Part shown: one piece after another, positions 1-64,000 of the stretch | How positions within the stretch are numbered: the first letter of the stretch is position 1 | Layout of the letters: each line of letters begins with the position of its first letter | Source of the DNA: Rothia aerolata | GTDB lineage: Bacteria; Actinomycetota; Actinomycetes; Actinomycetales; Micrococcaceae | NCBI RefSeq assembly: GCF_014635585.1 | Contig: NZ_BMDC01000001.1 | Location: 906,139-970,138, forward strand | DNA: 64,000 nt | Reading direction: 5' to 3' | Position numbers and translations under genes: made by a program | The notes under the pieces: generated by a model | Told to the model about the DNA's origin: nothing | The model's database searches: none | The model's input: the letters and a program-made list of their open reading frames with translations, nothing else

Positions 1-1469
1 TGCTAGCACTGGTTGTTGGTCTTGTGGTCGGTTGGTTCTTGGGCCGGGCCGGCCAGGGGTCTTCGGCTGCCCTGCACCGGGAGAACGCCCAACTTCGTGC
101 CGATCTCTCCGGTGCCCAGCAGGCTCGGCAGCTGTTGAGCGAGCGCGTGGCAGACCTGCAGGAGCGCGAGCAGCGCAGCGCCGATGTCCTGCAGGTTCTC
201 GCCCCGGTCAAGGAGCAGCTGACCACCATGGAGAAGTCGGTGCGCGCTATGGAGACCCAGCGCGCCGAGCAGTTCGGCTCAGTGTCTGAGGCGCTAAAGG
301 CCAACGCGCAGAGCCAGGAGCAGTTGCGCAGTGTAACCTCTACCCTCTCGACGGCGCTGAAGTCGAGTTCTGCCCGCGGAACCTGGGGTGAGGCCCAGCT
401 CAAGCGCGTGGTTGAGGCTGCGGGAATGACCAACCACGTGGTCTACTCGGAGCAGGTCAGCTCCAGCAGCGCTAACTCTGCCGATCAAGACCGAGCGGTT
501 CGCCCCGATATGGTCATTAATCTTCCGGGCCGCAAAACGATTGTGCTCGACGCTAAGGCGCCGCTGAACGCCTACCTGACGGCACAAGACGCTGAGGACG
601 ACGCCGCACAGAAGGCAGAGCTCGCCCGGCACGCCCGCGCGGTAAAGGCCCACGTTGATACCCTCACCAAGAAAAAGTACTGGGCAGGTTTTGACGCATC
701 TCCCGAGCTGGTTCTCTGCTTTATTCCGGTCGAATCTGCCCTGTCAGCAGCGCTGGACGCCGACCCCACCCTCCTGGACTACGCGGCGTCAAAGAACGTG
801 GCTCTGGTCTCTCCGGTCTCCTTGCTCTCAGCTTTGAAGGCCATTTCCTTCTCCTGGCGCCAGGACGCCCTGACCGATAACGCCCGCGAACTCTTTGTGC
901 TCTCCAAGCAGCTCTACGAACGCCTGGGAACCGCCGGAGCTCATCTAAGCAGCATGGGCAGAATGCTCGGGCGCACCGTTGACTCCTATAACTCCCTGGT
1001 GGGCTCGCTTGAAACCAGGGTCTTTGTCACCGCCCGAAAAATTGCAGACCTCGATTCAGCCCAGCTGGTAGACGACCTTTCACCCCAGCCCCTCGAATCT
1101 GCACCGAAGCCACTCACCTCCCCCGAATTTTTAGAGAGGTCGGAGGAGCCGGAGCAGAACGACGACGCCGCGTCAGACACCGCCCAAACAGCCTTCGCCG
1201 CCTACCAGCAGGCTTTCGAACAGGGGAACCTGCCAGAGGCCGAAGATGAGGAAGACCACCTGCTAGACCCTGAAAAATCAGCCTACGAGCCCACCTTTGA
1301 AGACGTCCCCCTCTGGGATCAATACCCGGAAGGATTCTCAGACGATATAGACGACGACTACGACGGACCCGCCATCATTACCGAGCACGACTACCCCAGC
1401 GAGCACACAGCGAAGGGCCGCTCAACCAACGGTGAGCAGCCCTTCGACTACGACTCTTGGAATAGTTAG
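1..1469 (+). CDS. rmuC: DNA recombination protein RmuC (5' end outside window)
   Basis: The frame is open to the left edge, and the first codons read LALVVGLVVGWFLG, an N-terminal membrane anchor, so the true start lies upstream; the in-frame GTG at 24 is inside this anchor. A long Gln/Glu/Arg-rich coiled coil (roughly the first 100 residues) is followed by the RmuC domain with GTWGEAQLKRVVEAAGM, then RPDMVINLPG and VLDAKAPL, which resemble the acidic and D-x-K elements of the restriction-nuclease-like fold. The last ~130 residues are acidic, low complexity and probably disordered. RmuC proteins limit DNA inversions between short inverted repeats; the biochemical activity is inferred from the fold. 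The gene ends convergently with ispH. Confidence 0.9.
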   Translation, partial: LALVVGLVVGWFLGRAGQGSSAALHRENAQLRADLSGAQQARQLLSERVADLQEREQRSADVLQVLAPVKEQLTTMEKSVRAMETQRAEQFGSVSEALKANAQSQEQLRSVTSTLSTALKSSSARGTWGEAQLKRVVEAAGMTNHVVYSEQVSSSSANSADQDRAVRPDMVINLPGRKTIVLDAKAPLNAYLTAQDAEDDAAQKAELARHARAVKAHVDTLTKKKYWAGFDASPELVLCFIPVESALSAALDADPTLLDYAASKNVALVSPVSLLSALKAISFSWRQDALTDNARELFVLSKQLYERLGTAGAHLSSMGRMLGRTVDSYNSLVGSLETRVFVTARKIADLDSAQLVDDLSPQPLESAPKPLTSPEFLERSEEPEQNDDAASDTAQTAFAAYQQAFEQGNLPEAEDEEDHLLDPEKSAYEPTFEDVPLWDQYPEGFSDDIDDDYDGPAIITEHDYPSEHTAKGRSTNGEQPFDYDSWNS

Positions 1470-1513
1470 TAGACACTCCAGCCTGAGAAGGGGTGTCCGT
1501 TCGCTCGCTCTTC

Positions 1514-2605
1514 TCAGCGGGTCGGCTTCGCGCCTCGCCCACCCAGGTGCTTCTCGTCGCCGTCATTCTTCAGGGCCGCACGCAGCTCCTTGGGCAGGGA
1601 GAAAAGAATATCTTCCTTGGCGGTTTCAACCTCTTCAACCAGGCCGTAGCCGTAATCGGCGAGCAGGCGCAGAACGTCCTGCACCAGTACCTCGGGCACC
1701 GAGGCACCGGAGGTTACGCCTACGGTGGCAACTCCCTCGAACCATGCCTCATCTACTTCGTTGGCGTAGTCCACCAGGTGGGCAGCCTTGGCACCGTATT
1801 CCAGGGCAACTTCTTTCAGTCGCACAGAGTTCGACGAATTGGTGGAGCCCACCACAATCACCAAATCTGCCTGCGGGGCAATTTCCTTGATGGCGCCCTG
1901 GCGGTTGGAGGTTGCGTAGCAAATATCGTCTGAGGGCGGATCCTGCAGAGAGGGAAAACGCTCGCGTAGCTTGGCCACGGTTTCCAGGGTTTCGTCCACT
2001 GACAGGGTGGTCTGCGAGAGCCAAACCACCTTGTTCTCGTCGCGAACCGTTACCTGGTCGACTTCCTCGGGAGAGTTCACAATCTGAATATGCTCGGGAG
2101 CCTCGCCGGCGGTGCCCTCTACCTCTTCATGGCCGGTGTGGCCGATGAGCAGAATGTCGTAGTCCTGCTTGGCAAAGCGTACCGCCTCGCGGTGCACCTT
2201 GTTCACCAGCGGGCAAGTGGCGTCAATGGTATTGAGGGAGCGGTCTTCAGCTGACTGAATAACCGCCGGGGAAACACCGTGGGCGGAGAATACTGCCACG
2301 GAGCCCTCGGGCACCTCGTCTACCTCATCAACAAAGATTGCGCCCTGAGCTTCGAGGGTTTCAACTACGTGGCGGTTATGCACGATCTGCTTGCGCACGT
2401 AGACGGGAGCGCCGTAGTGGTCCAGGGCTTTTTCAACGGCAATCACCGCGCGATCAACACCGGCGCAGTAGCCGCGGGGAGCTGCCAGCAAAACTTTCTT
2501 TTCGCCGGTAACGGGGGCGGCCGACTCGACTTCTTCGCGGCTGCGGCGGGTGCGCGGAACCTGCGGGAGTCCGAGAGATACGGAAGAATCCTGAGTTGTG
2601 AGCAT
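1514..2605 (-). CDS. ispH: 4-hydroxy-3-methylbut-2-enyl diphosphate reductase (IspH/LytB)
   Basis: This is the last enzyme of the MEP isoprenoid pathway: it reduces HMBPP to IPP and DMAPP using a [4Fe-4S] cluster. The three cluster cysteines are visible at residues 47 (PRGYCAGV), 131 (DATCPLV) and 229 ([11 protein letters not shown]). The substrate-binding histidines VHNRH, FSAHG and the TSNRQ motif are also present. At 363 residues it is slightly longer than E. coli IspH because of a ~35-residue polar N-terminal extension, typical of actinobacterial forms. A shorter start inside the extension is possible. It is followed on the same strand, upstream, by a membrane protein gene of unknown role. 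Confidence 0.96.
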
Positions 2606-2633
2606 GTCTCTATCCTACGTGTTTTAGGCCTTT

Positions 2634-3725
2634 CTATGCAGAGGCTGTGGTGGCTCTCGCACTCAGTCGAGAGATCTGCACCGCCAGACCAATCACACAA
2701 AGCACTGCGGCTGCAATGCCCAGCGGAAGGGTCAGGGAGCTTGCAAAAGAGACCAGGGACTCCGCCAACTTTGCTGAGAGCTCATTGAGAAAGACCTGCC
2801 CCACCCGGGTTGAGATATTCGCCGGGGACGCCGCCGCGGCGAGTGCATCTGCAAGGGCAGGTGCTGCCAGGGTCAGCAGGGCAGCGATTCCTACCGTGAC
2901 GGCCGCGAAGTAGAAACGGCCTCGAGGCCAGAGAAGAAAGGCAAGCACGAGGGCGAGCAGGCTAATGATGAGGTAAGTCTGCCAACCAGCGGCGAACTGG
3001 GCAAGGCCAAGAAGTCCGCTGTGTATGGCGGTGGAATTTTCGCTTTCCAGAGAGATGAGGTGCTGGCCGTTGCCGCTAATGTTCGGGTCGAATCCCAGCA
3101 CAGAGCCCGCCTGCCGATCAACCTCTGAGTAGAGGGCTGAGAGGTTGAGAGCAGCAGGTTCCTGGTTCGATGAGTCGAAGTTATAGGCGTGTGTATCCGC
3201 CAGAACCTGGTTCCAGGTATCGGGATAGGTCTCTGACTGCACGACGCTGTGAGCGGCAGAGTCGACTCCGGTTTTGACCTGTTCATAGGCCCAGTTTTGT
3301 AGGCCGCCGAAGAAGCCACCGGCGTTACCATCGCCAAGGTAGGAGGTAACGGAATCCTGCTGCATGAGGTCGTCGGTCACGGCGGTGGCAAGTTCACCCT
3401 GAAATTCAGAGTCCTCGGCCATAGAATTACTGATTGCTGAGAACCCCTCCGCTTCCACCAGGTTCTTCTGTGCCCAGTAGGCAAACCCACCGGCTGCTCC
3501 CGATAGAAGACTCAGCAGGGCAAGTATCAGCGAGAGAAACACACGGAAACCGGCAAAACGAGGTGCACGCCTCTGCCGGGGGTAGGGCCGAGGGGAAGCT
3601 GACTCCGGATAGCCAGCAGCCGCCGGGCGGGAAAGCGGGCTCTGGGCGGCGTCATAGCGAACAGCGGGGTTCCTCCAGGAGCCGTTCTCGGGAAGTTTCT
3701 GGGTAGCAGGGTCATCAATCGCCAT
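2634..3725 (-). CDS. Membrane protein with large extracytoplasmic domain, function unknown
   Basis: I do not recognise a characterised family. A Pro/Arg-rich cytoplasmic N-terminus (1-58) precedes one membrane span (about 61-84). A ~155-residue acidic, polar segment beginning VEAEGFSAISNSMAEDSEFQ is probably extracytoplasmic. Three further hydrophobic spans near the C-terminus begin around TYLIISLLALVLAFLLW. The outer segment has no cysteines and no obvious catalytic motif. The gene lies 28 bp upstream of ispH on the same strand and divergent from xseA, so it may be co-transcribed with ispH, but nothing in the sequence ties it to isoprenoid synthesis. Confidence 0.75.
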   Translation of the reverse strand: MAIDDPATQKLPENGSWRNPAVRYDAAQSPLSRPAAAGYPESASPRPYPRQRRAPRFAGFRVFLSLILALLSLLSGAAGGFAYWAQKNLVEAEGFSAISNSMAEDSEFQGELATAVTDDLMQQDSVTSYLGDGNAGGFFGGLQNWAYEQVKTGVDSAAHSVVQSETYPDTWNQVLADTHAYNFDSSNQEPAALNLSALYSEVDRQAGSVLGFDPNISGNGQHLISLESENSTAIHSGLLGLAQFAAGWQTYLIISLLALVLAFLLWPRGRFYFAAVTVGIAALLTLAAPALADALAAAASPANISTRVGQVFLNELSAKLAESLVSFASSLTLPLGIAAAVLCVIGLAVQISRLSARATTASA

Positions 3726-3852
3726 GGCTCTAACCGTACAGGCTCTCTTTGGGAACCCGCTGTAAAGTGAGCCTCAGAAGCGCAATAAAAATTTTTCTCG
3801 CCTGCCGCAAAAATCGCCCTATTTTGTCAGTGTGCCATGCCACCATAAACAC

Positions 3853-5145
3853 ATGAGCGAATCTTTGGAACCGGAGCTAGTTCCCGCTGAACCGCAGCCG
3901 GAACAAGAGCGTTTTATAGCCGAGCGGGCCTCGCAGACCACGCCCGAAAATCCCTGGCCCCTGCACCACCTCTCGCAGAACATTAAGACCTACATCGATA
4001 AGTGCCCGCACACCTGGGTAGAGGGGCAGATTATCGAGCTCAATAAGCGCGCCCGGGTCACCTACCTCACCCTGCGAGATGTCAATGAAGAGGTCTCGGT
4101 TCCTGTAACCCTCTTTGCCCAGGAGACCGCCCGGCTCACCGAAGAGCTAGAGCGCGGCCAGCGGGTGGTGGTTCAGCTCAAACCGGATTTCTGGGTTAAG
4201 GCGGGCAAGCTCTCGATGCTGGGCCACGGTATTCGCCCGGTGGGCTTGGGCACCATGCTGGAGCGAATCGAAAAATTGCGCAAGCAGCTGGCCAGCGAGG
4301 GGCTTTTCGCCGAGTACCACAAGAAGCCCCTGCCGGTGCTCCCCCACCGGGTGGGCCTCATTACCGGTCGAGATTCCGATGCCGAAAAAGATGTTATTCG
4401 CAACGCCCGGCTGCGCTGGCCCTCGGTGGAGTTTGAGGTGCGGGAGGTAGCGGTGCAGGGCGTTCATGCTCTGCGGCAGGTAACCGAGGCTCTGCGTGAG
4501 CTCGATACCCACCCGCAGGTTGACGTGATTGTGATTGCCCGCGGTGGCGGTTCCCTGGAAGATCTGCTCCCCTTCTCCGAAGAGGCCCTGGTGAGAGCCG
4601 TCTATGCGGCGCAGACCCCGGTGGTCTCCGCCATTGGCCACGAGGCTGATTCACCTCTGCTCGACCACGTAGCAGACCTGCGGGCTTCCACGCCCACCGA
4701 TGCCGGTAAGCGCATTGTTCCGGAGCTCGGCGAAGAAAAACTGCGGATTGCCCAGGCACGGGCTTTTCTCAAACGGGCGGTGGAGATGAAGATCGACCGC
4801 GAAGCCCAGGGTCTTGCCCAGGTTCGCTCCCGCCCGGCGCTGGCAGCGCCCGAGTCCACGCTCCTGCAACGCGAAGAAGATATCGACCGTCTACGTAACC
4901 GGGCTCTTGCCGCTGCCCGGAGCCAGCTGGTACGAGGCGCGGACGTCGTCGCGCAGCTCCGTGCGCGCGTGCGAGCGCTCTCGCCCCAGCAAACCCTGGA
5001 ACGCGGCTATGCTCTGGCGCAGACCGCCGATGGAACCCTGGTTCACGATGCCACAGCCCTAGCCCCCGGGACCGAGGTGAAGGTCAGAGTTGCCCGAGGC
5101 TCCTTTGACGCTTCAGTGACCGACACCAAAGAATCTAACGTCTAA
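3853..5145 (+). CDS. xseA: Exodeoxyribonuclease VII large subunit
   Basis: With XseB this forms exonuclease VII, which degrades single-stranded DNA from both ends into oligonucleotides. The N-terminal OB-fold is seen around TWVEGQIIELNKR and VTYLTLRDV. The catalytic domain has HRVGLITGRDSDAEKDV, VIVIARGGGSLEDLLPF and SAIGHEADSPLLD. A coiled-coil region and the C-terminal ERGYALAQ segment follow. An in-frame GTG occurs at 3832, but the ATG at 3853 (MSESLEPELV) gives the more usual N-terminus, 430 residues. xseB begins 23 bp downstream, so the two form an operon. Confidence 0.95.
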   Translation: MSESLEPELVPAEPQPEQERFIAERASQTTPENPWPLHHLSQNIKTYIDKCPHTWVEGQIIELNKRARVTYLTLRDVNEEVSVPVTLFAQETARLTEELERGQRVVVQLKPDFWVKAGKLSMLGHGIRPVGLGTMLERIEKLRKQLASEGLFAEYHKKPLPVLPHRVGLITGRDSDAEKDVIRNARLRWPSVEFEVREVAVQGVHALRQVTEALRELDTHPQVDVIVIARGGGSLEDLLPFSEEALVRAVYAAQTPVVSAIGHEADSPLLDHVADLRASTPTDAGKRIVPELGEEKLRIAQARAFLKRAVEMKIDREAQGLAQVRSRPALAAPESTLLQREEDIDRLRNRALAAARSQLVRGADVVAQLRARVRALSPQQTLERGYALAQTADGTLVHDATALAPGTEVKVRVARGSFDASVTDTKESNV

Positions 5146-5168
5146 CTACCACCCGAAAAGAGAGAAGC

Positions 5169-5423
5169 ATGGCAGAAAACTCAGCTACCCAGAACATCGA
5201 ATTCAAGTCAGCTACCCAGGGTGCTCCCGTTGAGGAACTTTCCTATGAGGCAGCCCGCGAGGAACTCATGCAGGTGGTGCAGCGCATGGAATCGGGTTCC
5301 TCCAACCTAGAAGAAACCATTGCCCTCTGGGAGCGCGGTGAAGCGCTGGCTGCCCGCTGCGAGGCCTGGCTGGACGGCGCGCGCACCCGCCTCAGCGCCG
5401 TCCAGAGCGAAAACCAGAACTAG
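5169..5423 (+). CDS. xseB: Exodeoxyribonuclease VII small subunit
   Basis: This 84-residue protein pairs with XseA in exonuclease VII. The core LSYEAAREELMQVVQRMESG, with LEETIALWERGEALAARC, matches the family helical hairpin. The GAGAAG ribosome-binding site sits just before the ATG. A ~20-residue polar N-terminal tail precedes the core. Its stop codon abuts the stop of the convergent aminotransferase gene (CTAGCTAG), with no space for a separate terminator. Confidence 0.95.
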   Translation: MAENSATQNIEFKSATQGAPVEELSYEAAREELMQVVQRMESGSSNLEETIALWERGEALAARCEAWLDGARTRLSAVQSENQN

Positions 5424-6644
5424 CTAGTTCTGCCGGTAGTCATCCAAGAAGTTACCCAGGCGCTCCAGGGCAGCCTTGAGGGTCTGGGTATCGGGCAGGA
5501 AGACCAGGCGGAAGTGGTCGGGCTGCTTCCAGTTGAAGGCGGAGCCGTGGCTGACCAGAATCTTGGATTCCTGGAGCAGGTCAAAGGCAAACTGCTCGTC
5601 ATTGGTGATATTGAACTTCTCCACGTCCAGCTTGGGGAAGAGATAGAGCGCGCCGTCTGCCGGCTTACAGGTCACGCCGTCAATCTCGTTGAGCATCTTG
5701 TAGGAGAGATCGCGCTGCTCCTTGAGGCGGCCGCCAGGCAAAATCAAATCGTTGATGGACTGGTAGCCACCGAGCGCGGTCTGAATAGCGTGCTGGGCGG
5801 GAACGTTTGCGCACAAGCGCATAGAAGCCAGCAGGTTAATACCCTGAATGTAGTCGCGGGCAGCGTACTTGGGGCCGGTAATAGCCACCCAACCTGCGCG
5901 GTAGCCGCAGACCCGGTAGGCCTTAGACAGGCCCGAGAAAGTCAGGCACAGCACGTCGTCCTTGGTCAGGGTTGCCATGTTGATGGGCTCAACACCGTCG
6001 TAGGTGATCTTCTCGTAGATTTCGTCGGTGAAGATAATCAGGCCAAACTCGTGGGCTATATCCACGATCTGTTGTAGCACCTCGCGGGAGTAGACGGCGC
6101 CGGTGGGGTTATTGGGGTTAATCACCACAATGCCCTTGGTGTTGGGCGTAATCTTGGAGCGAATATCCTCAATGTTGGGCTGCCAGTCGTTTTCTTCCTC
6201 GCAGACATAGTGCACCGGGGTTCCGCCGGCCAAAGCGGTAGAGGCAGTCCAGAGCGGGTAGTCGGGTGAGGGAATCAGAATCTCGTCCCCGGGGTCGCAG
6301 AGCGCCTGCAGGGTCATGGGAATCAGCTCAGAAACCCCGTTGCCCAGGTAAATATCGTCGGGCTCAAGGTCAAGAATGCCCCTGTTCTGGTAGTACTGCA
6401 TGATAGCGGTACGGGCAGAGTACAAGCCGCGGGAGTCAGAGTAGCCCTGGGTTTCGGGCAGATGCTGAATGATATCCATCATGATCGCATCGGGCGCCTC
6501 AAAGCCAAAGGGCGCCGGGTTACCGATGTTGAGCTTGAGAATTCGATGGCCCATCGCTTCCATGCGCTTGGCCTCGTCAAGTACCGGCCCCCGAATATCG
6601 TAGAGTACGTTTTTGAGTTTTGCGGATTGTTTAAAAGCTGCCAT
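5424..6644 (-). CDS. alaA: Alanine-type pyridoxal-phosphate aminotransferase (AlaA-like)
   Basis: This is a class I/II aminotransferase closely resembling glutamate-pyruvate transaminase AlaA: the N-terminus with YDIRGPVLDEAKRMEAMGH and LKLNIGNPAPFGFEAPD is diagnostic of that group. The PLP lysine is K241 in FSGLSKAYRVCGYRAGW, with INPNNPTGAVYS and TDEIYEKITYDG supplying cofactor contacts. Length (406) matches E. coli AlaA. The likely role is alanine synthesis from pyruvate and glutamate in the cytoplasm. It lies 11 bp downstream of the lipoprotein/Nudix pair on the same strand, which may be its operon. Confidence 0.88.
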   Translation of the reverse strand: MAAFKQSAKLKNVLYDIRGPVLDEAKRMEAMGHRILKLNIGNPAPFGFEAPDAIMMDIIQHLPETQGYSDSRGLYSARTAIMQYYQNRGILDLEPDDIYLGNGVSELIPMTLQALCDPGDEILIPSPDYPLWTASTALAGGTPVHYVCEEENDWQPNIEDIRSKITPNTKGIVVINPNNPTGAVYSREVLQQIVDIAHEFGLIIFTDEIYEKITYDGVEPINMATLTKDDVLCLTFSGLSKAYRVCGYRAGWVAITGPKYAARDYIQGINLLASMRLCANVPAQHAIQTALGGYQSINDLILPGGRLKEQRDLSYKMLNEIDGVTCKPADGALYLFPKLDVEKFNITNDEQFAFDLLQESKILVSHGSAFNWKQPDHFRLVFLPDTQTLKAALERLGNFLDDYRQN

Positions 6645-6654
6645 GAGAGCAAGG

Positions 6655-7836
6655 TTACTCTGTTGACTGCTCTAACCAGAACTTCGCAACGTCTTCTTTA
6701 CTTATTGCTCCGCTTCCGCTGGTCAGCCGGTCAAAGTTACGTAAATCTTCGGTGCTCAGCCGAGAATTGACGTTGTTGATAGCCGCACGGGCAGAGTCGG
6801 GCAGCTCATCAGTGGCGATGACCGGCACGATCTGCTGGGAAATAAAGATGGAGCTGGGGTCGGTGAGCCGCACCAAGGCGTCATCATTGATGCTGGCCTG
6901 GGCCGAGAAAATATCGGCAACCTGCACCTCGTCAGCAGCAAGTTTTTGTTCCAGTTCTTCCTGGCTTTCTACCGGAACAAAATTCTTGGGCTTGCAACCG
7001 TAGACCTCTTCGAGGGCCTTGAGCCCGTAGGAGCGCTCGTCAAACTCGGGCGGGGCTCCCAGGGCGAGGTCTTCGCAGTGCTCTGCCAAATCGCTGATGG
7101 AGGTGATCCCATATTTGGCGGCGGTAGCCCGGGTGACCACCAGTGAGTCGCGGTCTTCTGCCGAGGAGGCATCGAGTAAGGAGAGGGGCTCGGGCAGCAC
7201 CCTGTCCAGGGTGGAAATAATGTCTGAGTCGCTCATCGCCTGCGCGTTGAACTCGGGCGAGGGAGATGAGGACGCCGCGGGGGTGGCTGACTCAGTTGCG
7301 CCACCGTCTGTGGGGCTCAGCTCGGCAGACGGTGTCTCGGAAGGGGTCAGGGTTTCTACAGGCTCGCCGCCGTCGCCCCACCCAAAGTCATAGGCGGGTT
7401 CAGAGCTTGTTTGCTCTATCAGCTGGCGTTGCTGCTCGATGAAGGTGGGGCTGAGCTGACCGTCGTGGGTCAGATAGAGCATCAGGTTGCCACTGTAGTC
7501 GGGGGTTACATCAACGGTGGCGGGGTTGTTGCTAATTGTCTCAGCGGGCTCGCTGGGACTGGGGCTGGTGCCGGCTTTCTGCTCGTCGCTGAGCATAGCC
7601 TTGAGATAGTCCCCCCGCGTATCGCCGGTATCCACCAGCTCTACCGAGTAGCCGGCCTCGGTGAGTGCCCGGGCATAGATATTGGCTACCACATCGGTTT
7701 CGTCGGAGACCCCTCGCGAGATACGGATGGTCTCAAAATCCTTAGCCTCTGGATCGGTTGTAATCTGATTGGTTTCAGCGCAGCCGGTCAGAGCCAAAAT
7801 GCCAGCTGAAAGCCCCGCTAGAAAGGTTTTTCTCAT
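6655..7836 (-). CDS. Lipoprotein, OpuC/OsmX-type glycine-betaine-binding domain
   Basis: A type II signal peptide ends at the lipobox LALTGC with Cys19 as the lipidation site. The mature part resembles substrate-binding proteins of the quaternary amine (OpuAC/OsmX) class: TDVVANIYARALTEAGY near the start, DYSGNLMLYL in place of the family PEYTG-L motif, then SLVVTRATAAKYGITSISDLAEHC and GLKALEEVYGC. Two Ser/Pro/Thr-rich inserts (around residues 85-100 and 170-200) are unusual. No permease or ATPase gene is adjacent; instead it overlaps a Nudix gene by 4 bp. The ligand is therefore uncertain: betaine, choline or another compatible solute is the family-based guess. Confidence 0.75.
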   Translation of the reverse strand: MRKTFLAGLSAGILALTGCAETNQITTDPEAKDFETIRISRGVSDETDVVANIYARALTEAGYSVELVDTGDTRGDYLKAMLSDEQKAGTSPSPSEPAETISNNPATVDVTPDYSGNLMLYLTHDGQLSPTFIEQQRQLIEQTSSEPAYDFGWGDGGEPVETLTPSETPSAELSPTDGGATESATPAASSSPSPEFNAQAMSDSDIISTLDRVLPEPLSLLDASSAEDRDSLVVTRATAAKYGITSISDLAEHCEDLALGAPPEFDERSYGLKALEEVYGCKPKNFVPVESQEELEQKLAADEVQVADIFSAQASINDDALVRLTDPSSIFISQQIVPVIATDELPDSARAAINNVNSRLSTEDLRNFDRLTSGSGAISKEDVAKFWLEQSTE

Positions 7837-8333
7837 GCTATCTCCCCCGCTGTTTCCTCTACCAGGCTGCGGTAGTGACCTGCCCAGCCAGAGAGGTTCT
7901 CAAAACCCATCATCCGAGCCACCGCGTCGAAAAAGTGGGTGGTGGGGCCTACCAGGGTATCCAGCTGCGCCATATTGACCCAGCGCACCTCGTTGGTGGT
8001 TCCGTCTTCCTCGCATCGCAGGGTTCCATCTACTATGTGGGAGCGGAAAATGGTGCGGTGGGCGCAAAAGACGGAGCCGTCGTCCCGCGAAAAATACCCG
8101 GCGTGAACGCCCAGCAGATTCTCGGTTTCTACCCGAAAACCGGTCTCCTCGAAGGCTTCCCGCACGGCGGTCTCAGCCGGTTGTTCCCCCGGATCCATGC
8201 CCCCGCCGGGCAAGGTCCAGCCCTCAATCTTGTGACCTTCAACGGTCAGGGTTGAGTAGTGGGCTAGCAAGATATTTCCGTCCTCGATTATGACCGAGTA
8301 GGCGGCGGGGCGGGTTTCCATCACGAGGGGCAT
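7833..8333 (-). CDS. Nudix hydrolase
   Basis: The Nudix box is complete: GGGMDPGEQPAETAVREAFEETGF satisfies G-x5-E-x7-R-E-x2-E-E-x-G, the Mg2+-binding helix that cleaves nucleoside diphosphate-X bonds. The 166-residue protein is a single domain, and its N-terminus (RPAAYSVIIEDGNILLAHY) is the first strand of the fold. The substrate cannot be read from the sequence. Stop and start overlap (ATGA) with the downstream lipoprotein gene, implying translational coupling. A gene pair of an orphan solute-binding lipoprotein and a Nudix enzyme has no obvious functional explanation. Confidence 0.88.
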   Translation of the reverse strand: MPLVMETRPAAYSVIIEDGNILLAHYSTLTVEGHKIEGWTLPGGGMDPGEQPAETAVREAFEETGFRVETENLLGVHAGYFSRDDGSVFCAHRTIFRSHIVDGTLRCEEDGTTNEVRWVNMAQLDTLVGPTTHFFDAVARMMGFENLSGWAGHYRSLVEETAGEIA

Positions 8334-8418
8334 AGGCTTTATTTTAGTGGCAGAAACCGCAGGCAGCCCAACAATCCCCGCGTGGAATCGGCAACGGTTT
8401 TATCGCTAGTCTTGTTGC

Positions 8419-9489
8419 ATGGGTCTTTTAGCGAACACCAACACCACGGTCTCTCTAGCAGCTGGTCTCCAGGACTCTCTCACTGCCTGGGAGCGGGTCG
8501 CCAGCTTGGATTTCTGGCTGGGCGCGCCCCTGCGCATACTTCTGATTCTCCTGGTGGCCAGTGTGGTGCGGGCGGTGCTTTCCGTCGTCATTCGGAAGAT
8601 TACCAACTCGGTGGCCCGCGGCACCTCCGTGCGAGTGGTGCCTGCCAAGGGCAGAAACCATTCCTCCGACCAGCAGGCACAACCCGAGGTGCAGATGGAG
8701 CCCGAGCCCAGCACCGCCACCATCGACGCCGCTTGGACCACCGACAATACGGTGTCTAATTCCCGCCAAGCTCAGCGGGCACAAACCGTCGGTTCGGTGT
8801 TGCGCAACGTCGCCTCAATTGTGGTCTGGGCCGTTGCCATTTTGATGATTATCTCTGAGCTGGGCTTCAACATCGCCCCGGTCATTGCCTCGGCGGGTAT
8901 TGCCGGTGTGGCGCTCTCCTTTGGTGCGCAGTCCCTGGTCAAAGACTACCTCTCGGGTATTTTTATTGTGGCCGAAGACCAACTGGGCATCGGCGACTAC
9001 GTTGACTTGGGTGAAGCCCAGGGCACGGTCGAATCGGTGGGTCTGCGTACCACCCAGGTGCGCGATGCCAACGGAACCCTCTGGCACGTGCGCAACGGCG
9101 AAATTCTGCGGGTGGGTAACTTCTCGCAGGGCTGGTCTCGTACCAATATTGACCTGCCAATCCCCTATGATTCCGACGTTGAGCACATCAGCGCTATCCT
9201 GCTCAAGGCCGCCAAGAAGACCCTGGCCCAGCCCCAACTGAAAAAGCACGTCTACGGTGAACCCGAGGTTCTGGGCGTGGAATCGGTCACCGGCGAATCG
9301 CTGACCATTCGCGTCTCCGTCAAAACCGCTCCCAGCGAGCAGTGGGGTATTGCCCGCGTGTTGCGGGTAGCGCTGAAGAAAGCGCTGGACGACGCCGGGG
9401 CGCGGATTCCGCTCGCCAACCAGTCGATTATCCGGGGCTGGAGCAATCCCAAGACCCAGTCTTTCCCCATTATCAAGGAGTCAGATTAG
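8419..9489 (+). CDS. Small-conductance mechanosensitive channel, MscS family
   Basis: Two or three membrane spans are visible (LRILLILLVASVVRAVLSVVI, NVASIVVWAVAILMIISELG). The pore-lining helix is rich in Gly/Ala (VIASAGIAGVALSFGAQSLV), followed by the conserved KDYLSGIFIVAEDQLGIGDYV and the beta domain GTVESVGLRTTQVRDANGTL. This is the MscS signature. A ~70-residue polar insert lies between the first two spans. The protein opens under membrane tension to release solutes during osmotic downshock. The gene diverges from the Nudix gene and ends convergently, 7 bp from the LysR-like gene. Confidence 0.92.
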   Translation: MGLLANTNTTVSLAAGLQDSLTAWERVASLDFWLGAPLRILLILLVASVVRAVLSVVIRKITNSVARGTSVRVVPAKGRNHSSDQQAQPEVQMEPEPSTATIDAAWTTDNTVSNSRQAQRAQTVGSVLRNVASIVVWAVAILMIISELGFNIAPVIASAGIAGVALSFGAQSLVKDYLSGIFIVAEDQLGIGDYVDLGEAQGTVESVGLRTTQVRDANGTLWHVRNGEILRVGNFSQGWSRTNIDLPIPYDSDVEHISAILLKAAKKTLAQPQLKKHVYGEPEVLGVESVTGESLTIRVSVKTAPSEQWGIARVLRVALKKALDDAGARIPLANQSIIRGWSNPKTQSFPIIKESD

Positions 9490-9496
9490 CAGTAGG

Positions 9497-10420
9497 CTAG
9501 CGCTTCTTCTTGCGGGCGGAGGCGTTCCGCTTCGTCTGTGCAGCGTGTTGGCGCGCTCCCCCGTTCTTGCGGGCGTTCCGGCTTTTTCTATCCCGGGCCT
9601 CGCGGCGGGCGTTAGCAGCTTGCCGCTTGCGCTTATCAGCGGCTTTCTCTCGCTCGGCACGTTCGCGAGCCGCCTGTTTCGACTCGCTACCGCGCTCTGA
9701 CCCGCTGCGCCTGCCTCGGCAGATACCCACGAAATCCTGCAGAACCTGCTCACGCGCTTCGTCCTGAACCTTCCGCTCCCACACCAGCGCAACCTCAGTT
9801 TCGGGAAGCTCCTCCACCACCCGGTAGGTGAGGTCTTTACGGTGGTAGAAACGCGCCACCGACATGGGCACCAGTAGCAGGCCAAGGCCAGCGGCCACCA
9901 GTTCAATGGCATCTTTGGTGTGGCGCATCTCGGGTAGCTTCTGGGGGTGGGCAGCGCGAAAATCAGCAGAAATTTCTGCCCAGGCGGGAACAGTCTGCGG
10001 CTCCTGGAGCATAAATTCTTCGGCCAAATCTGCCAGGGGCACTGCCTCTTCGTGAAGGGTCAGCAGGTGATCTTTGGGAAGAATCACCACCTGCTTTTCG
10101 CGGTAGAGGCTAATGGCATGAAAACGGTCGCGGTCAAGGCTGGCAGGTTCGCGCTCGGGCCTCAGAAGCACCATGTGGGTCAGGGGGTTCTCCGAGGTCA
10201 AAGAAGCAAGGCCCGCGTCTTCTACCAGGGGCACCTCAACCAGCGGGCACATCGAGTCGTAACGTTCGTGCCAGCGGCCAAACCATTTACCGGGCATCAC
10301 ACCGGGAACATAGCCAACCCGTAAATTCTCACGGTCAGCATACTTTTCGAGGAACTCGGTTTTCTCGGGGAAGAGCATGAGTTCCCGGGAGTCTAGGGAT
10401 TCGGGGTGCTGGCTAGTCAT
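9497..10420 (-). CDS. LysR-type ligand-binding domain protein lacking a helix-turn-helix, with basic tail
   Basis: Residues 30-233 resemble the periplasmic-binding-protein-like effector domain of LysR regulators: LRVGYVPG at the first strand, then FHAISLYREKQVVILPKDH, DAIELVAAGLGLLLVPMSVAR and ALVWERK. The N-terminal winged helix expected in LysR proteins is absent; only ~30 residues precede the domain. Instead, residues 235-307 are almost entirely Arg, Lys, Ala, Ser and Glu, ending NASARKKKR. The tail could bind nucleic acid in place of the lost domain, but this is inference. The frame is intact with no sign of a broken upstream HTH: the bases before the ATG hold only a short gap to the next gene. 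Confidence 0.72.
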   Translation of the reverse strand: MTSQHPESLDSRELMLFPEKTEFLEKYADRENLRVGYVPGVMPGKWFGRWHERYDSMCPLVEVPLVEDAGLASLTSENPLTHMVLLRPEREPASLDRDRFHAISLYREKQVVILPKDHLLTLHEEAVPLADLAEEFMLQEPQTVPAWAEISADFRAAHPQKLPEMRHTKDAIELVAAGLGLLLVPMSVARFYHRKDLTYRVVEELPETEVALVWERKVQDEAREQVLQDFVGICRGRRSGSERGSESKQAARERAEREKAADKRKRQAANARREARDRKSRNARKNGGARQHAAQTKRNASARKKKR

Positions 10421-10440
10421 AGCCTCAAACCTAGCACGCG

Positions 10441-10941
10441 CTAGGGCTTAGAGATACGAACCCGCTTGCGGAGATAGAACACGGTTGCCACCAGCAGGGC
10501 AAGTACAAGCAGCGGTGCCACCACCCAAGGCTGGCGTAACCAGGCCCACAGCACGGTCATACCGATGGTTCCGTAGATAGTTCCCCAAATCAGGGTGCCC
10601 ACTAGCATGGCGGGAATCCAACGGATCAGGGGCATGTGGGTAAAGCCGGTGGTGATAATAACGGCGGTTTGAAAGCCCACGGTCACAAAACACATGGGAA
10701 CAGCCAGAGCTCCCCAACGGTTCACAAAAGCCTGGGCCTTGAGGTAGAGCGGGGTCTTCATCACCGCCTCAATCTTGGCCACGTGGCGGGAGCCCGATGC
10801 CGCCAACCAACCCAGCATAAAAACGATAGAGGTTCGCACGATACCGACCATCCAGAAAAACAGGATCGCCCAGGCCCAGTGCAAACTCTCTATCCATTCA
10901 AACACACCCTCAGTGTATCGGTTCCCACCGGTGCCAGCCAC
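10441..10941 (-). CDS. DedA/VTT-like small membrane protein
   Basis: This 166-residue hydrophobic protein has about four spans: LHWAWAILFFWMVGIVRTSIVFMLGWL, ALAVPMCFVTVGFQTAVIITTGF, IPAMLVGTLIWGTIYGTIGMTV and VVAPLLVLALLVATVFYL. The RWGALAVPMCFVTVGFQT segment resembles the glycine/proline-containing re-entrant part of DedA family proteins, which act as membrane lipid or undecaprenyl-phosphate transporters, but the match is partial. The GTG at 10941 gives a polar 12-residue start; a second GTG at 10905 (MFEWIESLHW) is equally plausible. Upstream DNA contains tandem DtxR-like boxes. Confidence 0.65.
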   Translation of the reverse strand: MAGTGGNRYTEGVFEWIESLHWAWAILFFWMVGIVRTSIVFMLGWLAASGSRHVAKIEAVMKTPLYLKAQAFVNRWGALAVPMCFVTVGFQTAVIITTGFTHMPLIRWIPAMLVGTLIWGTIYGTIGMTVLWAWLRQPWVVAPLLVLALLVATVFYLRKRVRISKP

Positions 10942-11013
10942 CGCCTTTCGGCGAGTTACGCGCCACCCTCAGCCGCTAAAATCCGCGAAATCTCGGGGAT
11001 TTTCATTAAAAAC

Positions 11014-11054
11014 TTAGGTGAGCCTAAAAAATTTTTTAGGTTTTTCTAAATTAT
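11014..11054 (+). promoter_or_regulatory. Tandem DtxR/IdeR-like iron boxes
   Basis: Two inverted repeats lie 22 bp apart (two helical turns): TTAGGTGAGCCTAA at 11014-11027 and TTAGGTTTTTCTAA at 11036-11049. Over 19 positions the first matches about 14 and the second about 13 bases of the known DtxR/IdeR consensus. A perfect 18-bp palindrome (11023-11040) bridges them, and a third TTAGGTTA half-site starts at 11086. They could control the minus-strand DedA-like gene or a plus-strand RNA. Binding is inferred from the match only. Confidence 0.5.
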
Positions 11055-11057
11055 TTG

Positions 11058-11220
11058 CCGCAGGGCCTGGTCAAGCAACCCGCAATTAGGTTATATTTTT
11101 ATTACCAAATGGTTTGGGGCTTGTGGGAAGCTCCTCATCAAGCGGTATCGAAGACTTTTCTTCCTGTGTGTGATGCGGAAACCCCTAGTCAGTCTCCTCT
11201 GACTAGGGGTTTCTTCTGTT
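11058..11220 (+). ncRNA. Candidate iron-responsive small RNA
   Basis: Between the iron boxes and the terminator at 11179 lies ~150 bp without a credible reading frame. A promoter could be TGGTCA (11068-11073) with TATATT (11092-11097), spacing 18, or a -10 of TAAATT (11047-11052) overlapping the second iron box. A hairpin closed by GCTTG/CAAGC (around 11118-11142) lies in the middle, with a UCCUC stretch in the open part. The layout (DtxR operator, short non-coding unit, intrinsic terminator) is that expected for an iron-repressed regulatory RNA. No expression evidence is available, and start and function are guesses. Confidence 0.35.
11179..11220 (+). terminator. Strong intrinsic terminator without a protein gene upstream
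   Basis: Perfect 14-bp arms, AAACCCCTAGTCAG (11179-11192) and its complement (11199-11212), flank a 6-nt loop and are followed by TTCTTCTGTTT. The nearest plus-strand protein gene is more than 1.6 kb upstream. It may also act on the minus strand, downstream of the CYTH-CHAD gene. Confidence 0.8.
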
Positions 11221-11252
11221 TCAACGGTGTCGGGCCACCAGTAAAATGTCAC

Positions 11253-11563
11253 TGAAGCGGCGACTCAATGAAACAGAGTCAACCGCACGGGCTGCCATGA
11301 TCGCCGAGTGGCCATTTTTATCCCGAAAATCGGAGAAAAACAGTATAAAAATGGCCACTCGGAGAAGCTCGGTGGTGACAAGGTACAAGTTTCTTTTTGC
11401 CAAGCCGTCTAAAGTACAAGCAGGGTCCCTGAGTACAAGACAATACTTGTACTCAGGGACCCTGCTTGTACTGTTGCTCTCTCAGCGGGAATCTATGTGT
11501 ACCGAGAGCCTATTTCAGCGCAAAATCCAGGAATGCTCTATACCGCAGTTGCTGAAATTTTGG
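11253..11563 (+). repeat. Palindrome-rich dispersed repeat, copy 1
   Basis: This copy shares an identical 52-bp segment (11253-11304) with 30683-30734, in inverted orientation. Weaker similarity continues to about 11563, including GGTACAAGTTTCTT, GTGTACCG and TGGAATTTT-like ends. It contains an 18-bp perfect inverted repeat (11304-11321 with 11345-11362, core GAGTGGCCATTTTTA) and a 27-bp perfect inverted repeat with a 6-nt loop (11413-11439 with 11446-11472). GTAC recurs at the bases of these hairpins. No reading frame in it looks protein-coding. Confidence 0.85.
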
Positions 11564-11629
11564 GTGGGGTGTTGGGGACACAGATTTGCCCTATAACCCC
11601 GATAGAAACCGCCTGGTGGCTCGAGGCTA

Positions 11630-13291
11630 CTACTTTAGGTCCAGCTTCTTCAGCGCCTTGAGCTGCGAGGGCACATAGCTGTGATCGGTCAGCCGCAGAC
11701 CCACCGCGTAGTAGCTGCTCCGCCCCATCAGGTAGCCAATCGCCAAGCGGTCTTGTCCCCGTCGCACCGCTCTGCGCGCAGCAGACTGAAGCCAGGTCAG
11801 GGTCACCTGCTCGTCAGAGAGCACCGAAAGTTCCCGGTGTAGGTCGGTACACAGGTGTGCCAGCTGCTGCTGGTCGTCGGTGAGCTCTATGCCGGTGGCG
11901 GTCAGCGCTTCCATGCAGTAGCGACCAATCTGGGCTGCGCGGCGCACCCGAAAGAGCGGGTCGTTATTAAGCATGTCGTAGGCGAATTCGGTGGGGTCTG
12001 ACTTCCACAGCTGCTTGAGCTCATCTTTATTAAAGGCCACCAGTGACTTGCGAATTCGCTTGGCCACCTTGTTCACAAAGTTCTCGCAGTTCAGGGGTAG
12101 CTCCACCTCGTGGGCCAGGTTATCCTGCAGTGCTGCCACGTCAGAGCGCATCATGGCAAAGCCATCGGAGTCCAGAACCTTCAAGACCTCCCGACTGTTT
12201 TTCTCTGCATCGTCGGCCAGCATCTCTTCGAGCTCCTGCCGGGCAGTAGCGGTCACCGCCCCGGGCTCCGTCCCAACTTCAGCCAGAAAAGCCCTCACGA
12301 TATCAACGTCACGAGCCGGTGCCAGACTCCTGTAGATACCCCGCAGACCTTCCAGGGCGGCGTCCATCTGCTGGGCCGCCTGCTCGGTGCGCGGAAAGGG
12401 CCGCGCTGCGAACCGCAGCAGTGACTCTACCTTGCGAATAGTCTGCCGCAGCCCGTGCACCGAGTCGGGCACTCCCGCGCGGAACTTGAGCTCCCAGCTG
12501 AGAAGGTCGCTGAGCAGGGCATCGAGCGCGGTGTTCAGTAGGTCGATGGACGACGCCGCCGCGGCCTGCCGCCGCTGCGAGGCCCGCTTCTTGCTCTTCT
12601 TTTTCTTCTCGCCAGCGCTCACACGGCTTACCGCGTACTTCTTGTCGGCGCCGGTGCGGCGGGCTTCAAACTCGGCATCCTGGCCCAGGGCCCGGGCAAT
12701 TTTAGCGCTGGACTGAGAGGGAACAATTCCGTTGGCGGAAAAGATTTTCTCGCAGGCTTCAAAAATTTCTTCGCCGGTGACTTCTCCAGCTTCGAGCAGC
12801 TCGACCTCCCACTCATTCCAGGTGCGCTCAATATCGGTGGAAAAGTCGCGAGCTGCCACAGAGTCCCGGCAGATTTCGGCCACCCGCACACCCGAGGAAT
12901 CAGCAAGCACGGTGCGGGTGCGGTCGGTAATCAGCGAAACCTTCTCCCCCAGCTCTTCAAAACCCACCGCCGACTGAAGAAAACGGTTCACCGCCGCGGG
13001 CATTTTCGACTCATCGGCCAAAAGGTCAAAGTGCATCTCGTGTCGGGCACCGGCGCGGTCGTCAAACTTGATGTGCCAGCCCTGGTCGTAGCCGCCCAGG
13101 CGCCGTCGCAGGGCAATCATATTCTTACCTAGCTGGTTGCAGGGAGTGTCGAAGTAGGTTGCCTCGAGATGCTCCTGAACGGTCTCTACCACGGTCAGGT
13201 TCTCTAGCTGGTTCCAGTCGATTTCAACGGCTGGGCTGGTCAGATCTGCCAGCTCATATTTACGTTCCACTTCAAGATGGTGGGTAGCCAT
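11630..13291 (-). CDS. CYTH and CHAD domain protein
   Basis: The N-terminal CYTH domain begins with the diagnostic EVERKYEL, followed by YFDTP, LRRR, WHIKF and WEVELLE, the acidic and basic residues lining its triphosphate tunnel. After a Lys/Arg-rich linker (KKKKSKKRASQRRQ) the C-terminal CHAD domain shows VHGLRQTIRKVESLLRFAARPF, LAPARDVDIV and paired Arg/His helices that bind polyphosphate. Such fusions act on, or bind, polyphosphate; a PPK2-type kinase occurs at the far end of this window, but no link is shown. Start: ATG at 13291 (MATHHLEVERK) is chosen; ATG 13303 and TTG 13321 are in frame. Confidence 0.88.
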   Translation of the reverse strand: MATHHLEVERKYELADLTSPAVEIDWNQLENLTVVETVQEHLEATYFDTPCNQLGKNMIALRRRLGGYDQGWHIKFDDRAGARHEMHFDLLADESKMPAAVNRFLQSAVGFEELGEKVSLITDRTRTVLADSSGVRVAEICRDSVAARDFSTDIERTWNEWEVELLEAGEVTGEEIFEACEKIFSANGIVPSQSSAKIARALGQDAEFEARRTGADKKYAVSRVSAGEKKKKSKKRASQRRQAAAASSIDLLNTALDALLSDLLSWELKFRAGVPDSVHGLRQTIRKVESLLRFAARPFPRTEQAAQQMDAALEGLRGIYRSLAPARDVDIVRAFLAEVGTEPGAVTATARQELEEMLADDAEKNSREVLKVLDSDGFAMMRSDVAALQDNLAHEVELPLNCENFVNKVAKRIRKSLVAFNKDELKQLWKSDPTEFAYDMLNNDPLFRVRRAAQIGRYCMEALTATGIELTDDQQQLAHLCTDLHRELSVLSDEQVTLTWLQSAARRAVRRGQDRLAIGYLMGRSSYYAVGLRLTDHSYVPSQLKALKKLDLK

Positions 13292-13350
13292 GTACTGTGC
13301 CATGCCTTTCAGAGTTGCCAACGCCTGCGGTCATTCTCAAGATAGCGCAC

Positions 13351-13384
13351 AGCGCCCGCTTTCCCTAGCAGGAAAACGGGCGCT
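13351..13384 (-). terminator. Hairpin terminator downstream of the GlpR-like gene
   Basis: Arms AGCGCCCGCTTTCC (13351-13364) and GGAAAACGGGCGCT (13371-13384) pair with one mismatch across a 6-nt loop. The hairpin lies between the stop at 13412 and the next gene. Confidence 0.65.
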
Positions 13385-13411
13385 GCTGCCTCAAATCTCA
13401 CGTTTCAGGCC

Positions 13412-14380
13412 TTAGGCTCGGCGGCGGGCCAGAATGTCGTCGAGCTGAAAGCCTGCCTCTTCTTCGCCCAGCCGCTGGGCTTCGGCCAGGGACTTGGAGC
13501 GGGATTTCTCGTAGTGGTCTGTATCAATCGGTGCCGGAAGTTCCCGCTGCACCTCTTCAACATCCAGGTAGGTGGGCTGGGGAACCTCAGTCGGCTGCCA
13601 GCCGCTGGTGGCGGGAATAAACTTCTCGCCGGTTTCCTCGCGCAGGGTCATCTCCCGACTACCGGCAGTGCCTTGAAGGTTGGGGCGGTGCTCCAGCCGG
13701 TGGGTGCGGGCGTAGCGCAGGGATTTGGCAGCGAAGCTCAGCGGGGCCTGCCCAGCCTGGCGGGTCGGAACCTGGGCGGGAGCAACGCTCAACTCTACCG
13801 GGGGCTGCGCCAGGGGCTTGACCTTCGACCGTACCGGCTGAAGCGGTGCCTCAGAGACGGTTTCGATTTGCTCGGCTTCTGCCGGAGCGGGGGCGGCCTT
13901 GGTCAAAACCAGAGGAGACTCCTGCTCCCGGCTGCGCCTGCGCCTACCGCGCTTCTTTGAATCGCGCACCGCAAGAATGCGCAGGATGGCAAGGGAGAAA
14001 GCAGAAACCAAAAGCAGGGCAAGCGGTAGCCACCAGCTCAGTTGCGAAATCAGGGCCAGCAGGGCAAGAACCGCCGCAGCTGCCAACGAGATAACCGCAC
14101 CACCGAAGAGGGCTACGCGGCCCCGCTTGATGAGCACCTGCGGCTGGTACTGGGAGGACGGCGCCTGTGCGGCTTCTCCCGCGAAATCGGTCTGGTGACC
14201 GGGGAAGGTCAAAGGAGCGGGGGTGCTTTCGGCTTCTTCTGCCAGGATGTCTGTGGCTTCTTTCTCAGCGCAGATACTGGCCAGGGGTGAGCGGCTGCGC
14301 ACAATCCGGGGCACGGCTATGAACATGGTCAGAGCCAACAGCAGCAAAACGCTTGATGCCCCAAGCCAGGTTAGGTTCAT
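13412..14380 (-). CDS. Three-span membrane protein beside galU, possible GlpR-like division receptor
   Basis: One N-terminal span (about residues 5-25), a ~65-residue cytoplasmic loop, and a close pair of spans (AVISLAAAAVLALLALISQL and LPLALLLVSAFSLAILRILA) precede an RRRR-containing basic stretch and a ~170-residue Pro/Gln/Glu-rich tail. I see no enzyme motif. In corynebacteria a membrane receptor (GLPR) for the gephyrin-like protein Glp is encoded close to galU and 5-FCL and has a similar outline. That family link is inferred from position and topology, not sequence identity, and no Glp/MoeA gene is present here. Confidence 0.6.
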   Translation of the reverse strand: MNLTWLGASSVLLLLALTMFIAVPRIVRSRSPLASICAEKEATDILAEEAESTPAPLTFPGHQTDFAGEAAQAPSSQYQPQVLIKRGRVALFGGAVISLAAAAVLALLALISQLSWWLPLALLLVSAFSLAILRILAVRDSKKRGRRRRSREQESPLVLTKAAPAPAEAEQIETVSEAPLQPVRSKVKPLAQPPVELSVAPAQVPTRQAGQAPLSFAAKSLRYARTHRLEHRPNLQGTAGSREMTLREETGEKFIPATSGWQPTEVPQPTYLDVEEVQRELPAPIDTDHYEKSRSKSLAEAQRLGEEEAGFQLDDILARRRA

Positions 14381-14500
14381 TGTTCCCCCGGTATGCTCTA
14401 TTAAATCTTTTCAACCAATGCCAATTAGGTCATTAGTTTATCTGAAAACAGAAATCAAGACAGACATAGTTTCGAGTGTTGAGATTTATAAAGCAGAAAT

Positions 14501-14536
14501 GAAGCGGAACCGCCCGGTTCGGGGCGATTCCGCTTC
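14501..14536 (-). terminator. galU terminator
   Basis: Arms GAAGCGGAACCGCC (14501-14514) and GGCGATTCCGCTTC (14523-14536) form a 14-bp stem with one G-U pair and an 8-nt loop. The hairpin lies 8 bp after the galU stop, and the minus strand continues ATTTCTGCTTT. Confidence 0.75.
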
Positions 14537-14544
14537 ACTGAGTT

Positions 14545-15447
14545 TTAGTTATTAGCTACGAACTCCTTGAGCCATGCCTTGAGGTCTTCGCCCAGCTCCT
14601 CACGCTCGGAGGCCAGAATAACGTTGGCCTTCAGGTAAGAGAGCTTGTCGCCGGTGTCGAAACGGCGGCCCTTGAAGACCACGCCGTAGACGCCGTCGCC
14701 CTCGCCGTTACCAGAAGCAAGAGTCTGTAGAGCGTCGGTGAGCTGGATTTCATCACCGCGGCCGGGAGGGGTGTTTTCCAGAACCTCAAAGACCTTGGGA
14801 GCCAGAACGTAGCGACCAATCACCGCATAGTTAGAGGGGGCTTCCTCGGGTGCGGGCTTCTCAACCAGTTCGGAGACCTTGAAGAAGTCTTCGCCCTCAA
14901 CGGTTTCAATCGCTGCACAGCCGTAGGCAGAAATCTGGTCGTTGGGAACTTCCATCAGAGCAATCACGGAACCGCCGGTCTTCTGCTGAACGGCAACCAT
15001 CTCTGAGAGCAGGTCTTCTTTCTCGTCAATGAGGTCGTCACCGAGCAGAACCGCGAAAGGCTCATTACCCACGTGAATCTTACCGCGCAGAACAGCGTGG
15101 CCCAGGCCCTTGGGGTCGCCCTGGCGAACGTAGTGGATTTCACCCATCTCGTTGGTGTCAAGAACAGACTGCAGAAGCTTGTTCTTGCCCTGTTCCTCCA
15201 GCGAGTCTTCCAGGGTGGGCACGCGGTCAAAATGATCTTCGAGGGCTCGCTTGTTGCGGCCGGTAATCATCAGAACATCGTTGAGGCCGGCCTTAACAGC
15301 TTCTTCAACAACGTACTGGATTGCGGGGCGATCAACTACGGGTAGCATCTCTTTGGGAGTAGCCTTGGTAGCGGGAAGAAAACGGGTGCCCAAACCCGCT
15401 GCCGGGATTACGGCTTTGGTTACAGGCTTTTTATTCTGGTCAGTCAT
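14545..15447 (-). CDS. galU: UTP-glucose-1-phosphate uridylyltransferase
   Basis: GalU makes UDP-glucose from UTP and glucose-1-phosphate for envelope glycans and trehalose. The nucleotide-binding signature AVIPAAGLGTRFLPATKATPKEML is complete near the N-terminus. RPAIQYVVEEAVKAG, LGHAVLRGK, LLGDDLI and LVEKPAPEEAPSNYAVIGRYVL follow in family order. Length (300) is typical. It is divergent from the 5-formyl-THF cyclo-ligase gene, an arrangement common in actinobacteria. Confidence 0.96.
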   Translation of the reverse strand: MTDQNKKPVTKAVIPAAGLGTRFLPATKATPKEMLPVVDRPAIQYVVEEAVKAGLNDVLMITGRNKRALEDHFDRVPTLEDSLEEQGKNKLLQSVLDTNEMGEIHYVRQGDPKGLGHAVLRGKIHVGNEPFAVLLGDDLIDEKEDLLSEMVAVQQKTGGSVIALMEVPNDQISAYGCAAIETVEGEDFFKVSELVEKPAPEEAPSNYAVIGRYVLAPKVFEVLENTPPGRGDEIQLTDALQTLASGNGEGDGVYGVVFKGRRFDTGDKLSYLKANVILASEREELGEDLKAWLKEFVANN

Positions 15448-15538
15448 AGACCTAAGGCTACCGGAATTTTTATAAAATTAGATCAATTACCGCGGGGAAA
15501 ACGCACTACATATCTGCCTACAAATAGGGATTTTAGAA

Positions 15539-16180
15539 ATGGTCAATCACACCGGTTTACCCGTATCTTGGTCCAAAGATTTACTTCGCTACTCCATTCG
15601 TAAAAACCGCCAGCGCAAACAAAACCAAAACCAAGATTTGGCTGCCGCTTTTAGCTGTCAGATTAAGAAGCTGCTAGTCGACCGGGGGCAGAAGAAGCTC
15701 ACGATAGCCGCCTTTCTCCCCCTGCCGACTGAGCCGCCCATTCGCCCGGCCCTGGTTGAGCTTGCGAACCTGGGCCACCGTGTTCTGGTTCCGGTGGTGG
15801 AGCCGGAAAGGCGGCTCTCCTGGGTGGCATGGACTCCACAGACAGATTTTGCATCCAACGCCCTGGGCATAGAGGAACCCCTGGGCGAGCGCCTGGGGCC
15901 GGAGGCTTTTCTTTCTGCCGACCTCAAGCTGGTGCCGGCCCTCGCCTACGATGTTTTAGGACGCCGCTTGGGCCAGGGAGGCGGCTACTACGACCGCCTG
16001 CTGCCCGCTGAGGCTCTGGAAAAAGAAAGAGAGCTTCCACCGTACCAGGCCACCTATGTCGGCCTGGTCTTCGAGAGAGAAATTCTGGATGGGCTACCCG
16101 CTGAGGGCTGGGATGCCCGGTTGGGTCACATCCTGACCGAAAAGGGAATCCGGTCAGTGACCGCCGAAAATCGCGAGTAG
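15539..16180 (+). CDS. 5-formyltetrahydrofolate cyclo-ligase
   Basis: This enzyme converts 5-formyl-THF to 5,10-methenyl-THF with ATP, recovering a folate storage form. The C-terminal signature GRRLGQGGGYYDRLL is the ATP/Mg2+ site, and LVPALAYDVLG precedes it as in the family. Lys/Arg-rich helix RKNRQRKQNQNQDLA near the N-terminus matches the usual position of the R-x(3)-L region. An AGGGA ribosome-binding site precedes the ATG. fmdB follows 46 bp downstream, probably in the same transcript. Confidence 0.92.
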   Translation: MVNHTGLPVSWSKDLLRYSIRKNRQRKQNQNQDLAAAFSCQIKKLLVDRGQKKLTIAAFLPLPTEPPIRPALVELANLGHRVLVPVVEPERRLSWVAWTPQTDFASNALGIEEPLGERLGPEAFLSADLKLVPALAYDVLGRRLGQGGGYYDRLLPAEALEKERELPPYQATYVGLVFEREILDGLPAEGWDARLGHILTEKGIRSVTAENRE

Positions 16181-16226
16181 AATAGAAGACCGATTCACAC
16201 CGACGTTGACTTGAAGGAGCACACCT

Positions 16227-16406
16227 GTGCCTGTTTATGTTTACCAGTGCAAGAACTGCGGCCACATTCTTGAAGAGCACCAGTCTTTCACGGACGAGCC
16301 GCTAAAGACCTGCCCCAACTGTGGCCAGGACCAGCTGCGGAAGAAGTTTGGCAATGTGGGCGTGGTCTTTAAGGGCTCGGGCTTCTACAGCAACGATAAG
16401 GGCTAA
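16227..16406 (+). CDS. FmdB-family small zinc-ribbon protein
   Basis: A GTG start preceded by AAGGAG encodes 59 residues: MPVYVYQCKNCGHILEEHQS at the start, and TCPNCGQDQLRKKFGNVGVV further on. The two CxxC pairs form the single zinc ribbon of the FmdB family, and the VVFKGSGFY ending is typical. The family's biochemical function is unsettled; a regulatory role was proposed for the namesake. The location after 5-FCL and opposite galU is conserved in many actinobacteria. Confidence 0.92.
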   Translation: MPVYVYQCKNCGHILEEHQSFTDEPLKTCPNCGQDQLRKKFGNVGVVFKGSGFYSNDKG

Positions 16407-16495
16407 GGAACTTCGTATGCCGTGGGTATCCCCGCGCAACAGGCAGGCAGTCGCCAGCTGAGCCCTGCATAGCGGGTTCGCGAGACCGGGGAGGA

Positions 16496-16561
16496 GCGGA
16501 GGCGGGTGCAGCCGACTGGCTCGGGGCTGGCGTTAAGGGTGTCGGCTGCACCCGTCTCCGC
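16496..16561 (+). repeat. Conserved-loop hairpin repeat, copy A
   Basis: Left arm 16496-16516 and right arm 16541-16561 (21 bp, one G-T pair) close a 24-nt loop reading TGGCTCGGGGCTGGCG then TTAAGGGT. The inner stem GTGCAGCCGAC and the loop are shared with copies B and C at 22.1-22.3 kb, while the outer stem differs. It lies between fmdB and the convergent 69-residue ORF and could serve as a bidirectional terminator, though no T-run follows. Confidence 0.85.
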
Positions 16562-16598
16562 CCCGCCTAGTTCCTCAGCAAGATCTATGCCTCAGCCG

Positions 16599-16808
16599 CT
16601 ACTTCAGCTCGTGGTGCGGCGGCCTCTGCTCTTTGAGCCACTGGTCCCTGCTCACCGCGCCCTCTTCGCCAGCGGCGTCCTGCCTTCTCTCCCATTCGGG
16701 AAGGTGCGGTTCTTCCCCGGCGAAGGCCGAGCCCGAGGTCACCCTGCGGTGGCCTCTTCTTTTTTTGGGCTGGGGTGAGTAGCTACTGGATCGCTCGGTG
16801 TTACTCAT
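16599..16808 (-). CDS. Conserved small protein ending in a DQWLKEQRPPHH motif
   Basis: This 69-residue, polar, Arg/Glu-rich protein has no membrane span. Its C-terminus, SRDQWLKEQRPPHHELK, resembles the W-L-x-E-Q-R-P-P-H-W ending of short actinobacterial proteins of unknown function (from memory, so tentative). Its ATG overlaps the end of the 1287-residue helicase-like gene by 8 bp (ATGAGTAA), which argues for translational coupling and for a real gene. A role together with the large protein is possible but unproven. Confidence 0.65.
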   Translation of the reverse strand: MSNTERSSSYSPQPKKRRGHRRVTSGSAFAGEEPHLPEWERRQDAAGEEGAVSRDQWLKEQRPPHHELK

Positions 16809-19800
16809 GCGATTCTGCCTGCTTTTCCATGCCCAGGAACAGGGCCATGCGATCTGCCACTGCTTCGGGGTTTGAGAAGACCTCGATGGTCCACAGGGTC
16901 ATGTAGTTCCAGCCGGTTCGCGCCAGATAGTCGGGAATAAGGCGGGTTCGCTCGCGCACGCTGAGCCCGGTGAAGGCGGGCGAGCCGTCTGAGGTTGCCG
17001 CCAGGGGGAAGTTCAGTTCCGTGCTGCCACCGGTTCCCATCTTGCGCAGGCGCGGGCTGGGGGTTGAGCCTGCCATGAGCGACTGGTTTTCCGAGGAGGC
17101 TATCAGAGAGATTTCCTCGTTGTCGTGGGCGCGCAGGTGGATTCCGCGCTCGTTGAGTCGTGCCACCATGTCATTGAGGAGCCAGTCTCCCATGTCGACG
17201 GCGGCCACCTCGGTGTTTTCGAGGAACTCGTTGGCGGGCATGGTCTCGTTCAGTACCGAGGACTGTTCGGCATACTTGCGCTGCTGATAGGATTCATGCT
17301 CGCGCAGCAGGCGGTAGATGTCCAGGGCGCCGTTCTCCAGCAGGTTGGGGTCGAGGTCATCGGGCTGCACGCAGGCCATAAAGCGGGTGAGGTGGCGGGC
17401 GCGGGTCATGCCCAGCACAAAGTATTCGCGGCCGTGTTCTTCGGAGAGCTGGCCCATGGAGTGGTTGACCATGCCCTGCCTGCCCTTGCCGGTGCCCAGC
17501 GAGAAGATAATGACGTCGCGTTCCAGCCCCGAGGCGCGCGAGAGGTCTACCACGCGGAAGGGTTCGCGGGCGGAGCCGCTGAAGAAGGGGGCAATCTGCG
17601 GGTACTGGGGTAGCAGATTACGGACTTCCTCGGCGATGCGGCGGGCATGGCGCACGCTGGCGGTGACCACGGCAAGAGACTGGTTGGGGTTCTTGTAGGC
17701 GTGCTCGAGCACCCGCTGGGCCACCCGAGAGACTTCCACTCCCGGGGAATCCAGGTTGGAGTTGTCGCTGACCTTGCCGGTGGTGTCGATGTACTCGGCG
17801 ATGAAGGAGGAAACGTCGTCTGAGATTTCCTCAGCCCAGGGGAAGGAGCGCAGGGCGCCACCGTAGAAGTTGCGGTTGAGGTAGTTGAAGACCGCCGGGT
17901 CGACCGCGTGGTCAACCAGCAGGGAGAGCGAGCGGGAGGGCAGAATCTTTGCCAGCGCGCTGTAGGTGCTCTCAATGGGTTCCTCGTCGAGGGTTACTGA
18001 CTTCTTCAGGGCCGAGACCACGAAGGGGGCGGGGAAGCCGCTGTGGGGGTCGCCCATGGCCACTACCTGGTCTGCCCGGGTGATAGCGGGCAGGTTTGCA
18101 GCCAGCGGGGTGGTCTCAGAGTCCAGCAGAATCACGGCGTCAAAGCGCAGGGTTGAGGCGCCTAAGTGCCGGGTGAGGGAGAAGGGGCTGGCCACCCACA
18201 GCGGGTAAAGGGCCGTGGCCATGGACGGCGCCCGGTTGAGGACGGCGGTGAAGTCAAAGTTGTGCCCGCGCAGCTGGGATTTCAAATAGTTAGCCGATTC
18301 CGAATCCCGGTCAATGCGGGTGCGCCAGGTGCGCCCCACCGCAGCGTGCAGACGCGCGGGGGCGGACTCCATGTGGGCGGTATCCAGCCTGCGGAAGGAG
18401 GACTCGAGATCGCGCAGGGTGTCGCCGTCCAAAATCTCAATCTCATCGGCAGAGAGCATCATCTCCAGCGCGGTCTGCCACCAGGCAAGCTCTAGCTCGG
18501 CTCCCACCTTCTCTTCGCTCACCTGGCGAGCCCGCAGATCGCTCATCAGCTCCCCCAGACCGGCGGTGACCAGGCTGCGCTCTAGCTCCACCCGCTCGGG
18601 CAGGGTCGTGAGCAGGTAGCGGTCATCGCGCAGAGCCTGAAGGCGCCGCTTAATTGCAGAGAAGTCAGTCTGTAGAAAATCTGCGCCCTCGGGGCTGTCT
18701 TCAAGCACCAGCTGCAAACCGCTAAACTCCTGAACCAGCTCGGCCAGCTGGTCGCGCAGCTCTTGCAGGTTCTCGGGAATCTGTGGCTCCCGGGGAGATT
18801 CCGCCCAGTCAATCCACTCTTCGCGCTCGCCCTGGATCACCAGCAGGTACTCGTGCAAATCGCTAATGTGTACGCCGGGCAGGATGTATTCTTTGGCGGC
18901 TTTGCGCAGGCGGGAGCGCTGAATCGAACTCATCTCGATACCGTGCTCGCGGCGCCAGGAGCCACTGGCGGTGGCGGCGATGAGATCGGTGACCGGGCGG
19001 TCGTAAACATCGGGGCGGAAGCGGGTGAGGGTGGAATGCATGCGGGTCAGCAAGTCCAGCTGCTGCTCCCAGTCTTCCAGGGTGCGGCCCAGCCTCATGC
19101 CGGTTAGCTGGCACATCTGCTGTAGGGCAGAGACCATGCGGTCAAGGTTCTCAAGAAGAGAGAGCACCAGGGCGTGGGCGGCCGCTGTCTCTTCATCGTT
19201 GACCAGCTTGGCACCGCGCCAGGGAGAGAACCTGGTCGAGGACTTAAAGCCCGCCAGATGTGCCAGGCGCTTGAGTTGCTCGGCAGTCTCACCGCGCTCT
19301 ACCAGTGCATCCATGACGTCCCGGCTCAACCGCACCGAGGTGTTGGGAGCGTCGTCCTGCGCGGTCAGCGCCGCTAGGGTCTGTAGAGACTCATAGACCG
19401 AACAGCCCCAGCGGGACTCGGTAAACATCAGGGAGGAGGTGTGGTTAGCCAGCTTGGAACGCACCTCAACCAGCTGCTCCCAGACAGGGCGCATGTTGGG
19501 CTCAGCCACCTGCTCGTTGCGAACAATGGCCGAGATCATCAGCCGGCGTAGCTCTTCAGAGGTGTGGTCTTCCAGCAGGCTGAAGCTCAAATCCTCTAGC
19601 TTCTTGCTCTCCAAGAGCTGGCTGAACTCCTTGAGGGTGGAGGACTTCTCCCCCACCACCATCACCGACTTTCCCCGAGAAATCAGGGAGGAGGCAATAT
19701 TGGTTGCCGTGCGCAACGGGTCGGTTCCGGTAGCGGCGGTGACCACCAGCGAGTGGCCGGTGGTGGCCAGGTCGATAATTTCCTGGGCAGAAGAATCCGC

Positions 19801-20664
19801 ATCAAAAATCAGGGTTTCGTGCTCGGGCTGGCGGTCATCCAGCGGGAGCGCCGAATTCTTAATGTAGGCCTCGGGAAAGACCGGTTCGGAAGAGGGGTCT
19901 GCCAGACGCGCCAGATTGCGGACGAGCGGGGTAAAAGACTCCTCGGGCAGGGCGGCGGTATTTTCCTTGAGGTCGGCAAAGGTAGAAATCAGGTACTTCG
20001 CCTGAATCATCATGCCCGGCAGGTGCCCCACCGAGGTGCGCATCCGGTCAATCACCGGCTCGGGGTCTAGCTTAGACATCGAGTTCGCCAGCTGGGCGAC
20101 GTCCAGAGTCGAGAGGTCAACACCAAACTCTTTTTTCAGCTGGCGCACCATCGCCGGGTTGAGCTTAGCGTCGCCCGCCAGGCGAATTTCAAAATCCTTG
20201 CTGTTGGGGTGGGGTGTGATGGTCACCGGAGCCAGCAAAATCGGGGCAATAAAACGCTTCTCGCTCGCACCTGCCCGGCCGTGAATATCGCGGGAAAGCC
20301 AGGAGGCAGTACCTGCGGCAAAGTAGCCGGCAGAGAGCCCGTGGTGAGTCTCCAACTCAAAAATCTTGCTGCGCAGGGCGTGGGCCGCCACCATACCGGC
20401 GTCAAACTTCGCCCTGTCGTTGAGAATAGTAGACAGGCGGGTCTTGCGGCCCATCATCAGCTGCGCCAAACCCGAGGGGTTCGACTCGGTGATGTCGATG
20501 TGAACGTAGTCAACCTGGTTGAAATCCAGCAGAGCATCGGGACCCGTGTAGAAATCCATCTGCTGACTCCAGGCATCAAGACCAGCCTGAAGATTCTCAG
20601 AAGTATCCTGCTGCCCGGAAGCAGACGAGGTTAAGGAATCAGTACGGTCAGGGTGAATGTCCAC
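16801..20664 (-). CDS. Large DUF4011/superfamily-I helicase-like protein with degenerate motifs
   Basis: The 1287-residue protein begins with a DUF4011-like region (LLDFNQVDYVHIDITESNPS, about 46-64). An ATPase region follows in which the P-loop position reads VVTAATGTDPLRT (about 308-319), lacking the GK[ST] core. A DEAS-like motif is replaced by VILLDSETTPL, and the motif III position reads VVAMGDPHSGFP. The C-terminal helicase part is better kept: VVDLSRASGLERDVIIFSLG and GMTRARH (about 1080). The last ~120 residues (ERTRLIPDYLARTGWNYMTLWTIEVF) resemble the Vsr-like nuclease-fold domain (REase_MTES_1575) found in this family. It may bind nucleic acid without hydrolysing ATP. Function is unknown. 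Confidence 0.78.
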   Translation of the reverse strand: MDIHPDRTDSLTSSASGQQDTSENLQAGLDAWSQQMDFYTGPDALLDFNQVDYVHIDITESNPSGLAQLMMGRKTRLSTILNDRAKFDAGMVAAHALRSKIFELETHHGLSAGYFAAGTASWLSRDIHGRAGASEKRFIAPILLAPVTITPHPNSKDFEIRLAGDAKLNPAMVRQLKKEFGVDLSTLDVAQLANSMSKLDPEPVIDRMRTSVGHLPGMMIQAKYLISTFADLKENTAALPEESFTPLVRNLARLADPSSEPVFPEAYIKNSALPLDDRQPEHETLIFDADSSAQEIIDLATTGHSLVVTAATGTDPLRTATNIASSLISRGKSVMVVGEKSSTLKEFSQLLESKKLEDLSFSLLEDHTSEELRRLMISAIVRNEQVAEPNMRPVWEQLVEVRSKLANHTSSLMFTESRWGCSVYESLQTLAALTAQDDAPNTSVRLSRDVMDALVERGETAEQLKRLAHLAGFKSSTRFSPWRGAKLVNDEETAAAHALVLSLLENLDRMVSALQQMCQLTGMRLGRTLEDWEQQLDLLTRMHSTLTRFRPDVYDRPVTDLIAATASGSWRREHGIEMSSIQRSRLRKAAKEYILPGVHISDLHEYLLVIQGEREEWIDWAESPREPQIPENLQELRDQLAELVQEFSGLQLVLEDSPEGADFLQTDFSAIKRRLQALRDDRYLLTTLPERVELERSLVTAGLGELMSDLRARQVSEEKVGAELELAWWQTALEMMLSADEIEILDGDTLRDLESSFRRLDTAHMESAPARLHAAVGRTWRTRIDRDSESANYLKSQLRGHNFDFTAVLNRAPSMATALYPLWVASPFSLTRHLGASTLRFDAVILLDSETTPLAANLPAITRADQVVAMGDPHSGFPAPFVVSALKKSVTLDEEPIESTYSALAKILPSRSLSLLVDHAVDPAVFNYLNRNFYGGALRSFPWAEEISDDVSSFIAEYIDTTGKVSDNSNLDSPGVEVSRVAQRVLEHAYKNPNQSLAVVTASVRHARRIAEEVRNLLPQYPQIAPFFSGSAREPFRVVDLSRASGLERDVIIFSLGTGKGRQGMVNHSMGQLSEEHGREYFVLGMTRARHLTRFMACVQPDDLDPNLLENGALDIYRLLREHESYQQRKYAEQSSVLNETMPANEFLENTEVAAVDMGDWLLNDMVARLNERGIHLRAHDNEEISLIASSENQSLMAGSTPSPRLRKMGTGGSTELNFPLAATSDGSPAFTGLSVRERTRLIPDYLARTGWNYMTLWTIEVFSNPEAVADRMALFLGMEKQAESHE

Positions 20665-20768
20665 GTGCTAGCTACTCTTTCAGATACGCCGGCGGTCAAA
20701 AGTTCTTTCTACATCATACGGAAAACTTCAGGTGCAAGACACCGCGCAGACGCCGGGCGCAGTCATAA

Positions 20769-21221
20769 TTACAGCACCCGGTTAACCGCAATCAGAATAA
20801 CCATCAGAGACAGAAAGCCAATCAGAACCATACCGGGCAGAAGAACCCACTTCAGGCGCGGGGCAAAGGGGGCGGTGGGAGCTAGCCACAGGGAACGGGC
20901 AAAGAAATACGAGAGCAGGGCACCGATGAGGTTGCCCACTAGCAGCTGCTGAACCACAGCGTAGATTCCAAAAACCTTCTCGGTCTTCTCGTTCTCGCTG
21001 CTGGCACCCTTGAGCATACCCGCCATAATCAGGGTCATGCAGGAGGTCAAAAAGGCAATCGCCATGGTGGGTTCATTCAGCACCTCGCGCAAGTCAACCG
21101 AGGCGGTCTGCGACATCATCAGGGCATAGCCCATAAATAGAAAGGGGCTCACCAGCCAATAAATAAAGAGCCACTTGCGCAGCTTGTCAGAGTTATTCAG
21201 AAATGCCCACACAGCATTCAC
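20769..21221 (-). CDS. Four-span membrane protein, function unknown
   Basis: This 150-residue protein has four hydrophobic segments (WLFIYWLVSPFLFMGYALM, AIAFLTSCMTLIMAGML, VVQQLLVGNLIGALLSYFFA and VLLPGMVLIGFLSLMVILIAV) with a short acidic loop (SSENEKTEKV). I do not recognise the family. Its start lies 2 bp after the stop of the RpiR regulator, so the two are co-transcribed, possibly with the upstream PTS gene. It could be an accessory membrane protein of the alpha-glucoside locus. Confidence 0.7.
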   Translation of the reverse strand: MNAVWAFLNNSDKLRKWLFIYWLVSPFLFMGYALMMSQTASVDLREVLNEPTMAIAFLTSCMTLIMAGMLKGASSENEKTEKVFGIYAVVQQLLVGNLIGALLSYFFARSLWLAPTAPFAPRLKWVLLPGMVLIGFLSLMVILIAVNRVL

Positions 21222-21223
21222 AA

Positions 21224-21982
21224 CTAATCCTCTTTTTCTACAAAATCTATATACTGGCGCACCACATAATCCAGCAGCACATTCAGCGCCACAAAAGAGT
21301 GGTAGGCCGACTTACTGGCGGGTAACCGGGTGGGCGTGGACTCATAGTGCAGGGCATAATCCGCAGTCGATGCCATAAAATTCACCGACTGGGCGGTAAC
21401 CGCCACCATGGGAATCTTCCGCAGAGACAGGGCCCGCACCGTCTCAATCACAGACTCGGTATTGCCCGAGAGCGAAACTATCACCACGACGTCCTGGGCC
21501 GTCATCACCGAGGTAGAACCCGCAAACTCCGACTTGGCGGGAATCACGTGGGTGAACTTACCGCAGGCCAGCAGCGACTTAGCGAACTCCTGAATGGCGT
21601 TGCGCTGGGCATAGCCGGTACCAAAAAGATAGACGGTCTTAGCCTGGTGAATCTTCTCCAAAATAGGAGTGAGATCGGTATGCTCAAGATTCTGTAGGGT
21701 CTTGAGAATGTCGTCTTTACCCGAGCTGACAAAGTCGGGGTTTTTGGGCTGCGCATTCGCCAGAGAATTCTTCACAAAATACTTCAGCTCGGCAAAACCA
21801 GAGAAATCCAGTTTCTTAGTCAGGCGAATAATGCTGGAAGTCGAGGTAAAGGTTTTGTGCGCCAGGGAAGAAATGGTGGACTCGGCAACGAATTCTTCGT
21901 TTTCCAGCATGAAGGCCAAAATTTCACGCTCGGTTTCGCTGAATCGATGCTGATGGGCATTGACCAGAGACTGTAAATCCAC
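21224..21982 (-). CDS. RpiR/MurR-family transcriptional regulator of the alpha-glucoside locus
   Basis: The N-terminal HTH_6 domain covers about residues 1-75 (FSETEREILAFMLENEEFVA, then TSSIIRLTKKLDFSGFAELKYFVK). The C-terminal SIS sugar-phosphate-binding domain has VYLFGTGYAQRNAIQEFAKSL and VVIVSLSGNTESVIETVRAL. The GTG at 21982 is chosen because GGAG precedes it by a few bases; the open frame extends upstream only through repeat DNA. Neighbours (PTS IIBC, MapP, glucosidases) suggest it senses a phosphorylated alpha-glucoside. A perfect TGTACGTACA palindrome 20 bp upstream (22004-22013) may be an autoregulatory site. Confidence 0.88.
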   Translation of the reverse strand: MDLQSLVNAHQHRFSETEREILAFMLENEEFVAESTISSLAHKTFTSTSSIIRLTKKLDFSGFAELKYFVKNSLANAQPKNPDFVSSGKDDILKTLQNLEHTDLTPILEKIHQAKTVYLFGTGYAQRNAIQEFAKSLLACGKFTHVIPAKSEFAGSTSVMTAQDVVVIVSLSGNTESVIETVRALSLRKIPMVAVTAQSVNFMASTADYALHYESTPTRLPASKSAYHSFVALNVLLDYVVRQYIDFVEKED

Positions 21983-22085
21983 GAAGGCTCCTAGCGCAAA
22001 GTCTGTACGTACACCATAGATACTACATGTTTTGCGGCTAGGAGCCTTTGCTGGAAGGCAGCTGCGAAGGCGCCGTTGCTCGTTC

Positions 22086-22154
22086 GGCGGAGTACCGTGC
22101 AGCCGACATCCCTTAACGCCAGCCCCGAGCCAGTCGGCTGCACGGTACTCCGCC
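22086..22154 (-). repeat. Conserved-loop hairpin repeat, copy B
   Basis: Perfect 22-bp arms (22086-22107 and 22133-22154) enclose a 25-nt loop that is the complement of copy A's loop apart from one extra base. The inner stem GTGCAGCCGAC is identical to copy A; the outer stem (GGAGTACC) differs but pairs fully. Confidence 0.88.
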
Positions 22155-22177
22155 TCCGCGTGAGCGACGCTGACGGA

Positions 22178-22300
22178 GAGGACGCCGCCTCCGTCAACTG
22201 GCATCGGGATGAAGCGAAACGAGTGCGAGCTAGCGAGCACTCAAGAGTGAGCGGAATCGCGAAGCGTGCGTTTAAGGGAGGTTGACGGGGCGGCGTCCTC
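22178..22300 (-). repeat. Conserved-loop hairpin repeat, copy C, with enlarged loop
   Basis: Arms 22178-22198 and 22281-22300 pair perfectly except for one bulged T. The loop flanks, TGGCATCGGGATG on one side and GCGTTTAAGGGA on the other, resemble the two halves of the A/B loop. About 55 bp of extra sequence, itself containing a GAGTGC/GCACTC hairpin, lies between them. Confidence 0.7.
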
Positions 22301-22390
22301 GCAGTCGCAGACTCGGCTGACCGATACCCCGCCGAACGCACGCCGTCCTTCTACCGGAGCGTACCCGCCGAGCGAGCGGCGTCCTAACGG

Positions 22391-24034
22391 CTACTTCTCG
22401 TTCACCATCGCCTCGAAGCGGTCGCGCACCTGCGGCACGTCCATGCCCACGATCACCTGTAGTGCCTTGCCCTTGTTGACCAGGCCCAGGGCTCCGGAGG
22501 ACTTGAAGTCGCCCTCGCCAGCTACCAGGGAGGGATCGTCCACGGAGACGCGCAGGCGGGTTGCGCAGTTGTTCACCGAGGTGATGTTCTCGGGGCCACC
22601 CAGCAGGGCCAGGAAGTCGCTTGCGCGCTGGGAGTAGGGGTCGTCGTAGGTCTTGGTTGCGGTAGCTACGCTGGTTTCTTCGGCGGGAGCTGCCGCACCT
22701 GCCTTGAGGGTGCCGTTCTTCTTGGCTTCCTTGTACTCAGCCTTGGTGTAGAGCTTGGTCTTATCGCCTTCAGCCTCGCGACCGGGGGTCTTGAAGTCGA
22801 ACTTGAGAATCAGGAAGCGGAAGACCACGAAGTAGATCACGGTGAAGATCAGACCGATGATGATTTGGGTAACGTAGGTGCCACCGTGGTTGCCCCAGAG
22901 GGGAATCCAGTTCTGGAAGAGGAAGTCGATGAGACCGCCACCCATGTTGCCGCGAACTCCGAACCAGTACATGGTTGCTGCCATGGACGCTGCCAGGAAG
23001 GCGTGTACCGCGAAGAGCGGGGGTGCCAGGAAGAGGAAGGTGAATTCCAGGGGCTCGGTAATACCGATCAGGATTGCGGTGAGGCAGACCGGAATCAGCA
23101 GAGCGAGGGTTTCTTTCTTCTTCTCAGGGCGGGCGGTGGTGTAGAAGGCCGCTGCGATGCCCAGGGGTGCGAAGACCTTGGAGTTACCGTGCAGGGCAAA
23201 GCCGCCGCCGGGGAAGAGCTCGGAGAGAGGAGCCGTAGAGCGGGCCATATCGGGCAGGGCTGCCACCCAGTCTTTGGTGATGCCGTTGGGAGTGACGGCG
23301 GGGCCGAAGACGAAGGGGGTGTAGATGAAGTGGTGCAGGCCGGTGGGAATCAGGATGCGCTCGAGGAAGGTGTAGAGCCACACGCCGAAGACGCCGGATG
23401 ACATGAAGAATCCCTGCATAGAGGCGATGCCGGTCTGGAGGGTGGGCCATACCAGGCAGAAGAGAAGGGCCACGGGCATCATCACGAAGAAGCCCAGACC
23501 GTAGACGAACTGGGTGCCCTGGAAGATACCGAGGAAGTCAGGCAGCTTGGTGTTGAAGTAGCGGTTGTGCAGCCACACCACGATTGCCGAGATGATGATG
23601 GCACCGAAGATACCGGTATCCAGGGTCTTGATGCCGGCGATCATTTTCAGACCGGTACCGGCAGCAGATTCGGAAATATCCTGGTTGAAGTCCACGCCGA
23701 AGCTGGGGCCCCAGGCAGTCAAGATTGCACCAACGAAGTAGTTGAAGGTCAGGTAGACCATGCCTGCCTCTAGCACAGCACGAGCCTGTGCGTGCTTAGC
23801 CAGGGCGATGGGCAGGCCCAGAACGAAGAGGAGCTCCATCTGGTTAAAGACGGTCCATGCACCGGCTTCCCAAACAGACCAGAAGTTGAACCAGCCGGTA
23901 CCCTCAGCAGCGATGGGACCAAGGAGCTGTTCGTTCTTAAAGATAATTGCGATACCTACGGCGAGGCCCGCGAAAGCAAAGATGAGGACCGGCGCCAGCA
24001 TAGCGGAGCCGAACCGCTGGATCTTCTCCATCAT
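22391..24034 (-). CDS. PTS alpha-glucoside (maltose-type) transporter, subunit IIBC
   Basis: Residues 1-430 are a multi-span IIC domain of the glucose/alpha-glucoside PTS class (PVLIFAFAGLAVGIAIIF, GITEPLEFTFLFLAPPLF, LIPTGLHHFIYTPF). A charged linker leads to IIB, whose phosphorylated cysteine is C490 in NNCATRLRV. There is no IIA domain, so phosphate must come from a separate EIIA. Sequence style matches GlvC/MalT-type transporters that import maltose-like sugars as 6'-phosphates. A GAGG site lies 7 nt before the ATG. Divergent direct repeats upstream and the MapP-like gene support maltose as substrate. Confidence 0.9.
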   Translation of the reverse strand: MMEKIQRFGSAMLAPVLIFAFAGLAVGIAIIFKNEQLLGPIAAEGTGWFNFWSVWEAGAWTVFNQMELLFVLGLPIALAKHAQARAVLEAGMVYLTFNYFVGAILTAWGPSFGVDFNQDISESAAGTGLKMIAGIKTLDTGIFGAIIISAIVVWLHNRYFNTKLPDFLGIFQGTQFVYGLGFFVMMPVALLFCLVWPTLQTGIASMQGFFMSSGVFGVWLYTFLERILIPTGLHHFIYTPFVFGPAVTPNGITKDWVAALPDMARSTAPLSELFPGGGFALHGNSKVFAPLGIAAAFYTTARPEKKKETLALLIPVCLTAILIGITEPLEFTFLFLAPPLFAVHAFLAASMAATMYWFGVRGNMGGGLIDFLFQNWIPLWGNHGGTYVTQIIIGLIFTVIYFVVFRFLILKFDFKTPGREAEGDKTKLYTKAEYKEAKKNGTLKAGAAAPAEETSVATATKTYDDPYSQRASDFLALLGGPENITSVNNCATRLRVSVDDPSLVAGEGDFKSSGALGLVNKGKALQVIVGMDVPQVRDRFEAMVNEK

Positions 24035-24131
24035 GAGAAAACCTCTTTCATCAAAAACGGATGTGAGTGTTTAGAAAAATCTTTTTCAATATAGGTGACA
24101 AACCACACTTTTAGCACCCCAAACCCGCCCA

Positions 24132-24195
24132 AGTGTCAAACTCTGGCAGAAGTTTCACGAGCTGAATAAGAGTGTCAGACTGTGGCAAAAGTTCC
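24132..24195. promoter_or_regulatory. Direct repeats in the PTS/mapP divergent promoter region
   Basis: AGTGTCAAACTCTGGCAGAA (24132-24151) recurs as AGTGTCAGACTGTGGCAAAA (24171-24190). Over 25 bp they share 21 bases, 39 bp start to start. They lie between the divergent PTS and MapP-like genes and are a candidate operator pair for the RpiR regulator. Confidence 0.45.
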
Positions 24196-24288
24196 CACCC
24201 GCAGGCCTCAAGAAATGGGCCCGCCGCGAAGAGGTGCGTTTATAGGATTGAGCTGACTCATTCCTACCTGCGAGAAAGTTTTGGACCC

Positions 24289-25125
24289 TTGAAACTTCTA
24301 ACGCTCAATACCCACAGCTGGCTTGAAATCCACCAGCTGCACAAAATCAAACGACTGGCAGATTTTATTCTTGCCGAAGAGATTGATGTGGTAGCTCTGC
24401 AGGAGGTCAACCAGAATGTGGTGAGCGATGAGGCCGATGCCCCAAGTTCTTTTCTGCCGGTGCGCTCGCAGCCGCTCAAGAAATCAAACTTCGCCCTGCT
24501 GTTGAGCGCGATGTTAGAGAAGGCCGGGGCTGCCTACCAGTGGAGCTGGGCTGACTCGCACGTTGGCTGGGGTATCTACGATGAGGGAATCAGCCTGCTC
24601 TCCCGCCTGCCCGTTCAGCAGGTTCAGTGTATTGAGACCAGCAAGAATATCTACACCTATGACGACGTCTTCCGCCGCTGCGCGCTAGCCTTTGAGGTAG
24701 AGACGGCCTCCGGCTCCGCCTGGTTTGCCTCGGCCCACATGAACTGGTGGCTGATGGAGGGCGAGTACCTTTTTGAGCATGACTTTGCCTCGCTGAACCA
24801 GCAGTTACGTTCCCTGGCCGGGGAGAAGCCGGTCTTTCTCATGGGCGACTTCAACAATTGCGCTTCAATCCCCGATGAGGGCTATGCGCAGATGATGCGT
24901 CTGAACTGGCACGATTCGTTTGCCCAGGCTCAGCAGAGGCAGGGCGAGTTCACCGTGCACAAGAACATCGCCGGCTGGGAGGGAGCGACCAAAGCCATGC
25001 GCCTGGACTATATTCTGACCTCCCAGCCCATCCCCTGCCTCAGCCACCGGGTGGTCTTTGATGATTCAACCGAAGACGCTATTTCCGATCATTCCGGCGT
25101 TGTGGCCGAGTACGACTTTGAGTGA
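24289..25125 (+). CDS. mapP: Endonuclease/exonuclease/phosphatase-fold enzyme, MapP-like maltose-6'-phosphate phosphatase
   Basis: The EEP fold is shown by LLTLNTHSW at the N-terminus, DVVALQEVNQ (metal-binding Glu), FASAHMNWW, FLMGDFNNCA and the terminal SDHSGVVAEY with its catalytic His. The N-terminus resembles firmicute MapP, the phosphatase that frees maltose from maltose 6'-phosphate after PTS uptake. The TTG at 24289 gives MKLLTLNTHSW; the frame remains open upstream to 24172, but that part runs through the operator-like repeats. Position next to a IIBC gene without maltose-6'-P hydrolase, and before two glucosidases, fits this role. Confidence 0.75.
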   Translation: MKLLTLNTHSWLEIHQLHKIKRLADFILAEEIDVVALQEVNQNVVSDEADAPSSFLPVRSQPLKKSNFALLLSAMLEKAGAAYQWSWADSHVGWGIYDEGISLLSRLPVQQVQCIETSKNIYTYDDVFRRCALAFEVETASGSAWFASAHMNWWLMEGEYLFEHDFASLNQQLRSLAGEKPVFLMGDFNNCASIPDEGYAQMMRLNWHDSFAQAQQRQGEFTVHKNIAGWEGATKAMRLDYILTSQPIPCLSHRVVFDDSTEDAISDHSGVVAEYDFE

Positions 25126-25137
25126 GGAGCCCAAGCT

Positions 25138-26862
25138 ATGTCTGATTCAACGATTCGTCCCTTTCAGGCCCCGGTGGTATACCAGATTTATCCCCGGTCT
25201 TTTCAAGACTCCAATGGGGACGGCATAGGTGACCTTCCCGGTATTACCTCTCGTCTGGACTACCTGCACAAGCTGGGAGTAGAGGTTATCTGGCTCTCCC
25301 CCATCTACGAGTCGCCCAATGATGACAACGGCTATGACATCAGCAACTACCGCAAGATTATGCCCGAGTTCGGCACCATGGAAGACTTCGACGAGCTCCT
25401 GGAGCAGGCAAAGAAGCGCGGTATCCGTATAGTCATGGACCTGGTGGTCAACCACACCTCCGACGAGCACGAGTGGTTTATCGAGGCTAAGTCCTCCCGC
25501 GATTCTCAGTATCGCGACTACTACGTTTGGAAGGACCCCGCCGGTTTTAAGGACGACGGCACCCCGATTCCACCCAACAACTGGATTTCCGCTTTCTCCC
25601 CCTCTGCCTGGGAGTGGGAGCCTGCCACCGAGCAGTTCTATCTGCACCTCTTCTCCACCAAGCAGCCCGACCTCAACTGGGAGAACCCCACCGTGCGCGA
25701 GGAGGTCTACGACCTCATGCGCTTCTGGCTCGATAAGGGCGTAGCAGGCTTCCGCATGGACGTGATTAACCTGATTTCCAAAGACCAAACCTTCCCCGAC
25801 GACCCGGCGGTAGCCGCTGGCTCCAAAGAGAACTCGCTGGTCATGGCCGCTAACGGCCCGCGCGTCCACGAATTCCTCGCCGAGATGAACCAGAAGGTGC
25901 TCTCCCACTACGAGGTGCTCACCGTGGGCGAGACCCCCTGCGTGACCGCCGAAGACGGCCTGCTCTACGCTGGCTTTGACCGGGGCGAGCTACAGATGAT
26001 CTTCCAGTTTGAGCACATGGACGTCGATGCCAGCCCCGACGGTTTCGGTAAGTGGAGTGATACTCGCTTTGATCTCAAAGACCTCAAGCGCGTGCTGGCT
26101 AAGTGGCAAAATGACCTCGGTGGCCGGGCCTGGAACTCCCTCTACTGGAACAATCACGACCAGCCCCGCGCGGTCTCCCGTTTTGGCAACGACTCGCCGC
26201 AATGGCGGGTGCTCTCTGCCAAGATGCTAGCTACCACCCTGCACTTCATGCAGGGCACTCCTTACGTTTATCAGGGCGAAGAGCTGGGCATGACCAACGT
26301 CTATTTCGACTCAGTAGACCGCTACCAGGATCTTGAAATTCACGATACCTGGGCCAAGTATGTGGAGTCTGGAATCATTGAGCCCGAGCAGATGCTCAGC
26401 TTTATCTCTGCCTCCGGCCGCGATAATGCCCGTACCCCCATGCAGTGGTCTGCCGAGGAAAACGCGGGCTTTACCACCGGTTCCCCCTGGCTGGAACTCA
26501 ACCCCCGCTACGCCGAGATTAACGCTGAAGAGGCCCTGGCTGATAAAAACTCTGTTTTCTACTTCTACCAGCGTCTGCTTCAGCTGCGCCGCCAAGAGCC
26601 GGTGATGATTACCGGCACCTTTGAGCTGCTGGACGACGTTGCCGCGCCGAGCGACTCCGAGGTCTTCGCCTACCTGCGCCACGGCGTGGGCGAGCAAGAG
26701 GGCCAGACCCTGCTGGTGATGGCAAACTTTACCGACCAGCCCCTGCAGCGGTCTTTTGAAACCTACGGCAGCGAGCGCAGCCTACTTATTTCCAACTATT
26801 CCGACGACACCGAAGAAACCCTGCGCCCCTATGAGGCCAAGGTCTATAAGTTTAGAAAGTAA
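25138..26862 (+). CDS. GH13 alpha-glucosidase, oligo-1,6-glucosidase type
   Basis: A complete GH13 enzyme of 574 residues: VVYQIYPRSFQDSNGDGIGD near the N-terminus, DLVVNHTSDEH (region I), GFRMDVI with nucleophile D208 (region II), VLTVGE with acid/base E265 (region III) and NNHDQ with D341 (region IV). Valine after the nucleophile (V209) is the residue associated with alpha-1,6 preference in this subfamily, so isomaltose-type substrates are likely. No signal peptide, so cytoplasmic. It starts 12 bp after mapP and is followed 9 bp later by a paralogue. Confidence 0.92.
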   Translation: MSDSTIRPFQAPVVYQIYPRSFQDSNGDGIGDLPGITSRLDYLHKLGVEVIWLSPIYESPNDDNGYDISNYRKIMPEFGTMEDFDELLEQAKKRGIRIVMDLVVNHTSDEHEWFIEAKSSRDSQYRDYYVWKDPAGFKDDGTPIPPNNWISAFSPSAWEWEPATEQFYLHLFSTKQPDLNWENPTVREEVYDLMRFWLDKGVAGFRMDVINLISKDQTFPDDPAVAAGSKENSLVMAANGPRVHEFLAEMNQKVLSHYEVLTVGETPCVTAEDGLLYAGFDRGELQMIFQFEHMDVDASPDGFGKWSDTRFDLKDLKRVLAKWQNDLGGRAWNSLYWNNHDQPRAVSRFGNDSPQWRVLSAKMLATTLHFMQGTPYVYQGEELGMTNVYFDSVDRYQDLEIHDTWAKYVESGIIEPEQMLSFISASGRDNARTPMQWSAEENAGFTTGSPWLELNPRYAEINAEEALADKNSVFYFYQRLLQLRRQEPVMITGTFELLDDVAAPSDSEVFAYLRHGVGEQEGQTLLVMANFTDQPLQRSFETYGSERSLLISNYSDDTEETLRPYEAKVYKFRK

Positions 26863-26871
26863 GGATCATTC

Positions 26872-28602
26872 ATGACTTCAACTGCAGGAAAACAGTGGTG
26901 GAAAGAGGCCGTGGTCTACCAGGTGTGGCCGCGTTCCTTCCAGGATTCTGACGGTGACGGCGTGGGCGACCTGCCGGGGCTGACCTCCCGCCTGCCCTAC
27001 CTGGCGAAGCTGGGTGTCAACGTGATTTGGCTGTCTCCCATGTTCGCCTCTCCCAATGATGATATGGGCTATGACATCAGTGATTACCGGGAGATTATGA
27101 CCGAGTTTGGCACTATGGCTGACTTCGATCAGATGCTGGAAACCGCGCATTCGCTGGGCATTAAGATTCTGCTGGACATCGTGGTCAACCACACCTCTGA
27201 TGAGCACGAGTGGTTCAAGCAGTCCCGATCGTCCCGCGAGAACCCTTTCCGCGACTACTACATTTGGCGGGACTCCTCGGGGGTCGATGAAGAGGGCAAT
27301 CCTCTCCCTCCCAACAACTGGTATTCAGAGTTCGGTGGCCCTGCCTGGGTTTACGATGAAACCACCAACCAGTGGTACATGCACATCTTCTCCAAGAAGC
27401 AGCCCGATCTTAACTGGGAGAACCCCGCTGTTCGCGAGGAAATCTACTCCATGATTAACTGGTGGCTGGATAAGGGGGTAGACGGTTTCCGCCTGGACGC
27501 CATCAACATTATTTCTAAGCCGGAGGGCCTGCCCGATGACCCCTCGGTGGATCCCGATAAGCACAGCTCTTCGATTCCCTTTGTGATTCACAACGGCACC
27601 CGCGTGCACGAGTGGATGCACGAGCTGAACCAGCGCACCCTGGCGGGCCGCGACGTCATGACCGTGGGCGAAATGAGCGCCACTCCCCCGGAGGAAGCAA
27701 TCCAATTTGCCGGCTTTGAGTCTGAGGAGCTAAACATGCTCTTCCACTTCGAGCACATGGGCGTAGACTCAGACCCCGCCACCGGCATGGGCAAGTGGTC
27801 TTTCACCAAGTACGATCTGGTGGAGCTCAAGCAGATTCTCAACGACTGGCAGACCAAGCTGGCGGGTAAGGCCTGGGGCTCCCTCTACTGGAACAACCAC
27901 GACCAGCCTCGCGTGGTCTCCCGTTTTGGCAACGACTCCCCCGAGTACCGCGAGCTGTCGGGCAAGATGCTGGCCACCACCCTGCACTTCATGCAGGGCA
28001 CCCCCTATATCTTCCAGGGTGAAGAGTTCGGCATGACCAACGTTGAGTTCGGCTCGATTGACGACTACCGCGACCTGGACTCGCTGAACTTCTATGAGGA
28101 CATGGTAACCGAGCGCGGTATTCTCACCCAGGAGGAGGGAATGGACCTGGTCTACAAGGTGGGCCGCGACAACGCCCGCACCCCCGTGCAGTGGTCTGCT
28201 GAGACCGGTGCCGGCTTCACCAGCGGCACCCCTTGGATTGGCTTCAACCCCAACTTCACCGAAATCAATGCTGAGGATGCCCTGGCGCGGGAGGATTCCC
28301 TCTTCTACCACTATCAGAAGCTCATTCAACTCCGCCGTGAAGAACTCACCGACCTCATGGTCTACGCCGACTTTGTGCCTCTGGACCCTGAAGACGCTGA
28401 AGTCTACGCCTACGAGCGCCACGGTGAGAAGGGAGAGAAGCTGCTGGTGATCAACAACTTCACCGCCGAGACCCTGGAGCGCACCTACCCGTTGCTTGAG
28501 CAGGCGGAGGGCAGCGCCGTCCAGCTGGTCATCTCTAACTACGCCGACGACGCGGGAGCGACTCTGCGCCCCTATGAGTCCAAGGTCTACAAAGTAGGCT
28601 AA
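26872..28602 (+). CDS. GH13 alpha-glucosidase, maltase (alpha-1,4) type
   Basis: A paralogue of the preceding gene, 576 residues, with VVYQVWPRSFQDSDGDGVGD, DIVVNHTSDEH, GFRLDAI (nucleophile D209), VMTVGE (E267) and NNHDQ (D344). Alanine (A210) replaces the valine of the first enzyme after the nucleophile, a change linked to alpha-1,4 hydrolysis in this subfamily; maltose is the expected substrate. The pair probably arose by tandem duplication and specialised. Cytoplasmic, without a signal peptide; AAGGA lies before the ATG. Confidence 0.92.
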   Translation: MTSTAGKQWWKEAVVYQVWPRSFQDSDGDGVGDLPGLTSRLPYLAKLGVNVIWLSPMFASPNDDMGYDISDYREIMTEFGTMADFDQMLETAHSLGIKILLDIVVNHTSDEHEWFKQSRSSRENPFRDYYIWRDSSGVDEEGNPLPPNNWYSEFGGPAWVYDETTNQWYMHIFSKKQPDLNWENPAVREEIYSMINWWLDKGVDGFRLDAINIISKPEGLPDDPSVDPDKHSSSIPFVIHNGTRVHEWMHELNQRTLAGRDVMTVGEMSATPPEEAIQFAGFESEELNMLFHFEHMGVDSDPATGMGKWSFTKYDLVELKQILNDWQTKLAGKAWGSLYWNNHDQPRVVSRFGNDSPEYRELSGKMLATTLHFMQGTPYIFQGEEFGMTNVEFGSIDDYRDLDSLNFYEDMVTERGILTQEEGMDLVYKVGRDNARTPVQWSAETGAGFTSGTPWIGFNPNFTEINAEDALAREDSLFYHYQKLIQLRREELTDLMVYADFVPLDPEDAEVYAYERHGEKGEKLLVINNFTAETLERTYPLLEQAEGSAVQLVISNYADDAGATLRPYESKVYKVG

Positions 28603-28639
28603 GCTTGTCGTGTAAAATCCCTTACCTTTGAGGAAACCC

Positions 28640-29056
28640 ATGTCTATTCGTCTCAACCCCTATTTCACCTTCACCGGCCAGGCCCGCGAAGCGCTGGAAT
28701 TCTACGAGTCAGTCTTTGGCGGCGAGCTCAAGGTTGCCTCTTTCAAGGACTTCCAGGCTCCCGTAGACCCCGAATTCTCCGAGATGGTGATGCACGGCGA
28801 ACTGTACACCAGCCACTTCATTATTCAGGCATCAGACGGTGCGGCGATCTCCCGCCCCGAGAACAACGCCACCACCAACATGGAATGCGCTGTTATCGGT
28901 GCTGCCGATGAGGTTGAGCTGGCCCGCGAATGGTTCGATAAGCTGCAGGACGGCGCCACCCAGGTCATGCCGCTGAACCAGGCTCCCTGGGGTGCCCACT
29001 TTGGCTCCCTCACCGATAAGTTCGGCATCGCATGGATGTTTAACTTCGGGGGCTAA
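28640..29056 (+). CDS. PhnB-like VOC-fold protein
   Basis: This 138-residue single-domain protein of the glyoxalase/bleomycin-resistance (VOC) fold belongs to the PhnB/DUF subgroup: LNPYFTFTGQAREALEFYES, VFGGELKVASFKDF, then a C-terminal WGAHFGSLTDKFGIAWMFNF. These two halves are the paired beta-alpha-beta-beta-beta units. No enzymatic function is defined for this subgroup. The ATG at 28640 follows GAGGA at 5 nt; an in-frame TTG at 28628 is less likely. It is 37 bp downstream of the second glucosidase, but a sugar-related role is not implied. Confidence 0.85.
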   Translation: MSIRLNPYFTFTGQAREALEFYESVFGGELKVASFKDFQAPVDPEFSEMVMHGELYTSHFIIQASDGAAISRPENNATTNMECAVIGAADEVELAREWFDKLQDGATQVMPLNQAPWGAHFGSLTDKFGIAWMFNFGG

Positions 29057-29067
29057 ATCCTCCCCCG

Positions 29068-29124
29068 CGAGAGGCCAATTTTTTACCGTTTTTCTCTCAA
29101 AAACGGTAAAAAATTGGCCTCTCG
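29068..29124. repeat. 26-bp perfect inverted repeat, GAG-GGCC hairpin type
   Basis: Arms 29068-29093 and 29099-29124 are exact complements with a 5-nt CTCTC loop; the outer part reads CGAGAGGCCAATTTTTTA. The outer sequence resembles the GAGTGGCCATTTTTA hairpin inside repeat copy 1 and copy 2. It lies between the VOC gene and the MFS gene and may act as a terminator, or reduce translation of the MFS gene 13 bp downstream. Confidence 0.85.
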
Positions 29125-29137
29125 TGCAGGTTCTCCT

Positions 29138-30316
29138 ATGATTACCCTTCTTCTCGCTGTCATCTACCTGGCCTTTATCGGCCTGGGCCTGCCCGATTCC
29201 TTACTGGGCGCCGCCTGGCCGGCTATCTACCGCGACCTCGACGCTCCTTTCTCCTTCGCGGGGGTTCTCGCGATTATTATTTCGGCGGGCACTATCATCT
29301 CTAGCCTGAACACTGACCGGCTGACCAAGGCGCTGGGAACGGGCAGAGTCACCGCTTTTTCCGTAGGGCTCACGGCTATAGCCCTCTTTGGCTTCTCATT
29401 TTCAGATTCCCTCTGGCTACTCTGCCTCTGGGCGATCCCCTACGGCCTGGGTGCCGGTAGCGTCGATGCAGCTATTAACAACTATGTGGCGGTCAACTTT
29501 AAAAGCCAGCACATGAGCTGGCTGCACTGCATGTGGGGCGTGGGCGCAGCACTGGGCCCCTACCTGATGGGCACCGCCCTGGCCAACGGCCACAGCTGGA
29601 CCACCGGTTATCAGCTGGTAGGTGCCTTGCAGGTGGCCCTCACCGCTATTCTCTTCGCGAGTCTGCCGCTGTGGTCGAGAAAGAAAATGCAGGACGATGC
29701 CGCTGCGGGGCTCGCCGAAACCCAGGTGCTCTCGCTCCGCCAGGTACTTTCTCTGCCGGGCGCCAAACCTCTGGGCCTCTGCTTCTTCTGCTACTGCGCT
29801 CTTGAGCAGACCGCTATCCTCTGGGGCAGCTCCTACCTCTCGCTCGCGCAAGGATTCTCTACCGAGGCAGCGGCAACCTTTGCCAGTATCTTCCTGCTCG
29901 GCATCACGGTAGGCCGAGCCCTCTCCGGGTTTCTTGCTCTGAAAATTCATGACCACGCCATGATTCGGCTGGGACAGGCCTTCATTGCCCTGGGTCTGCT
30001 TGCGCTTGTGCTCCCCTTCGGTCAGGCGGTTACCCTGGGCGGGCTTCTTTTAATGGGGCTGGGCTGCGCCCCCATCTACCCCAGCATTATTCATGCAATT
30101 CCGGCCCTCTTTGGAGCCGAGAAGTCTCAGGCCGTTACCGGAGTCCAAATGGCAAGCGCCTACCTGGGTCCTCTGACCATGCCGCCACTCTTCGGCCTCC
30201 TTGCCAACCACCTGACTGTGGCGATCTTCCCCGCTTTTATGGCGGTCTTGCTGGTACTCATGGTTCTTATGCACGAGCGGATTCTGCGCAATAAAAAGCC
30301 GAGCGGTGTATTTTAG
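29138..30316 (+). CDS. Major facilitator superfamily transporter
   Basis: About twelve hydrophobic spans over 392 residues, with the MFS loop signatures LNTDRLTKALGTGRVTAFSVG between spans 2 and 3 and LWAIPYGLGAGSVDAAINNY. The pattern resembles FucP/fucose-type or uncharacterised sugar MFS proteins; the substrate is not determined. ATG at 29138 is chosen because an upstream TTG (29114) would place translation inside the hairpin arm. It is next to, but separated by a hairpin from, the alpha-glucoside locus. Confidence 0.85.
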   Translation: MITLLLAVIYLAFIGLGLPDSLLGAAWPAIYRDLDAPFSFAGVLAIIISAGTIISSLNTDRLTKALGTGRVTAFSVGLTAIALFGFSFSDSLWLLCLWAIPYGLGAGSVDAAINNYVAVNFKSQHMSWLHCMWGVGAALGPYLMGTALANGHSWTTGYQLVGALQVALTAILFASLPLWSRKKMQDDAAAGLAETQVLSLRQVLSLPGAKPLGLCFFCYCALEQTAILWGSSYLSLAQGFSTEAAATFASIFLLGITVGRALSGFLALKIHDHAMIRLGQAFIALGLLALVLPFGQAVTLGGLLLMGLGCAPIYPSIIHAIPALFGAEKSQAVTGVQMASAYLGPLTMPPLFGLLANHLTVAIFPAFMAVLLVLMVLMHERILRNKKPSGVF

Positions 30317-30395
30317 AAAGCTTCCTTAAAATTTATCAATAAAGCAACCAGCCCCACAGGTTAGGCCCAGAAGCTAAACTCAACCTTTTATCGCC

Positions 30396-30734
30396 TAAAA
30401 TTCCAGCACCAGCGATATGGGCCAGTCATGGATTATCCGCGGAAACAAGCTCCCGGTACACAAAGATTCCTGTAGGTAGACCTCAGGTACAAGCAAGTTC
30501 CCGTTAAGAGGCCAAAGTACACCTGTATTCCCTGGGTACACATCTAGATGTGTACCCAGGGAATACAGGTGTACTGACGCCAGCCAGACAAGAAGAAACT
30601 TGTACCTTGCCCCCACCGAGTTTTCCCGAGAGGCCACTTTTATACCGCAAACCAGCCAAAAACAGTCTAAAAATGGCCACTCGCGATCATGGCAGCCCGT
30701 GCGGTTGACTCTGTTTCATTGAGTCGCCGCTTCA
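30396..30734 (-). repeat. Palindrome-rich dispersed repeat, copy 2 (inverted relative to copy 1)
   Basis: This copy shares 52 identical bases (30683-30734) with 11253-11304 and is similar across its length. Inside are a 60-bp perfect palindrome (30516-30575), and an imperfect hairpin of arms 30627-30643 and 30668-30683 around CGAGNGGCCANTTTTA. GTAC occurs at least seven times at arm boundaries. The palindrome's arms differ from copy 1's at about nine of 27 positions, each difference matched on the other arm. Confidence 0.85.
30516..30575. repeat. 60-bp perfect palindrome
   Basis: The half AGTACACCTGTATTCCCTGG continuing to 30545 is exactly complementary to 30546-30575, with CTAGA-type centre and no spacer. 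Perfect palindromes of this length are usually unstable in bacteria because of hairpin-cleaving nucleases. Confidence 0.92.
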
Positions 30735-30753
30735 ACGACAAATCGCCGGTAAC

Positions 30754-30810
30754 GAAACGGCGAAATGTCGCTGAAACGGCGATATGTTACCGAAGCGGCG
30801 ACTCAGTACA
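30754..30810 (+). repeat. Three tandem 19-bp repeats flanked by 13-bp inverted repeats
   Basis: GAAACGGCGAAATGTCGCT (30754-30772), GAAACGGCGATATGTTACC (30773-30791) and GAAGCGGCGACTCAGTACA (30792-30810) share GAA-CGGCGA at the head. GAGTCGCCGCTTC at 30721-30733 is the exact complement of 30792-30804, so the block is bordered by inverted ends. Copy 1 holds only one such unit (11254-11266). Confidence 0.75.
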
Positions 30811-30896
30811 CTGGCCCATTCTCGATAAACGCCCAGCATTTTAGAAGACGCGCTTTTCTGCCTATAGCCCTAAATCTTCGAGCATCTTCTTAAAAG

Positions 30897-30953
30897 CGAG
30901 CGGTGGATTTTAGGCTTAAATCTGTCGATTTTAAGCTTAAAATCCACCGCTCG
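30897..30953. repeat. 24-bp inverted repeat hairpin
   Basis: Arms CGAGCGGTGGATTTTAGG... (30897-30920) and 30930-30953 pair with one G-T over a 9-nt loop. A fragment of one arm, GAGCGGTGTATTTTAG, occurs at 30302. It lies between the repeat block and the guaA terminator. Confidence 0.8.
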
Positions 30954-30963
30954 GCAGAGGTTT

Positions 30964-31012
30964 AATAATCTGATTTTTTATTTCCTCGCTCACTCGGAAA
31001 AATCAGATTATT
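30964..31012 (-). terminator. guaA terminator overlapping the stop codon
   Basis: Perfect 15-bp AT-rich arms (30964-30978 and 30998-31012) enclose a 19-nt loop; the guaA TAA stop lies within one arm. The AT-rich stem is weak but extended. Confidence 0.55.
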
Positions 31013-32594
31013 CCCATTCAATCGTTCCCGGAGGCTTCGAGGTCACGTCCAGCACCACTCGGTTCACTTCCGACACCTCATTGGTAATCCGGTTCGAAAT
31101 CTTCGCCAGCACATTGTAGGGCATACGAGTCCAGTCAGCGGTCATCGCATCCTCAGACGAAACCGGGCGCAACACAATCGGGTGGCCATAGGTACGGCCA
31201 TCACCCTGCACACCCACCGAGTGAACATCGGCTAGCAGAACCACCGGGCACTGCCAAATTTCCTCGTCCAGTCCAGCCTTGGTCAGCTCCTCACGGGCAA
31301 TAGCATCAGCCGCCCGCAGAATCTCCAGACGCTCCCGGGTCACCTCACCAATAATGCGGATACCCAGACCGGGGCCGGGGAAGGGCTGGCGAGCCACAAT
31401 CTTCTCGGGCACGCCCAGCTCACGGCCAATAGCGCGCACCTCATCCTTGAAGAGGGTGCGCAGGGGCTCCACCAGCTCAAAGGTCATGTCGTCGGGCAGA
31501 CCACCCACGTTGTGGTGGGACTTAATATTAGCCGCTCCCTCGCCGCCACCGGATTCGACGACGTCGGGGTAGAGAGTACCCTGCACCAGGAACTTGATAT
31601 CCTCACCGTCGTCAGCAGCCTCTTCAATGAGCTTGCGCTGGGCAATCTCAAAGGAGCGAATAAACTCGCGGCCAATAGCCTTGCGCTTGGTTTCGGGGTC
31701 GGTGGTACCTGCCAGGGCCGAGAGGAAACGCTCGGACTCGTCAATGGTGACCACCTTGATACCCATGGTGGAGGCGTAGTCGCTTTCCACCTGGTGGCGC
31801 TCGTCCTGGCGCAGCAGACCGTGGTCGATGAAGAAGCAGGTCAGCTGATCACCCACCGCCTTGTGCACCAGAGCCGCAGCAACAGAAGAATCAACGCCGC
31901 CGGACAGCGCGCAGATTACGCGGGCATCGCCCACCTGATCGCGAATCTTGGCAACCTGCTCTTCAATAATGTTGCCGGTAGACCAGGTCTTTTCAACACC
32001 GGCCACGTTGAAGAGGAAGTTCTCCAGGGCAGCCTGACCGTAGTCAGAGTGCTTAACCTCGGGGTGCCACTGCACACCGCCGAGCTTACGGGACTCATCG
32101 ACCATCGCGGCCACGTCGGCACCGGGGGTGGTTGCCAGCACGGTGAAACCCTCGGGAGCCTGGGACACGGAGTCGCCGTGGGACATCCAAACGTTCTGGT
32201 GCTTGGGGGTGCCGGTCAAGAAGGAAGAGTTCTCAGCGCAGACGGTGGCATCGGTTGCACCGTATTCACGGCGGCCGGTATTGGCCACGGTACCGCCCAG
32301 AGTCTGGGTCATCAGCTGGAATCCGTAGCAGATACCGAAAATCGGCACGCCAGCGGAGAACAGGGCAGGGTCGCCAGCGGGAGCGCCGTCAGCGTAGACA
32401 GAAGACGGGCCACCGGAGAGCACAATCGCGGCCGGGTTCTTGGCCAGGATCTTCTCGGTTGCCATAGTATGCGGGACGATTTCGGAGTAGACTCCGGCCT
32501 CACGCACGCGGCGGGCAATCAGCTGCGCGTACTGTGCGCCGTAGTCGACTACCAGAACCGGGCGCTCTTCGAGCTCGGTATGGTTATCAGTCAC
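31008..32594 (-). CDS. guaA: GMP synthase (glutamine-hydrolysing)
   Basis: It converts XMP to GMP. The N-terminal class I glutamine amidotransferase domain has [21 protein letters not shown] (catalytic Cys) and GVQWHPEV (His-Glu). The ATP pyrophosphatase domain has [17 protein letters not shown] (PP-loop), and the C-terminal dimerisation domain ends [17 protein letters not shown]. Length (528) is standard. The ATG follows a hairpin in the upstream spacer at 32617-32644. It is part of the actinobacterial guaB-guaB3-guaA neighbourhood. Confidence 0.97.
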
Positions 32595-32616
32595 GAGTCA
32601 CCTTTGGTTGGATTGG

Positions 32617-32644
32617 TTCCCCTCCCCAGAGAAGCGGAGGGGAA
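32617..32644 (-). terminator. Hairpin between DUF3817 gene and guaA
   Basis: Arms TTCCCCTCC (32617-32625) and GGAGGGGAA (32636-32644) pair around a 10-nt loop. It may end the DUF3817 transcript or form part of the guaA leader. Confidence 0.5.
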
Positions 32645-32681
32645 AGAAGTTTCATGGCTATTCTAAAACAAAAGCCCGCGC

Positions 32682-33245
32682 TTAGTAGCGTTTAGTGGAC
32701 TGCGGGTTTGCCGCCAGCAGCTCTAAGGTTTCGCGGTGAATCCTCTTCTCCACGATGAAGGAGAGGAAGGGCACCACGCCGCCCAGGGCCATCACAATAA
32801 TCTGCGGCAGTCCCCAGCGCATCAGCAGCCAGAGGCGGAAGCAGGCAATCAGGTAGACCACGTAGAACCAGCCGTGAATAATCAGAATCCAGGTGGAGAT
32901 ATTGACGCCGCCGGTCAGGTTTTGGGTCTCAAGGTTGAGCCAGCCCAGGGCCACGGTTTCCCCGGTGCGGGCGTTGGTGCCGCCGGCAATCAGGTCATAG
33001 CCGAAGCCGTAGCGGGTAATCATCTCTGCTACCAGCAGCAGCAGGAAGGTACCTGAAATCCAGGCGCACCACTTGTAGAAGGTCAGGGCACCGCGAATCT
33101 GCGATTCGGTGCCGCCGAACTTCTTGCGCACGGTAAAACCGCCTTTGCCGTCTGCTCGACCGCCCTCTGTGAGGGTTACTTTCTTGCCGTCGGTGCGTTC
33201 AACCGGGCGCGGGTTGGCCGGGCGCTGGTTTTTGTCAGTGCTCAT
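32682..33245 (-). CDS. DUF3817 integral membrane protein
   Basis: After a charged N-terminus of ~50 residues (RTDGKKVTLTEGGRADGKGG), the DUF3817 domain begins RGALTFYKWCAWISGTFLLLLVAEMI and has three spans, including ISTWILIIHGWFYVVYLIACFRLWLLM and LPQIIVMALGGVVPFLSFIVEKRIH. This domain is often found in actinobacteria near guaA and is also seen in YdzA-like proteins; no function is known. It lies 40 bp upstream of a SURF1 gene on the same strand. Confidence 0.85.
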   Translation of the reverse strand: MSTDKNQRPANPRPVERTDGKKVTLTEGGRADGKGGFTVRKKFGGTESQIRGALTFYKWCAWISGTFLLLLVAEMITRYGFGYDLIAGGTNARTGETVALGWLNLETQNLTGGVNISTWILIIHGWFYVVYLIACFRLWLLMRWGLPQIIVMALGGVVPFLSFIVEKRIHRETLELLAANPQSTKRY

Positions 33246-33285
33246 CAGAACTCATTTCCTTGGGGTCTGGGGAAGAAAAACGATT

Positions 33286-34236
33286 TTAGGAGGGCTTGCC
33301 CTGCTGCGGTAGCTCATCGAAGAAGTAGTACTGGCGATCTGCCGGATCCCAGTAGTAATACTTGCCGGTGGCCTCATCGAGCCAGTACTCACCCTCGTAT
33401 TCGAAGAACTGCGAGGGATTCTGCTCTTTCTCATAGGCGTCCTTGAGCATCCGCCACCAGAGGTAGAGCGCAAACCCGGCAAAGACAATCCACTCGATAC
33501 CGTAGAAGATATTGAGCCAGTTCACCGAATCGTTGGTCACCTGTTCTGCCCTGACCGGCTTCAGCTCGCCGCTGGGGTCGATGAGGGACGCCGCCAGGTC
33601 AAGTTCTCCGGTCTCGGTGAGGGGAAGCTGCTCCCCCGCCGGAACCTCGGCGTCAGCGGTGAGAATGCCCGAGTAGAGGGGGGCCTCCCAGAGGTTGCTC
33701 AGCTGGGCAGCCGCCGCAGAGCCAATCACGCGGTTCTGCCCACGGTGTTCTTCTTCAATACGGTTGGAATAGTAGGGGGTGTCATTACCCACCACGCGGC
33801 CCGCCACGGTAACCTCGCCGGTGGGTTCAGCAGGAATCTCGTTCGAGCTGCTCCAGGCACGAGCCACCGCAATCGCGCGCGGGGAGGAAGCGCCGTCCTC
33901 ATAGGTCACCGAACCGGAGTCGCTCGGCACAAACTCCGAGACCACCCAAAAGCCCTCTTCGCCGTCATTGAGTTTGTTCTCCACCAGATAAGAGGAACCG
34001 GCAACGTAGTGGCCGGTTGCCGACACCACGGTATCTGCCCTGGCGGTATCAAGAGCGGTGTGTTCCTGCATCACCTCGGTGTAGGGCCGCACCACATTCT
34101 TGGCCGGGTCTGCCTCGGTGCGGGCAGAAATCGATGAAGAAATCTGCCAGCGACTCAGAAAAACAAACATGGTTGCCAGCAGAAGGGCAAGCAAAAAGAA
34201 GGCAATCCACTGAGGCTTGAGGGCTAACTTGAACAC
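33286..34236 (-). CDS. SURF1-family cytochrome oxidase assembly protein with aromatic C-terminal tail
   Basis: The SURF1 arrangement of two spans (about residues 11-30 and 248-268, WLNIFYGIEWIVFAGFALYLWW) with an extracytoplasmic domain between is present, including ATGHYVAGSSYLVENKLNDG, GFWVVSEFV and VTVAGRVVGND. SURF1 helps insert haem into aa3-type oxidase. Residues 276-316 (FFEYEGEYWLDEATGKYYYW, then DPADRQYYFFDELPQQ) form an aromatic Tyr/Trp-rich tail not expected in SURF1; it resembles OCRE/WW-like repeats. A possible hairpin at 34264-34327 lies upstream. Confidence 0.85.
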   Translation of the reverse strand: MFKLALKPQWIAFFLLALLLATMFVFLSRWQISSSISARTEADPAKNVVRPYTEVMQEHTALDTARADTVVSATGHYVAGSSYLVENKLNDGEEGFWVVSEFVPSDSGSVTYEDGASSPRAIAVARAWSSSNEIPAEPTGEVTVAGRVVGNDTPYYSNRIEEEHRGQNRVIGSAAAAQLSNLWEAPLYSGILTADAEVPAGEQLPLTETGELDLAASLIDPSGELKPVRAEQVTNDSVNWLNIFYGIEWIVFAGFALYLWWRMLKDAYEKEQNPSQFFEYEGEYWLDEATGKYYYWDPADRQYYFFDELPQQGKPS

Positions 34237-34263
34237 ACCATCTACCCTATCGTTTTTTAAAGA

Positions 34264-34327
34264 ACTTTGCCCCGCCGCAGCCGGTGGAATCTAGCAAGTC
34301 ACACGGGCCTTTCAGGCGGAGCAAAGT
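34264..34327 (-). terminator. Long-loop inverted repeat after guaB3
   Basis: ACTTTGCCCCGCC (34264-34276) and GGCGGAGCAAAGT (34315-34327) pair with one mismatch across a 38-nt loop. It could end the guaB3 transcript before the SURF1 gene, though the large loop lowers confidence. Confidence 0.4.
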
Positions 34328-34334
34328 CAGGTTT

Positions 34335-35468
34335 TTAGAGGCTGTTGTGGTAGCCCGAGAGCACCACTTCGCTGCGCTGGAAAGACTTCAGATCGGTGAA
34401 GCCGCAGGTAGCCATCGAACGCTTGATAGCGCCCACGATGTTTGAGGTACCGTCGGTGTGGTGAGAGGGGCCGTAGAGCACCTCTTCCAGGGAGCCGACG
34501 GTGCCCAAATCGGTGCGGATTCCGCGGGGGAAGTCCTTCGAGTGAGCCTCGTTGCCCCAGTAGAGCCCCTTGCCGGGTGCCTCTTCGGCACGGGCCAGCG
34601 GAGCACCGATCATCAGGGCGTCGGCACCCAGGGCCAGAGCCTTCACCAGGTCGCCGGAGCGGCCCAGCTCGCCGTCAGCAATCACCTGCACGTAGCGGCC
34701 ACCGGATTCATCCAGGTAGCGCGAACGCGCCTCAGCGACATCGGCAATAGCAGTTGCCATGGCAGCCTGAATACCCAGGCCGCGGCGGTTGGTCTTGGAA
34801 GAGCCACCGCCAAAGCCCACCAGCACACCGGCGGCACCGGTGCGCATCAGGTGCAGGGCGGGGGTGAAGCCAGCAACGCCACCCACAATCACCGGAACGT
34901 CCAGCTCGTAGATGAACTTCTTGAGATCCAGGGGCTCGCGGTTGCCAGAGACGTGCTCGGCAGAGACGGTGGTTCCGCGAATTACAAAGAAGTCAACGCC
35001 GGCTGAGACCACGGTTTCGTAGAACTCCTGGGTGTTCTGAGGAGTCAGCGAACCGGCCACAATCACGCCGGATTCACGAATCTCAGACAGGCGCTTGGTA
35101 ATCAGCTCGGCCTTGATGGGCTCGGCGTAAATCTCCTGCATCCGGCGGGTTGCCGCGACCGGGTCGGTTATCTTGATGGAGGTAATCTCATCCAGCAGGG
35201 GCTGGGGATCCTCGTAGCGGGTCCACAGACCTTCCAGGTTCAACACGCCCAGGCCACCCAGCTTGCCCAGGGCAATGGCAGTAGCCGGGCTCATCACCGA
35301 GTCCATGGGGGCGGCAATCAGCGGGGTGTCAAAGGTGAAAGCGTCAATCTTCCAGGAGGTATCAACGTCTTCGGCGTCGCGGGTACGGCGCGAGGGAACC
35401 AGCGCTACGTCGTCCAGGGAGTAGGTGCGACGGGCGCGTTTTGAAAGGCCGATTTCGATTTCGGTCAC
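34335..35468 (-). CDS. GuaB3-family IMP dehydrogenase-related protein
   Basis: A (beta/alpha)8 IMPDH/GMPR-type barrel of 377 residues without the CBS module found in GuaB. The N-terminal DVALVPSRRTRD and APMDSVMSPATAIALGKLGG match IMPDH, as do VPVIVGGVAGFTPALHL and GGRYVQVIADGELGRSGD. The substrate loop, LVGFGGGSSKTNRRGLGIQ, lacks the catalytic cysteine that GuaB carries in GPGSICTTR, as is usual in actinobacterial GuaB3. It follows guaB with a GC-rich hairpin between them. Catalytic activity is uncertain. Confidence 0.88.
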   Translation of the reverse strand: MTEIEIGLSKRARRTYSLDDVALVPSRRTRDAEDVDTSWKIDAFTFDTPLIAAPMDSVMSPATAIALGKLGGLGVLNLEGLWTRYEDPQPLLDEITSIKITDPVAATRRMQEIYAEPIKAELITKRLSEIRESGVIVAGSLTPQNTQEFYETVVSAGVDFFVIRGTTVSAEHVSGNREPLDLKKFIYELDVPVIVGGVAGFTPALHLMRTGAAGVLVGFGGGSSKTNRRGLGIQAAMATAIADVAEARSRYLDESGGRYVQVIADGELGRSGDLVKALALGADALMIGAPLARAEEAPGKGLYWGNEAHSKDFPRGIRTDLGTVGSLEEVLYGPSHHTDGTSNIVGAIKRSMATCGFTDLKSFQRSEVVLSGYHNSL

Positions 35469-35494
35469 GGGATGTATTCCTTTGATTCAGGACG

Positions 35495-35526
35495 GCGCGC
35501 CGGCGGCTCAATCACCGCCAGCGCGC
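35495..35526 (-). terminator. GC-rich hairpin between guaB and guaB3
   Basis: Arms GCGCGCCGGCGG (35495-35506) and CCGCCAGCGCGC (35515-35526) pair with one mismatch over an 8-nt loop. No T-run follows, so it may be an attenuator or mRNA-stabilising structure. Confidence 0.45.
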
Positions 35527-35543
35527 GGTACGGGAGTTAGTTT

Positions 35544-37122
<1,579 letters not shown>

Positions 37123-37138
37123 GACTTCCTCCATTATT

Positions 37139-39238
37139 CTAACTCGTTTGCGCGGACTTACCACTGTTGGTTTCGGCACGCGAAATAGCGTCCAGAGCCC
37201 TCTGCGCGAAGAAGTCATAGGTGGTCTCTGCGTAGGTGGCGTTGATGTGGTCGTAATCCTGATAGACGTAGATATTGCCGATGGTGACCGGGCAGGAGTT
37301 CTCGGGGCAGACCACATCTGACATATTGACCGCACCAAAGCCGGGCTTCTCCACCTCAATCTCAAGCTGGGGGTCGGAGTAAACATCCTGGCCAGGGTCC
37401 ATCGCGCAGGTCTCCTCGTTGCCACCGCGATCCAGGCAGTCCTTGTGCATGGTGGCAAGGCGGGGGGTGTCGCGAATGCCCACCACCGTGCGGCCGTCAG
37501 CCAGCAGCTGGTCAACCCGATTTTCGGCACCCGCCAACAGCTCGTCGTCCTCGTCAGGAGCCGACCGGGTGGCGGTCATAAACACCAGGTCCGGGTCTAA
37601 GTCGGAGATGAGATCGTGCATGGAGGCGGAGCTTTCCAGGCAGTCCTCAAAGAGCTCGTCGTCCTTGATATCTTCAGTACCGTAGAAGCAACCGCCGGTG
37701 GTCATCATGGTCAGATCCCAGTCCTGGTCTTCAGCCAGCTGGCGCAGAACCGGCGCCCACATCTGCATGTGGCTGTTGCCCACCGCAACCACGGTTTTGC
37801 TGGGCTGATCATTGACGACGGTGTGGTGGCAGTCCCGGGCCTGGGCCTCATCTAAGTCCCAGTCGGGATTGGTTTCTACGCACAGCGGGCCGCGGTCTGC
37901 CCAGTCCTTGCCCGAGGTTCGCACCGGAATCACGGTGGGGTTCTCCTCCCCCTCGTAGACAAAACCGGCTTCAAGAGTTTTAGCTCCCTCGTTGTTGAGC
38001 CCGCGATTGGCCTGCGCCTGCAGAGTGGTGGTGGCAATAGCCTTGTTCCAGGATGCAATGGGAATCAGCCCCAGCAGCACGCAAACCGCCACCACGCCCA
38101 GGGCACGAATCGGTTTGGCCTCGCTCCACTTCCAGGTGCGCAGCGGGGTCTCAATGAACTTGGTGATTGCCCAGGCAATCACGATAGAGATAGCCAGAAG
38201 AACCAGCCCCGCGCCGAAGCCCGCCTTTTCCTGGTCTACCCGGTAGAGATAGAAAACCAGCAGGGGCCAGTGCACCAGGTAGAGCGCGTAGGAGAAGCCG
38301 CCCAGCTTCAGCAGCGGCTTGATCGTAAGCAGCTTTTCGGGGCCGAATTTAGTCTGGGTGTCTCCGGCGATGATGATGAAGGATGCCGCCAGGGTCGGCC
38401 AGAGTGCCGCGTAGCCGGGGAAAGCACCCTCCACATCGAAGATGAAACCGCAGCTAATAATCATGGCAATACCCGCCCAGCCCATGATGGCGCGGGTGAT
38501 ATTTTTGAGCCTAAACAGCGGCAGGGCTAGGGCAACCAGGGTACCCAGGGCAAACTCCCACAGTCGGGCCTCGGTGTGGAAGTAGGCAATCTGCTGGTCA
38601 GAGGCAGTGAGCTTGATGGAGAAGTTCAGCGAGTAGGCAAAGACCGCGCCAAAAATCACCAGCAGGGTGGGCAGGGCCTTGAACCTAAAGGTTTTAACCA
38701 GAGCCCAGGCCAGCAGAAAGAGCAGGGGCCAAAGAAGATAAATCTGACCCTGGAGAGAAAGCGACCAGAAGTGGCGGAAGGGCGAGGCGCTAGAGGTATC
38801 GGCGGCGTAGTAGTCCACCGTGTTTTTGATAGACCACCAGTTCTCCCGGTAGAGCATCACCGAGCGAGCTTCGGAAAGCAGGCTCAGCCAGCGCTCCGCC
38901 GGTAGCCAGAAGTAGGCCCCTGCCAGGGTGGCGACCACGGTCAGCGTTGCCAGCGGAAGAATGCGCTTGAAAACGTGAATCCAGTAGGTCAGCACCGTTC
39001 TGATACCGGCAAAGGTTCCCTTTTCTATCTTGCGGGCGAAGGAACCAGCCATGAGAAAAGCGGAGATGAGCAGAAAGACATCCACTCCGCCGGAGACCCT
39101 GCCGAACCAAAAGTGGTAGGCGGCCACCAGCAAGACAGCCAAAGCCCGCAAACCCTGGATTTCAGGGCGGAATTTGCGGGTGGGCTGGGCAGCTGGGGCT
39201 GTTTCTACACGGTGTTCTGGTGAGGTCAGGGTCTTCAT
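37139..39238 (-). CDS. Acyltransferase-3 / SGNH hydrolase-like O-acyltransferase (third of three)
   Basis: N-terminal Acyl_transf_3 domain with RPEIQGLRALAVLLVAAYHF (conserved His) and FSYALYLVHWPLLVFYLY, then a C-terminal extracytoplasmic SGNH domain. The SGNH block I reads VVAVGNSHMQMW (GNSH rather than the common GDSH), and the C-terminal Asp/His block is DYDHINATY. OafA-type enzymes acetylate sugars of surface polysaccharides using acetyl-CoA passed across the membrane. It is the closest paralogue of the gene at 41419-43497. It starts 6 bp after the second gene. Confidence 0.9.
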   Translation of the reverse strand: MKTLTSPEHRVETAPAAQPTRKFRPEIQGLRALAVLLVAAYHFWFGRVSGGVDVFLLISAFLMAGSFARKIEKGTFAGIRTVLTYWIHVFKRILPLATLTVVATLAGAYFWLPAERWLSLLSEARSVMLYRENWWSIKNTVDYYAADTSSASPFRHFWSLSLQGQIYLLWPLLFLLAWALVKTFRFKALPTLLVIFGAVFAYSLNFSIKLTASDQQIAYFHTEARLWEFALGTLVALALPLFRLKNITRAIMGWAGIAMIISCGFIFDVEGAFPGYAALWPTLAASFIIIAGDTQTKFGPEKLLTIKPLLKLGGFSYALYLVHWPLLVFYLYRVDQEKAGFGAGLVLLAISIVIAWAITKFIETPLRTWKWSEAKPIRALGVVAVCVLLGLIPIASWNKAIATTTLQAQANRGLNNEGAKTLEAGFVYEGEENPTVIPVRTSGKDWADRGPLCVETNPDWDLDEAQARDCHHTVVNDQPSKTVVAVGNSHMQMWAPVLRQLAEDQDWDLTMMTTGGCFYGTEDIKDDELFEDCLESSASMHDLISDLDPDLVFMTATRSAPDEDDELLAGAENRVDQLLADGRTVVGIRDTPRLATMHKDCLDRGGNEETCAMDPGQDVYSDPQLEIEVEKPGFGAVNMSDVVCPENSCPVTIGNIYVYQDYDHINATYAETTYDFFAQRALDAISRAETNSGKSAQTS

Positions 39239-39244
39239 AGGGGT

Positions 39245-41362
39245 CTACACGGTAGGGCTGAGCCAGCCCTGGTCATCTAGCTGAGTCTGGGCAAAGTCAG
39301 AGAGGGTTCGGCCAAAGGCCTTAGAGACATGGTTGTTGTCCATGTAGACATAGACATTGCCAATCACAGCCTTGCACTGACCCTCTGGACAATACTGGTC
39401 AGTAAAGTCCAGTCCGAACAAATTCGAATTTGAATCTATCAAATCCTGGGCAGGATTGACGGGTTCTAGCCTGTTTCCTACCGGTTCATTACACGAGTTG
39501 GGATCATTCTTCGAGGTTTGGGCGCACTCATAAACGTTCTGTTTCCAGCGGGGATTATCGCGCAGACCAATCACCCGAATACCGGCCTGGGTGAACTGCT
39601 CGATTTTCTCTTCGACACCGGGCACCAGAATCTCACGGTCACCTTGAGAACTGGTCTGGGTAAGCATCAGGGCAACGTAATCTGGCTTTTGCTCCAGTAC
39701 CTGCTGGCTCCATGCCTCATTGCGGTCTATGCACTCGGCGGTGGGATTGGGCTCTGCCTCAAGAGGAAAGCGGCAACCGCCGGTGTGCAAATCGAGAAGA
39801 TTCATCTGGTTATAGCTTGCCAGCTCCCGGTAAAAGGCGATGGACTGGCCAGTATGCGAGCCACCAATCACAGCGATGGTGGGGCTATCTTCTACCCCAC
39901 TGCCCTGGAAACCGCACTCAGCTTCAAGAACGGGGTTCACCAGCTCAACCTGCCCAACACAGGAGCCTGCTTCTAGACCGTCATACTGGCTCTGGATATC
40001 GGTAGCGGGAAGGGGCGGATAGTCGTAATCTTCGTCCTCATTTTCTGGAGCAAGAGCTCCTGGGAAATGAGCGCCACCTGCCTGATTTTCTATCTCAGCA
40101 AACTCAACTTCGCGCTGCTGTAGGTAGTACCTGCTGGCCAGCAGAGGGCCGCCCACTATGAGCAGGCAGGCTGAAATAACGGCAATGGGCTTAAGAAAAA
40201 CGAAGCTCCTCTTCGGCCTAGCCCAGGGAAGGGCCTGCCCGCCGGCTGTGGAGGTTCTAGCCCTAGCATCCTTGCGCAGGGGCTCTTCGATATAGGTGTG
40301 GATAGCCCAGGCAATCACCATGCAGACAAGGATCATTAGGGTTCCGGTGATAAAGCCGGGGTGGTTCTGGCCGGTCACCGTTGAATAGATGATGAAAACA
40401 GGCCAGTGCACCAGGTAGAGGGCATAGGAAATTTCACCCAGCTTCAGAAGCGGCTTAGAGGCAAGAATCCTATCGGCACCGGCGGGTGAACCTGTCATTC
40501 CCGCAAGAATAATCAGGGCTGCTGAGAGCAGGGGCCACAGGGCCAGGTAGCCCGGAAAGGCCTGCTCCACCGGGAGTACAAAGCCGCAGGAAACCAGGCC
40601 CACAATACCAATCCAGCCCATGGGTACCCGAGCCCAATTTGGCGGCCGCCACTTGAAGGTCAGCAAGGCCAGCAGCGTACCGGCTGCAAACTCCCAGAGC
40701 CGGGTACGGGTATCGAAGTAGGCAACGCTCTGGTTATGGGAGGTTTCATACACCGAAAAAGCCAGGGAGAGGGCAAAGATAGTTCCAAAAACCAAAATCG
40801 CCGAACCGATGAGGTTAAAACGCAACCTTCGGGCCATCAGAGCTACCAGCACAAAGAACAGGGGCCAAAGAATAAAAATCTGCCCCTGCAGCGAGAGCGA
40901 CCAAAAGTGCTGTAACGGAGTCTTGCCCGCGGCGTCCTGGGCATAATAGTCCACCGAGTTGAAGGCCAGCCGCCAGTTGAGGAAGTAGAGCAGGGTTGCC
41001 AGAGCATCTTGCACGATGCTCATCAGCCGCGATGCCGGAAGGAAAATGAAAGAGGCAATCACGGTACCCGCCACCACGGTAGCGGCAGCCGGTAGCAAAC
41101 GCTGGAAGACGTGCAGCCAGTACTTCACCAGCGCCAGCGGTTTGCCCTCGTTGATCTTGCGCATAGAAGAGAGCGAGAGCAAGAAGGCGGAGATGAAGAG
41201 GAAAACATCCACACCGCCGGAGACCCTGCTAAACCAGATGTGGTAGGTCACCACCAGAAAGAGGGCGAGAGCACGCAGGCCCTGAATTTCTGGCCTGAAG
41301 CCACGAGTCTCCAAGAACCTAGAGTCTAAGAGCTGCGGCGGGTGCGAAGGCGAATTAACCAT
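39245..41362 (-). CDS. Acyltransferase-3 / SGNH hydrolase-like O-acyltransferase (second of three)
   Basis: Same architecture as its neighbours, 705 residues: RPEIQGLRALALFLVVTYHI with the catalytic His, ISYALYLVHWPVFIIYS, and an SGNH domain with VIGGSHTGQS at block I and DNNHVSKAF near the C-terminus. GGSH in place of GDSH is a second variation of block I. It is clearly more divergent from the other two than they are from each other. Transcription enters from the first gene (56-bp spacer) and continues into the third. Confidence 0.9.
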   Translation of the reverse strand: MVNSPSHPPQLLDSRFLETRGFRPEIQGLRALALFLVVTYHIWFSRVSGGVDVFLFISAFLLSLSSMRKINEGKPLALVKYWLHVFQRLLPAAATVVAGTVIASFIFLPASRLMSIVQDALATLLYFLNWRLAFNSVDYYAQDAAGKTPLQHFWSLSLQGQIFILWPLFFVLVALMARRLRFNLIGSAILVFGTIFALSLAFSVYETSHNQSVAYFDTRTRLWEFAAGTLLALLTFKWRPPNWARVPMGWIGIVGLVSCGFVLPVEQAFPGYLALWPLLSAALIILAGMTGSPAGADRILASKPLLKLGEISYALYLVHWPVFIIYSTVTGQNHPGFITGTLMILVCMVIAWAIHTYIEEPLRKDARARTSTAGGQALPWARPKRSFVFLKPIAVISACLLIVGGPLLASRYYLQQREVEFAEIENQAGGAHFPGALAPENEDEDYDYPPLPATDIQSQYDGLEAGSCVGQVELVNPVLEAECGFQGSGVEDSPTIAVIGGSHTGQSIAFYRELASYNQMNLLDLHTGGCRFPLEAEPNPTAECIDRNEAWSQQVLEQKPDYVALMLTQTSSQGDREILVPGVEEKIEQFTQAGIRVIGLRDNPRWKQNVYECAQTSKNDPNSCNEPVGNRLEPVNPAQDLIDSNSNLFGLDFTDQYCPEGQCKAVIGNVYVYMDNNHVSKAFGRTLSDFAQTQLDDQGWLSPTV

Positions 41363-41418
41363 ATATAGTTTTCTCCCCTCTTATCTGGCGGTTTGGTCAG
41401 GGGCCGGTGGGTTAAGAA

Positions 41419-43497
41419 CTAGCCGTTAATACGTGCCATTGCCTCATCAGCCCGCATCTTAAACACGTCGTAGGTGGTTTCGATGTAGGAGCTGGTGAGA
41501 TGGTTATCGTCCATGTAGGTATAAACGTTTCCGATAACCGCCGGGCAGCTACCGTCGGGGCATACCATGTCGTTCATGTTCACGGTTCCAAAAGCGTCGA
41601 GCTCACTTTCCAGCGAGGTGAGCGGATTGTTCTCAACGTCCTGGTTAGCGGGCAAAACGCAGTCCGGTTCGGTCGCACAGTCCAGGGGGTTCTGAGAGAA
41701 GCGCGGATGATCGCGCAGGGAAAGCACCTCTAGACCGTGCTCGGTCAGCTGGGTCATTTCTTCCCGCATGGGTTCGGTCAGAGTGTCCGGCGCGTCTACC
41801 CCGCCCATGGTGCCGGTGGTAATGACGAGGTCGGGGTCAACGTCGTCCACGAAGGTGTGGGCGTTATCGGTGTAGCTATCGCAGTCGGGGCGGTTGTGGT
41901 TATCGCCAGGCGCGTAGAAGCAACCTCCCGCTACGTAGTAGTAGAGGGTCCAGTTGTTCTCCTGGGCATAGCGGGTTATCACCGGTGCCCACACCTGCAT
42001 GTGGCTGTTACCTACTGCCACCACAACTTTTTCGGGCTGGTCTTCCATGTTGGCCACGGTGCAGTATTCGTCGGTGGATGCAGAAGTAACAAGGCCAATC
42101 TCGACTGAGGAACAGCTTTCACCCAGATCCGCCCATTCCTCCTGGATTTGAGAAATAGGTGGGTAGACGGCGGCGTCCGGTGCACCCTGATATTCAAAGC
42201 CGGGTTCCAGCGCAGCGGCGCCGGGGTTATTGAGGGAACGCTCTTTCTCAAGCTGGGAAGCCTGGTAGGCCATCTGCCCCTGCCAGCCGAAGGCAGGAAC
42301 AATTGCCACGGCAATGCAACCGGCAATCACGGCAATTGCGCCCCAGTTCGAGCGGTCCAGCTTCTTCCAGGAGCGTAGCGGGGTCTCCACCCACTTGGTC
42401 ATGAGGTAGGCAATCACCATAGAAATTGCCAGTAGGCCAATGCCCGAGACATAACCGGCCTTCTCCGCGTTGTTGCGGTAGAGGTAGAAGACCAGCAGGG
42501 GCCAGTGCACCAGGTAGAGACCGTAGGAGAAGCCACCCAGCTTCAGCAGCGGGGGCAGGGTCAGTAGCTTCTCGGGACCGAACTTGGTCTGGGTATCGCC
42601 GGCGATGATAATCATGGACGCCGCCAGGGTGGGCCAGAGCGCGTGGTAACCGGGGAAGACACCCTCCACGTCGAAGATGAAGCCGCAGCTGATAATCATG
42701 GCGATACCGGCCCAGCCCATTACGGCCCGCAGATAGCGGTGGATATTGAGCCAGGGCAGAATAATTGCCACCAGTGAACCCAGGGCAAACTCCCACAGGC
42801 GGGCAAAAGTGTTGTAGTAGGCAGTCTGCTGGCTCGCTGCGGTGATGTAAATGGAGTAAGCCAGAGACAAGGCAAAAACAGTGCCGAAAACAGCCACCAG
42901 GGTGGCACGCACATTGAAGCGCAGGTACTTTACCGCCGCCGCTACCGCTAAGAAAATCAGCGGCCAGAGAATGTAAATCTGCCCCTGCAAAGACAGCGAC
43001 CAGAAGTGGCGGAAGGGCGAGGCGGCGCCGGTATCAGCGGCGTAGTAGTCCACCAGGTTATTGATGGACCACCAGTTCTCGTAGTAGAAGACCACCGACT
43101 TGGCCTCAGAGATCAGGGTAGACCAGCGTTCTGCGGGCAAGACCAGGTAGGTGCCCAGCAAGATACCGGCAACGGTCAGTGAAGCCAGGGGCAGAATCCG
43201 CTTAAAGACGTGAATCCAGTATTCCCAGACCGCACGTACCCCCTTGAAGGTATTGCCCTCAATCTTGCGCGCAAAAGAGCCCGCCATAAGAAAAGCGGAG
43301 ATCAGCAGGAAGACATCCACGCCGCCGGAGACCTTACCAAACCAGAAATGGTAGGCGGCCACCAGCAAGACGGCCAAAGCTCGCAGACCCTGAATTTCAG
43401 GGCGGAACTTACGGGTTGCCTGATTATTAATAATCTCGATCTGCTGATCTAGCTGAGAATTCCACGGCGATATTTTCTTTTGCTCTGCGTTAGCCAT
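41419..43497 (-). CDS. Acyltransferase-3 / SGNH hydrolase-like O-acyltransferase (first of three)
   Basis: 692 residues, beginning MANAEQKKISPWNSQLDQQ from the ATG at 43497; a TTG at 43506 is also in frame. RPEIQGLRALAVLLVAAYHF and FSYGLYLVHWPLLVFYLYR mark the membrane domain, and VVAVGNSHMQVW and DDNHLTSSY the SGNH domain. The first gene of the operon; a perfect 16-bp palindrome GAGGCTCGAGAGCCTC (43517-43532) lies just upstream and may be an operator or leader hairpin. Confidence 0.9.
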   Translation of the reverse strand: MANAEQKKISPWNSQLDQQIEIINNQATRKFRPEIQGLRALAVLLVAAYHFWFGKVSGGVDVFLLISAFLMAGSFARKIEGNTFKGVRAVWEYWIHVFKRILPLASLTVAGILLGTYLVLPAERWSTLISEAKSVVFYYENWWSINNLVDYYAADTGAASPFRHFWSLSLQGQIYILWPLIFLAVAAAVKYLRFNVRATLVAVFGTVFALSLAYSIYITAASQQTAYYNTFARLWEFALGSLVAIILPWLNIHRYLRAVMGWAGIAMIISCGFIFDVEGVFPGYHALWPTLAASMIIIAGDTQTKFGPEKLLTLPPLLKLGGFSYGLYLVHWPLLVFYLYRNNAEKAGYVSGIGLLAISMVIAYLMTKWVETPLRSWKKLDRSNWGAIAVIAGCIAVAIVPAFGWQGQMAYQASQLEKERSLNNPGAAALEPGFEYQGAPDAAVYPPISQIQEEWADLGESCSSVEIGLVTSASTDEYCTVANMEDQPEKVVVAVGNSHMQVWAPVITRYAQENNWTLYYYVAGGCFYAPGDNHNRPDCDSYTDNAHTFVDDVDPDLVITTGTMGGVDAPDTLTEPMREEMTQLTEHGLEVLSLRDHPRFSQNPLDCATEPDCVLPANQDVENNPLTSLESELDAFGTVNMNDMVCPDGSCPAVIGNVYTYMDDNHLTSSYIETTYDVFKMRADEAMARING

Positions 43498-43516
43498 AAC
43501 CCTCAAAAGATTGAAA

Positions 43517-43532
43517 GAGGCTCGAGAGCCTC
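43517..43532. promoter_or_regulatory. Perfect palindrome upstream of the acyltransferase operon
   Basis: GAGGCTCGAGAGCCTC is a 16-bp perfect palindrome 20 bp before the start of the first acyltransferase gene. It could be an operator or an mRNA hairpin; the sequence alone does not decide. Confidence 0.35.
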
Positions 43533-43610
43533 ACTGTCCTGTGCGTCGGCGAGTCTAACTGCGCCAAAGCTACAGAATACTCCCCCAGCCTGTATGTATA
43601 CCTGCTTTTG

Positions 43611-43652
43611 TGCAAAAAATCCTGCCCCATGTGGGTAATCACACGGGGCAGG
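43611..43652 (-). terminator. groL terminator
   Basis: CCTGCCCCATGTG (43621-43633) and CACACGGGGCAGG (43640-43652) pair with one G-U; the minus strand continues ATTTTTTGCA, a clear T-run. It lies 24 bp after the groL stop. Confidence 0.85.
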
Positions 43653-43675
43653 ATGTCCTCTTAAAAGAGGCTAGA

Positions 43676-45283
<1,608 letters not shown>

Positions 45284-45300
45284 TTACTAGGGGTGAAAAC

Positions 45301-45594
45301 TTACTTAGAAACGACAGCCAGAACGTCGCGGGCAGACAGAATCAGGTAGTCCTGACCGTCGAAGGAAACCTCGGTTCCGCCGTACTTGGAGAAGATTACG
45401 ATGTCGCCCTCGGCAACGTCAACGGGAATACGGTTGCCCTTGTCATCGGTGCGGCCGGGGCCAACAGCGATAACCTTGGCTTCCTGGGGCTTTTCCTTAG
45501 CGGTATCGGGGATTACCAGGCCAGATGCGGTGGTCTGCTCCGCTTCTACAATCTGAACAACAACGCGGTCTTCAAGAGGCTTAATAGCTGACAT
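45301..45594 (-). CDS. groES: Co-chaperonin GroES
   Basis: The 97-residue lid subunit of the GroE system: [20 protein letters not shown], the mobile loop [20 protein letters not shown], and [21 protein letters not shown]. It is the first gene of the operon and lies 90 bp downstream of a CIRCE element at 45685-45711. Confidence 0.96.
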
Positions 45595-45684
45595 GTTTTC
45601 TCCCTTGAGAGTTAGTCTTTTATATTGTTTGACCGGTTCAGCGTGGGAGTCGGTTGTCGTCGCGGTGCCAACCGAGCCCCATTT

Positions 45685-45711
45685 TTAGCACTGCACGCGG
45701 TCAAGTGCTAA
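45685..45711 (-). promoter_or_regulatory. CIRCE heat-shock operator
   Basis: TTAGCACTG, a 9-bp spacer and AAGTGCTAA form the CIRCE inverted repeat bound by the HrcA repressor, with one departure in each arm from the consensus TTAGCACTC-N9-GAGTGCTAA. It lies in the groES promoter region; heat-inducible control by HrcA is inferred. Confidence 0.85.
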
Positions 45712-45802
45712 CACAAACTTTAGAACTGTGGCTTGGGCTGGGTCAAGAAATGGGCAACGTTTCGCGGTGAGCGCACCGGGGCAGCCCGCTAGAATAGCCC
45801 TG

Positions 45803-47041
45803 ATGCCTATTCAAGATTTTCCGCTCGAGCTTATCTCCGACTTCGTGCCCTATGATTCCGGCGCGGCTCTGGATTCAGCCTCCCGCTTACGCGCCGCCGG
45901 CCACTCGCCCGAGGCCGTTTCTTTTATTCTCAACCAGGCAAAGCTGCGCACCCGGGCACGCGCCAAGATTGGCGAGCGCGCCGATTCCATGCTGCTGACC
46001 GAGGCGGGGCTTGAGCAGGCAACCCGTACCGCGGTTGCCAGCTATCACGCTCAGCGCTTCGTTGCCGCCGGAATAGGGTCGGTGGCTGATCTGGGCTGTG
46101 GCTTGGGCTTTGATTCCCTGGCCTTTGCCGCCGCGGGCTTGAGCACCGTATCGGTGGAGATTGACCCGGAAACCGCCGCTTTCACCGACTATAATCTGCG
46201 CGACTTTCCCGCTTCGCAGGTTATCTGTAGCGATGCTCAGGCTCTCGCGCCGCAGGATCTTAAGGACGACGCCGGGGCACCGGTCGCCGCGCTTTGGCTA
46301 GACCCTGCCCGCCGGGAGATAGAGGGAAAAAAGACCACCTCCCGTCTCTTTGACCCCGAGGCTTTTGCCCCGCCTTTCTCCCATGTTCTCAAACTGGCGG
46401 CCACCGGTATTCCCCTGGCTGTTAAGATGGGCCCGGGCCTGCCCCACGAGGTTATTCCTGAGAACTGCGAGGCCCAGTGGGTTTCCCACGGCGGCTCGGT
46501 AGTGGAGGTGGTGTTGTGGTTCAATGCCCTAGCCCGGCCAGGTATCAAACGCAGCGCCCTGCTTCTCGGCCCCGATCCCCTGCATCCACAGGTACTCTGT
46601 GAACTTGTTTCCGAAGAGCCAGAATCCGACCCCGCCGAAACCGCAGAATTAGCTGACTTTCTCTTTGAGCCCAACGGCGCCGTCGTCCGCTCGCATCTGG
46701 TAGCCGACCTGGCCAGCCTGACCGGCACCTACCTGCTCGACGAACACATCGCCTACCTCACCTCAGACCGGCCTGTCAGCCATCCGGCGCTAGCGGGTTT
46801 TCGTGTGCTTGCGACCATGCCCATCCACGAGAAGACCCTCAAGCGCTGGGTCAAAGAAGAGGGCATAGGCACGCTCACCATTAAGAAACGCGGGGTTGAT
46901 ATTTCCCCCGAGGAACTCCGGAAAAAGCTCTTAGCAGGGGGAAAGAAGAAGGGGAAGAAGTCAGCCACCCTGATTCTGACCCGCCTGGGTGAGGGAAGAG
47001 ACTCCCGGCGGGTTGCAATCCACGCCGAACCGCTGGAGTAA
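45803..47041 (+). CDS. Class I SAM-dependent methyltransferase with THUMP-like domain
   Basis: The SAM motif I is VADLGCGLGFDSLAFA, with TVSVEIDPE at motif II and LWLDPARREI as the DPAR motif typical of this family. The N-terminal region (RTRARAKIGERADSMLLTEAGLEQAT) and C-terminal VLATMPIHEKTLKRWVKEEG, with LTIKKRGVDI, form the flanking THUMP-like part. The target is probably RNA but unidentified. The ATG at 45803 is chosen over the upstream GTG at 45728, which would extend through the groES promoter region. Confidence 0.88.
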   Translation: MPIQDFPLELISDFVPYDSGAALDSASRLRAAGHSPEAVSFILNQAKLRTRARAKIGERADSMLLTEAGLEQATRTAVASYHAQRFVAAGIGSVADLGCGLGFDSLAFAAAGLSTVSVEIDPETAAFTDYNLRDFPASQVICSDAQALAPQDLKDDAGAPVAALWLDPARREIEGKKTTSRLFDPEAFAPPFSHVLKLAATGIPLAVKMGPGLPHEVIPENCEAQWVSHGGSVVEVVLWFNALARPGIKRSALLLGPDPLHPQVLCELVSEEPESDPAETAELADFLFEPNGAVVRSHLVADLASLTGTYLLDEHIAYLTSDRPVSHPALAGFRVLATMPIHEKTLKRWVKEEGIGTLTIKKRGVDISPEELRKKLLAGGKKKGKKSATLILTRLGEGRDSRRVAIHAEPLE

Positions 47042-47144
47042 AAAAGCAACCCAAAGACACATAGTGAGACCCGCCCGCTCTCCCGTGTACCCGCAGGGGC
47101 CAAACCCTTTAGGATTAATGCACAGTCACCAACCGTGGAGAGTC

Positions 47145-48290
47145 ATGATCCCCTTTGCTGAATCCGCCCAGTCCACCATCGGCCTGGAATGGGAGGTCGC
47201 CCTTGTTGACCGGCAAACCGGCGAGCTCACCTCCCGCGCCCAGGAAGTTCTGAAGCGGCTCGAGGATGAGAATCCCGCCCTGCTCAACGACTCAGACGGG
47301 GCCCACATTACCGGCGAGTTCCTGGATAACACGGTGGAACTAGTTACCGGGGTCTCTTCAACGGTGGGGGAGGGCCTTGACCAGCTCCAGCAGACCGCCG
47401 CCGAGCTTCGAGCTGTCACAGATTCCCTCGACATCGATTTTTTCTCAGCTGGAACCCACCCCTTTTCTAAGTCTCTTGACCAGCCGGTTGCCGATAAAGA
47501 GCGCTACCAGAAGATGTTAGACCGCACCCAGTACTGGGGCAGGCAGATGGTCATCTACGGGGTGCACGTGCATACCGGGTTGGATTCCCGCGACAAAGCG
47601 CTACCGGTGCTTGACGCGCTGACCAACTACTATCCGCACCTACTGGCCCTCTCGGCATCCTCACCCTTCTGGGAGGGCACCGACTCCGGCTATGCCTCGC
47701 AGCGCGCCCTGCTCTTCCAGCAGCTGCCCACCTCGGGCCTGCCCTTCAACTTTGAAACCTGGGAGGCCTACGAGGACTACCTCAACGACATGCTGACCAC
47801 CGGCGTGATCGATGACCCCAGCGAAAACCGCTGGGATATTCGCCCCGTACCCCACTACGGCACGGTGGAGATGCGTATCTGTGACGGTCTGCCCTCCCCC
47901 GCCGACATAGCCGCCATAGCAGCTTTCAACCAGTGCCTGGTGGAGTCGGTGAGCCGGGAGTTCGAAGAGGGAATCCGGCCCGAAGCGCTGAAGCCCTGGC
48001 ACGTGCAGGAGAACAAGTGGCGGGCGGCCCGCTACGGCCTCGATGGCATTATCATTCAGAACAATGCCAACGATGAGCTGCTCGTTACCGAGGATATAGA
48101 GCGCCTGCTCAACAAGTTTGAGCCTATCGCCGCGGATCTGGATTGCTCCAAGGAGCTAGCCCAGGTGGAGCGCATTATGGCAGAGGGCGGCAGCTACCAG
48201 AAGCAGAGGAGGGTGGCCGCAGAGAATGACGGCGACTTAAGAGCAGTGGTGCGCCACCTGGTGGAAGAGGGCAAGAAGCCCTGGGGCTGA
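47145..48290 (+). CDS. YbdK-type carboxylate-amine ligase (glutamate-cysteine ligase 2 family)
   Basis: 381 residues beginning MIPFAESAQSTIGLEWEVAL, the GLEWE motif of the GCS2 family, followed by DGAHITGEFLDNTVELVTG, YGVHVHTGLDSRDKAL and RWDIRPVPHYGTVEMRICDG. These enzymes join glutamate to an amine, but substrates differ and glutathione synthesis is not certain; mycothiol is the main thiol in this lineage. GGAGAG lies 2 bp before the ATG. The in-frame codons from 46989 overlap the methyltransferase gene and are probably not used. Confidence 0.9.
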   Translation: MIPFAESAQSTIGLEWEVALVDRQTGELTSRAQEVLKRLEDENPALLNDSDGAHITGEFLDNTVELVTGVSSTVGEGLDQLQQTAAELRAVTDSLDIDFFSAGTHPFSKSLDQPVADKERYQKMLDRTQYWGRQMVIYGVHVHTGLDSRDKALPVLDALTNYYPHLLALSASSPFWEGTDSGYASQRALLFQQLPTSGLPFNFETWEAYEDYLNDMLTTGVIDDPSENRWDIRPVPHYGTVEMRICDGLPSPADIAAIAAFNQCLVESVSREFEEGIRPEALKPWHVQENKWRAARYGLDGIIIQNNANDELLVTEDIERLLNKFEPIAADLDCSKELAQVERIMAEGGSYQKQRRVAAENDGDLRAVVRHLVEEGKKPWG

Positions 48291-48316
48291 CCTACATTCC
48301 TGATACCGTTTGCGCT

Positions 48317-49417
48317 CTAAACAGAAATAGTAGTCACCGGCAGGGAAGAGTCCGCCTCGAAGTCGATGCCCGAAGGGGCACGTCCCTCAGTAACCAGGCG
48401 GGCGCCCAGGGCGGCTACCATGGCTCCGTTGTCGGTGCAGAGCGAAAGCTTGGGAATCACCAGCTTGATGCCGTGCTCTTCGCAGCGCTGGGCCGTTAGG
48501 GTCCGCAGGCGGGAGTTGGCAGCCACGCCACCGCCCAGAAGCAGGGTTTTAATGCCCTGTTCCTGGCAGGCCAGCATGGCTTTCTTGGTGATGACATCCA
48601 CCACGGCCTCCTGGAAAGAAGCGGCAATATCTGCCACCGGCACCTCTTCACCGCGAGCTTCAAAGCCTTCCACCACGCGAGCCACAGCGGTTTTCAGGCC
48701 CGAGAAAGAGAAGTCGTAGCGGTGCTTTCCCGGTTGCTCGGCGGTACCCATGAACTTGCGGGCAGAGAGACCGCGAGGGAAAACAAAAGCCTTGGAGTCG
48801 CCCGAGGCAGCCGCTTTGTCGATGGCCGGGCCACCGGGGTAGTTCAGCCCCAGCAGGCGCGCCACCTTGTCGTAGGCCTCCCCGGCGGCGTCGTCCAGGG
48901 TAGACCCCAGAAGCTGCACGTCGCCGGTAATATCGCGCACCGCCAGAATCTCGGTGTGGCCGCCGGAAACCAGTAGGGCACCGAGGCCCCCCCGCGGTAG
49001 CTGGTCGAGAAAATCAGCGGAGAAGCCCTCAATACCGCTGTCATCTAGCAGACCCACACCCACGTGGGCTACCAGGTGGTTGATACCGTAGAGCGGTTTG
49101 CCGGTAGCTACCGCCAGTGCCTTAGCGGCAGAGACCCCCACCATCAGGGCGCCGGAGAGGCCGGGGCCCGCGGTCACCGCGAGGGCATCTACCTCGTCGA
49201 GGGTCACTCCCGCCTCGTCCAGGGCAGCCTGGAGGGCAGGAACCATGGCATCCAGGTGGGCGCGGGAGGCAATCTCAGGAATCACACCACCGAAACGCAC
49301 GTGCTCTTCCATGGACGAAGAGACGGTGTTGGTCAAGAGCTCGGTTCCGCGCACAATACCGATACCGGTTTCGTCGCAGGATGATTCGATGCCGAGTACC
49401 AGGGGCTGCTCAGTCAT
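48317..49417 (-). CDS. tsaD: tRNA N6-threonylcarbamoyladenosine synthase subunit TsaD
   Basis: Kae1/Qri7-family protein that, with TsaB and TsaE, transfers threonylcarbamoyl to A37 of ANN-decoding tRNAs. [16 protein letters not shown] at the N-terminus, the metal-binding [31 protein letters not shown] and the VAANSRLR segment are all present. Its start overlaps rimI by 8 bp, so the block alr-tsaE-tsaB-rimI-tsaD is tightly coupled. Confidence 0.96.
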
Positions 49418-49901
49418 TCTCGGTGCCTTTCAGTCTCTTCTGCATAATCAGTGCGTCTACGCCGTCGCGGTAGTAGTGCGGCCGGGTGTGGATGTGTTCG
49501 TAGCCCGAACGCCGGTAAAGGTCTTGGGCGCGGGGGTTGTCGGCGCGCACTTCCAGCAGCACCCGCTCGGCCTGGCGGGCCGCCACCTCGCGGTGCAAAA
49601 AGTCCAGCATGGCTCGCCCAAAACCCCGCCCCTCATATTCCGGCAGCACGGCTATGGTTTGGATATCGGCGGTATCCGCCACGCTCATGGCGCCGGCGTA
49701 GCCGATAATCTTTCCGTCAAGTTCAAGGACGACGTAAGCGCGGCTCGGGTGCGTGAGTTCGGCCAGGAACATCTCCACCGGCCAGGCGTCTGCCGGAAAC
49801 AGCGCGAGCTCGGCAGTGTGCACGGCCTCGATGTCGTGCAGGGTCATTTCCCGCAGGATAGCGCCGTCGGCCAGGTCAGTGGGAAGCTGGGCCTCAAGCA
49901 T
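49410..49901 (-). CDS. rimI: Ribosomal-protein-alanine N-acetyltransferase RimI-like GNAT
   Basis: The GNAT domain is seen in [20 protein letters not shown] and [19 protein letters not shown], the acetyl-CoA-binding beta4-alpha3 signature R/Q-x-x-G-x-G/[23 protein letters not shown] completes it. RimI acetylates ribosomal protein S18 in E. coli; the t6A-linked position is conserved, but other acceptor proteins are possible. Start and stop overlap with tsaB and tsaD by 1 and 8 bp. Confidence 0.9.
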
Positions 49902-50578
49902 TAGGCACTTGCCTTCTTGCGGGCGGCGGGCACCTTGGCGTCTGATTCCCGCAGGTAGAGGGCCGAGGTATCGGTGCTCAGATTCTCGATTCCGGCCCGC
50001 GCGGCAGCTGCCAGCAGAAAGCGAGCGCGGGGCTGAAGGTCAGAGAAGCCCTCAACGGCCTGCAGGGCATCAGGGTAGAGCCCAGCGCCGCGGCCATAGG
50101 CGGGCAGGTCAGCCAGTTCTTCTGCTTTGCCCACCGTGAGACCTTCCAGTAGTTCGTAACCGCCGGCTGAAAGAGCGTAGCGGGCAGAGTAGACTTCGCG
50201 GCGGCGGGCATCGGTGGCCACCAGAATCTCGGTGTGCCCGGCTGCGAGGGCAGAGTCAAAGACCTCTTCGGCCAGGGCGGTGAGGCTCATCATGCCGTAG
50301 ACCGGAAGATTCCAGGCAAAGCCCAGGGTTCGGGCAGTGACGATTCCAGCGCGCAGGCCGGTGAAAGGGCCCGGGCCGGTACCGCACACCAGAGCATCCA
50401 GGTCAGAGGAAGCCACCCCGGCGTCGTCCAGCACCTCACGAACAAAGGGAGCCATAACCTCAGCGTGGCTGCGGGTGTCATCAGTTTCGCGAACCGCCAG
50501 CAGGTCGTAGCCGGTCTCGTGCAGGCGGGCAAGGGCTACCGAGGCGGTAGCAGAGGAATCAATTGCAAGTACAAGCAC
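49901..50578 (-). CDS. tsaB: tRNA threonylcarbamoyladenosine biosynthesis protein TsaB
   Basis: LVLAIDSSATASVALA at the N-terminus and VCGTGPGPFTGLRAGIVTARTLGF are the ASKHA-fold motifs of TsaB, the non-catalytic partner of TsaD. The YGMMSLTALAEEVF segment and the central ILVATDARRREVYSARY follow. The 225-residue length is ordinary. It shares a base with rimI, so translation is coupled. Confidence 0.95.
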   Translation of the reverse strand: MLVLAIDSSATASVALARLHETGYDLLAVRETDDTRSHAEVMAPFVREVLDDAGVASSDLDALVCGTGPGPFTGLRAGIVTARTLGFAWNLPVYGMMSLTALAEEVFDSALAAGHTEILVATDARRREVYSARYALSAGGYELLEGLTVGKAEELADLPAYGRGAGLYPDALQAVEGFSDLQPRARFLLAAAARAGIENLSTDTSALYLRESDAKVPAARKKASA

Positions 50579-50615
50579 CCTCCCAGTCTACTGGGCTTGC
50601 CAGGACGAGAGAAAC

Positions 50616-51221
50616 CTAGCTCCCGGTTCCACCGGTCACAGGATAGGCCGAGGTGAGGGCAGCAGATAACTTTTCCCATGCCTCATCCTCCCAACGGGGG
50701 CCGGTGCCGATGATACGTAGCTGGCGGGGCTCACTGGGGGTTTCCTCGTCTTCTTCCTCGTCCCAGGGATCGCGTTCGGCGGTGAACTCTAGCCCGGCGG
50801 TCAGGTCGGCTCCGGTAAAACGAGTCAGTTCCAAATCCAGACGGGACTCCGCCAGGTGCTCGGCCTTATCCCTGCCCCACTCGATGACCGTGACCGAGCG
50901 GTCCATGGAGTATTCGAGATCGAGATCGTCTAGCTCCTCGCCGGAGCTGAGCCGGTAGGCATCCACGTGCACCAGGTCGGGGCCGCCGGGGCGGGGCCCA
51001 TCGGGCAGGTTGGGGTGCACGCGGGAGAGCACGAAGGTCGGTGAGATAACACCCTCTCGCACGCCCAGGCCCTCCCCCAGACTGCGGGTGAAGGTGGTTT
51101 TGCCGGCTCCCAGTTCCCCGGTGAGAATCAGCAGGTCCCCTTTCTCTAGCAGCTTGGCCAGCGCCAAGGCTACCTGTCGGGTGTGGTCTTCGCCGGTGAG
51201 GTCAATGTCTAAAACGCTCAT
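50616..51221 (-). CDS. tsaE: tRNA t6A biosynthesis ATPase TsaE
   Basis: The Walker A motif LTGELGAGKTTFTRSLGEGL and the LVHVDAYRLSS and VTVIEWGRDKAEHL segments define TsaE, the ATPase of the t6A complex. A ~45-residue acidic C-terminal extension (GLEFTAERDPWDEEEDEETP) follows the core, as seen in some actinobacteria. It begins 1 bp after the alr stop. Confidence 0.93.
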   Translation of the reverse strand: MSVLDIDLTGEDHTRQVALALAKLLEKGDLLILTGELGAGKTTFTRSLGEGLGVREGVISPTFVLSRVHPNLPDGPRPGGPDLVHVDAYRLSSGEELDDLDLEYSMDRSVTVIEWGRDKAEHLAESRLDLELTRFTGADLTAGLEFTAERDPWDEEEDEETPSEPRQLRIIGTGPRWEDEAWEKLSAALTSAYPVTGGTGS

Positions 51222-51222
51222 T

Positions 51223-52422
51223 TTATGCTCCGATATAGACGCGCTCCACGCGCTGAGAAATTCGGGTCACGATTTCGTAGTTGATGGTTCCTGCCGCCTC
51301 AGCCCAATCTTCCACCGGCGGGTTCTCGCCGTTTCCAAAGAGGACGGCGCGCGCCCCCAAAAAGCCTCGGGCCGGGTCAGAGAGCCCTGGCTCTCCGAGG
51401 TCCAGCACCATCTGGTCCATGGCGATACGGCCCACCACCCGGGCGGTAACGGGCTCGCCCCCGGCGGGGTAAACCCGCACCGGCCCTCCGGTGGCTACGC
51501 GCGGCACGCCGTCGGCATAGCCCATGGGCACCAGAGCCAGGGTGGTGGGTCGCTCGCAGACGTAGTTGAGCCCGTAGGAGACACCCTGGCCTGCACGCAC
51601 CTCTTTGACGTTGGCAATGAAGGTTTGCACGGTCATCACCGGTTCCAGCCCTAGATCGGCAGAGGTCTCATCGGCCAGGGGCGAGAGACCGTAGAGGCCC
51701 AGGCCCACCCGCACCCCGCTACAGAGCAAATCTTCGGGGCTGACGGCATCGGCGGCAGTGAGAGTAGCGGGGGTGTTGGCCAGGTGGATGAGGCTCGGGG
51801 TGAGCCCCGCCTGCCGGGCTGCGGCAACGTCAGCGGCAAAGCGTTTCATCTGCTCCCGGTTTTCTGCCCGCTCGGGTTCATCTGCCACGGCCAGGTGGGA
51901 GAAAATACCCACGACTTTGATAGTCCCTCCCTCTTCCAGGGCCCGGGCTCGAGCCAGCAGGGCTGGCCAGTCTTCCTCGGTGGAGCCGTTGCGGCCCAGA
52001 CCGGTATCGACCTTCAGGTGCACCCGCGCCGTCACGCCTGCCGAAGCGGCGGCGTCAGCGATAGCCTCTAGATCCCACCGCCCCGAGGCGCCCAGCTCAA
52101 TGTCGGCGGCCAGGGCGGCTGAAAAATCGGTGTTGAGGGTGTGCAGCCAGGCGAGCAGGGGGGCGTCGATTCCTGCCCTGCGCAGGGCCAGCGCCTCGCG
52201 CACATGGACGACGCCCAGCATATCGGCACCGGCGGTGAGCGCGGCGCGGGATACCTCCACGGCTCCGTGTCCGTAGGCATCGGCTTTGACCACCGCGATA
52301 AGGGTGCGTTCCCCCACCAGTTGACGGATACGCGCCACGTTCGCCCGCACCGCCGCCAGGTCAATCACGGCCATTCGCTCGGAGGCACCGGGGGCTATCT
52401 GGGGGCTAAAATCGGTGGGCAC
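51223..52422 (-). CDS. alr: Alanine racemase
   Basis: PLP enzyme giving D-alanine for peptidoglycan. The PLP lysine lies in VVKADAYGHGA, the catalytic Tyr in GVSYGLNY, and MAVIDLAAVRANVARIRQLV precedes them; RVGLGLYGLSPL and VGRIAMDQMVLDL complete the barrel and C-terminal domain. The GTG at 52422 with an AAAGG site is chosen; the in-frame TTG at 52440 is an alternative. First gene of the t6A block, a pairing common in actinobacteria. Confidence 0.95.
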   Translation of the reverse strand: MPTDFSPQIAPGASERMAVIDLAAVRANVARIRQLVGERTLIAVVKADAYGHGAVEVSRAALTAGADMLGVVHVREALALRRAGIDAPLLAWLHTLNTDFSAALAADIELGASGRWDLEAIADAAASAGVTARVHLKVDTGLGRNGSTEEDWPALLARARALEEGGTIKVVGIFSHLAVADEPERAENREQMKRFAADVAAARQAGLTPSLIHLANTPATLTAADAVSPEDLLCSGVRVGLGLYGLSPLADETSADLGLEPVMTVQTFIANVKEVRAGQGVSYGLNYVCERPTTLALVPMGYADGVPRVATGGPVRVYPAGGEPVTARVVGRIAMDQMVLDLGEPGLSDPARGFLGARAVLFGNGENPPVEDWAEAAGTINYEIVTRISQRVERVYIGA

Positions 52423-52506
52423 TCTGAAGCCTTTCTGCAAAACGATGGCGGTCTCTCGATTCTAGTATCGCACTGGTGGGTGGCAAAAGATTGTTAGAGT
52501 AAAAGG

Positions 52507-53724
52507 GTGAGCACCCTCGAGAAGCCCCAGAGCAGTCTGCATGTGCACCTGATTTCCATGCACACCTCTCCCCTGGCACAGCCGGGTTCTGGCGATGCCG
52601 GAGGAATGAACGTCTACATAGACCGCTCTCTTCGGGCTCTGCTGGCCCGGTACCCGCAGCTCTCTGTCGAGGTCTTTACCCTGGTCACTTCACCGCCGTC
52701 TCGCTCGGTAGAGCAGATTTCTTCGCGGGCGCTGGTGCATTTCATCTACCTTCCCCAGGCCGCCGGTGCCCATAAAAATGACCTACCGGCCTTTGTTCCT
52801 GATTTTGCGCGGGCTCTGGCACAGGCTGCCCGCAGAAAACCCGACCTCATCCATTCCCACTACTGGCTCTCGGGCATGGCGGCCCTAGAATACGCCCCCG
52901 AGACTCCGCTGGTTCACACCATGCACACCACCGCCGCGGGCAAGAACGCCCGGGCCTCAGCCGATGAGCCACCCGAACCCGAGATTCGTCTGGCAGGCGA
53001 GCAAAAAATTATTGATGCGGTCACGGCCCTGGTGGTCAATACCGAGACCGAAGCCGCCGACATGGTCGCCTACTACGGCGCCGACCCGCAGAAAATCCAC
53101 GTGATTACCCCCGGGGTAGACACCGGCATCTTCAAGCCCCTGCCCAGCCAGCCGCCTACCCACCGCGGGTCATCAACCCAGGCCCGGCTAGTTTTCGCCG
53201 GCCGACCCCAGCCGCTCAAGGGCCCCCATCTACTGGTTGAGGCGCTCGCCCTGCTACCCCGCGATCTCAGCGTGGAGCTGGTGATGATTGGTAGGTCGGG
53301 CACCGGCTACGAGGCCTCCCTACTGGAGAGAGCCGAGGAGCTGGGACTTTCCTCAGAGGTCTCCCTGGTCGATCCCCTGCCGCCCCGCGGGCTGGCAGCC
53401 CAGTTGAGGCGGGCAGATATCGTCGCCTGCCCGTCGTCCTCAGAAACCTTCGGCCTGGTGGCGCTGGAGGCACAGGCCTGCGGCACCCCGGTTCTCGCCT
53501 CCAAGGTAGACGGTCTGATGAATGCGGTTGAGGACGGCGCTACCGGCCACCTGGTTGCCCCGCGTACAGCGGGTGCCTGGGCAGAGGCGATCGAGGCCCT
53601 GGTGCGGAATCCAGCCGAACGCTCTCGGTTGAGAGCCGCCGCTCGAGAACGCACCCTGACCATGCGCTGGGCAGACACCGCCACCGCCCTGATGGAGCTA
53701 TACCGAGAAATAACCAAGGAGTAA
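52507..53724 (+). CDS. mshA: D-inositol-3-phosphate glycosyltransferase (mycothiol pathway)
   Basis: GT4-family MshA joins UDP-GlcNAc to inositol-3-phosphate, the first step of mycothiol synthesis. The nucleotide and substrate loops are recognisable: ISMHTSPLAQPGSGDAGGMN, HSHYWLSG, LVHTMHTTAAGKN, VITPGVDTGIF and SSSETFGLVALEAQACGTPV. Length (405) is normal. GTG start; the plus-strand neighbour phosphatase-like gene begins 3 bp after its stop. It sits between the alr and nnrD genes, which run the other way. Confidence 0.93.
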   Translation: MSTLEKPQSSLHVHLISMHTSPLAQPGSGDAGGMNVYIDRSLRALLARYPQLSVEVFTLVTSPPSRSVEQISSRALVHFIYLPQAAGAHKNDLPAFVPDFARALAQAARRKPDLIHSHYWLSGMAALEYAPETPLVHTMHTTAAGKNARASADEPPEPEIRLAGEQKIIDAVTALVVNTETEAADMVAYYGADPQKIHVITPGVDTGIFKPLPSQPPTHRGSSTQARLVFAGRPQPLKGPHLLVEALALLPRDLSVELVMIGRSGTGYEASLLERAEELGLSSEVSLVDPLPPRGLAAQLRRADIVACPSSSETFGLVALEAQACGTPVLASKVDGLMNAVEDGATGHLVAPRTAGAWAEAIEALVRNPAERSRLRAAARERTLTMRWADTATALMELYREITKE

Positions 53725-53727
53725 CGC

Positions 53728-54510
53728 GTGCACCTGAAGCCATTTTCCATGACCGACCGGGAATTTGCCGACTATCTCAAAGAATCCAGAATTTGCGGCG
53801 AAGTTGCCACCGCCCGCGAGAACAATATCAGCCACATGCACGGGTTCGTTGAGGGCAACGAGCACCTGGAATTTGGGGTGAAGTGGACCAGGGATTGGAC
53901 CTTTGAGCAGGTCTTTGACCTCATGGCAGCGCGGGTAGGTACCAGCGCCGACCCCGACTTTTTAGAGGGGGTAGACACCATTAGTGCCGAAAAGTGCATC
54001 GCGGCGCTCTACGACTACGCCCGTATCTTTGGCGAAGCGGTGGCTGGCAAGAAAAAGCTCCTCTTTGCCACTGGCCACCCCGCCGGGCTCTTCCCCATCT
54101 ACGCAGAACTGGCACGTGCTGCCCGGGCCGCCGGGGCGTCCGTGCTCGAAATTCAAGAAGGTGACCTCTTTCTGGACGGCGACATCCGCCAAATTATGGA
54201 CGTGGTGATGTTTGAGCAGTACGGCAACCTACAGCACACCCATTTTCCCGGCCCCATGCAGCTGGCCCTGGCCCAGCTGGCTCAGACCGGCGAAGAGCCC
54301 GACCTGGTGATTGCCGACCACGGTATGGCAGGCTTTGCTGCCTCTGCTGGGCTAGCAACCATCGGTATTGCAGACTGCAATGACCCCGGTCTTTTTGTCT
54401 CAGCCGAGCAGGGGCAGATTCTGGTGGCGGTGCCCATGGACGATAACGTTACCCCGCATCTCTACCAGCCGATCATCGAGTTCATTCTCACCAAGGCCGG
54501 GCTGCTGTAA
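53728..54510 (+). CDS. Conserved actinobacterial phosphatase-like protein
   Basis: This 260-residue protein belongs to a family usually annotated only as phosphatase in actinobacteria (recognised from memory): ICGEVATARENNISHMHGF, LLFATGHPAGLFPIY, VLEIQEGDLFLDG, LVIADHGMAGFAA and IGIADCNDPGLFVSAEQGQI. The repeated TGHP/ADHG/ADCNDP pattern suggests a metal-dependent hydrolase but no catalytic assignment is secure. Starts with GTG at 53728; ATG at 53749 is in frame. It overlaps mshA's transcript, so a role in mycothiol or inositol-phosphate metabolism is possible, not shown. Confidence 0.7.
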   Translation: MHLKPFSMTDREFADYLKESRICGEVATARENNISHMHGFVEGNEHLEFGVKWTRDWTFEQVFDLMAARVGTSADPDFLEGVDTISAEKCIAALYDYARIFGEAVAGKKKLLFATGHPAGLFPIYAELARAARAAGASVLEIQEGDLFLDGDIRQIMDVVMFEQYGNLQHTHFPGPMQLALAQLAQTGEEPDLVIADHGMAGFAASAGLATIGIADCNDPGLFVSAEQGQILVAVPMDDNVTPHLYQPIIEFILTKAGLL

Positions 54511-54611
54511 CCCTTCTTACAGTAGAGAATCTCCTAGTCAGAGGCACGCGTAACCATAACAGCTGACAATGCTTTGTCCATTTTTTAGCCCATTTTCCGT
54601 TACCGGTCTGT

Positions 54612-54734
54612 TATATTTGATGACTACAGAGAGGTGTGGGGACACCAATCTCTGAACAACACATCACTGGGAGTAATCACCCATTCTCGCAAGAGAGTCG
54701 CACATAAAAACTCCGTATTAGGGGATTAATTTAT
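54612..54734 (+). promoter_or_regulatory. Structured leader and promoter region of the sugar transferase gene
   Basis: TATATT at 54612-54617 is a candidate -10. The following ~115 nt fold into three hairpins: CAGAGAGGTGT around a GGGG loop (54627-54654), TGGG/CCCA around 54671-54684, and TTCTC-GCAA-GAGAG with a GNRA tetraloop (54686-54700). AGGGGATT lies before the ATG. No known riboswitch class is recognised. Confidence 0.35.
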
Positions 54735-56225
54735 ATGGGGGAAATTTCGTTGGGTAACGAAGCCATTATTGAAGAACGCTGGGCAGAGTCTCGCACCAAC
54801 CGTACCTGGTTGCCCAAGATTCTCGCCGCTCTCAATATTGGCGATTTTATAGCTATTGCCGTCAGCATTATTATTGCCCACCTGGTTAGCTTCGGTTTCC
54901 GCGACGCCAACGTGGTGCTGCGCTTCGATACCGAGTGGAACTACATCGCCACCGGCTTTGTGATCGGTGCCCTCTGGTGGGTGGCCGTAGGGCTTTCAAG
55001 CTCCCGCAACGTGCGCTATCTGGGCCAGGGTTCAGACGAATACCGGCTGGTTTTCAAGTCTACCCTCTACTTCTTTGCCGCCATTGCGATCTTTTCCTAC
55101 CTCACCAAGGTTGATTTCGCCCGCTCCTACATTCTGCTGACCCTACCTCTGGGCATCTTCTTCCTGCTGCTTGAGCGCTGGCTGCTGCGGCAGATTCTGG
55201 TGAGCTGGCGCAAGCGGGGCCGGGCGCTCACCCGCGTCATGGTTGTCTCTGACGATACCTCCGGTGCCCACCTCTATGACACCCTCTCCGGCGCCCAGCT
55301 CTCGGGCCTTTCTCCCGTGGCCTTCTACTTTCCCGGCTTTCCCGCTGGAACCGTCATTCCCGGCTACGACCAGCCGGTTTTGGGCTACTCCACCGATTCC
55401 CGCGCTATCGTTGAAGCCTGCCGGGAAAACAACATTCACGCGGTAGCTGTTTCCTCGGGCCACCGCCTGACCCCCAAAGAGCTCCGCGCTCTGGGCTGGG
55501 ATCTTGCCGCCGCCCACATTAAGCTCATCATGGCACCGGCAACCACCGACATCGCAGGCCCCCGTCTGCATACCCAGCCGCTCAACGGCGTCCCGCTCAT
55601 TCACGTTTCAACTCCGCGCATGGAGGGCTTTGCAGCCTTCCTCAAGCGCGCTATCGACATTCTGGCCTCGGGCCTGGGCCTGATTATGCTCTCGCCCCTG
55701 CTGTTAGTGGTGGGTCTGATCGTGAAGCTGGACGGCGGACCTATCTTCTTCCTGCAGGAGCGGGTGGGCTACCGCGGCCGCCCCTTCCACATGATTAAGT
55801 TCCGCTCCATGGTCACCAACGCCGAGGAGCTGAAAAAGGAACTCATGTCGCAGAACGAAGGCAACGGCGTGCTCTTCAAGATGGCCAATGACCCGCGTAT
55901 TACCAAGATTGGTCGCTTTATTCGCAAGTACTCCATCGACGAGCTGCCGCAGCTCTGGAATGTCTTTATTGGCGATATGTCCCTGGTGGGCCCGAGGCCT
56001 CCGCTGACCTCCGAGGTGGCGCAGTATGAGGAAGACGCCTACCGCCGCCTGTTGGTCAAGCCCGGCATCACCGGCCTCTGGCAGGTCTCAGGCCGCTCCA
56101 ACCTCTCCTGGGAGGAATCAATCCGCCTGGATCTCTACTACGTGGAGAACTGGTCTGTGGTGGGTGACTTTGTGATTCTTTTCCGCACCGTGAAGGCTGT
56201 TTTTGCGAAGGACGGCGCCTACTAA
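54735..56225 (+). CDS. WbaP-type undecaprenyl-phosphate sugar transferase
   Basis: Initiating glycosyltransferase for exo- or surface polysaccharide: four or five N-terminal spans (IGDFIAIAVSIIIAHLVSF and others), a CoA-binding-like middle domain, and the C-terminal bacterial sugar transferase domain with KRAIDILASGLGLIMLSPLL, RVGYRGRPFHMIKFRSM, SIDELPQLWNVFIGDMSLVG and KPGITGLWQVSGRSN. The last three motifs are the catalytic core. The transferred sugar is unknown (galactose-1-P or glucose-1-P are usual). Polysaccharide export genes are not nearby. Its end overlaps nnrD convergently by 4 bp. Confidence 0.93.
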   Translation: MGEISLGNEAIIEERWAESRTNRTWLPKILAALNIGDFIAIAVSIIIAHLVSFGFRDANVVLRFDTEWNYIATGFVIGALWWVAVGLSSSRNVRYLGQGSDEYRLVFKSTLYFFAAIAIFSYLTKVDFARSYILLTLPLGIFFLLLERWLLRQILVSWRKRGRALTRVMVVSDDTSGAHLYDTLSGAQLSGLSPVAFYFPGFPAGTVIPGYDQPVLGYSTDSRAIVEACRENNIHAVAVSSGHRLTPKELRALGWDLAAAHIKLIMAPATTDIAGPRLHTQPLNGVPLIHVSTPRMEGFAAFLKRAIDILASGLGLIMLSPLLLVVGLIVKLDGGPIFFLQERVGYRGRPFHMIKFRSMVTNAEELKKELMSQNEGNGVLFKMANDPRITKIGRFIRKYSIDELPQLWNVFIGDMSLVGPRPPLTSEVAQYEEDAYRRLLVKPGITGLWQVSGRSNLSWEESIRLDLYYVENWSVVGDFVILFRTVKAVFAKDGAY

Positions 56226-57163
56226 AGCGAGCGTAGCAGCTGCGCCAGGGCCGCGGGGATTTTTTCCGCCACGAGGCTCGGCGGGGTAGGCCCGGCAGCC
56301 TCTCCCCCGTGCACGGCCAGGGCGGCGAGGTTGTGGAGTCGCACGGCGGTTGCCGCCAAACGGCTGTAGAATTCTGCGCCCAACTCTTCGGGTTTCTCGG
56401 GGCTGTTCTGCCGCGCTATCGCCTGGACCAGCAGAGAGCCCAGAATTCCGGTGAGGGTATCGCCGCTACCGGCGGTAGCAAGCCAGGGAGTCTGACCCAC
56501 CACTTTGAGAACCGGAGCATCACCGCTGGCAATATGCGTGCTGGCGCCCTTGAGTAGCACTGTTGCCCCGGTAAGGCGCGCAGCCTGACTGGCCCAGAAG
56601 ACCGGGTCTGCCTCGATGTCGGCTCGGTCGGGTGCTGACCGTTGCACCGTTTTCTTCCACTCCTCTTCCAGCATCACCGCCAGCCATCGGAAGAGCTGTT
56701 CCATCTCCCCGGCGTGGGGAGTCAAAATCTTGTGCACGCCCAGTTTTCCGTTAAGTCCAACCCAGCGGGCGGCAATGTCTACCGCGGCGGCGTCCAAGAC
56801 CGCAGCTTCCCTCGCCTGAACGGCGTGGGTGAGGGCGAGCTCCCTTGCCTCTCCCGTAGCACCGGACCCGGCAGCCCAGGCCTGCACATGGAGTTGCTCG
56901 GGCGGCACGGTTGAGCAAACCACCTCGGGCTGGTGAAGCTGCACCCTGAAATTCAGCGCTTCGTCCCCCACAAAACGAACCATACCCGCTCCGGTATACA
57001 CCGCAGCACGGGAGGACATCAAGGCTGCCCCGGGATAGTCATTGCTGCCGGTTATCAAGCCCAGAACCCCGCGGGTGTACTTGTGGTCCTCTACCTGGGG
57101 CCGGGGGTAGGCACGGGCCAGTTCTTGGTCGCCGGGTTCGTGGATTTCTGGGGAGCCAGTCAT
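56222..57163 (-). CDS. nnrD: ADP-dependent NAD(P)H-hydrate dehydratase
   Basis: Ribokinase-fold enzyme that repairs hydrated NAD(P)H. HKYTRGVLGLITGSNDYPGAA at the N-terminus, HKILTPHAGEMEQLF (PHAGE motif), TVLLKGASTHI and WLATAGSGDTLTGILG (GSGD with catalytic Asp) are diagnostic. The epimerase domain of the bifunctional Nnr protein is absent, so this is the stand-alone dehydratase. It sits between acpS and, on the opposite strand, the sugar transferase. Confidence 0.93.
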   Translation of the reverse strand: MTGSPEIHEPGDQELARAYPRPQVEDHKYTRGVLGLITGSNDYPGAALMSSRAAVYTGAGMVRFVGDEALNFRVQLHQPEVVCSTVPPEQLHVQAWAAGSGATGEARELALTHAVQAREAAVLDAAAVDIAARWVGLNGKLGVHKILTPHAGEMEQLFRWLAVMLEEEWKKTVQRSAPDRADIEADPVFWASQAARLTGATVLLKGASTHIASGDAPVLKVVGQTPWLATAGSGDTLTGILGSLLVQAIARQNSPEKPEELGAEFYSRLAATAVRLHNLAALAVHGGEAAGPTPPSLVAEKIPAALAQLLRSL

Positions 57164-57187
57164 GGGAATCCTTCTCTACCTTGGAAT

Positions 57188-57631
57188 CTATGGTTGGAGC
57201 GAAGCGGCCGAGGGGTCTCGCGGCACCAGGCCCCGGCCCTCAGGGTCAATACGGGAGAGAATCAAAAGTTCTTCATCGCTCAAATGCTCGGCGACCACCG
57301 AGGCTATCGCTACCGGGTCATCGTGGGTCATGGTGAGGTGCCACCGGTTAATACCCAGCCGAGCCGCCGCCTCAGCAACGGTTCCCTCCGCAACCACGTA
57401 GGGGGCGCCGTCCTCGGTATTCTCAATCCAGCAGTGCTGCCAGACCATACCCGCCGGGGCGCGCAGGGCCTTGGCAACCGCCTCTTTCGCGGCAAAACGG
57501 GCGGCGAGCGAGCGCAGGTTCAGGCCGCGCTCGTGCTCAACAAAAACCCTCTGGAGCAGGGCGGGGTTGCGTTCAATAATTTTCTCGAACCGCGGGATAT
57601 TGACCACGTCGATTCCGGTTCCGATGATCAT
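57188..57631 (-). CDS. acpS: Holo-[acyl-carrier-protein] synthase
   Basis: Transfers phosphopantetheine from CoA to acyl-carrier protein. MIIGTGIDVVNIPRFEKIIE with the Mg2+-binding Asp, and FAAKEAVAKALRAPAG with the Glu-Lys pair, are the two AcpS motifs. 147 residues, slightly long at the C-terminus. It lies 24 bp upstream of nnrD in the order glmS-acpS-nnrD, a standard actinobacterial arrangement. Confidence 0.95.
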   Translation of the reverse strand: MIIGTGIDVVNIPRFEKIIERNPALLQRVFVEHERGLNLRSLAARFAAKEAVAKALRAPAGMVWQHCWIENTEDGAPYVVAEGTVAEAAARLGINRWHLTMTHDDPVAIASVVAEHLSDEELLILSRIDPEGRGLVPRDPSAASLQP

Positions 57632-57646
57632 ATAGCCAGTTTAAAG

Positions 57647-57685
57647 CACGGGCGGCACCCGCGCAGAAAGCGGGTGCCGCCCGTG
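57647..57685 (-). terminator. Strong glmS terminator
   Basis: Perfect 16-bp GC-rich arms CACGGGCGGCACCCGC (57647-57662) and its complement (57670-57685) with a 7-nt loop. Immediately downstream of glmS; the minus strand continues CTTTAAACT. Confidence 0.9.
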
Positions 57686-57700
57686 TAGGTGCCCGAGAGA

Positions 57701-59584
57701 TTACTCTACGGTCACTGACTTCGCCAGGTTACGGGGCTGGTCTACGTCATAACCCTTAGCTCCGGCCAGAGCGCAGGCAAAGATCTGCAGGGGCACGGTG
57801 GCCAGCAGGGGCTGAAGCAGGGTGGGTGCCTCAGGAACGTAGATTACGGTGTCGGAGTAGGGCTTAACAGCCTCATCGCCCTCTTCGGCAATCACGATGG
57901 TGCGGGCACCGCGGGCACGGATTTCCTGGATGTTAGAAACAACCTTGGAGTGCAGAGAATCCCGACCGCGAGGTGAAGGAACCACCACAAAAACGGGGAG
58001 GTCTTCTTCAATCAGAGCGATGGGGCCGTGCTTGAGCTCGCCAGCGGCAAAACCCTCTGCGTGAATGTAGGCAATTTCCTTGAGCTTGAGCGCGCCTTCC
58101 ATAGCCACGGGGAAGCCCACGTGGCGACCCAGGAAGAGCACAGACTCTTCCTCTGCCATGGCACGGCCCAGGTTCTTCACCTGGTCTTCGTTGTCAATCA
58201 CGCGCTGAATCTTATCGGGCATAGCCTCCAGTTCGCGCAAGATTTCGCGGACTTCGTCCTTGTACTTGTTACCGCGCAGCTGGGCCAGGTAGAGGCCAAG
58301 CACGTAGGTTGCGGTAATCTGCGCCAGGAAGGCCTTGGTCGATGCCACCGCAATCTCGGGGCCCGCGTGGGTGTAGAGGGCTGCGTCAGATTCACGGGGC
58401 AGGGTTGAACCGTTGGTGTTGCAGATAGAGATAACCTTCGCGCCCTGCTCCTGGGCGTGGCGAACCGCCATGAGGGTATCCATGGTCTCACCGGACTGGG
58501 AGATAGCCACCACCAGAGTCTTCTCGTTGACGATGGGGTCGCGGTAGCGGAACTCGTGGGCCAGCTCAACCTCGGTGGGAATACGGCACCAGTGCTCGAT
58601 AGCGTAGCGCGCCACGTTACCGGCGTAGGCTGCGGTACCGCAGGCAACCACAATAATCTTGTCGATAGAGCGCAGAACTGACTCGTCGATCTTCAGTTCG
58701 TCGAGGGTCAGCTCGCCCTTCTCGTTGAGGCGGCCCAGCAGAGTGTCGCGGACGGCGGCGGGCTGGTCGTGAATTTCCTTGTCCATGAAGGAATCAAAGC
58801 CACCCTTTTCAGCGGCAGCGGCATCCCACTCAATGGTGTAGGGCTTGCCCTCGGCGGGCTTGCCGTCAAAGTCAATGATGGAGTAATCGGTAGCGGTGAT
58901 GGTCACCAGCTGGTCCTGACCCATCTCAACAGCTGACTTGGTGTAGTCGATGAAGCCGGAGACGTCGGAGCCCAGGAAGTTTTCGTTCTCGCCCAGACCA
59001 ATCACCAGCGGAGAGTTGCGGCGGGTTGCCACCACGCGGTCGGGGTGGTCAACGTGCATAGCCAGGATGGTGAAGGCACCTTCCAGACGGCGGGAGGCCA
59101 GGCGCACCGCTTCGGTGAGGTTCTTCGAATCGAGCTTGTTATAGATGGAGGCAATCAAAGCGCCGGAAACCTCGGTATCGGTCTCGGAGCGGAACTCAAA
59201 GCCTTCTTCCAGCAGCTCAGCCCGAAGCTCTGCAAAGTTTTCGATAATACCGTTGTGCACCACTGCCAGCTTGCCGCCGTCTACCACGTGGGGGTGGGCG
59301 TTACCGTCGGTGGGGCCACCGTGGGTTGCCCAGCGGGTATGGCCGATGCCAATTTGTGAAGTTGAGAGGGGGGATGCTTCAACTTCATTTTCTAGGTTAA
59401 CGAGCTTGCCTGCCTTCTTACGGTACTCAATCTCGCCATCGCCGATTACGGCGATGCCGGCTGAGTCGTAGCCTCGGTATTCGAGGCGGCGCAGACCTTC
59501 GATGATCACGTCGTAGGCGTCATGATCGAACTTTTTACCGTCCGGGGTGGGGCCCAGACCAACATATCCAACAATTCCACACAT
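57701..59584 (-). CDS. glmS: Glutamine-fructose-6-phosphate aminotransferase (isomerising)
   Basis: Makes glucosamine-6-phosphate for peptidoglycan. The N-terminal class II amidotransferase begins MCGIVGYVG, so Cys2 becomes the nucleophile after Met removal; RRLEYRGYDSAGIAV and TRWATHGGPTDGNAHPH follow. Two SIS domains contain VVACGTAAYAGNVARYAIE and VVAISQSGETMDTLMAVRHA. The last lines up with the family C-terminus DQPRNLAKSVTVE. No glmS ribozyme sequence is seen upstream; divergent from coaA. Confidence 0.97.
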   Translation of the reverse strand: MCGIVGYVGLGPTPDGKKFDHDAYDVIIEGLRRLEYRGYDSAGIAVIGDGEIEYRKKAGKLVNLENEVEASPLSTSQIGIGHTRWATHGGPTDGNAHPHVVDGGKLAVVHNGIIENFAELRAELLEEGFEFRSETDTEVSGALIASIYNKLDSKNLTEAVRLASRRLEGAFTILAMHVDHPDRVVATRRNSPLVIGLGENENFLGSDVSGFIDYTKSAVEMGQDQLVTITATDYSIIDFDGKPAEGKPYTIEWDAAAAEKGGFDSFMDKEIHDQPAAVRDTLLGRLNEKGELTLDELKIDESVLRSIDKIIVVACGTAAYAGNVARYAIEHWCRIPTEVELAHEFRYRDPIVNEKTLVVAISQSGETMDTLMAVRHAQEQGAKVISICNTNGSTLPRESDAALYTHAGPEIAVASTKAFLAQITATYVLGLYLAQLRGNKYKDEVREILRELEAMPDKIQRVIDNEDQVKNLGRAMAEEESVLFLGRHVGFPVAMEGALKLKEIAYIHAEGFAAGELKHGPIALIEEDLPVFVVVPSPRGRDSLHSKVVSNIQEIRARGARTIVIAEEGDEAVKPYSDTVIYVPEAPTLLQPLLATVPLQIFACALAGAKGYDVDQPRNLAKSVTVE

Positions 59585-59688
59585 AGGTGCAATAATACCT
59601 GACCGACCTAGCGAAAGCAGTGTGATGCGCTATAGCGACCCCTGCGCCTTCATAAGTTGGCATGTTAGGGCTGGGATGAGCTTTCTCC

Positions 59689-59703
59689 TATAAAATAGAG
59701 CAA
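59689..59703 (+). promoter_or_regulatory. coaA promoter, possibly leaderless
   Basis: TATAAA at 59689-59694 is a good -10 element and the ATG of coaA begins 9 bp later, so transcription would begin at or next to the start codon. No ribosome-binding site is seen before the ATG. Confidence 0.45.
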
Positions 59704-60654
59704 ATGGGCTCCCTATTGCACAAGTACTCGCCTTTTATCGAGCTGGACCGCCACACCTGGTCTCGTCTAGCCGATACCATTGAGGTTCCCCTGAGCGAGG
59801 AGGAAATTGATTCTCTCCGGGGTCTGGGCGAAAAGCTAGATGTTGATGAGGTGCGGCAGGTCTACCTGCCGCTATCGCGTATGCTCAACCTCTACGTCAA
59901 TGCCACCAGCTCGCTCAACCACATGACCAACGATTTTCTGGGGGTCAGCCAGCAGCGGGTGCCCTTCGTTATCGGTGTTGCCGGTTCCGTTGCAGCGGGT
60001 AAATCCACCACGGCCCGTATTCTTCAGGCTCTTCTGAGCCGCTGGCCCTCCACCCCCAATGTGCAGCTGGTAACCACCGACGGTTTTCTCTATCCCAATG
60101 CTGAGCTTGAGCGGCGCGGCATTATGAACCGCAAGGGTTTCCCAGAATCCTATGACCGCCGCGCCCTGCTGAAATTCGTGGCCGATATTAAATCGGCGGC
60201 TCCCCTGGTAACCGCCCCCAAGTACTCCCACCTCTACTACGACATCATTGAGGGTGAGCGCATCGAGGTAACCTCCCCCGATGTTCTGATTGTGGAGGGG
60301 CTCAACGTGCTGGCTCCCGCGAAAACCGGCGGGAACGACAGGGCGGCTCTGGCGCTGAGCGATTTCTTCGATTTTTCCCTCTACGTCGATGCCCGCACCT
60401 CTGATATTGAGAAGTGGTATGTTGACCGCTTCCTCTCCCTGAAGCACTCTGCCTTCCAGAATCCCGATTCCTACTTCAACCGCTACGCCAACCTCTCTGA
60501 CGACCAAGCGGTTACCCTCGCCCGCTCCATCTGGAAAAATATTAACGAGCCCAACCTGGTAGAGAACGTGCGCCCCACTAGAGGCCGCGCCAAGCTCATT
60601 CTCTCCAAGGATTCCGACCATAAGATTTCGCGCGTTCTACTTCGCAAAAACTAG
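59704..60654 (+). CDS. coaA: Pantothenate kinase
   Basis: Type I CoaA, first enzyme of coenzyme A synthesis. The P-loop is [20 protein letters not shown], with [28 protein letters not shown] and [10 protein letters not shown] following in family order. Length 316 matches E. coli CoaA. Divergent from glmS. The M15 peptidase gene follows 23 bp downstream, possibly in one transcript. Confidence 0.95.
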
Positions 60655-60677
60655 CCTTATTCCCCAGGAGGTCAGCA

Positions 60678-61460
60678 GTGCCCGCACCCCGTTTTACCCG
60701 CAGAGCCGCCCTGACGGCCGGTACCGCCTGGGCACTGACGGCCTGCTCCGCCCAAGAAGCTGAGAAGGACGACGCCGCGGGAGGCTCCCCGAGTGCGAGC
60801 GGGCCCAGCGCAAGCGAATCTGGTTCGGTAGACACTAGCCCCGCCTCGCCAGCCGAGTCGGCGCCGTCCAGCTCTCGGAGCAATCTCGACCACGCTTCAC
60901 CCGACTCCCTCTCTGTGCTGGTCAATAAGCACTACCCGCTCTCGCCCCTGGACTGGGCACCGAACGACCTGGTGGACTTTGGCGGCGTGCAGCTGCGGGC
61001 CGAGGTGGCGCAGGCAGCCGAGCAGATGTTCTCCGCTGCGGCGCAGCAGGGGTTAGCACTGACTATGCTCAGCGGTTTCCGCTCCTATGACTATCAGATT
61101 CAGACCTACGACAACTGGGTAAATACCTACGGGCAGGAACAGGCAGATACCGCCTCTGCCCGGCCCGGTTACTCGGAGCACCAGACCGGCTTGGCCTTTG
61201 ACATTGGCTCGGCCGGTGGTTGCAACCTCCAGCCCTGCTTTGCCGAAACTCCCGAGGCGCAGTGGACAGCCGAGAACTGCCACAAGTTCGGTTTTGTTCT
61301 GCGCTTTCCCTACTGGCAGCACGAGACCACAGGCTACTATTTTGAATCCTGGCACTTTCGCTATATCGGTCGCGAGCAGGCGCAGAAATACAAAGATTCA
61401 GCGGCGGAAAACCTCGAATCGTTCTGGGGTTTTGAAGCCGCTGCCGACTATCAGAATTAA
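60678..61460 (+). CDS. VanY-like M15 D-alanyl-D-alanine carboxypeptidase, lipoprotein
   Basis: Signal: twin-arginine-like FTRRAALTAG and lipobox LTAC with Cys23, so a Tat- or Sec-exported lipoprotein. A Ser/Ala/Asp-rich linker follows. The peptidase domain has SGFRSYDYQIQTYDNW, then SEHQTGLAFDIGS (zinc His and Asp) and ESWHFRYIG (catalytic Glu/second His), the pattern of DD-carboxypeptidases such as VanY and DdcY. It trims peptidoglycan stem peptides outside the cell; the family also has a role in vancomycin resistance elsewhere, not implied here. GTG start after AGGAGG. Confidence 0.9.
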   Translation: MPAPRFTRRAALTAGTAWALTACSAQEAEKDDAAGGSPSASGPSASESGSVDTSPASPAESAPSSSRSNLDHASPDSLSVLVNKHYPLSPLDWAPNDLVDFGGVQLRAEVAQAAEQMFSAAAQQGLALTMLSGFRSYDYQIQTYDNWVNTYGQEQADTASARPGYSEHQTGLAFDIGSAGGCNLQPCFAETPEAQWTAENCHKFGFVLRFPYWQHETTGYYFESWHFRYIGREQAQKYKDSAAENLESFWGFEAAADYQN

Positions 61461-61599
61461 AAACTGAGAGCATTTTTAGCCAGACTGACTAGGTAAAACG
61501 AAAAACGTCACGCTCTTGTGAGCAAGTCCACTTACTTTTTCTGTAAATTATTTGCTACACCTATACCAAATCTGTCAAGTACTGGCTATTCTTATAACC

Positions 61600-61989
61600 A
61601 TGCTTAGTGGATTCAAAGACTTTATCACTCGCGGCAACGTTATCGACCTCGCTGTAGGTATGATCGTGGGCGCCGCCTTCACCACCGTTGTCAACGCCCT
61701 GGTAGAAAACATCCTGATGCCCGCCATCGCTATGATTTTCCAGGCACCCAACTTCGATTCTTGGCTGCAGTACGGTGACGTCAAGGTTGGCGTCTTCTTG
61801 ACTGCCGTTGTTAACTTCCTGCTGGTTGCAGCTGCCCTCTACTTCACCATTGTGATGCCCATCAACAAGATGAACGAGCGCCGCGCAGCCAAGCTGAACA
61901 CCGAGGAAATGGAAGAGGAAGACCCCCAGGTTGTTCTCCTCAAGGAAATCCGTGACTCACTGGTTGCTCAGAACCGCAACAACCTCTAA
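61600..61989 (+). CDS. mscL: Large-conductance mechanosensitive channel
   Basis: 129-residue MscL: MLSGFKDFITRGNVIDLAVGMIVGAAFTTVVN is the N-terminal helix and first span, LMPAIAMIFQAPNF and VGVFLTAVVNFLLVAAALYF the loop and second span, ending with the cytoplasmic helix VLLKEIRDSLVAQ. It opens at near-lytic tension and complements the MscS protein at 8419-9489. ATG at 61600; an upstream GTG-like start is unlikely. A bidirectional terminator follows at 62024-62051. Confidence 0.95.
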   Translation: MLSGFKDFITRGNVIDLAVGMIVGAAFTTVVNALVENILMPAIAMIFQAPNFDSWLQYGDVKVGVFLTAVVNFLLVAAALYFTIVMPINKMNERRAAKLNTEEMEEEDPQVVLLKEIRDSLVAQNRNNL

Positions 61990-62023
61990 TCAATCTCTCA
62001 TCAATCACTCTAGATAAAAGCAA

Positions 62024-62051
62024 ATCCCCGCTTCCATCAGGAAGCGGGGAT
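62024..62051. terminator. Bidirectional terminator between mscL and glmM
   Basis: ATCCCCGCTTCC (62024-62035) and GGAAGCGGGGAT (62040-62051) form a perfect stem with an ATCA loop; T-runs flank both sides (GATTTTTGC on plus, GATTTGC on minus). It serves the convergent ends of mscL and glmM. Confidence 0.9.
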
Positions 62052-62074
62052 TTTTGCATGTGCTTTGAGGTGAG

Positions 62075-63436
62075 CTATGCGAGGGCCAGCTCCCGGTTCA
62101 CAATGTCTGCTAGGTGCTGGGCCACGGAATCGGCGGTCTCCTGGTCTTCTGCCTCAACCATCACCCGCACCACGGGTTCGGTGCCCGAGGGACGCAGGAG
62201 AACCCGGCCGGTATCGCCCAGGTTCTTCTCAACATCTGCGATAGCGCTCTGCAGAGTCTGGCAACCGTCCACACCGTACTTATCAACGTTTTTGACATTA
62301 ATGAGGGTCTGCGGGGTGGGCTGCATACGGCCGGCCAGCTCAGACAGGGGCAGACCGGTGTGGGCCACCTCGGCTGCTAAGTGCAGGCCGGTCAACACAC
62401 CGTCGCCGGTGGTGGCAAAGTCAGACATAATCACGTGCCCCGACTGCTCACCGCCCAGGTTAAAGCCGTTAGCGTTCATCGACTCCAGCACGTAGCGGTC
62501 GCCCACCGAGGTGCGCTCCAGCTTAATGCCCTGCTCCTTGAGGTAAATCTCCAGGCCCAGCGACGACATCACGGTGGCTACCAGGGTGTTGTCCTTGAGA
62601 CGGCCTGCCTCCTTCATGGCCACAGCCAGAATAGACATGATCTTATCGCCGTCTACCAGGTTGCCCTGCTCGTCCACCGCCATGCAGCGGTCAGCATCGC
62701 CGTCGTGGGCGATACCCAGGTCAGCGCCGTGGCGCACCACCGCCTGCTGTAGCTTCTCGGGGTGAGTCGAACCCACGCCGTCATTAATATTCACGCCGTC
62801 CGGCTCAGCGGCCAGCACCACAACCTCAGCGCCCAGCGTGCGGAAGGCGTCGGGGGAAACGCCAGAGGCCGCACCGTTAGCGCAGTCCAGAACAACCTTG
62901 AGTCCGTTAAGACGGCGGTGCTCGGGCATGGTTGAGAGCAGGTGAGTAATGTAGCGATCCTCGCCGTCAGCCAGCGGACGAATCCGCCCCACTTCCCCAC
63001 CGTAGGGAAAGCGGAAGTCAGCCGAGCGGTAGAGAGCCTCAATCTCGTCTTCCAGAGCATCATCGAGCTTCTTGCCGCCGCGGGCCAAGAACTTAATGCC
63101 GTTATCTTCAGCGGGGTTGTGCGATGCAGAAATCATCACACCAAAATCCGCGTCAGTTGCAGCAACCAGGTAGGCGGCAGCGGGGGTCGGCACCATGCCG
63201 GCATCCCACACATCCACACCCGATGCCGCAAAACCGGCCATCATTGCAGAGCCAATAAACTCACCGCTAATGCGAGAATCGTGAGCAATCACAGCCTTGG
63301 GGCGAGTTCCCTTTTCAACCGTATTGAACCCAAGGACGATGGACGCCGCCTGGGCCAGTTCCAGCGCCAGCTTAGGGGTAATCAGCTGGTTAGCGAGGCC
63401 GCGAACACCGTCGGTTCCAAATAATCTCTTAGACAT
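62075..63436 (-). CDS. glmM: Phosphoglucosamine mutase
   Basis: Converts glucosamine-6-P to glucosamine-1-P for UDP-GlcNAc. [14 protein letters not shown] at the N-terminus, the catalytic phosphoserine loop [17 protein letters not shown], the metal-binding DGDADR (in [17 protein letters not shown]) and the C-terminal [18 protein letters not shown] are all present. Begins at ATG 63436 (an in-frame TTG is adjacent). With glmS in the same window it covers two steps of amino-sugar synthesis. Confidence 0.96.
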
Positions 63437-63460
63437 CAAAGTAATTCTACGCCTTAAAGA

Positions 63461-64000
63461 CTATTCAGTGTCGTCTTTCAGAACGGGGAATCCTTCGGGG
63501 TTTTGGGGGTCGTCGTCATCAAAGACATCTGAGCCGGAGCCCACGATGAGCCGGTCTACCTCGCCCACCACGCTGCTGTCTTTATTGGGGTAGTCAAACT
63601 GGCTAAGCACATAGCGCATGGCCTCCAGGCGGGCTCGTTTCTTGTCGTTGGATTTCACCACGGTCCAGGGAGCATCGCCGGTATCGGTGTAGAAGAACAT
63701 GGCTTCTTTAGCCTCGGTGTAGTCATCCCACTTATCCAGTGAGGCAATATCGGTGGGCGAAAGTTTCCACTGGCGCACAGGGTCGGTACGGCGGGAGTTG
63801 AAGCGGGCCAGTTGCTCCGCCCGGGTGACGGAGAACCAGAACTTAATCAGCTTGATTCCCGAGTTCACCAGCATCCGTTCCAGCTCAGGGGCCTCACGCA
63901 TAAACTCGTAGTACTGCTGGGAGGTACAGTAGCCCATGACCCTCTCCACCCCGGCGCGGTTGTACCAGGAGCGGTCCATCATCACAATCTCGCCGCCTGC
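63461..64000 (-). CDS. PPK2-family polyphosphate kinase (start outside window)
   Basis: The frame is open to the right edge, reading AGGEIVMMDRSWYNRAGVERVMGYCT, the conserved lid/Walker B part of polyphosphate kinase 2, so the N-terminal Walker A lies beyond the window. Also visible: INSGIKLIKFWFSVTR-like LVNSGIKLIKFWFSV, WKLSPTDIASLDKWDDYT and DAPWTVVKSNDKKRARLEAM. PPK2 enzymes interconvert polyphosphate and nucleotides. A ~40-residue acidic C-terminus follows. glmM begins 25 bp away. Confidence 0.92.
   Translation of the reverse strand, partial: AGGEIVMMDRSWYNRAGVERVMGYCTSQQYYEFMREAPELERMLVNSGIKLIKFWFSVTRAEQLARFNSRRTDPVRQWKLSPTDIASLDKWDDYTEAKEAMFFYTDTGDAPWTVVKSNDKKRARLEAMRYVLSQFDYPNKDSSVVGEVDRLIVGSGSDVFDDDDPQNPEGFPVLKDDTE

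Follow-up and report, generated by a model that had tools for sequence, protein, structure and literature searches.

We have identified a locus in Rothia aerolata that probably encodes a trans-acting small RNA (sRNA) of the genus, placed under the control of IdeR and acting by base pairing to spare iron. The locus lies in the window, a stretch of 64,000 nucleotides (906139-970138) belonging to a 2.46-Mb genome (G000, C1). A candidate iron-responsive sRNA had been proposed here by a sequence-only reading, and comparative data on conservation, structure, the terminator and an IdeR-type regulon support that proposal. According to our model, iron-loaded IdeR on the upstream boxes would keep the RNA low, and under iron shortage IdeR would release its sites and the RNA would accumulate. 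The 3′ tail would pair with the leaders of leuC, sdhC and ilvD, and in some species with those of katA, a ferredoxin gene and nrdF; GUGAUGC would anchor it at a GCAUCAC-like site, and UUCCU would occlude the Shine-Dalgarno (SD) sequence. The loop of the first hairpin would pair with UCCCACA between the acnA SD and start codon. Iron-consuming enzymes would then be translated less, their messages being blocked, which would amount to iron saving under shortage.

Table 1. Features of the RNA locus and its surroundings, in window coordinates.
Feature	Position	Strand	Remarks
Divergent conserved membrane-protein gene	10441..10941	-	Adjoins the RNA in 29/31 loci
Iron box 1, TTAGGTGAGCCTAA, IdeR/DtxR-type	11014..11027		Exact TTAGGN4CCTAA, one of six genome-wide
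Iron box 2, TTAGGTTTTTCTAA, IdeR/DtxR-type	11036..11049		One mismatch; centre-to-centre spacing to box 1 of 22 bp (two helical turns)
-35 element TGGTCA	11068..11073	+	Relatives mostly TAGCCA / TTGGCA (column counts, 31 loci)
ATTAGG..ATTACC..AAT block, nearly invariant	11085..11110		Over the -10 element and start site
-10 element TATATT	11092..11097	+	Promoter-like pair with the -35 element, 18-nt spacer; column counts
Predicted small RNA, ~115 nt	11104..11218	+	5′ end 11101-11104, 3′ end at terminator; from conservation and fold
Hairpin 1, covarying stem	11104..11146	+	
Loop UGUGGGA of hairpin 1	11122..11128	+	Invariant in 20 aligned main-clade sequences; complementary to UCCCACA at the acnA start
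Hairpin 2, GAAGA/UCUUC	11150..11163	+	Stem nearly constant, loop length variable
Predicted pairing tail UUUCUUCCUGUGUGUGAUGC	11157..11176	+	GUGAUGC (11170-11176) complementary to GCAUCAC in target leaders; UUCCU to SD
Intrinsic terminator, 16-pair stem, then T/C-rich sequence	11177..11214	+	Position kept in relatives, sequence not

The two DtxR/IdeR-like inverted repeats, 22 bp apart, from which the earlier reading started are present as described, and so is a strong terminator stem on the same strand, although this stem has 16 pairs and not the 14 bp originally counted. Given the promoter pair at 11068-11097, the 5′ end of the RNA probably falls near 11101-11104 and not at 11058. The stretch also appears noncoding, as had been claimed: a 66-aa frame crosses it, but frames across the RNA are not conserved, and the ATG at 11109 reads TAG in most relatives. 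The block over the -10 element and start site, many columns of which are identical in 31/31 loci, is an imperfect inverted repeat, ATTNGGTWAT-N6-ATTACCNAAT, that occurs essentially once per genome. We rejected the possibility that this block forms an RNA hairpin, as its pairs are broken in some species without compensation. As a shared operator it was also discarded, because at up to one mismatch it was found only at the RNA, apart from one other site in a single genome (G002); its near-confinement to the RNA means that it defines no regulon. A separate palindrome, TGACA-N3-TGTCA, was seen near the RNA promoter in oral and second-clade Rothia (L003, L007, L013, L031), and a similar form occurs before sdhC (L181, L188, L189) and beside an iron box of this genome (L035 near 1480), possibly marking a second shared regulator.

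Searching with the DNA of 10990-11240, we found the RNA gene in 31 of 35 Rothia genomes and in 31 of the 32 near-complete ones. A covariance model built from 20 of these 31 copies recovered the identical 31 genomes among 395 genomes of the family under strict filters, and under the same filters it gave no match in the other 31 genera represented there. Conservation in relatives, which had been put forward as a check on the candidate, includes a hairpin that covaries and a 3′ segment that hardly varies; the conserved parts of the RNA are the -10/start block, hairpin 1, the GAAGA/UCUUC hairpin and the 3′ segment UUCCUGUGUGUGAUGC. Across ten pairs and 20 sequences, 97% of cells were paired, and 17 cells had both sides changed, compared to a mean of 5.7 in shuffled alignments (0/500 shuffles reached the observed value) and to lower values in every slid version. 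The fold of 11104-11218 was likewise more stable than that of shuffled sequences (z -5.6, 0/200), with GUGAUGC of the window's RNA partly paired in the predicted ensemble. A second clade, which comprises koreensis, kristinae, halotolerans and others (L024-L031), has a hairpin 1 that is about 25-35 nt larger and RNA ends that are nearly unchanged. An independent structured noncoding RNA ending at an intrinsic terminator, as in the class of iron-sparing sRNAs, is what these data describe, and the gene is almost certainly a real, genus-wide sRNA gene of Rothia.

Rfam 15 gave no hit above the gathering threshold in the whole window, and sub-threshold matches at 10950-11250 obtained with lax thresholds, such as NsiR1 on the terminator, were rejected. 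Among named contigs carrying the conserved block, 20/23 are labelled Rothia or Kocuria, and the remaining three (one Lactobacillus and two Bacteroidia/Bacteroidales metagenome-assembled genomes) look like chance. The RNA was missing from four genomes (G020, G023, G031 and G032), for which a renewed search with laxer filters gave one match (E 3.4) that was judged to be noise on inspection. One of them, G020, retains GCATCACACA before sdhC and GCATCAC before leuC, and since the target sites are kept, an assembly gap is possible there.

Next to the promoter, a putative iron-repressor site is found in nearly all copies, again in keeping with iron-sparing sRNAs. The best box within 110 nt upstream of the RNA has at most one mismatch in 17/31 loci and at most two in 30/31, levels that dinucleotide shuffles reach in 0.8% and 8% of cases, respectively; a second box also occurs in R. 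nasimurium-like genomes. Compared by eye with TTAGGTTAGSCTAACCTAA, the consensus quoted in the available part of PMC1382209, box 1 agrees at about 14 of 19 bases and box 2 at about 13. Counting each place once, exact TTAGGN4CCTAA occurs at six sites in the 2.46-Mb genome; at up to one mismatch there are 20 places compared to 69 for a reversed control pattern, and raw counts alone therefore show no enrichment. The same box (zero or one mismatch) precedes an EfeU gene (L034, an NCBIfam equivalog), a gene for a siderophore-binding-type protein whose NCBIfam matches lie below their cut-offs (L033), three loci judged by eye to serve siderophore uptake (L039, L042, L048) and further genes with an unclear link to iron. 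The genome encodes two DtxR-family proteins, one of which matches the solved IdeR at E 5e-69 and DtxR at 2e-68. Taken together, the boxes, their neighbours and the IdeR homologue make it very likely that the RNA is under IdeR-type control. In one genome (G002, L011) the copy lacks an upstream iron box, its ATTACC block is altered and its tail contains GAAGC. Alongside this altered copy, the acnA leader of the same genome was observed to be without UCCCAC, possibly a joint decay.

The arrangement of the boxes bears on the sign of this control. The sequence-only reading saw here the layout of iron-repressed sRNAs; the locus departs somewhat from it, as the boxes lie upstream of the -35 element and not over the promoter. 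Measured from the ATTAGG block, 27/31 copies have the centre of their best box near -64, -54 or -32, and some have a second box near -42; with a start at 11104, these registers correspond to about -83, -73, -51 and -61, all upstream of -35. They are spaced by about one helical turn (resultant 0.93-0.95 at periods of 10.5-11, not corrected for kinship), the exceptions being three genomes whose best box lies outside the common registers (G008, G021, G010) and the boxless G002. According to the available text of PMC1382209, DtxR sites within promoters of Corynebacterium glutamicum were interpreted as repressing, and those located upstream of -35 accompanied activation. The RNA might therefore be activated by iron-loaded IdeR from boxes on one face of the helix, as in the DtxR-activated genes of C. 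glutamicum, and work in iron-rich cells. This we regard as unlikely, because iron enzymes would then be shut off when iron is plentiful, opposite to the known iron-sparing RNAs, and because an UP element might just as well be masked by box 2 and the A-tracts. With boxes upstream of -35, in an activation-type geometry, the sign of iron control is one that we infer, and repression by IdeR is preferred on account of the predicted targets. A broader proposal, which we put forward tentatively, is that a DtxR-family sensor acts from upstream sites held in helical phase with an sRNA promoter (about -51, -61, -73 and -83), the operator having moved between species by whole helical turns, so that the RNA would be either iron-activated or subject to an unusual upstream repression, with the invariant, once-per-genome inverted repeat that spans the -10 element and start site providing a further point of control.

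The predicted targets come from leaders collected across the genus (acnA 26, leuC 26, sdhC 30, ilvD 30), for which duplex energies were computed with each genome's own RNA. Starts of leuC were recognised in 26/30 loci, the start pattern missing four genomes (G006, G007, G010, G029), and for ilvD the automatic starts in G008 and G021 are probably wrong and were retained. Own-genome loci that had been chosen for complementarity, together with leuC-like leaks, were taken out of the 260 background leaders, which left 214. In the energy tests only leaders less than 70% alike were retained and genomes without the RNA were excluded; related genomes are not independent. Against a background tail energy of -11.8 on average (sd 2.9, 214 leaders), the 11 distinct leuC leaders had a mean of -19.6 (p 5e-8), and lower energies were also obtained for sdhC (13 distinct leaders, p 3e-6) and ilvD (14, p 0.002). 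Runs of at least seven perfect pairs were present in 17/24 leuC, 11/26 sdhC and 9/26 ilvD leaders, compared to 8/214 in the background. Complementarity to ribosome-binding regions of iron enzymes, a further property of the class, is thus above background, strongly for leuC, moderately for sdhC and ilvD and via the loop for acnA. The leuC leaders differ greatly among species, yet they match various parts of one tail: this genome and the nasimurium group have GCAUCAC, G011 has CACACACAGGA, G009 has CACACAGGAA, and G034 and G026 have CAUCACAC. A plain search of this genome for complementarity to CACACAGGAAGA returned mostly sites within genes and was set aside as uninformative.

A hairpin with an exposed pyrimidine stretch had been suggested as the seed. 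The stretch, UUUUCUUCC, is indeed nearly invariant and anti-SD, but the more specific pairing appears to be provided by GUGUGUGAUGC, which directly follows the stretch, and by the loop UGUGGGA. Alternatively, this could be a conserved sRNA that binds SD sequences in general through its pyrimidine stretch, leaving the complementarity to iron enzymes unspecific. UUCCU pairs with any AGGA, and when the anti-SD part was kept and the remainder of the tail shuffled, significance was lost for sdhC (118/1000, compared to 4/1000 with the whole tail shuffled) and ilvD (68/1000 compared to 6/1000), leaving both borderline; outgroup leuC leaders also score fairly low, the five from outside Rothia having a mean of -15.7, which is below background and intermediate, and weaker than in Rothia (p 0.009). 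Against this, leuC remained at 0/1000 in both shuffling schemes, including the one with the anti-SD part kept; GCATCAC of the leaders lies outside the SD; and the two controls, leuD with 10 leaders (p 0.08) and an iclR-type gene with five (p 0.29), were indistinguishable from background. We therefore consider purely general SD pairing improbable. What is new here is a 3′ segment with predicted complementarity to the ribosome-binding regions of leuC, sdhC and ilvD, together with a hairpin loop complementary to acnA, all of them encoding iron-sulphur enzymes.

For acnA, UCCCACA stands between the SD and the start codon in 14/26 Rothia leaders and in 0/214 background leaders, and the shorter UCCCA in 23/26 compared to 10/214. 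Among 15 leaders from outside Rothia, counted from a listing, TCCCACA was absent, GAGGAGUCC / GAGGAGTCC was present in ten and TCCCA in three, indicating an ancestral UCC part that was extended in Rothia. In the second clade both sides differ, with UCCCAAGC in acnA and UGGGAC in the RNA. By energy the loop pairing is weak (p 0.03), and an interaction of the tail with acnA was not supported (p 0.15). In six genomes (G005, G012, G013, G014, G027, G033) the only aconitase-family match was read as leuC, and the RNA is nonetheless present.

We also looked for the pattern GCATCAC..GGA..ATG at leader distances in five genomes, where it occurs at 73 places compared to 31 for a reversed control. Downstream frames were read for 50 of the 73, with iron-protein labels assigned after the fact, and the genuine-looking starts comprised leuC twice, ilvD, catalase, cytochrome bd subunit I, a 2Fe-2S ferredoxin and NrdF. 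The katA leader (catalase, G005) pairs with nearly the whole tail (-28.1), and the ferredoxin and nrdF leaders reach -21.5 and -21.2; cydA (cytochrome bd) matches the pattern with an ordinary energy (-12.7). The pattern also stands before non-iron genes, including dnaJ, sucB, a kinase-like gene and a zinc-finger anti-sigma-like gene.

The gene on the minus strand upstream, labelled DedA-like in the earlier reading, gave no significant Pfam or NCBIfam match. The boxes might serve this divergent membrane-protein gene only, with the RNA independent of iron; the gene is syntenic in 29/31 loci, and elsewhere in the genome an iron-box-like TTAGGTTTTCTTAA (L049 near 1505) precedes a gene whose product, judged by eye, looks like a true DedA. 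This explanation is very improbable, since the start of the membrane-protein gene lies anywhere from 47 to 335 bp away from the RNA reference point while the boxes hold their helical registers to the RNA promoter, and the minus-strand-only reading accordingly fits worse. On the other side, the locus is flanked by a CHAD/CYTH gene in 21/31 loci. A cis-acting element, a small peptide gene or chance AT-rich intergenic sequence, which the intergenic position and the 66-aa frame might suggest, is hardly credible in view of the covarying hairpin stem, a degree of conservation poorly compatible with chance, hairpin lengths that change out of frame, starts that are not conserved and a conserved downstream neighbour on the opposite strand, oriented towards the RNA terminator. 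Just 3′ of the terminator, 11246-11470 contains long inverted repeats, such as 20-pair arms at 11419-11466, and similar sequence in other regions of the genome (L037, L041) resembles a dispersed repeat.

Rothia is common in the human mouth flora. Iron-saving RNAs have evolved independently in several bacterial groups, and MrsI is, to our knowledge, the sole example known in actinobacteria. A literature search, with sources available in part, found no report of an iron-responsive sRNA in Rothia; Table 1 of a 2022 review (PMC9294342), in the text available, lists no sRNA for the iron sensor DtxR, and the putative non-coding RNAs of Rothia dentocariosa in the available part of a periodontitis metatranscriptome study adjoin other genes (PMC7160235). 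With about 30 natural RNA variants, fast-changing leaders that still pair and a movable operator, the system would permit the direct study of seed evolution. It would also allow DtxR-type control of an sRNA to be studied directly.

The targets of the proteobacterial RyhB and PrrF include aconitase and succinate dehydrogenase and overlap with those predicted for the Rothia RNA, which showed no similarity to either in the Rfam scans. Both are Fur- and Hfq-dependent (PMC9410917, available text). The same source describes FsrA of Bacillus subtilis and IsrR of staphylococci as iron-sparing sRNAs with C-rich segments, one of which FsrA uses to bind the SD, and names aconitase mRNA as a common target of the class. 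FsrA and IsrR are controlled by Fur; in the Rothia RNA, unlike these, the specific pairing part would be GUGAUGC beside the anti-SD stretch. MrsI (ncRv11846) of Mycobacterium tuberculosis is, in the accessible text of PMC8628891, a roughly 100-nt sRNA whose promoter carries an IdeR box; it is expressed on iron starvation, pairs with mRNAs of iron proteins (hypF, bfrA and fprA being named) and lies between blaI and rv1847. Compared by this description, the Rothia RNA resembles MrsI as an actinobacterial sRNA with an IdeR-type box and predicted iron-protein mRNA targets; it differs in its two separate pairing sites, its other neighbours and its lack of an Rfam match, the blaI / rv1847 neighbourhood being absent at the Rothia loci. 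On this reading the Rothia RNA would be analogous to RyhB, FsrA, IsrR and MrsI and is apparently of a separate lineage.

Follow-up and report, generated by a model that had tools for sequence, protein, structure and literature searches.

Three hairpins in a 64,000-nucleotide stretch of Rothia DNA (hereafter the window) raise the question of what kind of element keeps its loop while the stem beneath it changes, and whether such an element is best regarded as a terminator, as a mobile repeat or as a structure that is recognised by a factor of the host. The initial annotation had described the three, referred to here as copies A, B and C, as a conserved loop on covarying stems and as the reverse of a simple terminator.

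Hairpin copies in the window, the genome and the genus

Copy A (16490–16567, + strand) lies between convergent genes, with an FmdB-like zinc-ribbon gene upstream (PF09723; 16227–16406, + strand) and, facing it, a − strand ORF that ends at 16801. Its 27-nt arms (16490–16516 and 16541–16567) form 24 pairs with three mismatches (89% complementarity) around the conserved loop of subfamily S1, TGGCTCGGGGCTGGCGTTAAGGGT (16517–16540, + strand). Copy B (22086–22154, − strand) carries an S1 loop (22108–22132) on a perfect 22-bp stem (arms 22086–22107 and 22133–22154, 100% complementarity). Copy C (22172–22306, + strand) belongs to subfamily S4: its arms (about 22172–22198 and 22281–22306) form 24 pairs with one bulge and two mismatches, and enclose a nested loop of 82 nt (22199–22280, + strand; TGGCATCGGGATGAAGCG...GCGTTTAAGGGAG) with the same layout as the perfect S4 copy G000:C1:774518 (774494–774621). 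All three are real hairpins, as A and B fold far below the energies of dinucleotide shuffles (z about −7.3), and z amounts to −4.8 on the + strand and −5.8 on the − strand for C. The claim that they share one loop could be upheld in part: A and B contain the same S1 16-mer, TGGCTCGGGGCTGGCG, which occurs exactly twice in the window (16517–16532 on the + strand, in A; 22117–22132 on the − strand, in B), while the loop of C, which starts with TGGCATCGGG and ends with GCGTTTAAGGGAG, lacks this 16-mer and represents a different, longer and related subfamily.

Copies B and C are spaced by 17 nt with their 5′ sides facing each other, and constitute one of three head-to-head pairs (window 22083–22306, G000:C1:600904–601079 and G000:C1:834315–834485), each of which consists of one S1 copy and one S2 or S4 copy about 17–24 nt apart. 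The 3′ end of a PTS EIICB gene (PF02378 and PF00367; 22391–24034, − strand) faces C and B, and downstream of B lies an RpiR-type regulator gene (PF01418 and PF01380; 21224–21982, − strand), which probably starts at the GTG at 21982, preceded by AGGAG, its listed start at 22240 presumably being over-extended. Other hairpins are also present in the window. Those at 11301–11365, 29068–29124 and 30897–30953 have a partly shared foot (CGAG.GG..ATTTT) and are probably the first repeat family of the initial annotation; perfect palindromes with arms of 27–30 bp and spacers of 6 and 0 nt, both starting with AGTACA, are located at 11413–11472 and 30516–30575; and an arm of the short-loop hairpin at 14500–14537 shares GATTCCGCTTCACT with the arm of the S2 copy G000:C1:93685, which is about the level of chance for 14-mers.

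In the 2.46-Mb genome as a whole the exact 16-mer was found 13 times, plus two matches with one mismatch, against none for a reversed control pattern, and 13 of the 16-mer matches fold into clean hairpins that have their loop in common and differ in the stem. Covariance model R1 identified 58 copies at E < 1e-5 and model R2 identified 61 at E ≤ 1e-3, giving a total of about 60 copies with E from 1e-20 to 1e-5; since the model searches score the best 135–150 first-look candidates per genome, all such copy counts are lower bounds. The anticipated further copies are therefore clearly present, both in this genome and in relatives: in the model search, 15 other Rothia genomes yielded 1 to 24 copies, in weaker sets, and none were found in 19. 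The family is restricted to this genus in the data searched, as an exact-pattern scan of 84,980 genomes returned 27 matches, every one of them in Rothia, and the other 31 genera of the family that were sampled gave no match to the hairpin model. Comparison with the Rfam covariance models produced chance, sub-threshold matches only and hence no curated family, no literature on such repeats in Rothia was found among openly licensed papers, and no match pointed to carriage of the hairpin by phages or plasmids. Two IMG/VR matches to a loop 18-mer were discarded, since the sequence on either side forms no matching hairpin and they appear to be due to chance.

Modular loops on covarying stems

Two main loops recur, namely S1 (TGGCTCGGGGCTGGCGTTAAGGGT, as in A and B) and S2 (TGGCATCGGGGCTGGCGTTTAAGGGAG), the latter being the commonest. 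In S3 loops the TTTA part is swapped for a second small hairpin (GTGAATCGC...GCGAG), and in S4 loops (copy C and the perfect C1:774518 copy) a long insert carries its own inner hairpin. Loop length is 24–27 nt in the short forms and reaches 82 nt in the nested forms, which occur frequently in R. endophytica and R. nasimurium. The 57 resolved copies of the genome have a median of 23 pairs, with neither mismatch nor bulge in 13 of them; the innermost pairs are nearly fixed, usually as AAC/GTT or GAC/GTC, and the closing C–G pair is present in 23 of 23 aligned copies. At the foot of the stem, A at position −1 and G at position +1 were each observed in 27 of 41 copies of this genome, and A stands opposite G in 20 of these 41 and in 7 of 25 copies from relatives. 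This A·G foot was rejected as a diagnostic tag, however, since it is also found in unrelated Rothia hairpins (A·G in 11 and C·T in 9 of 62). At five loci (L031, L045, L017, L036 and L097), tandem partial copies comprising the 5′ arm and the first half of the loop are located directly upstream of a full hairpin, which suggests slippage between two CTGGC repeats in the loop.

The covariation score of the stems is 0.757, compared with 0.214 for shuffles and 0.15–0.22 for slid structures in which the pairing partner was shifted. Pairing cells amount to 84.6% as against 54% after shuffling, none of 500 shuffles reaching the observed value, and 24 of 25 pairs display changes on both sides among the 23 aligned copies. 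The proposal of a conserved loop on covarying stems is thereby supported across about 60 copies and those of related species, far above both controls, and this combination makes it likely, as judged from the sequences, that the loop is recognised by a protein or an RNA. Among orthologous copies of the R. nasimurium group, 25 changes were counted over 828 stem sites and two over 534 loop sites, the latter count being biased downward because it was mainly through the loop that these loci were identified.

Of 57 left arms, 22 have a 10-mer in common with another copy, and the remaining 35 have no detectable relation. Several members of one arm group (CAGTCTGAG... / CAGCCCGAG..., with GGCCAAC) have a one-base bulge in common, and this group is clearly a single lineage; furthermore, the arms of S2 copies have a mean identity of 6.9 of 17, compared with 5.2 for shuffled arms. 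The shared arm 10-mers, the common bulge and the S2 arm identity above that of shuffled arms thus indicate that some of the copies arose by duplication of entire hairpins, which then diverged with compensation, this history apparently having been erased for the rest. The 35 copies whose arms have no detectable relation despite nearly identical loops tell against such copying, although they too may have arisen by it.

Gene ends, empty sites and strand bias

The hairpins are placed preferentially at the 3′ ends of genes. Among 61 placements, 33 are in tandem gaps, 20 in convergent and five in divergent gaps, two (one being B) are inside over-long ORF calls, and there is one other. The background for comparison comprised 409 intergenic gaps with a length of 40 nt or more (67 convergent, 256 tandem and 86 divergent). 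It was compiled from the window plus two stretches of 400 kb from genomes of the R. nasimurium group, and hence mostly from relatives, with genes called by a simple method based on codon bias. Relative to this background, convergent gaps are enriched among the placements (p = 0.002) and divergent gaps depleted (p = 0.03). Within tandem gaps, the median distance of the hairpin to the stop codon upstream is 25 nt, compared with 113 nt to the start that follows (p = 0.0003). The U-tract of a terminator is missing, as the T content of the 8 nt after the stem is 20% and 33% on the two strands, and no more than 1 and 5 of the 57 copies, respectively, have at least five T there. The description as the reverse of a simple terminator was only half right, since the copies occupy terminator positions; the suggestion that copies at gene 3′ ends may act as terminators agrees with their placement after stops, but not with the missing U-tract.

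At the 3′ end of fmdB, the site of copy A, the majority of the other Rothia have a long hairpin that is unrelated to it, in many cases with a U-tract. Site T (L203–L214) indicates that hairpins at gene ends turn over fast within Rothia: an S1 hairpin is present in one R. nasimurium-group genome and a perfect 25–31-bp terminator-like hairpin in nine relatives, the perfect short-loop hairpins show clear compensatory changes among related Rothia, and more distant species carry still other, unrelated hairpins. Site X is occupied by S1 in five species and by S3 in five species.

Clean presence/absence sites were identified both within the R. nasimurium group, where 400 kb were compared between a pair of genomes that are 89.5% identical, and between R. 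endophytica and a close relative. The intervals with and without the hairpin measure 100 and 2 nt at G020:2041342, 155 and 11 nt at G020:2019530, 157 and 12 nt at G027:2024599, and 117 and 3 nt at about G033:C5:109971; gain and loss both fit such a two-genome comparison. At most of the empty sites neither hairpin arm was found, so that both arms are new, which argues against insertion of the loop alone and against copying of the target. In R. endophytica (L236:9971–10089), 7 nt of the flank (ACCCATT) recur in inverted form (AATGGGT) inside the insert. Possible direct repeats, 5-nt ACCCA at one site and 9-nt CTAGAAGTC at another, differ between sites, and no consistent target duplication was seen across the compared sites. 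A 77-nt hairpin insert at G027:C4:1984529 (in L267), absent from G020, is bounded by the direct repeat CTAGAAGTC, which points either to duplication of the target or to a deletion between the repeats.

The RAYT-like (Y1) gene for which a search had been proposed is absent: Y1_Tnp (PF01797) has no match in this genome and is found in 3 of 35 Rothia, while 13 of the 16 genomes with the repeat lack it, with no correlation between repeat and transposase. A link to reverse transcriptase was likewise dismissed, the gene being absent from this genome and present in few Rothia, and neither of these two candidate mobilising enzymes is thus encoded here.

With respect to tandem genes, the orientation of the hairpins is random (13 in the same and 20 in the opposite direction, p = 0.30). 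G·U pairs and A·C mismatches are expected to be equally frequent under no constraint. On the loop strand, however, G·U exceeds A·C by 32 to 13 in this genome and by 27 to 9 in 28 distinct hairpins from relatives (59 to 22 for both sets together, combined p = 5e-5), whereas counts taken in gene direction stand at 15 to 19. The bias is thus tied to the strand of the element itself and not to transcription. It fits a loop-strand hairpin that exists as single-stranded DNA, or a mutational bias of the exposed loop strand; alternatively, its source may be an RNA that is transcribed from the loop strand without regard to neighbouring genes. No replication-strand preference was detected, local GC skew being alike for + and − copies (p = 0.15).

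Readings of the hairpin family

With a probability of about 0.55, we favour the reading that these hairpins constitute a Rothia-specific dispersed extragenic palindrome in a terminator-like position, the loop strand of which is recognised by a putative factor while the stem need only pair. Whole hairpins would be copied to new sites, the loop strand would be recognised as a single-stranded hairpin by a putative trans-acting Rothia factor, and the stems would then drift freely as long as pairing is kept. Template-switch copying between the arms perhaps keeps them matched, which is plausible in view of the homogenisation of inverted-repeat arms by template switching and of quasipalindrome template-switch mutation, as described in PMC8604942 and PMC7202029, respectively. 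At gene ends, the hairpins would probably serve as, or be tolerated as, bidirectional transcript-end hairpins without U-tract. Points against this reading are that neither a mobilising enzyme nor a consistent target duplication was found, and that 35 of 57 arms are unrelated to those of any other copy.

A possible, if doubtful, alternative is a 3′-UTR element at the RNA level, functional and not mobile, the loop of which is read by a Rothia RNA-binding protein or sRNA with effects on termination or mRNA stability. The location just after stops, the enrichment in convergent gaps, the covariation combined with the G·U bias of the loop strand, and the presence of copy A where most relatives have a long terminator-like hairpin are all consistent with it. 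However, a loop that is read in mRNA should face one way, and thus the random orientation to the upstream gene argues against such reading, as does the loss of the G·U bias in transcript direction. It is improbable that the copies are ordinary intrinsic terminators whose loop, itself without a role, is shared through gene conversion or recent duplication: their position, and the swapping of unrelated long hairpins at the same sites across Rothia, would suit this explanation, but the U-tracts are missing, and ordinary terminators would not be expected to combine the same loop of 24–27 nt with unrelated stems.

Explanations based on mobility or on targeting by the arms were also weighed. That the family represents a new class of hairpin, mobile or self-propagating, whose heritable recognition part is the loop rather than the ends, with a Rothia enzyme binding the loop strand as ssDNA and with copying that renews or homogenises the arms, seems rather unlikely; if true, such renewal would allow the copies to keep a perfect stem of changing sequence. 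A snap-back or loop-only insertion, with the new arm copied from flanking DNA or the loop entering an existing hairpin, could produce identical loops on unrelated perfect stems, and the inverted flank in the R. endophytica insert is one suggestive case; it is nevertheless very improbable, given that, among the other presence/absence sites examined, neither arm was found in the empty site. A REP/RAYT system, in which a Y1 (HUH) REP transposase moves miniature elements, is brought to mind by the many extragenic palindromes at gene 3′ ends and by the head-to-head pairs at three sites (B–C, 600904–601003 and 834315–834408), as for REPs (PMC3733652), yet this explanation is largely refuted by the distribution of Y1_Tnp reported above and by a foot, stem and loop unlike those of REPs. 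Finally, arms of about 22 bp that are near perfect and variable on a constant loop are reminiscent of guide-like (shRNA- or spacer-like) hairpins directed at phages or other genes. This idea is unsupported and has next to no probability, since 22 arms searched against 50,697 phage records gave one chance 20-mer only (E = 9), and of 721 14-mers from the arms, 5 were found again within 255 kb of DNA of the same genome, which is about chance.

With about sixty copies in which the loop is kept and the stem wanders while remaining paired, the family provides a natural system in which to examine how near-perfect palindromes arise, persist and spread, how a loop can be recognised irrespective of its stem, and how gene-end hairpins turn over between species.

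Comparison with known systems

REP-type palindromic repeats of bacteria are defined by a conserved foot and stem and by a short, changeable loop. The Rothia family displays the inverse anatomy, with a stem of about 22 bp that is free in sequence but paired, innermost pairs that are nearly fixed, and a conserved and modular loop. REPs of the GTAG and CGTC super-families are extragenic, are located 3′ of genes, form head-to-head pairs, contain G·T pairs in their stems, and have stems of 6–13 bp and loops mostly of 2–5 nt (PMC3733652). The Rothia hairpins are similarly dispersed and extragenic, mostly 3′ of genes in convergent and tandem gaps, and likewise occur in head-to-head pairs with G·T pairs in their stems. 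Conversely, their foot lacks a GTAG or CGTC consensus (41 copies of this genome), their stem of about 23 bp varies in sequence within one genome, their loop is long (at least 24 nt), conserved and modular, and the genome has no RAYT. The Rothia hairpin thus works like a REP-type gene-end palindrome and is not a REP, from which it departs in tag, stem, loop size and transposase.

The hairpins resemble intrinsic terminators in being stable, GC-rich and located shortly after stop codons, and in occupying an orthologous site of relatives' terminator-like hairpins, but differ from them in the missing U-tract, the conserved loop of 24–82 nt and the freedom of orientation. Like MITEs, they are short, non-coding, and present or absent at orthologous sites; in contrast to MITEs, the conserved part is the centre and not the ends, the outer arms differ between copies, there are neither conserved terminal inverted repeats nor a consistent target duplication, and no parent transposon was found in a non-exhaustive search. 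PMC2267715 describes stem-loop sequence families, in which intergenic stem-loop repeats are grouped by shared sequence and common structure; on this description, the Rothia hairpins are comparable as a family of stem-loop repeats in intergenic DNA, and differ in that it is the loop that is kept while the sequence of the stem is free.
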